Below are positions 1 through 32,025 of a stretch of DNA of 32,025 nt, one piece after another. The DNA lies in assembly GCA_013202295.1 (NCBI GenBank), contig JABMRT010000218.1:1-32025 (forward strand). Direction: 5' to 3'. The stretch is from Candidatus Zhuqueibacterota bacterium. Its GTDB lineage: Bacteria > Zhuqueibacterota > QNDG01 > JABMRT01. The notes below the pieces were generated by a model. That model saw nothing but the letters and a program-made list of their open reading frames with translations. It searched no databases and had not been told where the DNA came from. How positions within the stretch are numbered: position 1 is the stretch's first letter; every line of letters begins with the position of its first letter. The position numbers were made by a program, and so were the translations under genes.

Positions 1-1830
1 CGCGCGACCATCGCCAAAGAAAAAGGGCTGGAGCGCCTTGCCGATCTCATGTTAAAACAAGAGACTCTGGAGGGAGATCGGCTCGCAATCGCTTCGGAAT
101 ATGTGGATGAAGAAAAGGAAGTGGCAAACGCGGAGGACGCTCTCGCCGGCGCGCGAGATATTGTCGCGGAGACCATGTCAGATGATGCCGATGTGAGAAA
201 GACCATCCGGTTTTTATCCACGGAAAAAGGATTTTTCAACTCCGTAGCGATGGATGAGGAATTGGCTCAAAATGGATTTGAGATGTATAAGGAGTTTACC
301 GAGAAAGTCAAAACCATTCCGCCGTATCGGATTCTCGCCATCAACCGAGGTGAACGTGAAGGAGCGCTCCGCGCCTGGGTCGATGTGGTTGAGGACGACA
401 TGGTCAAGCGCATCGAAAGTGCCTACATCACCAATCCAAAATCTATTTTTGTGGAGGATCTCGAAGCTGCGGCCAAGGATGCGTACAACCGTCTCATCTC
501 CCCCGCCATTCAGCGCGAGATTCGCAAAGCGCTCACAGAACGTGCGGATCAGCACGCCATCGAAGTATTCGCGCGAAACCTAAAGGCACTGCTGCTCTCC
601 CAACCCATGAAAGATAAAATTATCATGGGCATTGATCCCGGCTTTCGATCAGGCAGCAAGGTGGCCGTGATTGACTCCACGGGAAAATATTTGAAGGGCA
701 CAACAATCTATCCACATCCACCCCAGAAAAAATGGGACGAAGCCAAATCGGTCATCAAAGAGTACGTGGATGAATTCGGCGTGCATGTGATCGCAATTGG
801 GAACGGAACCGCCAGCCGCGAGACAGAGCAACTGGTTGCGGAAACCATCAAAGAATTGAACCGCGATATTTTCTATACCATCGTAAACGAAGCCGGCGCG
901 TCCGTTTATTCCGCCTCACCGGTGGCCAAGCAGGAGTTTCCTGAATTGGATGCATCCATGCGAGGCAACATCTCGATTGCGCGGCGATTGATGGATCCGC
1001 TCTCGGAGCTGGTGAAAATTGATCCCAAGTCGATTGGCGTGGGGCTTTACCAGCATGATGTGGATCAGATCCAACTATCGGATTCACTGGATCAGGTTGT
1101 GGAGTCATGCGTGAATGTCGTAGGCGTGGATCTGAATACGGCCTCCGTATCGCTTCTGAAATATGTAGCGGGCATCAACAATCGTGTGGCGGAGAATATC
1201 GTGAAATTAAGGGAGGAAAAGGGACGCTTCTCGCATCGTACAGATCTGAAGGATGTGAAGGGGTTGGGAGACAACAGCTTTGTCCAGTCTGCCGGATTTT
1301 TGCGGATTCCCGAAAGTGACACCTTTTTCGATACCACGGCTGTGCATCCTGAATCGTACGATGCCGCGCAGAAATTATTGGATCATTTCAAATTATCCGT
1401 ATCGGATGTCAAGGCCAATGGGTCTCTCCTCAAACTCAAAAATAAAGAGTCGAAAACACCGATGGATCAATTGGCGGAGATTTGTGGATGTGGCACTGAA
1501 ACGCTCGTAGATATTATGGACAGTTTGGAAAAACCCAATCGTGATCCGCGGGATGGCATGCCCGAAGCAGTACTCCGAAGCGACGTACTCTCAATGAAGG
1601 ATCTACACGAAGGCATGATCCTCAAAGGCACGGTTCGTAATGTCGTGGATTTTGGCGCGTTCGTAGATATCGGCGTCAAACAGGATGGTCTCGTGCATCT
1701 CAGCCAAATGGCTAAAAAGTTCGTCAAGAATCCGCTGGACATTGTTAAGGTTGGTGATATCGTGGAAGTGAAGATTACGAAAGTGGATGCTGATCGCGGC
1801 CGCATCGGCCTATCCATGATTTTAGATTAA
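1..1830 (+). CDS. tex: Tex family RNA-binding transcriptional accessory protein (5' partial)
   Basis: The reading frame is open from base 1, so the N-terminal Tex domain is cut off by the window edge; the first in-frame ATG at 49 is internal. About 609 residues are visible against roughly 720-780 for whole Tex proteins. In order I see the end of the N-terminal helical region (ATIAKEKGLE), a YqgF/RNase H-like domain (MGIDPGFRSGSKVAVID, then AIGNGTASRETEQLV), the helix-hairpin-helix pair (GVDLNTASVSLL, then LREEKGRFSHRTDLKDVKGLG) and a C-terminal S1 domain (GTVRNVVDFGAFVDIGV, then GLVHLSQMA). Tex proteins are cytoplasmic nucleic-acid-binding factors linked to transcription. The gene is convergent with the next one and ends at a strong hairpin. 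Identity is certain; the role in this organism is inferred from the family. Confidence 0.97.
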   Translation, partial: RATIAKEKGLERLADLMLKQETLEGDRLAIASEYVDEEKEVANAEDALAGARDIVAETMSDDADVRKTIRFLSTEKGFFNSVAMDEELAQNGFEMYKEFTEKVKTIPPYRILAINRGEREGALRAWVDVVEDDMVKRIESAYITNPKSIFVEDLEAAAKDAYNRLISPAIQREIRKALTERADQHAIEVFARNLKALLLSQPMKDKIIMGIDPGFRSGSKVAVIDSTGKYLKGTTIYPHPPQKKWDEAKSVIKEYVDEFGVHVIAIGNGTASRETEQLVAETIKELNRDIFYTIVNEAGASVYSASPVAKQEFPELDASMRGNISIARRLMDPLSELVKIDPKSIGVGLYQHDVDQIQLSDSLDQVVESCVNVVGVDLNTASVSLLKYVAGINNRVAENIVKLREEKGRFSHRTDLKDVKGLGDNSFVQSAGFLRIPESDTFFDTTAVHPESYDAAQKLLDHFKLSVSDVKANGSLLKLKNKESKTPMDQLAEICGCGTETLVDIMDSLEKPNRDPRDGMPEAVLRSDVLSMKDLHEGMILKGTVRNVVDFGAFVDIGVKQDGLVHLSQMAKKFVKNPLDIVKVGDIVEVKITKVDADRGRIGLSMILD

Positions 1831-1840
1831 ATTGAAACTC

Positions 1841-1880
1841 AAGTCCCCGGCATCCCGCCTTTGCGGGATGCCGGGGACTT
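1841..1880. terminator. Perfect 18-bp hairpin, bidirectional terminator
   Basis: The arms 1841-1858 and 1863-1880 are perfect reverse complements around a 4-nt loop, GC-rich inside, with AAGT/ACTT at the base and an ATTTATT tract on the plus side. It begins 11 bases after the tex stop and lies 15 bases beyond the stop of the convergent lipoprotein gene, so it can serve both. The minus-side U-tract is weak. Confidence 0.85.
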
Positions 1881-1894
1881 ATTTATTCAGATTC

Positions 1895-2872
1895 TCACTT
1901 CTTATAACACACATAAATATCTGCCTCAATCATCACACCGTCAATAAAATAATGATGTACAAAATAGAGATTTCCAAACTTGTCCATCGTAGGTTCGCCA
2001 GCAAACTGGGAAAGCACCAATTCCGGTTCTTGCCATTCACCCTCTGATTTAATGGACCGATACACTGCCGGAGAACCGAGATAGGTTCTGGTAAACCACA
2101 ATTCACTGCCATCCGGAGTCACATAGGGCCAACCATCAGTCTCGGTTGAGTTTAAAATTTCTACAAGTACAGGATTTTGCCAGGCACCATTCACCTTTGT
2201 CAACTTCCAAATATCATACTGACCCTTACCCCCTGCCTTAGCGGAGTGATAGTACAACTCATTTTCATGAATATGTAATTCGCCCACTTCATAATCAGAA
2301 TTAAAATCCGCTTTCTGCCAGTTCGTCCATGCCCCATCCACATAATCCGCGCTAAACCAGTGCAATCCAGTATACCCTTCTCTGGCGGAGACAAACAACA
2401 TTTCATTGCCCTGAATGAACTCAGCACCGTCCAAAGACAATTTCCCCGGATCCTGCAACCAGATCCGTTCAGGCTCCTGCCAGTTTCCCTCTTCATATTT
2501 GGACATATAGATCCCGGTCACATCATCACCTACCTGCTGTTCTGCTGGCACACTCACGTCCGGGGTAAAGAAAAAATAAAACTCATCCCTATCTACGGGG
2601 ATAAAAGGCGAATCTTCCCCACCCGCCGTATTCACAGGGCCAGGCAAGGGAACAGGATTTTCCCATGCATCCAGATGTAAAACAGGGGGATACACATCCG
2701 TCTCTGGGGTCATTTTGACCGCGTCATCCGGAATTTTCTCTTCCCGTGTCACATCCGGATATTCAGGATCAGGTTCGGTTGGATTTTCTTCACATGCCAT
2801 GAGCAGAAATAATGCAAAAGCCATTATAAAAATAAAGGAGCCGAGTATTGTTCCATTCTTAATGCATAACAT
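1895..2872 (-). CDS. Lipoprotein with PD40/TolB-like beta-propeller repeats
   Basis: This 325-residue protein starts with a hydrophobic signal peptide and a lipobox (LLMAC, Cys27), followed by a Pro/Glu/Asp-rich linker (NPTEPDPEYPDVTREEK). The rest contains repeated WD40-like PD40 blades (DEFYFFFTPDVS, NEMLFVSAREGYTGLHWFS, ELWFTRTYLGSPAVYRS, GNLYFVHHYFIDG). Such proteins are often surface or periplasmic lipoproteins near glycan-degradation genes, but the ligand is unknown. The start is supported by GAGGTGG four bases upstream of the ATG. It lies 87 bases downstream of the GH106-like gene in the same direction and may be the last gene of that transcript. Its linker is nearly repeated in the mini-lipoprotein at 10499-10753 (about 30 of 34 residues identical by eye). 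The fold class is likely; the function is not known. Confidence 0.82.
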   Translation of the reverse strand: MLCIKNGTILGSFIFIMAFALFLLMACEENPTEPDPEYPDVTREEKIPDDAVKMTPETDVYPPVLHLDAWENPVPLPGPVNTAGGEDSPFIPVDRDEFYFFFTPDVSVPAEQQVGDDVTGIYMSKYEEGNWQEPERIWLQDPGKLSLDGAEFIQGNEMLFVSAREGYTGLHWFSADYVDGAWTNWQKADFNSDYEVGELHIHENELYYHSAKAGGKGQYDIWKLTKVNGAWQNPVLVEILNSTETDGWPYVTPDGSELWFTRTYLGSPAVYRSIKSEGEWQEPELVLSQFAGEPTMDKFGNLYFVHHYFIDGVMIEADIYVCYKK

Positions 2873-2959
2873 GATTCCACCTCATAGGTTTTATCAAATC
2901 TTTCTAACACTTCTGTTTTTAAGCAACCCTGTTCACCAAAAAGTCACTCTGGAGAAATT

Positions 2960-5900
2960 TTAAAATGCAATCACCTCAAAATCCTCAAACAGCCCGTATC
3001 CATCCAGGTCATATTCAGCTCCGGCAGGCTGGACATCAGGTGCATATTTAAAGCTCCATGGAGTGACTATCCCGCGACGCCGGACATGATGGTGCGGACC
3101 TAGTACATTCTTGAGTGATCCATAGACAATCACCTCAATCCGATTGGTTCCAGTCTGAATCCTATCGGAAATATCAAGCTCATAAGGCTGCCACCCGATA
3201 AATCCACCATACTCACCATTGACACGGACTTCCACGGCTGATCCCGACCATTTACCCAGTTTGACCTTAACCTTTTGATCTTTTAAAATCCGGACAGTTT
3301 TTTTATAGGCTACGCCATCGCTATAGAACGGTAATCCCTGGTCCTTCCATGCACCAAACTGCTGCTTCAATGCAGCAGGAACCATTATCCACCCTCTATC
3401 CCCGGACTTGAGACTGAAGTTACCAATAATGTAGACCGGTTCAATCTCCGCAAATATCGACATGGGAGTCACTGCAATCGTCACATCATTCTCACCGGGC
3501 CGGATGATTGGGCCAATATTAAACACGCCAAAATCTTCATCTAGCCACCACTCGCCTTCTACAGGCTGGATTTCATTACCATTCACCGAAACGGTCCAGC
3601 GCCAGGGTTGTTCCACCACAGCCTGCAGGGAGGAAAAATCCACAGCCTCTTCAACCATAAAAGGAAAACGAGCCGTAAATCCGGTGCCTTCAGCGAATGT
3701 GTCTGCATCGACCCACTCGGTCTTAAACTGCGAAGACGACACCCAGGGATTATCCGGATACCCATGCGCCTGCCAGATTTTAAATCCGCCCGAATAAAAA
3801 TAGATATCTTGATGCATCGTATCTGCCAGCGACAAATCACAATAATCAAGCGTTTGCACATTGGGTTCCACCCGCTCAATCTCCGATGGATCAGAAGGGA
3901 TGATCTTATCGGATTTGGGCTTGTCCGGGATTGGGAACTGTTTTTCAGTTTCGAATACAAACAACAACAAACTTCCTGCAGGTTGGATATTGATCTCGAA
4001 AGACACGGATCCCTGTGTCGTTATCGCCGGATACCCTGCCACCTTTCCCGTCATTGCATCCAGCTGGATCACAGAAGCTCCCTCCATACTGATGGAGGCT
4101 GTGGATGCCTCCTCCAAACTGGAATTGACCAGAAACAAGAGCTGACCATCAGAAAACCGACGGCGGTGATGAAAAAGCTGACCGCTGATCCGAAGTGGAT
4201 CAGCTATCTTAAAATCGGATTCGCTCAGCTGGTGAATCACTTTCGACAGGGAAACAGCCTTCTGTACTTTCATTTGGTCAGCTTTGAATCCATCGACATC
4301 GGCCCGCATCAACGGCTTGTTTGAAAACGATAATATCCTACCGCCTGTTTCTATAAAAGTAGCAAGCAAGTCAGCAGTCCAAGACTCCATGACCTCATAC
4401 TCCGGAGGCAACAGAACAAAATCATACGCCCTTTGTCCGATGATTAACTTTCCGTCGGATGATGAGCCATGGTTTTTAATGGTATTTTCGCATCCCAGAT
4501 CATATTCGATTTGATGGTTTTCAAGCTCTGCCAGGAACGTGTGAAAGGAATCACCAATTTGATTGAGCTTTTTATTCGTATGTGTCGGCGAATAATACAT
4601 CCAGGTTGTTGAAGTCGGTTCAATCACAAGTATTCGGTTATTCTGTTCACCCGAAGCCATCGCCACAGACAACCGCGCAAAATACTCTGCCTGATGCTTG
4701 TACAAATGCCACCAGGGATCATGATAACTGAACGACTGTGGAAAGTCGTGCTTGCGGTCTCCGATCAAGGTCATATAGGTTAAGTGCTGATTCATGAAGT
4801 TCACACCCATGACATATTCCCAATCCCCAAGCCGCTTCATATCTTCAAAACGGAGTTCCCATCCCGCAGCACCGTAGGTTTCACTCAGGGTACGTTTTCT
4901 TCCCATTTGATTGGCGATACTGCGCAGTTCCTTCACTGCGCGGATATTGCCGAATTGCGTGTCATTCTGGTCCATGGTATTGAACAACATGTCAATCGCT
5001 GGCACCTGATGCCATGCGTACATGGCCATATTATCCCCTCCATGATGCGGGCTCGGCCAGCCATGCTCCCAGTAATGCCCAGTCCATTTCAGGTTGTGCT
5101 CTTCCGTGTATTCGAACCAGGGTTTAGACCAGCGTTCAATAAACAGTTCAAGCAGCAGACAGTAATGATCATGACGAACCTTTTTCCAATGTCCGACCTC
5201 AGCGAACAGAGATGGCAAGTTTACTTTCAGTTCATAGCCCCAACGCTCCTGAAACCGATCGAACAGATCCGGTGTCCAGCGAATCGATTCTCGTGAGGGT
5301 GTGGCGATATTCGGCTCATCTGTGAAAACACCCGGCACTGTCTTGCCGAATTCAGAGCCAATAGATTTTTCATATCCTGTCATTGTCACATCAATAAATT
5401 TCTCAGTTACACCGGGATATATAAGATCCACATAGGAAAAACCCGCATGCCATTTGGATTGCCCGTAGCTCACCTTGGAGAAAGTGCGAAAGTCTCCCTC
5501 TAGACCAGGCTTTGGATCGGCAACTACCTTGAATCCTTTTTCGGATTTTTCAAGGACAATAAAGAATTTCTCATCAACATCCGTTGGCAATGTGGAGAAT
5601 TTTTCCTGAACGAGTCCCTGGCCATGCTGATAAGAATCCGGCATTTGGTCAGGTACATGACCGCCCGCAAATCCACTCGGGAAGGAATTCTCATCATAAA
5701 TCCATGCCTGCATACCGAGTGATTTTGTCTTCTTCACAGCATGCTGAATGAGGTCGAACCACTCATCCGAGAGGTATTCCGTGATGATTCCATACCGGGG
5801 ATGCATGAATACGCCGCCGAACCCCTGTTCCTTTAAATCTGTAAGATCCCGGTCGATGCGTTCTTTCTGCACCCTGTCGTGCCAAACCCAGAAAGGCGCC

Positions 5901-6055
5901 GTGCGATATGAGGTTGGTGGATTTTCAAAGTGTGGAATGAGTTGATCAACTGTTTGGATGTCAAGCTCTTGCCAGGGATCAGGGCGAGTCGGTTCGCACG
6001 CTAGAATAAATAAATAAAGTAGAATCGTACATCCAATTTTAGCTTTCACTTTCAT
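2960..6055 (-). CDS. GH106-like glycoside hydrolase (alpha-L-rhamnosidase type), lipoprotein
   Basis: This 1031-residue protein has a lipoprotein signal with lipobox ILAC (Cys20). The N-terminal catalytic region shows the hallmark series of the GH106/rhamnosidase-like family: TAPFWVWHDR (53-61), FGGVFMHPRYG (79-89), MQAWIYDENSFPSG (115-128), FTDEP with Glu247, and LSETYGAAGWE with Glu392, followed by YHDPWWH. The glutamates are the likely catalytic residues, by family analogy. A C-terminal beta-sandwich resembling GH2 sugar-binding domains follows (residues about 900-1010, VEVRVNGEYGGFIGWQPYELDIS). GGAGG lies six bases before the ATG. It is 69 bases downstream of the aldo/keto reductase on the same strand. 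The substrate is not proven: rhamnosylated plant or algal glycans are the family expectation, and other activities are possible in this broad group. Confidence 0.8.
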   Translation of the reverse strand: MKVKAKIGCTILLYLFILACEPTRPDPWQELDIQTVDQLIPHFENPPTSYRTAPFWVWHDRVQKERIDRDLTDLKEQGFGGVFMHPRYGIITEYLSDEWFDLIQHAVKKTKSLGMQAWIYDENSFPSGFAGGHVPDQMPDSYQHGQGLVQEKFSTLPTDVDEKFFIVLEKSEKGFKVVADPKPGLEGDFRTFSKVSYGQSKWHAGFSYVDLIYPGVTEKFIDVTMTGYEKSIGSEFGKTVPGVFTDEPNIATPSRESIRWTPDLFDRFQERWGYELKVNLPSLFAEVGHWKKVRHDHYCLLLELFIERWSKPWFEYTEEHNLKWTGHYWEHGWPSPHHGGDNMAMYAWHQVPAIDMLFNTMDQNDTQFGNIRAVKELRSIANQMGRKRTLSETYGAAGWELRFEDMKRLGDWEYVMGVNFMNQHLTYMTLIGDRKHDFPQSFSYHDPWWHLYKHQAEYFARLSVAMASGEQNNRILVIEPTSTTWMYYSPTHTNKKLNQIGDSFHTFLAELENHQIEYDLGCENTIKNHGSSSDGKLIIGQRAYDFVLLPPEYEVMESWTADLLATFIETGGRILSFSNKPLMRADVDGFKADQMKVQKAVSLSKVIHQLSESDFKIADPLRISGQLFHHRRRFSDGQLLFLVNSSLEEASTASISMEGASVIQLDAMTGKVAGYPAITTQGSVSFEINIQPAGSLLLFVFETEKQFPIPDKPKSDKIIPSDPSEIERVEPNVQTLDYCDLSLADTMHQDIYFYSGGFKIWQAHGYPDNPWVSSSQFKTEWVDADTFAEGTGFTARFPFMVEEAVDFSSLQAVVEQPWRWTVSVNGNEIQPVEGEWWLDEDFGVFNIGPIIRPGENDVTIAVTPMSIFAEIEPVYIIGNFSLKSGDRGWIMVPAALKQQFGAWKDQGLPFYSDGVAYKKTVRILKDQKVKVKLGKWSGSAVEVRVNGEYGGFIGWQPYELDISDRIQTGTNRIEVIVYGSLKNVLGPHHHVRRRGIVTPWSFKYAPDVQPAGAEYDLDGYGLFEDFEVIAF

Positions 6056-6124
6056 GGAAGGCCTCCATCTTGGATAGAATCTTCAGGATTTCAATTAACC
6101 TTAACATTCACCTATTTAAACCAT

Positions 6125-6997
6125 TTACCCGCTAATCTTTTGAATTCGTGCAATCGCATCATCAATTTGTGATGTTGCTTCGAATCCGATGGTTATAGCA
6201 TCCACACAGTTTTGTGTATATACAAATTCCAGGGATTTTTGACGTTCTGTGTCTGTATGCATATCTCCCTGCCCGAATATCTTCATGCCGATCACGCCTT
6301 TTTTATTTTTGCTGGCCTGTTTCAGAACCGTGACAACCTCCTCTGGTTCTCCATCCATATGTAAGCCGGTGTGATTGATGCGTGCCTGAACAATATCGGT
6401 CCAGTCAGTCTGGACTGCGGTTTTAAGAGCAGGCAGGCTGTGACAGGAAACACCATGAGCACGGATGATACCCTTTTCTTTTGCTTTAATCAGATTTTCG
6501 CAATGCTCACTATATTCTTCAACCCAGTTCTCGGATTCGAGACAGTGCAGCATAACAATATCGATGGTTTCCGTACCCAGTTCATCACAGGCTCTTTCAA
6601 GGAAGCGTGGGATGTCCGGAGGTTTCATCCGTCGTCTGGGTCGCACCCAGATTTTCGTCATCAGGGTTATCTCTTTACGCGGGATATATTTGAGTGCCTC
6701 ACGGACGAATGTGTGTGATCCGTACATATCTGCGGATTCGAAAAAACGAATGCCGGAATCATAGGCGTGTTTTGCCATGCGAACAAAATTATCCAGACCC
6801 ATACGCGTCTGATTGGATTCATTTCTTCCCCCGTGCGTTCCGGTTCCCATGGCCAGGCAGGATGTTTGTATCCCGGTTATTCCCAGTTCAACTATCTCTA
6901 ACTGTGCGGCCTTGCCAGCGAACACTGGAGCAGCAATGACGGCAGCTGATCCCGCAATACTCTGTTTAATAAAACTCCGTCTTGTAATCTTTTTCAT
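6125..6997 (-). CDS. Tat-exported aldo/keto reductase
   Basis: I start this 290-residue protein at the ATG at 6997 rather than further upstream, because it is preceded by GAGGCGAG and opens directly with a Tat signal (ITRRSFIKQ, hydrophobic stretch, APVFAGKAA). An AKR TIM barrel follows: GIRFFESADMYG, Tyr92 of the catalytic tetrad, Lys115 (MTKIW) and His151 (MLHCL). The position that is normally Asp (FFDTA) is Glu87 here, a conservative but unusual change. It begins 16 bases after the activase stop, so it belongs to the hypD operon. Members are NAD(P)H-dependent carbonyl reductases, yet a Tat signal would place this one in the periplasm, away from the cytosolic glycyl radical enzyme. The substrate is unknown. 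Confidence 0.85.
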   Translation of the reverse strand: MKKITRRSFIKQSIAGSAAVIAAPVFAGKAAQLEIVELGITGIQTSCLAMGTGTHGGRNESNQTRMGLDNFVRMAKHAYDSGIRFFESADMYGSHTFVREALKYIPRKEITLMTKIWVRPRRRMKPPDIPRFLERACDELGTETIDIVMLHCLESENWVEEYSEHCENLIKAKEKGIIRAHGVSCHSLPALKTAVQTDWTDIVQARINHTGLHMDGEPEEVVTVLKQASKNKKGVIGMKIFGQGDMHTDTERQKSLEFVYTQNCVDAITIGFEATSQIDDAIARIQKISG

Positions 6998-7013
6998 GTC
7001 TCGCCTCGGTGTT

Positions 7014-7955
7014 TTAATGAATTTTCGCCTGAATTCCATATGCCTCAAACTGCGCAATAATTTGCTCTTGCCTTTCTTGATCCGGAGCGACCATGGTCTG
7101 TGAAGTATGATCCTGGCCAAGTTTCTTGTGCTTGTTGTCTGCAATGTTGTGATGCGGCAATAGATCGACTCCCTTTATATCGCCAGCCAATCTGGCAATG
7201 AACACTGCAGAATCTTCAATGTTTTTAGGATCATCATTGATGCCCTTAATCAAAGGGATCCGAATTGTAATGTTCGCTCCCACTTCTGCGAGTGCTTTCA
7301 GATTATGAAGTATGATTTCATTGTCTACACCTGTATATTTTTTATGCATTATGGAATCCATTATTTTCAGGTCATATAAAAACAAATCCACCCTTTTTGC
7401 CACATTCAGGATGGTTTCTGTTTCCGCATAACCGGATGTATCAACGGTTCGATGGATGCCCTTCTTCCCACACGCGTCAAGGAGCTGGATTAAAATATCA
7501 GAACACATAAGAGGTTCGCCACCCGAGAAAGTCACTCCCCCACCGGATTGGTCAAAAATCAGAACTTCCTTCTCAAGAATTTCCATGAGGCTTTGGACAG
7601 TCTCTGGGCGGCCAGACATTTCGGTTGCTTTGGTAGGACAGCTTTCCGCACATTGCCCACAGACTATACAACGATCTATATATGTAATGATGCCGTCAGA
7701 GGTTAAAGTACAGGCATGTTCAGGGCATATTTTAATACATTGCTCGCAACCGATACATTTCGCTGTAGAATACATTTTTTGTACATCAGGGGAACGGCTT
7801 TCAGGATTGTGACACCAGATACAGGAGAGCGGACAGCCTTTCATAAACACAGTTGTGCGTATTCCCGGCCCGTCATTGATTGCATAGCGCTTGATATCAA
7901 ATATCAAGCAGGAATATACATCCGAGGAATCCACTTTATCAGGAAAACTGGCCAT
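7014..7955 (-). CDS. Glycyl radical enzyme activating enzyme (radical SAM)
   Basis: This 313-residue protein carries the radical-SAM motif CPLSCIWC (Cys41, Cys45, Cys48) and an inserted pair of ferredoxin-type 4Fe-4S motifs (Cys67/70/73/77 and Cys96/99/102/106), as in the larger GRE activases rather than the short PflA type. VTFSGGEPL is the usual SAM-binding segment. It would abstract the Gly767 hydrogen of the adjacent glycyl radical enzyme, using S-adenosylmethionine under anaerobic conditions in the cytoplasm. The ATG at 7955 is preferred: it lies four bases after the hypD stop with AGGGG upstream, whereas the next upstream ATG would overlap hypD by about 50 bases. The pairing is unambiguous from the context. 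Confidence 0.93.
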   Translation of the reverse strand: MASFPDKVDSSDVYSCLIFDIKRYAINDGPGIRTTVFMKGCPLSCIWCHNPESRSPDVQKMYSTAKCIGCEQCIKICPEHACTLTSDGIITYIDRCIVCGQCAESCPTKATEMSGRPETVQSLMEILEKEVLIFDQSGGGVTFSGGEPLMCSDILIQLLDACGKKGIHRTVDTSGYAETETILNVAKRVDLFLYDLKIMDSIMHKKYTGVDNEIILHNLKALAEVGANITIRIPLIKGINDDPKNIEDSAVFIARLAGDIKGVDLLPHHNIADNKHKKLGQDHTSQTMVAPDQERQEQIIAQFEAYGIQAKIH

Positions 7956-7959
7956 GCCC

Positions 7960-10338
7960 CTAAAACGCCTCGTTTTCAGTACGGGAAATGATCTCTTCCT
8001 GAAGATCTTCATTCATATCATTAAAGTAGTCGCTGTATCCAGCCATTCTTACAAGAAGATCTTTGTAATCCTCAGGTGTTTTCTGAGCTGCTCGAAGCGT
8101 GGCTGTATCCACGATATTGAATTGAATGTGATGACCACCCAACGCAAAATAACTTCTGATCAGGCTGGCCAGCTTGGTGATATCCTCTTCCTTTTTAAGA
8201 AGATTTGGAAGGAACCGCTGGTTCAGAAGTGTACCGCCGGATTTCACCTGATCGATCTTGGAGAGCGATTTGATCACTGCGGATGGACCATGCGTGTCAC
8301 ACCCTTGGGAGGGGGACGTGCCATCAGAAATCGGTTTTTCCGCCAGACGGCCATTGGGTGTTGCGCCAAGTACCTTGCCGAAATAGATATGACAGGTTGT
8401 TGAAAGCATGTTCAGATGATACTTGCCATTCTCCTTGATGTTGGGCTTGTCATCAATGGCTTCAAACAAATCATTATAGACTTGCGTGGCGATGCTGTCA
8501 GCATAATCTTCATCATTTCCAAAGAAGGGTGTTCTGGTCAGGATTTGTTGCCGCATCACCTCTTCACCCTCAAAGTTTTTGGAAACCACTTCAAGGATCT
8601 TGCTCATATCATACGTTTTCTCTTCAAACACATGCTTTTTAAGTGCGGCCAAACTGTCCGTCACTGTACCGAGACCGCAACATTGAATATAATTGGTATT
8701 ATACCTCGGCCCGCCATTATAATAGTCCCTGCCCTTTTGAATACAGTCATCGATCACAACAGAGAGAAAAGGAGCCGGCGCATACTTTGCGAACATTTTA
8801 TCTATATAGTTATTGACACTGATTTTCTGATCAATGATAATATTCAATTGTGTTTTAAAAGCCGTGTATAAATCTTCAAAGGATTTAAACTTGAGTGGAT
8901 CGCCTGTGGCAATCCCCGCCACCTTGCCAGTGCCCGGATCAACGCCATTATTTAAAGTCACTTCCAGGATTTTGGGGACATTTAAATAGCCAGTGAGTAA
9001 GTATGCTTCCTTGCCGAAAGCCCCTGTTTCGATGCACCCGCTACAACCGCCTTCCCGCGCATCTTCAATGGATTTACCGGATCGCAGCATCTGCGAAACA
9101 TATACATCCGGATTAAACACAGCCGGATACCCGTACCCTTTTCGGATGACTTTGCATGCAGTATTCAGAAACCGATTGGGTGTCACATGACTGATATGAA
9201 CGGAATTTCCCGGTTGTAGAATATGAAGTTCTTCGATAACTTCAAGCATGATATAGGAAACCTCGCTCACTCCATCAGATCCATCGGTTTTCACACCGCC
9301 AATATTGATATTCGTAAAATCATTGTATGTGCCACTCTCCCTGGCGGTGATGCCCACCTTGGGGGGAGCCGGATGATTGTTTACTTTGATCCAGAAACAA
9401 CTGATCAGCTCTTTGGCCTGGTCTCGTGTAAGTGTTCCTATTGCAATTTCATCCTCATAAAACGGAGTAAGGTGCTGATCAAAATGACCGGGATTCATCG
9501 CATCCCAGCCATTCAGTTCTGTAATCGTGCCCAGATGAACAAACCAGTACATTTGAATGGCTTCCCAAAAATTGCTGGGGGCATGCGCCGGTACCCGGCT
9601 GCAGACTTCAGCGATTCTTTTCAGTTCAGCAACGCGTGTCTTGTCTTTCTCCGTTTTGGCCATTTCATCTGCCAGATCTGCATGACGCTCAGCAAATACA
9701 ATAACCGCATCACAGGCTATATCCATCGCTTTGAGTTGTTCCGCCTTTTCCGTGGCTTCGGTGTCATTCAAATAGTCCAGGGATTCGAGGTGGTCCTTGA
9801 TTTCCTGTTTAAAATCCAACATGCCCTTCCTGTAGATCTTGCCATCCAAACAGGTATGCCCCGGAGCTCGCTGCTCCATGAACTCTGTAAACAATCCCGC
9901 TTCATATGCGGCTTTCCATTCATCCGGGACGTGATTAAAAATACGCTCGCGCTGCGTTCTTCCCATCCAATAAGGGATGACCTCTTTCTCGTACGTCTTT
10001 ATATCCTCATCACTGATCGTATATCTTTGCTTATCTCTGGTATTCAGTACATGGAAATCTTCAACACTGTGACAGGTCAGTTCAGGAAAAGTGGGAACCG
10101 CCTTGGGACACGGGCCCCGCTCTCCAACGATCAGCTCGTCATCGCCGATGTATATGGTTTTTCGTTTGCATAATTCAAGGAAGTTCATGGCTCGAAGAAT
10201 TGGAATGGAGTACTTCCCGTAATTCTCTTTATAGAATTCGGTTTCAATAAGAGCCCGTTCAATTGAGAGTGACGGCTCTGCTTCGACACTCAATTTTCGA
10301 AGCTTCTGAATTCTTGCATTCATTATAGATCCAATCAT
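7960..10338 (-). CDS. hypD: Glycyl radical enzyme, trans-4-hydroxy-L-proline dehydratase type (HypD)
   Basis: This 792-residue PFL-like enzyme has the thiyl cysteine segment GGCSGCIETG (Cys435, Glu437) and the C-terminal glycyl loop RMAGYSDYF (Gly767). Compared from memory with characterised Clostridioides difficile HypD (789 residues), it matches along its whole length and keeps its described active-site set: Phe153, His161, Asp279, Ser335, Asp340, Phe341, Cys435, Glu437, Tyr451 and a Thr in LSTTCHIYFG. The predicted reaction is radical dehydration of trans-4-hydroxy-L-proline to 1-pyrroline-5-carboxylate, in the cytoplasm and without oxygen. The residue before SGC is Cys instead of Thr. The start is either 10338 or 10323; the latter has a weak GGAT upstream. 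It is the first gene of a tight cluster with its activase. No proC lies nearby. It is unrelated to hydrogenase-maturation HypD. Confidence 0.9.
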   Translation of the reverse strand: MIGSIMNARIQKLRKLSVEAEPSLSIERALIETEFYKENYGKYSIPILRAMNFLELCKRKTIYIGDDELIVGERGPCPKAVPTFPELTCHSVEDFHVLNTRDKQRYTISDEDIKTYEKEVIPYWMGRTQRERIFNHVPDEWKAAYEAGLFTEFMEQRAPGHTCLDGKIYRKGMLDFKQEIKDHLESLDYLNDTEATEKAEQLKAMDIACDAVIVFAERHADLADEMAKTEKDKTRVAELKRIAEVCSRVPAHAPSNFWEAIQMYWFVHLGTITELNGWDAMNPGHFDQHLTPFYEDEIAIGTLTRDQAKELISCFWIKVNNHPAPPKVGITARESGTYNDFTNINIGGVKTDGSDGVSEVSYIMLEVIEELHILQPGNSVHISHVTPNRFLNTACKVIRKGYGYPAVFNPDVYVSQMLRSGKSIEDAREGGCSGCIETGAFGKEAYLLTGYLNVPKILEVTLNNGVDPGTGKVAGIATGDPLKFKSFEDLYTAFKTQLNIIIDQKISVNNYIDKMFAKYAPAPFLSVVIDDCIQKGRDYYNGGPRYNTNYIQCCGLGTVTDSLAALKKHVFEEKTYDMSKILEVVSKNFEGEEVMRQQILTRTPFFGNDEDYADSIATQVYNDLFEAIDDKPNIKENGKYHLNMLSTTCHIYFGKVLGATPNGRLAEKPISDGTSPSQGCDTHGPSAVIKSLSKIDQVKSGGTLLNQRFLPNLLKKEEDITKLASLIRSYFALGGHHIQFNIVDTATLRAAQKTPEDYKDLLVRMAGYSDYFNDMNEDLQEEIISRTENEAF

Positions 10339-10498
10339 TATAATGTAACGACCGCTACCCTCAGCGATAGGTATAATCGAATTGCTTGCTTAACAATACA
10401 AAAAATATGAGGGAAAATCAATATAATAGGACTGTTATTTTTCAATCATAGATTAGCAAGATTTGTTGGAATTAATAATAAACAATCTCACTGATCTT

Positions 10499-10753
10499 CT
10501 ATCTAATCAACATAAGCTTGATTGTTTTTATCTCATTACCATTCTCAAATCTGCATAAATACACACCACTAGGAACATCCGTTTCCGGCGTCATTTTAAC
10601 CGAATCCTCCGGGATCTTCTCTTCACGTGTCACATCCGGATATTCGGGATCCGGCTCGGTGGGTTTTTTTTCACAGACCACGATTAAAAGCGATAGAATA
10701 AGAGCAGCAACTGTTTCGGCCCGGAAATTCACTCTGATTTTTATTCGTTTCAT
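10499..10753 (-). CDS. 84-aa chimeric mini-lipoprotein: lipoprotein leader fused to a T9SS tail end
   Basis: The ATG at 10753 sits seven bases after AAGGAG. The product has a signal peptide with lipobox LIVVC, a linker (KKPTEPDPEYPDVTREEK...) almost the same as that of the lipoprotein at 1895-2872, and then the last strand of a T9SS type A sorting domain (PSGVYLCRFENGNEIKTIK, ending LMLIR). No propeller or other folded domain lies between. Over about 105 bases the DNA is roughly 83% identical to the paralogue, with about 30 of 34 residues kept, so many differences are synonymous. It may be an internal-deletion remnant or a genuine short lipoprotein. It follows the transglutaminase-like gene by 31 bases on the same strand. 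Confidence 0.65.
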   Translation of the reverse strand: MKRIKIRVNFRAETVAALILSLLIVVCEKKPTEPDPEYPDVTREEKIPEDSVKMTPETDVPSGVYLCRFENGNEIKTIKLMLIR

Positions 10754-10784
10754 GGACACACTCCTTTATATTGATCTTCTTATC

Positions 10785-11732
10785 CTACTCGGGTTTCTCA
10801 AAAAACCGCAACGCATTTGTTGTAAAGATACGATTTGGATTGTCCTCCTCCTCAGCTGCGAATCCCTCTGGAATCAGATGCACTTTGACAACCGGTCCTG
10901 TACTTTCATAATTGAATTTGCTCGCCTGAGGGCAGGATGCCTGAAAAGCGTTTTTTGCCATATAGACGGTGTACCACTGATCGTACGATTCGAACGCTAT
11001 TCCGAAAAGCATGAGAGAACTGAACGGCTGCATCTGAATGGATCGGAATCGGGGAACTCGTCCCCCGCAATAGGCTTCTCGTATCTCGAGATAACCCAGC
11101 GGATTTCCTGATCCATCATGAAAAAAAGTATTGAATGTGGGATCAAGGCAAATCCATTTTTTCATGGAGGGACTGTAAATGGTGACGATGGAGTGTGTAT
11201 CCCCGTCAAATTGAGATGGCATACAGGAGATTCTCCTTGACTTATAGCCGAAGGCCAGCAGAATTTCGTTCAAAACAATGGATTTCATCCAGCAATTCAG
11301 AGCATAATGATGTTTTTTCTGAAATTGGATGATCGCGCGGGCATTCAATGTATCCGGATTCATTATAAAATTGTTTTGACTGTCGGTGATCTGGTGCACC
11401 CAATCCATGAGATTGAGGAGTCTTTCCATTTCCGGACCGGTACCGGCGACCTTTTTGAGATCGTATTTTTTAATGAATTCGGCCAATTCTTTTTCCGTAG
11501 ACTCATACTGCCATCCAGGTTGAATTGAAGCCACATCCACATCGGAAAATCTTGGATAGGATTGAAGACGATGAACGAATGTATCAAACATGTTTTGCTG
11601 GCTTTCATTTAAATCTAACACAACCGGAGATTGTTGGCAGAATATTGAAAAAAGTGAATTTAGCAAAAGGACAACAATGCCCGACCTGAGAAAACTTTTA
11701 CAAATGTAAGTCTGATATTGTTTATCTACCAT
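10785..11732 (-). CDS. Transglutaminase-like (papain-fold) protein, putative lipoprotein
   Basis: This 315-residue protein starts at the ATG at 11732, seven bases after GGAGG. The N-terminus has a hydrophobic helix ending in FSIFC (Cys32), a plausible but imperfect lipobox. A transglutaminase-like core follows, with the Cys-His-Asp order of the family: ALNCWMKS (Cys147), GDTHSIVTIY (His180) and ICLDPTFN (Asp197). In bacteria this fold includes proteases, peptidases and cross-linking enzymes, so the reaction cannot be named. Cell-envelope location is inferred from the leader. It lies 82 bases after the carbohydrate-binding protein gene and 31 bases before the mini-lipoprotein gene, all on the minus strand. 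Confidence 0.78.
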   Translation of the reverse strand: MVDKQYQTYICKSFLRSGIVVLLLNSLFSIFCQQSPVVLDLNESQQNMFDTFVHRLQSYPRFSDVDVASIQPGWQYESTEKELAEFIKKYDLKKVAGTGPEMERLLNLMDWVHQITDSQNNFIMNPDTLNARAIIQFQKKHHYALNCWMKSIVLNEILLAFGYKSRRISCMPSQFDGDTHSIVTIYSPSMKKWICLDPTFNTFFHDGSGNPLGYLEIREAYCGGRVPRFRSIQMQPFSSLMLFGIAFESYDQWYTVYMAKNAFQASCPQASKFNYESTGPVVKVHLIPEGFAAEEEDNPNRIFTTNALRFFEKPE

Positions 11733-11768
11733 GATATATCCTCCAAAAATTAATACCACAACATCATT

Positions 11769-11796
11769 CTATACAGCCAACTGCCCTATTGTATAG
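11769..11796. repeat. Short inverted repeat between two secreted-protein genes
   Basis: The seven-base arms CTATACA and TGTATAG enclose 14 bases in the 82-base gap between 11732 and 11815. There is no U-tract next to it, so this is more like an operator or processing hairpin than a terminator; it could be chance. Confidence 0.25.
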
Positions 11797-11814
11797 CATT
11801 GGAACGAAGATATT

Positions 11815-12510
11815 TCATTTTGAATTGTAGAATAGAATTTCCATAGGGCCCGTATCCAAACTATCCGGTCGTGGAAAATCAATATTCGTTGTTAGTATAA
11901 ATTTATCAAACTCAAATCCATCTTCTCTCATCGAAAAGTGGATGTCATGTATTCCTATTGTCGGGATGTCCAGATAGATCTGATCGAAAACTCCACAATG
12001 CTCAGCATCCGTACGCTGCTTGCTCTCCCACCGCCAGGTGTGCTTGCCCTCACACCATTGCATGCGCTGGCCGTGCTCTGGCCATTCTCCGTCCAGCCCC
12101 ACATGAATGCCGTTATCCTCACTTCCCGTGGAAAACGCCCGCACCCAGACATAGTATCGTCCTGTATTATTGAATTGGATCTTGTAGGTTAGGATAGCAA
12201 GTATTCCTGGTACATTAGAGAAGCTGACTTCGTGCACAAGCGGGTCATCATGTGTTTGCCGCGTATCCGGCAGGATTTCAAGATAGGCACCGCCGCTTGC
12301 ACCCTTGTGGATGGGATCTATGTCCGGTTTGATTGAAGGGACGGAGGCTGCATTGCACAGAATCCATTGCCGGGTTTCTGTTTGGGATTGTGAAACATAA
12401 TGCTCCGTTTCCACAGCAACCAGACCGTCTTGTTCTTCAACAATCCATTGAGCTTGAGCAAATACTGGGACAATAAGGACAGTCAACAAGATTGGGAAAA
12501 ACCATTTCAT
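11815..12510 (-). CDS. Secreted carbohydrate-binding protein (GH115 C-terminal/malectin-like fold)
   Basis: This 231-residue protein has a Sec signal peptide (KWFFPILLTVLIVPVFAQAQ) and one beta-sandwich domain. Its motifs are those of the domain found at the C-terminus of GH115 glucuronidases and in related secreted proteins: DGLVAVETEHY near the start, TGRYYVWVRAFSTGSEDNGI with HVGLDGEW in the middle, and SMREDGFEFDKFILT near the end. No catalytic domain is attached, which is unusual because the domain normally accompanies an enzyme. A GAGG lies eight bases before the ATG. It is the first gene after the tldDE terminator and may head a transcript running through the transglutaminase-like gene. 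Binding to a glycan is inferred from the fold. Confidence 0.75.
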   Translation of the reverse strand: MKWFFPILLTVLIVPVFAQAQWIVEEQDGLVAVETEHYVSQSQTETRQWILCNAASVPSIKPDIDPIHKGASGGAYLEILPDTRQTHDDPLVHEVSFSNVPGILAILTYKIQFNNTGRYYVWVRAFSTGSEDNGIHVGLDGEWPEHGQRMQWCEGKHTWRWESKQRTDAEHCGVFDQIYLDIPTIGIHDIHFSMREDGFEFDKFILTTNIDFPRPDSLDTGPMEILFYNSK

Positions 12511-12605
12511 AATTATATCCTCATCTATCTACTTGTATCAATATAAAAAAACTTTAATTGTTTTGATATAATAACTTGGCATGATTTGCATTTTTTACAT
12601 AAAGA

Positions 12606-12637
12606 AAAGCACTGAACAGTAACCTGCACAGTGCTTT
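12606..12637 (-). terminator. Hairpin terminator after tldE
   Basis: Nine-base arms (AAAGCACTG and CAGTGCTTT) enclose a 14-base loop. Read on the minus strand, the hairpin is followed by a TTTTCTTTATGT tract. It sits 33 bases beyond the tldE stop and before the 12510 gene, so it probably ends the tldDE transcript. Confidence 0.65.
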
Positions 12638-12670
12638 AATATAACAAGTACGATTAACCTTGAAGGATGA

Positions 12671-13993
12671 TTATACTCCGGATACTACCACATCGGTGAA
12701 TACCAAACTCGGCATTCGCCAGCTCGAGTAGATCCATGGATCATTGGCAGCTTCGGCCAGACGATTCCAGAGTTCAAGATGGTTGCCAGCAATGTTCATC
12801 TCAGCGACAGCCTGAGTAAGTTCGCCACCTTCAAACAATGTGCCAGTGATACCTATTGAGAAGTCTCCAGTATTCGAATTGGAATTCCCGCCGATAAATC
12901 CATTAACGAGAATACCCCGCCCAAGATCCTTCATGATCTCTGCCACCGATCGGGTACCGGGAGGCAGAATTAAATTACTGGTGCCACCAGTGGTGGGCGC
13001 CACTCCCAGCTTTCGGCTGCGATACCAGTCGATCAAGTATTCTTTCAGCACACCCTTCTCGACCAAGGCCCGTTTTTTCGTAGCAAAACCATCTCCATCA
13101 TACAATCGACTGCCCAATCCGCCGATGACAAAAGGATCATCAATCAGAGTAAACACATCGCTACCCAACTTCTCTCCCTTTTTATCAACCAGAAACGAGC
13201 GTTTTTGTTGCAGAGCCCAGCCGTTCATGGCTGACATAAAACCATTTAAAACCCGACCAACACCCTGGTTCTCAATGATAATCGGTAAAGTCTCAGTTTC
13301 CAGTTTCTTGCTTCCCATCAGATCGAGAGTACGTTTGGCTGCTTGTTTTCCGATTTCTTCACAAGATGGCAGATTCTTGAGGTTTCGGTCGACCGCATAA
13401 GAATATCCGTTGGGCCGGCGGTTTCCCTCATCCTGTGCAGTCATTTCTACAAAAACATAACAGACAGATGACTGGGTTTCACCAAAAAATCCATTGCTGG
13501 TCATTACGGTAGAATCCTGCAACTCATCATAGACCTGTGATGTCACAGAGATGACCTTTTCACCACCGGCTTCCACACAGGATGCTTCCAGGGTTTTGGC
13601 CATTTGATGACGCAGTTCCGGTGTAATTTGATCATAATTCGGATCCATGATTTCCAGATCCAGATCTTTCCGACCTTCATAGTATTTGGGATCAGGCAAA
13701 CTCCGGAATGGATCTTCTTCCAGCAACTTGGCTGTCTCGACCACGTTGTTGACAAACGTTTTCAGCGCATCCGGACGCAGATCGGAAGTATTTTGCGCTG
13801 AGTACCGGTTATTCACATAGATATCGATATTGATGCCTTGCGTGCCCGCCTCTTTCACGGTTTCCGGTTTCTTTTCGCGGTACTGTACTTCGACAAACCG
13901 GCTTTTTGAATATGAGACTTTGCAATCATCCGCACCCGCTTGTTTGGCCGTTTTCAAAACAAGCTCGCATAATTTCGTCATTTCTTTACTCAT
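12671..13993 (-). CDS. tldE: TldE/PmbA-like partner subunit of the TldD metalloprotease
   Basis: This 440-residue protein is of the TldD/PmbA superfamily and, like known TldE subunits, has no HExxxH motif. Recognisable segments are the N-terminal QGINIDIYVNNRYSAQNTSDL, the central PIIIENQGVGRVLNGFMSAMNG (where TldD has its zinc motif) and the C-terminal GGNSNSNTGDFSIGITG. The ATG at 13993 lies two bases after the tldD stop with AAGGAG upstream, so translation is probably coupled. In Escherichia coli TldD and TldE form a heterodimer that degrades unfolded or modified peptides. No signal peptide is visible here, in contrast to the TldD partner. Confidence 0.9.
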   Translation of the reverse strand: MSKEMTKLCELVLKTAKQAGADDCKVSYSKSRFVEVQYREKKPETVKEAGTQGINIDIYVNNRYSAQNTSDLRPDALKTFVNNVVETAKLLEEDPFRSLPDPKYYEGRKDLDLEIMDPNYDQITPELRHQMAKTLEASCVEAGGEKVISVTSQVYDELQDSTVMTSNGFFGETQSSVCYVFVEMTAQDEGNRRPNGYSYAVDRNLKNLPSCEEIGKQAAKRTLDLMGSKKLETETLPIIIENQGVGRVLNGFMSAMNGWALQQKRSFLVDKKGEKLGSDVFTLIDDPFVIGGLGSRLYDGDGFATKKRALVEKGVLKEYLIDWYRSRKLGVAPTTGGTSNLILPPGTRSVAEIMKDLGRGILVNGFIGGNSNSNTGDFSIGITGTLFEGGELTQAVAEMNIAGNHLELWNRLAEAANDPWIYSSWRMPSLVFTDVVVSGV

Positions 13994-13995
13994 CT

Positions 13996-15537
13996 TCACG
14001 CTCCTTGTTTTTGAACACCACCTACTGTCATGGATTTCACCAGGCAGGTGGGTAAGCCAAATCCGACCGGCATTGATTGTCCATCTTTGCCACATGCACC
14101 TCTACCACCCTCATGCAATTCCAGATCATTGGCAACCATGGTTACATTCTGCAGCATCTTGGGTCCATTTCCCATGATATTGACATCTTTTATCGGTTTG
14201 GTTATTTTCCCGTCTTCTATCATTTTTCCCTGAGATACGTAGAATGCGAAATCCCCTTCACCGATCTTCACCTGACCATTACTGATATCTTCCACATAAA
14301 TACCGTTTTTTACAGATTTGATCACATCTTCCGGTGCCGTCTCACCTGCCAGCATGTAAGTATTTCTCATACGGGGGATGGGAATATGCTGATAACTCTC
14401 ACGGCGGCCATTGCCAGTTGGTTTCACATTATAATGTTTGGCAGAAATTTTGTCGTGCAGGTATCCTGTGAGGATGCCGTTCTCAACCAGCATGGTTTTC
14501 TGTCCAGGAATACCTTCATCATCCACATTGATGGAACCCAATTGGCGGGGTGTGATGCCTTCATCTACAATGTGTACGAATGGTTCAGCCACTTTTTTAC
14601 CGATCATGGTTGAATACGTGGATATACCCTTGCGGTTGAAATCTGCTTCCATGCCATGTCCAATGGCTTCATGGAGAAGAATGCCCGTTACACCTGGACC
14701 CAGAACAACAGGCATTTCACCGGCCGGGGGCTGTTCAGCGTCGAAAAGGATCACAGCCCGATCCACAACTTCCTTGGCCAGTTTATCAGCCAGATCCGGT
14801 GTGAAATAGGAGAAATCCTGTCGGCCACCGAAATTCCACCAGGCCCGTTCCTGCTTTCCGTCTTTCTCGGCAACGACTGAGGCCGAAAGATAATCACGAG
14901 GCAAAAGGTCTTCTGCCTTCACACCATCACTGGTCACAACCATCATTCGTTTTTGTTGATCATGCATTGTTGCGTTGACCTTGATAATCAGATCAGAAAG
15001 GCCAAAGCACTGTTCATTGACACGTTTGATCAATGGCAGTTTTGAAGAGAGTGAGATATCGGTGAACAGGGTTTTGATTGGATAGTAATCCTCGGTTTTC
15101 AGCCTGATATACTCTTTTGCGGCTGATTTCGGCTTTCCATCTGCAATTGAAGCGGCTGTCGCCGCAGCAGCCTTCATGGATTCTTCTGTTAATTCCTGAG
15201 TAAAACCATAGCCGGTTTGGTCGCCTTTGACAGTACGTATTCCCACACCTAGGTTAATACTACCATTGGCACGGTCTACCTTGCCGTCTTCCAGACTGAC
15301 CCAGTTGGAGATAGTGTGCTCGAAATACAGATCGGCAAAATCTCCACCTTTGGATAATGCTATTTCCAGTATCTTCTTGCACAGCGCATCGTTGATGCCA
15401 AACTCGGATTCAAAAAATCCGGGTGCACCCGCAAAGGCGGATTCCACCAGAGCACCGGGAATGATCCGGGACAGGGCGGCGGCGGTGCCCAGAGCGGCAG
15501 AAGTACCAAGAAAATCGCGTCTGCTGATCGATCCCAT
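13996..15537 (-). CDS. tldD: TldD-like zinc metalloprotease with Tat signal
   Basis: This 513-residue protein begins with a Tat signal (ISRRDFLGTSAALG, then Ala-rich up to SAFAGAP). The catalytic motif is HEAIGH (His289, Glu290, His294), matching the HExxxH of TldD, with the conserved C-terminal Cys482 in ACGKDGQ as the expected third zinc ligand. TldD normally acts in the cytoplasm with TldE on unstructured peptides, so an exported copy points to peptide processing in the periplasm. The start is fixed by AGGAGGT just upstream of the ATG. It is the first gene of the two-gene tldDE operon. Family assignment is firm; export is inferred from the leader. Confidence 0.9.
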   Translation of the reverse strand: MGSISRRDFLGTSAALGTAAALSRIIPGALVESAFAGAPGFFESEFGINDALCKKILEIALSKGGDFADLYFEHTISNWVSLEDGKVDRANGSINLGVGIRTVKGDQTGYGFTQELTEESMKAAAATAASIADGKPKSAAKEYIRLKTEDYYPIKTLFTDISLSSKLPLIKRVNEQCFGLSDLIIKVNATMHDQQKRMMVVTSDGVKAEDLLPRDYLSASVVAEKDGKQERAWWNFGGRQDFSYFTPDLADKLAKEVVDRAVILFDAEQPPAGEMPVVLGPGVTGILLHEAIGHGMEADFNRKGISTYSTMIGKKVAEPFVHIVDEGITPRQLGSINVDDEGIPGQKTMLVENGILTGYLHDKISAKHYNVKPTGNGRRESYQHIPIPRMRNTYMLAGETAPEDVIKSVKNGIYVEDISNGQVKIGEGDFAFYVSQGKMIEDGKITKPIKDVNIMGNGPKMLQNVTMVANDLELHEGGRGACGKDGQSMPVGFGLPTCLVKSMTVGGVQKQGA

Positions 15538-15932
15538 AAGGACCTCCTGTAAAAAAGAGTTAAAATAGACTTACTATTGTACGAATATTTTAATAAAATT
15601 GTTATACATATCGAAGAGTAACATTTAAATCTAAACAAGCATTCATAACATCATATTATTTTTTAATCCTTCAGGATATATATTTCTTAGCTGGGCTCAT
15701 CATTATTGCATGCAATAAAAAGAAACAGAAGTCCAAATAAGAAATTGAGGATAATCTTTTTCAAGTCTCGCCTCCAGAAATAGTCCAAGATGCAGTGAAG
15801 AAATGAAGTTATAAACCTATATAATTATAGCTAAACTTTACTAAATATTAAGCAGAAAATCAATCAGAAAGAGGATTAAGAAAATGCGGCCCATGCAGGA
15901 TGAGCGGCGGTATAAAATATTAAGAATTCGAA
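15538..15932. other. 395-base intergenic region between the porin and tldD
   Basis: This AT-rich stretch holds the tldD ribosome binding site and presumably its promoter at the left end, and the small lipoprotein leader reading frame at 15687-15764. No convincing -35/-10 pair, terminator hairpin or further gene was seen. Confidence 0.5.
15687..15764 (-). pseudogene. 25-codon lipoprotein leader with TTG start (mini-lipoprotein or remnant)
   Basis: A reading frame opens with TTG after GAGGCGAGAC, encodes a charged start (KK), a hydrophobic core (IILNFLFGLLFLF), a lipobox (IAC, Cys18) and only seven more residues (NNDEPS region) before TAA. The 5' segment GAGGCGAGAC-NTG-AAAAAGATTA matches the start of the aldo/keto reductase gene at 6997 except for A to T at the start codon. 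This suggests a lipoprotein gene whose body was lost and whose ATG became TTG, but a functional small lipoprotein is not excluded. Confidence 0.5.
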
Positions 15933-17087
15933 TTAAAACTTCAGATACGTCACGAATTGAAGGCGAAGATTTTCACCATCCTCTGCTGCGAGATACCCGG
16001 TTTTAAGATATTCAGCTTCGAGCATGAAGATCAGACTTTTACTGAAATTTAACGCCGCGTTTCCAAACATCCATGTGTTCTGGGTTCGTGCATTGCCGGT
16101 GAGGTCTTCATCATTAGGATCATCCATGCCACCACCCAGAGTCACGTCCCAGTGATCGTTCAATGTCACGACAGCCTGTCCCCAACCACCCTTGGACGCG
16201 ATATTGGTCACGGAACTGCTGTCGCTGGAGAATCCCTGAAACACACCCCCGAAGAAGCTGTTGAGATTCTCACCCATAAAACCTCTTATGGTCCAGGCGA
16301 CAGGGCCTGTTTTTACAACCATATCCGCATTGATCGAATAAGTGGATTTATCATGATCCAATCCGGCCAGATCAGCGATCTGCTCTTGTCCATAATGACC
16401 GGATACAGAAACCGTGGCTTTGCCAATATTGAGCCATGCACGTCCCATGAACCAGGGCATACCCGAACGTTCGCCGTCACCCACGGGATCAAAATCACCA
16501 CCCGCGAAATCTTCATACTTGATATTTCCCGCCATGGGGCGATTGGCACTGACAGCCAGTTTGAAGGCACCGGATTTGAGGGTGTACTTGATTTGAGGAT
16601 AACGCATCCACAAATGGCCTTTGCCTGCGCCAACTACAAAGCTCGTGGTGTTCGGGAACGGACCGGAAATGAGCGCCCAATCCTGACCGAAACGCAATTC
16701 CCAAGTGGGTTTGACGATTTCCACCCAGGCATGGCGCAGCCGCAATTGAGGCTGACGCGCAGCTGTAGATGAGTTGGGAAATCCACCAGCGAAGTCCACT
16801 TCAATCAATCCTTGCACCTTACCGTCTTTACCGAGAGTCGGACCGCCGATTTTTAATCCAATCCGGGAGTGCCGGGCATTCATGGTAAAAATAGATTGAT
16901 CTGCTGCTGCCGAGTTTCCTGCGGGCGCAAATAACAGCCAATCCCCTTTGGCAATCTCACTGTTGTCATAACTGGCTTCCATGCGGATAAATCCGTAGAG
17001 CTGTACGGGAAATTTGGACTCAACAGTCTCACCCGCGATTAAGGATGCAGTGAGAAGCAGGCATCCAATAATAATGAATTTTTTCAT
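15933..17087 (-). CDS. DcaP-like trimeric outer-membrane porin
   Basis: This 384-residue protein has a Sec signal (MKKFIIIGCLLLTASLIAGE) and alternating beta-strands typical of an outer-membrane barrel, ending in the aromatic C-terminal Phe (FVTYLKF). The segments PVQLYGFIRMEASYD, NARHSRIGLKIGG, LRHAWVEIVKPTWELRFGQDW and the overall length fit DcaP-like porins, which pass small carboxylic or dicarboxylic acids. AGGAGA lies five bases before the ATG. It begins 45 bases after the symporter stop, consistent with one operon of outer- and inner-membrane uptake. The Cys in the signal is not followed by a clear lipobox context, so I read it as Sec type I. The cargo is inferred only. Confidence 0.82.
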   Translation of the reverse strand: MKKFIIIGCLLLTASLIAGETVESKFPVQLYGFIRMEASYDNSEIAKGDWLLFAPAGNSAAADQSIFTMNARHSRIGLKIGGPTLGKDGKVQGLIEVDFAGGFPNSSTAARQPQLRLRHAWVEIVKPTWELRFGQDWALISGPFPNTTSFVVGAGKGHLWMRYPQIKYTLKSGAFKLAVSANRPMAGNIKYEDFAGGDFDPVGDGERSGMPWFMGRAWLNIGKATVSVSGHYGQEQIADLAGLDHDKSTYSINADMVVKTGPVAWTIRGFMGENLNSFFGGVFQGFSSDSSSVTNIASKGGWGQAVVTLNDHWDVTLGGGMDDPNDEDLTGNARTQNTWMFGNAALNFSKSLIFMLEAEYLKTGYLAAEDGENLRLQFVTYLKF

Positions 17088-17132
17088 TTTGCTCTCCTGT
17101 TTACACTTTCACGTTTTAATCGGATAAAATGA

Positions 17133-19037
17133 TTACGCCTTTTTCTTTTTCGGCTGCGTTATCAATGAAACCACAATCAAGGTGAGAAAGCTTAATGGAA
17201 TGGAAATAATTCCCGGTTGTCCCAGCGGGATTGGTGCGGCTTCTCTGGGTAGCCCGTAGCGGACATACATATCCGGCGAAAGTAGAATGATGCCGATGGC
17301 AGAAATAATTCCAACCACTATGGACCACGCAATACCCTTGGCTGTAGTTTTCTTCCAGAAAAGCAGCATGAGTATAGCCGGCAGATTGGCAGATGCCGCA
17401 ACGGCGAATGCCCATCCCACCAGGAATGACACATTCATGCCCTTGAAGATTATGCCTAAAATGATCGCAATCAAACCCACCGCAAAAGCGGCCAACCGCC
17501 CGACATTTACCTTTTGCTTATCATCCATATTGAGTCCGCCGAACCGGTCGAGCAAATCATGCGCGATTGCGCCTGATGCAGCGACAATCAGTCCGCTCAC
17601 TGTTCCGAGAACTGTCGCAAAGGCGATAGCAGAAATAATGGAAAAGAGAAACGTGCCGAATGACTTGGCCAGAAGTGGCGCGGACATGTTGCTGTCAGTC
17701 AGGTTGATGACCCCGCTGGACATAGCACCCAACCCCATAAACAGGGTGAGGATATAAAAGAATCCAATGGCAGCGATCGCAACAATTGTGGACTTACGTG
17801 CACACGCCTGACTGGGAACCGTATAATATCGAATCAAAATATGCGGTAAAGCAGCTGTACCGAAAAACAAGGCCATCATCAGAGAAATGAACTCGATTTT
17901 CTGAAGCGGCGTGCCTTCCACCTTAAACTTCAAACCCGGACGCATGATCTTGTTTCCCGGTGTGTAAACCGGTGCAAACACAGTCACATGGTCTTCGCCC
18001 TCTGTAAAGTCTAATTTTTCCCAGCGCTTGACTATGGTCTCCTTACTGCCCATATTAGAGAGGAATTTAAATGGTGATACCGGTCCGGTATCTTCGGTTT
18101 TCCCATCAATCTTTGTCAAATTACCGACTTGCCGGAGTTGATTTTCATCGGATTCCGGGTGACCATTAATCCAAGTGGCACCATCGAATTTATGAACAAT
18201 GGATTGAGTTTCTTCGGCTATTTGGGTTCCGGTCTTAGGAGATTCAGTTACAATCCACCATCCCAGTTCCTGACCGTCTTGGTGAACTTTGATCAAAGTC
18301 GTTCCGGATACCTCTTTCATTGCACCAACCTGAAAAGTACTATCTGAAGAAGTTAGGCCCTCTGAGGATTCAACCAGTTGAATTGTTTGGTACTGATAAA
18401 AGGGTACCTTACCTCCCTGATCCGGTTCTGTCGTGGTGCCGCGTACAAAAATCGCCACACATAGAATGGTTGAAAAAATAATCAGCAATCCACCTTTAAG
18501 AAACTGTACATACGTTGTGGATGCCATTCCAGCTGTGGCCACGATGAAGATCACGATGGATCCTACCATTATTACACCCATCGTATGGGAGAGACCCAGG
18601 AGTGGCGTCACCAGCGAACCCGCGCCTACCATCTGGGGAATCAGATAGCAGATGGATACAATAAGTGTGCTGATGGCTGCGAAGAGCTGAATGCCTTTGG
18701 AGTTAAATTTGGAATCAAGTGCGTCGGTGAACGTATATTTGCCCAGGCGTTTCATGGGTTCGGCCACCACGAAAAGGGCCACAATCCAGCCTGCCAGATA
18801 CCCGATGGAGTAGAGAAATCCATCATAACCCACTGTGGCAATCATGCCGCAAATTCCGAGGAATGAAGCAGCGGAGAGATAATCACCCGCGAATGCGATA
18901 CCATTCACAGACCAGTGAATATTGCCGCCGGCTGCAAAGTAACCGCTGGCTGATTTGGTTTTACGTCCAAAATAGAATGAAAGAATTAATACAATAGCAA
19001 CAAAAAAGACAAACAGAAGTACGGGTAAAAGTGCCAT
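17133..19037 (-). CDS. Sodium/solute symporter, acetate permease (ActP)-like, with large hydrophilic insertion
   Basis: This 634-residue SSS-family transporter has the typical segments GNIHWSVNGIAFAGDYLSAASFLG (38-61), GWIVALFVVAEPMKRLGKYTFTDAL (83-106), LPQMVGAG and GTAALPHILIRYYTVP (393-408), and about 13 membrane helices. E. coli ActP is about 550 residues; the extra length lies at residues 199-380, a polar stretch without membrane helices, where ActP has a loop of about 60. Substrate by homology is acetate or another short carboxylate with Na+. Its ATG follows the TAA of the DUF485 gene directly, and the DUF485-symporter pair matches the yjcH-actP arrangement. A porin gene lies downstream. 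Confidence 0.88.
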   Translation of the reverse strand: MALLPVLLFVFFVAIVLILSFYFGRKTKSASGYFAAGGNIHWSVNGIAFAGDYLSAASFLGICGMIATVGYDGFLYSIGYLAGWIVALFVVAEPMKRLGKYTFTDALDSKFNSKGIQLFAAISTLIVSICYLIPQMVGAGSLVTPLLGLSHTMGVIMVGSIVIFIVATAGMASTTYVQFLKGGLLIIFSTILCVAIFVRGTTTEPDQGGKVPFYQYQTIQLVESSEGLTSSDSTFQVGAMKEVSGTTLIKVHQDGQELGWWIVTESPKTGTQIAEETQSIVHKFDGATWINGHPESDENQLRQVGNLTKIDGKTEDTGPVSPFKFLSNMGSKETIVKRWEKLDFTEGEDHVTVFAPVYTPGNKIMRPGLKFKVEGTPLQKIEFISLMMALFFGTAALPHILIRYYTVPSQACARKSTIVAIAAIGFFYILTLFMGLGAMSSGVINLTDSNMSAPLLAKSFGTFLFSIISAIAFATVLGTVSGLIVAASGAIAHDLLDRFGGLNMDDKQKVNVGRLAAFAVGLIAIILGIIFKGMNVSFLVGWAFAVAASANLPAILMLLFWKKTTAKGIAWSIVVGIISAIGIILLSPDMYVRYGLPREAAPIPLGQPGIISIPLSFLTLIVVSLITQPKKKKA

Positions 19038-19334
19038 TTATTTACCCTCCTTCTTGATATTGTCTTCATTTTTTAATTCCTTTTCTTTTTTCATGCACAT
19101 GGCATTGTAAATCAATGCCATAATCAATGCCAGGACAATCAAGCCGAATCCATAGATCACTGCCAGATTCAATCCGAATAAAACATTGGCTTCCATTGAA
19201 ATGGGACTGAGCACATTGACGGCCACAAATCCCGCGTAGACAATGGCATAGATTATAAACATGATTACACCGGTGCGCATCTTATACGACGTGGCATAAT
19301 CAACTTCGGCAGGCGCTGCAGGTTCATGAAGCAT
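19038..19334 (-). CDS. DUF485 inner-membrane protein (YjcH-like)
   Basis: This 98-residue protein has a short polar N-terminus (PAAPAEVDYATSYKMR) and two membrane helices (about residues 25-45 and 55-80) before a Lys/Glu-rich tail. That is the DUF485 pattern found next to ActP-type symporters. AGGAGG lies seven bases before the ATG at 19334, which I prefer over the ATG nine codons upstream. It precedes the symporter with no spacer between stop and start. It is usually thought to help or partner the symporter, but no function is firmly established. Confidence 0.85.
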   Translation of the reverse strand: MLHEPAAPAEVDYATSYKMRTGVIMFIIYAIVYAGFVAVNVLSPISMEANVLFGLNLAVIYGFGLIVLALIMALIYNAMCMKKEKELKNEDNIKKEGK

Positions 19335-19401
19335 AAATTGTCCTCCTATATTCATAATCAAATGGAGAGTTCAGGGTAGGCTGATTTTCTCTTGACAAAA
19401 A

Positions 19402-19442
19402 TTGCATTCGCACAAAATACAGCCAATAATTATTGAATGCAA
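19402..19442. promoter_or_regulatory. Inverted repeat enclosing a 12-bp palindrome (possible operator)
   Basis: TTGCATTC (19402-19409) and GAATGCAA (19435-19442) are perfect inverted arms 25 bases apart. The perfect palindrome CAATAATTATTG (19424-19435) lies inside and shares one base with the right arm. The site is 67 to 107 bases upstream of the DUF485 start codon, suitable for a transcription-factor operator of the symporter operon. No factor is known. Confidence 0.4.
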
Positions 19443-19554
19443 GCGGGATTTTTATTATTGATAAAGTTTTATAAGTGGGATTTGTGTAAGAAATCTTATT
19501 ACATGTTCTTTACGGAAAGGAGATATAAAATATTCACAGGTGTTATTAAAAATA

Positions 19555-19683
19555 CTACCTGATCAATGTCAACTTGATGCTTTGAATATCTACCCCATTC
19601 TCAATACTGCAGAAATACACGCTACTTGGAATATGGATTCCTGAATTGTCATGACCATCCCGGATGACTTTATAGTCATTGAT
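19555..19683 (-). pseudogene. Decayed T9SS type A sorting-domain tail
   Basis: A 42-codon open segment with no start codon ends with a TAG stop and encodes the end of a T9SS sorting domain. DYKVIRDGHDNSG corresponds to YEIMWDGRDSTG in the GH10 xylanase next door, and VYFCSIENGV followed by IKLTLIR corresponds to LYFCRIENGE followed by IKLTLLK. The normally conserved Trp is Arg, one base away. An in-frame stop lies just upstream, and the first half of the domain is missing. It sits 49 bases beyond the stop of the heparinase-like lyase, so it may be that gene's lost C-terminus or the last trace of another secreted protein. Confidence 0.75.
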
Positions 19684-19732
19684 CTATATTCCATTTATAC
19701 ATAATAAAACGTATCCAATTCTACTTATGACT

Positions 19733-21613
19733 TCACCATTCAACCAACTTTGTTGTTCTAATTTGTTTTGGAGGATTTGTACCTTCCGGAATCAACAACA
19801 CAATTAAATCTTTTTCCTGATTTGGAGCCAGTTCCGTTTCAAATCCCAACATGACCGTACCCGGATTCTTGTCTTCAAAATCATTTTGCGGATCTGTGGA
19901 ATACAATTGTATTTTCGCATCAGAGGGTTGGACAACCTGAAACGTCAACGACTTGCCCTCTTTCTGGATAATCGCTGTTAGCTCATCAACCATTTCAACA
20001 GAATCATGCGTGACCATGCCCCAACGTACGATGGAGGTTGCATCATTATTGGACAATTCATCGCGAACCATCACATACTCACTATCCACAATAGCAATGC
20101 CGCGAATCGCTGTTGACAACTGTTCTGCATAGACAGGTGACATGTCCACAACCGTGTACATGAAATCGGGATCTTCATCGGAATGTTTTAGAAGCATCCC
20201 TTCTGCATTCACGATCTGTGGAGCATCGTCCACAACCAGCGTATTGTGCGAAAGATTGGAGTAGCGATAAATTTGCCATCGCTGTCCCTCCGGACTGCGA
20301 TCCCAGAGTTGGACACCCTGCATTTCAAGTCTATTATAGTTATGCATACCCAGGTCCATGGCCCAGCGCACACCGAGCGCGTCCATCACAAAAGAGCCAA
20401 TATCCATGTGGCCGTGATTGATGCCCGGCGAACCACCCTTGATGCCGATAAAGATGGCGTCATCATCCCATGAAGTGCGGTGCAGGCTGACTGGATTCTT
20501 ACCCTGTCCCATCCATGACAGTTCTGAGGGAGGACGATGGTTAAGAGAATCGAGCCGGCTGCCCCAGATCAACATCATGGGCAAAAACCGGTTGGACAAT
20601 CCTGTGGCTTCAAGCGGTTTTTCTTTTTGGATCATTTTTTCAATTAACTCTTTTTGGTACCAGAGAAGCCCCGGATCATTCGTACGATTCGCGAACCAGA
20701 ACACCGCAGGCGCCAATCCCTTTCCGTAACGGCAGTCTGCGTAATTATAACTGCCCGTGGGACCGTGCACATGCAGGTAATATTTCGCACTTTTTATAAA
20801 TCCATCCCCGACAATCAAATCCTGTTTATCGGGCCATACCGATTCATAGGCATCAATCAGCAGCACATGAAACGTGGTGCCATATCCCCAATAATTTGCC
20901 CCCTCCGGATAAGCTCCATCCGGTTCATACTCTGCATCCGGCAGCGCAATGCTCCGTTTTGCATTCTTTATAATGGTGGATGCCAGCTCCGGCTCATCTT
21001 CATAAATCGCCAGTGCGCCAAACACCATACCCGCGTTGCAGACTTGGTTCCAGTTGTGCTCAGCTTGGAGAAACCAGGTATTCTCTTCTTTGAGGGATGG
21101 ATGCAATCCCTTATTCAAGATGGCCTTTTTTATAATTTGGCGGGATTCTTTACTCAAATCAGGATAAAGCCAATCATACCCGATAGCCAGAGCCATGGTC
21201 ATTTCCGCCACATCCAGAAAATGGGAAGGATTCCAATCCGAAAACCTAGAAGCGGCTAGCATCTCCGATTCTGCTTTATCTAAATATTTAAAATCTTTCG
21301 TCATTCGGTAGGCATAGGAAAGCGCAATCACCCGTTTCAAACAAGTGCGAGATATGCCTAATAACCGTCTCCCGATCTGCTCGCGTTTTACCTCCTGAAG
21401 CGTAAGCATTGCATCCGCCTGCACGAGAATGCGGTCATGCAGTTCCTGCATCATTTCGCTCTGGGATATTCTTGTTCGGAGCACTTTCTCATCCCCGACC
21501 TGCAAGATGATTCTGGGATGATTCGGAATGCCTTCTATCTGAGTATTTCCAATCCCTGCAAGAATGAATATGCAGATAACGAACATGATGTGGGATGTTT
21601 TTTGTAATTTCAT
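19733..21613 (-). CDS. Heparinase II/III-like polysaccharide lyase, secreted
   Basis: This 626-residue protein has a Sec-type leader (residues 1-24), an N-terminal alpha/alpha-toroid with family segments AEHNWNQVCNAG (184-195) and PDGAYPEGANYWGYGT (231-246), and a C-terminal heparinase II/III-like beta-sandwich with NHGHMDIGSFVMDALGVRWAMD (399-420), whose histidines fit the metal or catalytic sites of the superfamily. Such enzymes cleave uronic acid-containing polysaccharides by beta-elimination (alginate, heparin, ulvan-like). The substrate cannot be read from sequence. It starts 23 bases after the GH10 stop, so the two are probably one transcript. It has no T9SS sorting domain, but a decayed one lies just downstream. 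Confidence 0.85.
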   Translation of the reverse strand: MKLQKTSHIMFVICIFILAGIGNTQIEGIPNHPRIILQVGDEKVLRTRISQSEMMQELHDRILVQADAMLTLQEVKREQIGRRLLGISRTCLKRVIALSYAYRMTKDFKYLDKAESEMLAASRFSDWNPSHFLDVAEMTMALAIGYDWLYPDLSKESRQIIKKAILNKGLHPSLKEENTWFLQAEHNWNQVCNAGMVFGALAIYEDEPELASTIIKNAKRSIALPDAEYEPDGAYPEGANYWGYGTTFHVLLIDAYESVWPDKQDLIVGDGFIKSAKYYLHVHGPTGSYNYADCRYGKGLAPAVFWFANRTNDPGLLWYQKELIEKMIQKEKPLEATGLSNRFLPMMLIWGSRLDSLNHRPPSELSWMGQGKNPVSLHRTSWDDDAIFIGIKGGSPGINHGHMDIGSFVMDALGVRWAMDLGMHNYNRLEMQGVQLWDRSPEGQRWQIYRYSNLSHNTLVVDDAPQIVNAEGMLLKHSDEDPDFMYTVVDMSPVYAEQLSTAIRGIAIVDSEYVMVRDELSNNDATSIVRWGMVTHDSVEMVDELTAIIQKEGKSLTFQVVQPSDAKIQLYSTDPQNDFEDKNPGTVMLGFETELAPNQEKDLIVLLIPEGTNPPKQIRTTKLVEW

Positions 21614-21636
21614 CTCGCCTGCTTCCTCTTTCTGAA

Positions 21637-23592
21637 CTATTTTAACAAAGTGAGTTTAATCATTCTGGACGATTCACCATTCTCAATTCTGCAGAAATAC
21701 AATCCACTGGTGACTGCACTCCCTGTACTATCGCGCCCATCCCACATGATCTCATATTGCCCTGGCTGTTTGATCTCGTCTACAAGGCTTCGGATTTCCC
21801 GGCCCAGCGCATTATAAATGGTAATTCTTATTCTGGACTGTAAGGGCACGCTGTACTTAATCGTAGTGACTGGATTAAAGGGATTTGGATAATTGTCGAA
21901 AACGTAGAATTCATCCGGCAAGCTTGCCAATCTCTTTACAGAACTGGATGCTTCTCCATTTGCTGTATCCACATAAGCGCTCAGCCATTCCATGGCAGGT
22001 CTCTCTGATCCGTTGGTGTTGATCAGGATTGCTTCCGAATTCCCCATTCCTGGTCTCCAGCCAGAGAGGGATATACCCACAACACCCGGATGTTCCCAGA
22101 ATGTGGGGAATATTCTCATATATTCGTTTAATTGATCCTCTTCAGTTGGCGCATTCACACCGGTACCCGATCCTCCATCAATATTCATTTCAGTCACAAT
22201 GATTGACAAACTGGTTTCAGCAAGGCGATCCAGATTCGATGATACAGTAGACATGGATCCCCTTGTGGAGAAAGCATGTCCCTGAACACCTATGCCGTCT
22301 ATCAAATCCCTTCCAAGCAATATATTGACAATCTCCAGATAAGCTGTGGTTGTGCTCGTACTATTCGGGATACTATAGTCATTCAGTATTAACATGGTGG
22401 ATGCCGGAAAATATTCCTTTGCAAGTTCAAAAGCTTTTATCACCCAATCCCAACCTGTTCCATAAAGATCATTATTACCGCCAAGCGCATTAATATAATT
22501 GCCTCCGCCATTATCATTTTGATTCGGCGGATCATGCAATGGTTCATTAACCACTTCCAAGACATCAATTTCCGGATATCTTTCCGCGACAGCGGCAAAC
22601 CATTCTTCAATTTCTTCAAGCTGTTCTTCTGGCGGTAACGTTTCAATCCACTCAGGCTGCTGATTTCCCCAGATCAGAACATGATGCCTGTACGGGAAAC
22701 CATTGTCTTTGGCCAATGCATAGGCCGCATCCAAAGGGCCCCAGTTCATATTATCCCGAGTCCCTTCGACACTACCCCATTTCCCAGGATTTCCCGGTAT
22801 AACCTGATTCCAGTATTCTGTAAACCGGTACAATTGACTTTGGGACCAAACATTGCCAAAATACTTGCTCTTTCCCTGGGCAAGCGGTTCTCTGGCAGGT
22901 GGTTCAAAAATATCAGTTGGATCTGTAAGAGATCCTGCCTGCACACTGTCCAAATTTTCAACTGTGAAATAGAGCTTGGACTTACCAAAAGCAAATTTAT
23001 CGATATCGAGACCGTTTTCTCTCGCACCAATGGAAAAATTTCTTGTCAGATCATCTGGATTGTCAATCGTAAAATCTCTGGATTCTGCCTGATATGCATT
23101 ACGTGACAGATTAATCCATTTCCAGACATTGCTACCCTGTCCACCTGGATCCCGAACCACATCATCTGAGTTGGAAAAACCAGCAGAAGCAAGACCATTA
23201 CTCAGGATCCAATCATTGGCATTTGTACTATTTTTTTCTCCAAAACCATTTCCATAAAAGAAACTGTCATCATTATAACCTCCAAACCCAACAAGCACAC
23301 GTACAAAAATATCGTAGGTGCCTGTGTCTGGGAAGGTGACGTCATAGGAAGCCGTTCTGTTCTCTCCGGGATAATTTGCCGTACCTGAAGTTTCGTCATA
23401 ATCGGTTGAAATGGTAATATATTGCGCATCACCGGATTGGAGATTGTTAAACTCTGAGCCCAATGCACCAGATTCTGCCTCAACAATAATTGGGTATCTG
23501 TCAGGATCTTGTCCATATCCCGCAGAATAAACGACCAGGGAAAGAAACAACACAATTAATACGAACATTTGTTTTCTCATTTTTACATCCAA
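21637..23592 (-). CDS. GH10 endo-1,4-beta-xylanase with N-terminal CBM and T9SS sorting domain
   Basis: This 651-residue protein has a Sec signal (about 1-27), a beta-sandwich carbohydrate-binding domain (about 33-202, with ARENGLDIDKFAFG), a GH10 barrel (about 235-540) and a T9SS type A sorting domain (566-651, starting NYPNPFNPVTTIKY). GH10 catalytic residues are the acid/base Glu350 (EVVNEP) and nucleophile Glu468 (IVTEMN). Other GH10 marks are KWGSVEGTRDNMNW and HHVLIWGNQQPEW, where the usual WH is WG. The product would cleave xylan backbones at the cell surface or outside the cell. Start codons at 23592 and 23580 are both possible, with GGATG upstream of the second. It is first in the operon with the lyase. 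Confidence 0.92.
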   Translation of the reverse strand: MDVKMRKQMFVLIVLFLSLVVYSAGYGQDPDRYPIIVEAESGALGSEFNNLQSGDAQYITISTDYDETSGTANYPGENRTASYDVTFPDTGTYDIFVRVLVGFGGYNDDSFFYGNGFGEKNSTNANDWILSNGLASAGFSNSDDVVRDPGGQGSNVWKWINLSRNAYQAESRDFTIDNPDDLTRNFSIGARENGLDIDKFAFGKSKLYFTVENLDSVQAGSLTDPTDIFEPPAREPLAQGKSKYFGNVWSQSQLYRFTEYWNQVIPGNPGKWGSVEGTRDNMNWGPLDAAYALAKDNGFPYRHHVLIWGNQQPEWIETLPPEEQLEEIEEWFAAVAERYPEIDVLEVVNEPLHDPPNQNDNGGGNYINALGGNNDLYGTGWDWVIKAFELAKEYFPASTMLILNDYSIPNSTSTTTAYLEIVNILLGRDLIDGIGVQGHAFSTRGSMSTVSSNLDRLAETSLSIIVTEMNIDGGSGTGVNAPTEEDQLNEYMRIFPTFWEHPGVVGISLSGWRPGMGNSEAILINTNGSERPAMEWLSAYVDTANGEASSSVKRLASLPDEFYVFDNYPNPFNPVTTIKYSVPLQSRIRITIYNALGREIRSLVDEIKQPGQYEIMWDGRDSTGSAVTSGLYFCRIENGESSRMIKLTLLK

Positions 23593-23722
23593 GTTTTGAG
23601 TTATTGATATTTTTTTGTTTTTTAAATGATAATGAAGTTAATGAGAAAAATCAACAATGCTTTTAAAATCATCTTTACTTCGAGTGCGATATCCAAGATT
23701 CTACCCTCGAACAGATTATTTT

Positions 23723-23773
23723 GGAGGGCTGAGCCCTCCTTTATTATGCGTCCTGGGGCACAACCCCTGGACG
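23723..23773. repeat. Two tandem GC-rich hairpins upstream of the xylanase gene
   Basis: Hairpin A has 7-base arms GGAGGGC and GCCCTCC around TGA and is followed on the plus strand by TTTATTAT. Hairpin B (23749-23773) has arms CGTCC and GGACG, a T-T mismatch, then GGGG and CCCC around CACAA. They stand out from the AT-rich surroundings, about 150 bases upstream of the GH10 start codon. They could be a terminator or leader structure, or the remnant of a small repeat element. Confidence 0.5.
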
Positions 23774-24108
23774 ATCAGTCTGTCAGCAAACTTGGGTTAG
23801 ACCTTTTCAGATGTTGATTTTTTTGCATGAAACTTATTCATTTTATAATATTATTAAGAACTCTGATTGTTGCTTTATAATGTATCTTTGCTTCTTCGCT
23901 CAATTCACAAAGTAAGCTACTATAGATTCCATTTTATAAATTCTCAATATTACTTATAGTCTAACCTAAGTTTATCGACCAAAAAGCTTCATATTTTATA
24001 TGGCTTATATGGGCCATTCTTATTTGGAGAATTATGGATCTTAATATGATTAATATAAGTCATTTTTTATCTCTGTCCAAAATAATATTTATCAGGAAGA
24101 GTCAACAA

Positions 24109-24144
24109 AAAAAAGGGGCTGCCATTATTGGCAGCCCCTTTTTT
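24109..24144. terminator. Strong rho-independent bidirectional terminator
   Basis: Perfect 15-base arms (24109-24123 and 24130-24144), six A-T pairs plus a GC-rich core, around ATTATT. On the minus strand it lies 50 bases beyond the TolC-like stop and ends in a run of Ts, so it probably terminates that gene; it is symmetric enough to work in both directions. Confidence 0.9.
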
Positions 24145-24194
24145 AGATGTAAGTAGTGTCAGGGTATCAATGATTGGAGTTACTAACTTTTGTT

Positions 24195-25673
24195 CTACCC
24201 ATTCCCATTCAACGCATCAAGCAGTGACTCACCCTTTTCAAAATCATAATAGGTCGAAACCATCAGTTCCATGACCGAGCGTTTGTACCCCAGATAACTT
24301 TCAAGCAGTTTGGATTCAGTTTCCTGATTCCGCGTAACGATCTGCAGCAAATCACTCAGAGAAATCCCACCATTTTCATATTCCTGAATGCTGATCTCTG
24401 AAAACTCATTGCCCAGTTTCAGACTCTCCTGCATATTCAGGCATCGATCGAGATACTCCTTAAGATTAATCTGAGCTGTGATAATATCCTTTCTCAGATC
24501 CTCCTGGCGTTCTTCGGTATCCAGTTCACGCCGTTGGAGGTCTCGCCGTTCCGCTTCAATCCGGTACTTGCGCTTTCCCCAATCCCAGATCGGCACATAG
24601 GCATTCAACGTGATAGAGTTGCTGTTATTATATTGCTCCCAAATCGATCTGAATTGCTGATCATTTTTCTCAAGACCGTAAGTCACCTCAAGCTCCATGC
24701 GAAAAGCATCCCAACCCTTGACATTCTCCAGATCAATCTCGGCTTTACGCTCGCTGATCTGCAGCCGCTGCAATTGCGGATTTAAAGTAAATCCGTAATG
24801 AAGTGCCTCATCGAGATCGACCCTCACAGGATTCAGTTGAATTTCAGGAGTGATAAAAAGCGAATCGGATATATCCAGACGGAGACGCTGTTTCATATCA
24901 GCCAATGCCATGCGCAGCCGGCTTTGATTCTCCAAAATGCTCTCACGCACGTTGGCCATTTCAAGCTGTACCTGAATCTGATCTTTGCGCCGTTCCTTCT
25001 GAAAATTCTCTGTGATATGCTGGATTTTTAAAAGCAAATCCATCTGTCTTTGATAGATCGTCTGTGTATAATCCATTTCGAAGGCATCATAATAATCGTC
25101 TGAAATGTCTTCTATGATCTCCACACGCTCCTGCATATAATCTAACTGCACATCCTCCAAATTTAATTCAGCCTCTTCAAGATCGTTCTTCAATTCATTA
25201 GGAAGAAAAAAAGGCTGTACATACCTCATATAAAGTCTGTTGTAATAATCGACTTCTGAAGATCCATTCTCCTTCTGCAAATACCGGTAGACCTGATAGT
25301 TGAATGAAACATACCCATTGGTGGGATAACCGAACAGAATGACCGGCTGCTGAATTGAAAGCACCGACTCCCACATCTGTGTATTCTGATGCACAATCTC
25401 GTCTTTGTAGAGGATGGAATTCCATTTGTAATCCGAGATATTCTGCAGATCCGGTGTTTTCAAATTCAAGTAGACCTTGGATTTCAATCCGGCCTGTCTG
25501 GACTTGAGCCAGAACGTGCTGCGCTCGATATTCAGTTTGAGCCGCTTCACACGATAACTGTTCTCCATGGCAATATCCACAGCTCGATCCAGCGTGATAT
25601 GGATGCGACTGCCGGAAAATGCCAAGACTGGGAGAAAGACAAGAAGAATTTTAAAAACGATTCGGTTAGCCAT
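24195..25673 (-). CDS. TolC family outer-membrane efflux protein
   Basis: This 492-residue protein has a Sec signal (VFKILLVFLPVLAFSGS) and two repeats of long amphipathic alpha-helices with beta-strand segments, the OEP/TolC pattern: ITLDRAVDIAMENSYRVKRLKLNIE near the start, VRVDLDEALHYGFTLNPQLQRLQIS mid-protein, and the final ENGGISLSDLLQIVTRNQETESKLLESYLGYKRSVMELM. Trimers of this family form the outer-membrane tunnel of efflux and type I secretion systems. The ATG at 25673 follows an AGGGG-type site. No RND, MFP or ABC partner is encoded in the window, so its inner-membrane partner must be elsewhere. It follows the POT transporter gene by 220 bases. Confidence 0.87.
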   Translation of the reverse strand: MANRIVFKILLVFLPVLAFSGSRIHITLDRAVDIAMENSYRVKRLKLNIERSTFWLKSRQAGLKSKVYLNLKTPDLQNISDYKWNSILYKDEIVHQNTQMWESVLSIQQPVILFGYPTNGYVSFNYQVYRYLQKENGSSEVDYYNRLYMRYVQPFFLPNELKNDLEEAELNLEDVQLDYMQERVEIIEDISDDYYDAFEMDYTQTIYQRQMDLLLKIQHITENFQKERRKDQIQVQLEMANVRESILENQSRLRMALADMKQRLRLDISDSLFITPEIQLNPVRVDLDEALHYGFTLNPQLQRLQISERKAEIDLENVKGWDAFRMELEVTYGLEKNDQQFRSIWEQYNNSNSITLNAYVPIWDWGKRKYRIEAERRDLQRRELDTEERQEDLRKDIITAQINLKEYLDRCLNMQESLKLGNEFSEISIQEYENGGISLSDLLQIVTRNQETESKLLESYLGYKRSVMELMVSTYYDFEKGESLLDALNGNG

Positions 25674-25893
25674 ATTGCATCCCCTTTTGGATCTCATGTT
25701 AAATAAAACAACATGTACAATTTATTAAATACAAATCAATTAACTGTCATCTATGCGTAAAAAATTGTAAAATTTCAACAGGAGGATATAGATTTGATTT
25801 GTCTTGAATTAGAAATACCTCCCGGTCTCCAGAGTATTAATCTGTTGAACCGGAAGGCAATAAAAAAGATCCCTGATTTATATGGGAGATGGA

Positions 25894-27180
25894 CTATTCA
25901 ACCAATTCCTGAAACTCACCCATGGTCTTGGTGAAGATCCAGATTGCAAGAATGCCCACCAAAGTGTGCGCGGCAAGTACATACATGATGTAATCCGGGT
26001 GTCCCATGTTCTCGAAAGTACCCAGCAAGCCGGTATAAATACCGCTTAGTGTGGCGCCGATAAACGTGGCCAGGAAATTCGTTCCCATGTAAAGACCCGC
26101 CTTCTCTTTGGGAGCAATCCACATAATATATTCCTGAATTCTGGGAGAAGATATCATCTCTCCAATCGCAAATAGGAAAACACCTAAAAACATCAATTCG
26201 CTTACAGCCGTGACTGCAAAGCCAAGAAGGACGTAACCGACAGCCGCAATAAAAAGTCCCACTAAAAATGCAGGGATCGCAGCACGTTTTTCAGTCAGTC
26301 GCGAGACCAGCAATTGGAAGATGATAATGACAAATCCTGTATGCGAAATCGCCTCAGCATTAAGTCTCCATATCCCATCAACCTCACTGGCAATGAGCGC
26401 TTTGGTAATGCCTGCACCAATCACTGCACTTACACTATTGAAAAGTGACGCCGTATCCATATAATCATTAATATATACGGCAAGTACATTAAAAAATGCC
26501 CAGAATGGCAGCCAGAAGAAGACTCCCAGCAGGATGATAAAAACAAGAAATTTCTTATCGGACAATGCTTCGCCCATATCACGAAATTTTTGTTTCAAAG
26601 AAACACCTTCGATCTCCCTTTCTGGCTCCTTGTAAAACAAAATGGTGATAAGAAGCATAAACCCGATACCGGCCGCGGCAGTATAAAATACATAATCCCA
26701 GGAAATGGCTCTTAATTTACCCATGACAATCGGGCCGAATGAGGCGCCCAAATTGACCATCCAATAGAATATGCCAAAACCAAATGTTTTATTTGTAGAA
26801 TCCGTGGTTACACGAACAGTCGCTGAAATTAAGGGCTTGAAAATACCGGCAGCCAGCCCGATGGTCAGCATCGTGAGAGCAATTTCAGAAAATGATTTGG
26901 AGATAATCAATAATAAAATAGCGGGAAGATAGCAAAGATAAGAAATGATAAGCACTTTTTTGAAACCGTATTTGTCAGCAAATGTGCCGGAGAAAACAGG
27001 CACCAAATAAGACAGGGCCAGGAAAATACTTTGAATAACTCCGAGATCTCCCTTGGTATATCCGAGATGCTGCAAGTAGATTCCGAATCCCATGTAAATA
27101 CCATAATAGCTGAAACGCTCGAGCACTTCGATAGAATTCGCTACCCAAAATACTCGTGGGAAAGCAGATCGTTTTTCCAT
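25894..27180 (-). CDS. Proton-dependent oligopeptide (POT/PTR) family MFS transporter
   Basis: This 428-residue protein has about 12 membrane helices and the POT signature in its first helix, EVLERFSYYGIYM (ExxERFxYYG), with the MFS loop motif GTFADKYGFKK and MNTASL-like soluble linkers. POT transporters import di- or tripeptides with protons, although some bacterial members take other substrates. GAGG lies close upstream of the ATG, and a sigma70-like promoter is predicted 54 to 82 bases upstream. It is divergent from the SDR gene. The link to peptide uptake is inferred from the family, and the length fits the short POT class without the two extra helices of some bacterial POTs. Confidence 0.83.
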   Translation of the reverse strand: MEKRSAFPRVFWVANSIEVLERFSYYGIYMGFGIYLQHLGYTKGDLGVIQSIFLALSYLVPVFSGTFADKYGFKKVLIISYLCYLPAILLLIISKSFSEIALTMLTIGLAAGIFKPLISATVRVTTDSTNKTFGFGIFYWMVNLGASFGPIVMGKLRAISWDYVFYTAAAGIGFMLLITILFYKEPEREIEGVSLKQKFRDMGEALSDKKFLVFIILLGVFFWLPFWAFFNVLAVYINDYMDTASLFNSVSAVIGAGITKALIASEVDGIWRLNAEAISHTGFVIIIFQLLVSRLTEKRAAIPAFLVGLFIAAVGYVLLGFAVTAVSELMFLGVFLFAIGEMISSPRIQEYIMWIAPKEKAGLYMGTNFLATFIGATLSGIYTGLLGTFENMGHPDYIMYVLAAHTLVGILAIWIFTKTMGEFQELVE

Positions 27181-27233
27181 GTAAACCTCACGTTTATTGA
27201 TTAATTCTCAACTTCCACCGAAACGGATGAAAT

Positions 27234-27262
27234 AACATACGACTTTTCATTCATGGAGTCAA
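27234..27262 (-). promoter_or_regulatory. Predicted sigma70-like promoter of the POT transporter gene
   Basis: Read on the minus strand, TTGACT (-35, five of six bases) and TATGTT (-10, four of six) are 17 bases apart. The predicted start lies about 47 bases before the gene's ATG. The same -35 hexamer occurs in the predicted alr promoter. Sequence pattern only. Confidence 0.5.
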
Positions 27263-27406
27263 GTATTCCATGTATACTAAAGGAATAAAGGAGAATAAAA
27301 ATCATTCGCTCTCACAGGATTCCACCTTGTTTCTTTTCCAGCTCCCCCTTATATTTGTGTAATCCCTCTTCCTCATTTACTAGGGCAGAAAATACGGAGA
27401 TTCCTC

Positions 27407-28255
27407 TTGAAAGAGAATTCGCTCAACTTCCCGAGATATAATAGAAAAAAGGTTTTTATTACCGGCGGTTCAAGTGGAATTGGTAAAGCCACTGCGTTGA
27501 TACTGGCCCGTTCAGGAGCGGATGTCTGTATTGCGGCCCGAAATCAAGAAAGGCTGGAAAAAACAAGAGCGGAAATTGAGTCTGAAAAAATCCGTATTGA
27601 TCAGAAAATTTGCATGATGACTCTGGATATCTCAGACAAAGAACAGATATTTCATACAATACTGAAAGTGATACAAGACCTGGGTGGATTGGATATCCTG
27701 ATCAACAATGCAGGTGCAACTTATCCAGGATATCTGGCTGATTTATCGGATGAAGTGTGGGAAAACCTGATGCGTGTGAATTATTCGGGAGGAGTTCATG
27801 TAACGCGCGCCTGCCTTCCCCATTTCATAAAACAGCGATCAGGTCACATCGTAAACATGGCATCCACCTTGGGATTCATGGGCATTTTCGGCTACGGACC
27901 CTATACAGCAAGCAAATTTGCGCTGGTAGGATTTTCGGAATGTTTACATCAGGATCTTCTGCCTTATCATATCAATATCTCTGTAGTATATCCGCCGGAT
28001 ACGGACACACCGCTTTTGCATGAGGAGAATCGGATTAAACCTGCAGAAACCCGAATCCTGGCTGGAAACCTCAAAGTCATGCAGCCTGAAAAAGTGGCGG
28101 AAATTATGCTCAGGGGAATCCTTAGAAAACGGATGACCATTATACCGGGTACCAAAAACTATCTCATAAATCTGCTTTTCCGGTTCTTCCCTGGATTGGT
28201 TCGAAGTATAATGGAATCAGACCTCAGAAAATATTACGCGAAGAATCCAATATAA
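27407..28255 (+). CDS. SDR oxidoreductase resembling 3-ketodihydrosphingosine reductase
   Basis: This 282-residue protein starts with TTG, seven bases after GGAGA. It has the classical SDR parts: TGGSSGIG (19-26), NNAG (100-103), Ser153 and the YTASK pair Tyr166/Lys170. The stretch VVYPPDTDTP (193-202) followed by EENRIKPAET is the hallmark of 3-ketodihydrosphingosine reductase, which reduces the keto group of 3-ketosphinganine with NADPH. A hydrophobic C-terminal segment (YLINLLFRFFPGLV) suggests membrane association, as in the eukaryotic enzyme. No serine palmitoyltransferase or ceramide synthase gene is in the window, so a sphingolipid role is a guess. The transaldolase gene follows 67 bases later. 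Confidence 0.8.
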   Translation: MKENSLNFPRYNRKKVFITGGSSGIGKATALILARSGADVCIAARNQERLEKTRAEIESEKIRIDQKICMMTLDISDKEQIFHTILKVIQDLGGLDILINNAGATYPGYLADLSDEVWENLMRVNYSGGVHVTRACLPHFIKQRSGHIVNMASTLGFMGIFGYGPYTASKFALVGFSECLHQDLLPYHINISVVYPPDTDTPLLHEENRIKPAETRILAGNLKVMQPEKVAEIMLRGILRKRMTIIPGTKNYLINLLFRFFPGLVRSIMESDLRKYYAKNPI

Positions 28256-28322
28256 ATCGGGGAGCATCTCTCTCATTGTGAAGTTAAATAAAATATAACA
28301 ACTTGGATGAAAGGGAATGATC

Positions 28323-29288
28323 ATGAATCAACTTGAGACATTAAGGACCATGACGCAAGTGGTCGCAGACACTGGCGATATCGACGCCATCAATCAATAC
28401 AAACCCGTAGATGCCACAACCAATCCCTCCTTGCTTTTCAAGGCAGCCCAGCTACCTCAGTATGAAGCATTGGGAAAGAATGCCGTGCGCTTCGGAAAAT
28501 CCAAAGCAACGGATGTTGAAATCCAGTCGCTTTGGACATTCGATAAACTGGGCGTCAATTTCGGGAAGGAAATTCTCAAGATCGTTCCGGGAAGAGTCTC
28601 CACTGAAGTGGATGCGAGGCTGTCATTTGATACGGAAGGTACGATACAACGCGCAAAACAAATCATTGCTTTGTACAAAGACGCCGGCGTGGATTCGGAT
28701 CGAATTCTCATTAAAATCGCATCCACCTGGGAGGGGATTCAGGCAGCAAAGGTGCTGGAACAGGAGGGCATTCACTGCAATATGACCCTGCTCTTTTCCT
28801 TTGCCCAGGCTGTGGCTTGCGCCGAAGCGAATGTCACACTTATCTCGCCTTTTGTCGGGCGCATCATGGATTGGTATAAGAAAGCTGATGGTACGGATGG
28901 ATATCCCGCACCTAAAGATCCGGGTGTAAAATCCGTCACTCAGATTTACAATTACTATAAGAAGCATGGCCACAAAACCGTTGTCATGGGCGCGAGTTTC
29001 AGAAATAAAGAAGAAATTCTAGAACTGGCCGGATGCGACTATCTCACCATCTCACCCGGATTGATGCAAGAGTTGCAGAAATCGGAGGAGACAATTACAC
29101 GTAAACTGGATGCAGATACCGCCCAATCGCTCGGCGATGCCAAAATTTCAATGAATGAGAACACCTTCCGCTGGATGATGAACGAAGACGCCATGGCCAC
29201 TGAGAAACTAGCCGAAGGCATCCGCAATTTTACGAAGGACACTTTGAAACTGGAAACATTCGTTCGCGATCTGTGTAAAAATTGTTAG
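28323..29288 (+). CDS. tal: Transaldolase (TalB type)
   Basis: This 321-residue protein has the length and motifs of class I transaldolase: [13 protein letters not shown] (30-42), [14 protein letters not shown] (90-103), the Schiff-base Lys131 in [11 protein letters not shown] and LISPFVGRI. It moves a dihydroxyacetone unit between sedoheptulose 7-phosphate and glyceraldehyde 3-phosphate in the pentose phosphate pathway, in the cytoplasm. The ATG at 28323 is chosen over the one two codons upstream because AGGGA lies the right distance before it. The gene is co-directional with the preceding SDR gene. Confidence 0.96.
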
Positions 29289-29303
29289 GGTATATGATAT
29301 AAT

Positions 29304-29333
29304 TTGACTTTATCAGGATAAACCTTATATTAT
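29304..29333 (+). promoter_or_regulatory. Predicted sigma70-like promoter of alr
   Basis: TTGACT (29304-29309) and TATTAT (29328-29333) are 18 bases apart, each five of six consensus bases. The predicted start is about 24 bases before the alr ATG at 29364, whose ribosome binding site is AGGA. No proof beyond sequence. Confidence 0.55.
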
Positions 29334-29363
29334 CCATTACTGTATTAGTGGTTTAGGAATCAA

Positions 29364-30527
29364 ATGTCCAATACCGATCAAACCATCAACCAATCGACCA
29401 TCACTGAGGATGTGGTGCGCCCCACGCATGTGGAGGTGAACCTCTCCAGACTCAGAGACAATTTCAATGCGATCCGAAACCATGTCGACCCGGCCAAGAT
29501 CATGCCCATTCTTAAAGCCAACGCATACGGACATGGCATGGTACGCATCGCGCAATTGATGGAAGAACTTGGAGCAGATTACATCGGCGTGGCTGTGTTG
29601 GAGGAGGGTATCCTCCTGCGCCAATCCGGGATTCAAATGCCGATTCTGGTCACAGGTGGTATATTAGGCAATCAAGTCCCCCATTTCATTGAGTATGATC
29701 TGACGATTACCGCTTCATCGATCGTTAAACTGGAGCAAATCGAAGAAGCAGCACTTGCGATGGGCAAACAAGCCAAAGTGCATCTCAAGATAGATACCGG
29801 GATGGAACGCATTGGCGTGCACTATTACAGTGCCGAGTCACTTTTGGAAAAGGCCGCATCCTGCAAACATATGCAGGTCGAAGGTGTCTTTTCCCATTTT
29901 GCCAGATCGGAAGAGACAGATCTGTCCTATACGCGTCTTCAGTTGGAGCGTTTCCTGGAGACACTCTCTTATTATGATAAACGGGGCATTGAGCCGCCGC
30001 CTTTGAAACACATCGCCAATTCCGGGGCCATCCTGCAAATGCCTGAGACCTATCTGGATATGGTTCGCCCGGGAATCATGTTGTATGGCGTGTATCCCGC
30101 CGAGGAAACACAGCGAACGATTGAAGTCAAACCCGCGCTTAGTTGGAAGTCCCGCGTGGTCTATTTCAAAGTCATCAAACCGGATCACCCGGTAGGATAC
30201 GGCTCAAACTGGCAGAGCGATCACCCCATACGGGCAGTAACGATCCCTGTGGGGTATGGCGATGGCTATTTTCGGAGTATGTCGAATAAAGCGAAAGTAC
30301 TGATTCGGGGGAATACCTATCCCGTGGTCGGCACGATTTCAATGGATCAGATTGTAGCTAATATTGAAGACGGCAGTGCGTATAACAATGATGAAGTTTT
30401 GCTGATCGGTGAAATAGAAGGCAAAAATATTCGGTGTGAAGATCTGTCTGAATGGGCAGGTACAATCCCCTATGAAATCCTCACCAACATTAATACCCGC
30501 GTTCCGCGTATTTATATTTCAGAATAA
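29364..30527 (+). CDS. alr: Alanine racemase
   Basis: This 387-residue PLP enzyme has Lys51 in ILKANAYGHG as the cofactor lysine, HLKIDTGMERIGV (140-152) and Tyr279 in VGYGSNW as the expected second catalytic base. The C-terminal beta-domain carries SMDQIVANI and the terminal INTRVPRIYI. It interconverts L- and D-alanine for peptidoglycan. The N-terminal 20 residues are a polar extension relative to the usual start, but the ATG with AGGA upstream is the only good candidate nearby. It has its own predicted promoter in the 75 bases after the transaldolase stop. It is convergent with the T9SS protein. Confidence 0.96.
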   Translation: MSNTDQTINQSTITEDVVRPTHVEVNLSRLRDNFNAIRNHVDPAKIMPILKANAYGHGMVRIAQLMEELGADYIGVAVLEEGILLRQSGIQMPILVTGGILGNQVPHFIEYDLTITASSIVKLEQIEEAALAMGKQAKVHLKIDTGMERIGVHYYSAESLLEKAASCKHMQVEGVFSHFARSEETDLSYTRLQLERFLETLSYYDKRGIEPPPLKHIANSGAILQMPETYLDMVRPGIMLYGVYPAEETQRTIEVKPALSWKSRVVYFKVIKPDHPVGYGSNWQSDHPIRAVTIPVGYGDGYFRSMSNKAKVLIRGNTYPVVGTISMDQIVANIEDGSAYNNDEVLLIGEIEGKNIRCEDLSEWAGTIPYEILTNINTRVPRIYISE

Positions 30528-30695
30528 AAGATATCCCCGTTTAAAGTTAGCAGGAATAACATATCCGTTTAACGTAATCATCAGAGGCACAATACAACGG
30601 ATAGTGTCCATAAATAAATTTGAGACCGAACCAAAATTACCGTAAAGCTGGCGCGGTTTTATATCCCTTGCATGTAATTCGTTAACCGTTTTTCC

Positions 30696-32025
30696 TTATT
30701 TCATTAGCATCACTTTCTGAACTTGTGTAACAGTCTCAGTTCGCATACGAATAATGTAAATTCCGCTGTGTACTTTAACACCTGTTTCATTTGCGCCATT
30801 CCAGAAAACATGATAACTTCCGTTACTCTGATAGCCGTCATACAGTGTTTTTACAAAACGTCCCAACATATCAAACACGGATATTTTGACATCTGTATCC
30901 TTTTGTAATTGATAACTTATATAAGTTTGTGGATTAAATGGGTTGGGATATGCCTTTTTCATCTTTGTTTCCTCTGCCAAGTCATCCATTCTAATTGACA
31001 AGGAAGGATGCACCGTAATCTCCCCGGTTGTACTCACGTCGGAAAGACGATAAGCGTAAGTCTTACCCAATTCAACGGTCACATCCGGATAAGAATATTC
31101 AGTACGGTTTGAAGTGTTACCCCGGCCTTTGAGTGACTCGTTCGTTTGATAAGAAGCTATTTCCACCCACTGATCATTCTCGACAGAACGGTCGAGAATA
31201 AAGCCCAGATTATCCACTTCACTCTCAGTGATCCAGTTCAGGATGACACTTCTCCCTTCGGCATGGGCAGAAAAGGAGACAAGACCGACGGGCAAAGAGA
31301 TATCGCTATCGGAAAGAACTGCATTAGAAATTGTTCCACTGAGATATCCGCTTGAAAATGTCAAACTGGTGTTATTAACAATCAGCCCCCGGACAGTACC
31401 GGATGGAGCGGCCGAGATATCACCTGTTAAGAAATACCAGGTTGTCCCAGTACTTATGGCGCTGGAAAAACCTGTAAATTCTACTGAATTCCCATCACCC
31501 GGATCACTTGCTACAGTTGAACCCAATTGTACATCTGAAACTGAATTAAACGAATCATCGGTTGAAGACCAAAGTTTAAGATTACTTAAGCCTGTACGTG
31601 TGCCGTTTAGTTTGATAGCGGCATCGGTTAGTACCACGCCGGAACCCCCCACTGTTAAATGGAATCTTCCCAGTGCCTGATTTTCACTGTCGGGTGTAAT
31701 GACCGGTGAAAAACCGTTTCCATCGGTAAATGCCACCGATACAATGGAGAATGTTTTATCATCACCGTTTGTAGTCCCGCCTGCGTTAGTGCCATTTACC
31801 CGATAATGATAGGTCAGGCCCGCGGTCAAGCCGGTGATGGCTTTATTGACATTGGTATCAGTGCTTCCGGTAACAGGACTTGGGCTTGCAGAGACCGATG
31901 TACCGTAGGAGTCTGTCATTCCATATTCAAAGGTGACTGTAGTGGGGTCGCTATTGGCATTTACTATTCCGTTCAGAGTGGCGCTTGAAGCAGTAATAGA
32001 TGTTGCAGCATCAGTGGTGGCTGTA
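30696..32025 (-). CDS. Fn3-repeat surface protein with T9SS sorting domain (partial at window edge)
   Basis: The frame stays open to the right edge, so the N-terminus is missing; about 442 residues are visible. In order, a Fn3-like repeat (ATLNGIVNANSDPTTVTFEYG to LTYHYRVNGTNAGGTT), a beta-sandwich segment with WYFLTGDISAAPSG, a second Fn3-like unit (VILNWITESEVDNLGFILDR) and a C-terminal T9SS type A sorting domain (KKAYPNPFNPQTYISYQL to SGIYIIRMRTETVTQ). It would be secreted through the T9SS and kept at the surface or released. A catalytic domain, if any, lies outside the window. The stop is 168 bases from the alr stop in convergent orientation, with no clear hairpin in between. Confidence 0.87.
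   Translation of the reverse strand, partial: TATTDAATSITASSATLNGIVNANSDPTTVTFEYGMTDSYGTSVSASPSPVTGSTDTNVNKAITGLTAGLTYHYRVNGTNAGGTTNGDDKTFSIVSVAFTDGNGFSPVITPDSENQALGRFHLTVGGSGVVLTDAAIKLNGTRTGLSNLKLWSSTDDSFNSVSDVQLGSTVASDPGDGNSVEFTGFSSAISTGTTWYFLTGDISAAPSGTVRGLIVNNTSLTFSSGYLSGTISNAVLSDSDISLPVGLVSFSAHAEGRSVILNWITESEVDNLGFILDRSVENDQWVEIASYQTNESLKGRGNTSNRTEYSYPDVTVELGKTYAYRLSDVSTTGEITVHPSLSIRMDDLAEETKMKKAYPNPFNPQTYISYQLQKDTDVKISVFDMLGRFVKTLYDGYQSNGSYHVFWNGANETGVKVHSGIYIIRMRTETVTQVQKVMLMK

Follow-up and report, generated by a model that had tools for sequence, protein, structure and literature searches.

In this study, we analyzed a 32,025-nt stretch of DNA from a Candidatus Zhuqueibacterota bacterium (contig JABMRT010000218.1, hereafter the window), which holds on its minus strand an 84-residue reading frame composed of three parts: a signal peptide (26 residues), a tether (34 residues) and the end of a type IX secretion system (T9SS) C-terminal domain (24 residues). 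Read directly, the frame at 10499–10753 runs from ATG to TAG; the original prediction was right that an open reading frame exists here but had left out its strand, and a plus-strand reading of the same positions contains stops. The features at the locus are as follows:

10499–10753, minus strand: 84-residue chimeric reading frame, with ATG at 10753 and TAG at 10499–10501
10676–10753, minus strand: signal peptide, codons 1–26, then Cys27, with the lipobox LIVVC and Val at position -1 (from the sequence and the comparison with lip325, see below)
10574–10675, minus strand: tether, codons 27–60, a close copy of the lip325 tether (DNA and protein alignment)
10502–10573, minus strand: last 24 residues of a T9SS C-terminal domain, with motif D (PSGVY), motif E (KTIK) and the end KLMLIR, corresponding to positions 47–70 of the 72 in TIGR04183
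10761–10767, minus strand: Shine-Dalgarno-like AAAGGAG, 7 nt before the ATG (read directly)
10785–11759, minus strand: upstream gene from the list of open reading frames, ending 31 nt before the 84-residue frame

The codon-use score of the frame was 0.21, versus at most 0.01 in the other five frames, and differed between its parts (tether 0.44, signal peptide 0.01, tail 0.09). The upstream gene is without a Pfam family and has homologs in two of 81 other genomes of the phylum; a transcript of the 84-residue frame could come from it. A glycyl radical enzyme gene begins 160 nt beyond the frame. This enzyme, encoded by positions 7960–10338, is a trans-4-hydroxy-L-proline dehydratase (NF043068, 1199 bits), with its activating enzyme gene at 7014–8012. 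The dehydratase has 82% identity with its counterpart in G018, a genome from another family of the phylum, versus 53–56% in the other nine matching genomes, same-family G001 included, which suggests transfer from lineage to lineage. Two of its homologs, G006:C134:9511-11880 (L160) and G003:C82:4428-6788 (L162), contain one in-frame TGA each, which could stem from error, decay or recoding.

The front half of the frame has its source family within the same window, for which two further features are relevant:

1895–2872, minus strand: lip325, a full-length lipoprotein with a tether and a predicted propeller-like domain, representing the source family of the front half (homology and fold model)
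2694–2802, minus strand: 109-nt block of lip325 in common with 10575–10683 (DNA alignment)

It had been proposed that leader and linker together closely copy this lipoprotein, at about 83% DNA identity, with 30 of 34 residues equal and mostly synonymous differences. Those values were confirmed for the tether: 10575–10683 and 2694–2802 are 83% identical over 109 nt (E 5e-27), 30 of the 34 residues from the Cys on equal those of lip325, and 13 of the 17 nucleotide differences in the 34 codons are synonymous, an identity that by alignment is far above chance. The claim of a close copy did not extend to the signal peptide, in which codons 2–26 share 31 of 75 nt with lip325, as compared to 22.6 ± 3.6 for shuffled codons, with 82 of 5000 shuffles reaching 31; the two signal peptides thus appear distantly related at most. 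Past the shared block, identity to lip325 drops sharply (16 of 72 nt). The match runs as far as ...ACGGATGT and ends abruptly, and motif D of the T9SS tail opens at the next codon. A DNA search of the organism's own genome matched the front half to lip325 only.

The fold model of lip325, built on a shallow alignment of seven sequences, has a mean pLDDT of 70, with residues 26–58 under 50 and a beta-rich domain beyond them. Solved structures of the GH43 and GH62 types, which we take to be five-bladed propellers, align to approximately residues 66–325 (best Z 19.4, rmsd 3.1, 233 residues aligned), and most fold matches begin at residue 64–77; searching PDB sequences with the lip325 alignment produced no firm match (best E 0.052). 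The tether of lip325 is therefore predicted to be disordered and to end where the propeller-like domain begins. The 84-residue frame ends in the T9SS piece and the propeller-like domain is absent from it, so that, on this model, it would keep the disordered tether and none of the folded domain. In the relatives set of 59 genomes, strong matches to the lip325 family were found in three (its own, G002 and G004), increasing to seven at E <= 1e-6, and the family is also present in G063 and G074. It occurs in addition in eight contigs (L035-L042) with titles naming Micrarchaeota, Nanoarchaeota, Woesearchaeota, Dehalococcoidia and Patescibacteria MAGs, a spread over archaeal and bacterial MAG contigs that reflects either wide transfer or binning errors. 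Directly upstream of lip325, positions 2960–6055 encode a GH106 rhamnosidase-like protein with a canonical lipobox (ILAC).

In lipoproteins, the residue just before the lipobox Cys is usually Ala, Gly or Ser. The frame has a basic start and a hydrophobic stretch followed by Cys27 (MKRIKIR...LILSLLIVVC), as a bacterial lipoprotein should; the Val at -1 falls outside the usual residues, which leaves the description as a lipobox leader a weak one and makes lipidation of the product doubtful. The Val is a mild sign of decay only, as the rule may be applied loosely in this family: among 12 lip325 relatives the residue before the Cys is Gly in nine, Lys in L045 and Phe in L085, and L040 is without the lipobox Cys altogether.

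The tail of the frame proved to be the last third of a T9SS domain. Residues 58–81 match positions 47–70 of the 72 in TIGR04183 (E 0.004, 17.1 bits), a score below the curated cut-off of 23, and Pfam gave no match to the 84-residue frame at E <= 0.01. Both motifs named and defined for the end of such domains (PMC5445135, PMC11969387) are recognizable, motif D (PxGxY) as PSGVY and motif E, KxxxK-like with a basic end, in KTIKLMLIR, whereas TIGR04183 positions 1–46, and with them motif B, are missing. The identification of a T9SS tail end consequently holds for those 24 residues, at a sub-threshold score. The two tails nearest to it by DNA, among the own-genome loci compared, both lie in the window:

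19555–19634, minus strand: decayed orphan T9SS tail, the nearest DNA relative (72.5% of 80 nt; DNA comparison)
21637–23592, minus strand: GH10 xylanase-like protein with a complete T9SS tail, the second nearest (69% over 72 nt; Pfam, TIGR04183 and DNA comparison)

The orphan tail can be called decayed because it has no ATG, a stop lies 42 codons before its end and its motif D has been altered to PSSVY; the stretch it belongs to (19555–19683, minus strand) sits downstream of a heparinase-like gene at 19733–21613. Given that both nearest tails are in the window, one as a decayed orphan, a tail gene has been broken here before.

The best matches to the two halves also bear on the possibility that the frame is an assembly error uniting two unrelated pieces. 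The window is one of 303 contigs in a draft assembly and the joint was seen in no relative, both of which are compatible with such an error. However, neither half has an identical counterpart elsewhere in the genome (best values 83% and 72.5%), and the few bases shared at the joint would seem too short for a usual assembly overlap, making a misassembly very unlikely.

The genome as a whole provides the context for a T9SS tail. It encodes the T9SS translocon, SprA (844 bits over the frame), and no fewer than 150 tails in it exceed the Pfam cut-off (150 of 291 candidates scored). Regions retrieved for 60 of those tails yielded 42 tailed frames, 38 of them with an upstream stop and 33 with a called signal peptide, the count of cargos being made on the latter and leaving out the other nine. 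None of the 33 sampled cargos carries a canonical lipobox, and neither did any of the 30 frames with a signal peptide among 37 in an earlier, stricter pass; the same caller found a canonical lipobox in seven of seven control N-termini. The signal peptide of T9SS cargo is described as cleaved by type I signal peptidase (PMC5445135), and the titles and abstract beginnings of the literature searched held no report of T9SS cargo that are lipoproteins, which is not proof of absence. A lipoprotein carrying a T9SS tail would be odd, and that oddity speaks for a chance fusion. A search for literature on truncated T9SS tails or pseudogenes likewise found nothing, again without this being proof of absence. 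By a rough count, 24 of the 33 cargo N-termini (L092-L151) have Ala, Gly or Ser followed by Gln somewhere in residues 15–48, resembling the Q-rule of Bacteroidetes, which is described as characteristic of those bacteria rather than of the FCB group at large (PMC5837995). Short tail-only frames of 79–112 residues in this genome were considered as parallels to the 84-residue frame and rejected, as their positions suggest genes cut by contig ends: in C59, C131, C152 and C238 the contig end is close to the tail, and C81, C134 and C268 start at it.

Among the 12 lip325 relatives, the 11 that could be read to their ends have no T9SS tail; the twelfth, L042, has a broken frame. This result and the cargo survey both bear on how the halves came together. 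The original prediction had offered an internal deletion frozen in frame, in which one ancestral protein already possessing lipobox, middle domain and T9SS tail was shortened. That would be the simplest event, a single deletion in a single gene, but it requires a combination seen in none of the 33 cargos with a called signal peptide and in none of the 11 relatives read to the end, and we regard it as improbable. Because the relatives are tail-less and the cargos without lipoboxes, a fusion of two genes is favored over an internal deletion in one. The deletion part of the original idea is thereby the better supported one, although two genes would have been fused rather than one shortened.

Searches of other genomes found the short form nowhere else. 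Simple decay had been said beforehand to show itself in absence from relatives together with a broken frame in sister strains, and the first of these is what was found: the fused form occurs in none of 81 other genomes of the phylum at E <= 1e-4, a set that includes none of the same genus, and the other matches in that search were four places with frames of 335–794 residues. A looser search (E <= 1e-3) gave 14 places in 12 of 58 other genomes. Of the six that were read, two were lip325 relatives and four were ordinary T9SS tails, including a 90-residue frame close to a contig end (L022); at the remaining eight, only the tail region matched, in frames of 221–1306 residues. Viral contigs and plasmids yielded no relative. 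The upstream gene and the glycyl radical enzyme were used as synteny probes in related genomes, and in G061 a homolog of the former sits behind a T9SS-tailed gene. The parts of G061 and G018 that were searched contained no parent of the short frame, the relatives' neighborhoods read showed no full-length parent at this locus, and beside the 84-residue frame itself no other remains of a supposed parent were found.

The predominance of synonymous differences in the tether had been taken as a hint of selection on the short protein, and calculation of dN/dS had been proposed as a check. The values are low: dN and dS over the 34 tether codons versus lip325 were 0.051 and 1.23 (NG86), 0.048 and 0.99 (LWL85), and 0.063 and 0.54 (YN00), i.e., dN of 0.048–0.063, dS of 0.54–1.23 and a ratio of about 0.04–0.12. 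In a simulation with 18 random changes (17 were observed), none of 20,000 draws gave four or fewer amino-acid changes. We nevertheless rejected the low ratio as proof of selection on the short form, because full-length relatives have conserved this tether as well: eight of its columns show no variation across seven sequences, and most of the 12 lip325 relatives share the core KIPxDAVKMTPETD. To judge from these alignments, it is the full-length protein that is under a constraint, one that can be older than the truncation, and a low dN/dS between a fragment and its full-length paralogue consequently carries little information on the fragment itself. At the two alignable sites among the four amino-acid differences, the residues of the short form (E and S) occur in none of the 12 relatives, whereas those of lip325 do occur among them; this leans toward relaxed constraint in the short form, with two sites being too few to decide.

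The best reading of these results, and one we hold to be probably correct, is that the frame is a chimeric relic, isolated and still open, left by a deletion or by illegitimate recombination. A lip325 paralogue would have been severed where the disordered tether gives way to the folded domain, and its front part fused in frame to motif D of the T9SS C-terminal domain from a neighboring cargo gene, at a short run of bases common to both (around GATGT / TTCC). The event would presumably be recent and the relic without function; its product, if made, would pass through Sec, be poorly lipidated if at all, and consist of a floppy tether of 34 residues and two leftover beta-strands. In favor of a relic is the loss of the canonical lipobox. 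Several observations point in the other direction, namely the frame itself, which is intact, preceded by a good ribosome-binding site and 31 nt away from the upstream gene, the completeness of motifs D and E in a tail that begins with motif D, the coincidence of the joint with a domain border in lip325, and the failure to find either adjoining parent remains or a full-length parent here in the relatives' neighborhoods read. As a relic, the frame would be ordinary, as in-frame deletion fusions are to be expected in a genome with at least 150 related tail domains.

The observations just listed raise the alternative that the frame encodes a working minimal T9SS peptide that is carried by its signal peptide to the periplasm, where motifs D and E alone engage the type IX translocon, so that the tether ends up on display or free outside the cell. 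The presence of SprA and of so many tails in the genome is in keeping with this, as are the intact frame and ribosome-binding site and the length of the tail: 24 residues are kept, and in HBP35, whose T9SS signal is placed in its final 22 residues, motifs D and E included (PMC11285876, PMC5445135, PMC11969387), those 22 sufficed for export of GFP via the T9SS in Porphyromonas gingivalis (PMC5445135). The retained piece happens to agree with what is the smallest T9SS signal known. On the other hand, motif B is missing here, and a motif B mutation is reported to have blocked secretion of RgpB (PMC11969387); moreover, the tether would be the sole cargo between signal and tail, and no short form was found in the 81 other genomes of the phylum. 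We therefore consider a working peptide unlikely. Less likely again would be its fullest form, the smallest natural T9SS cargo, derived from two neighboring fused genes, in which motifs D and E by themselves bring about export, and perhaps anchoring, of a disordered tether, with neither motif B nor a folded cargo. The working small surface lipoprotein of the original prediction is less well supported than the relic. Should the frame work, it would offer a naturally occurring case in which to ask whether type IX export can do with motifs D and E or also requires motif B, a question on which the cited papers, as far as they are quoted here, point both ways.

Three known systems come closest to the frame. 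With the lip325 family (1895–2872; L035-L042, L044, L045, L084, L085) it has in common the 34-residue tether, Cys27 and the family-invariant residues, whereas the propeller-like domain (lip325 residues 66–325) is wholly absent from it. With the T9SS type A sorting domain (TIGR04183 / PF18962) it shares motifs D and E and the basic C-terminal end, in contrast to positions 1–46 of 72, including motif B, which it does not have. The short T9SS domains described in Prevotella intermedia (PMC11969387) retain motif B, have 40–55 residues, a length that argues against a working tail of 24, and belong to real cargo, of which there is none here; they are, however, like the tail of the 84-residue frame in being reduced domains that have kept motifs D and E.
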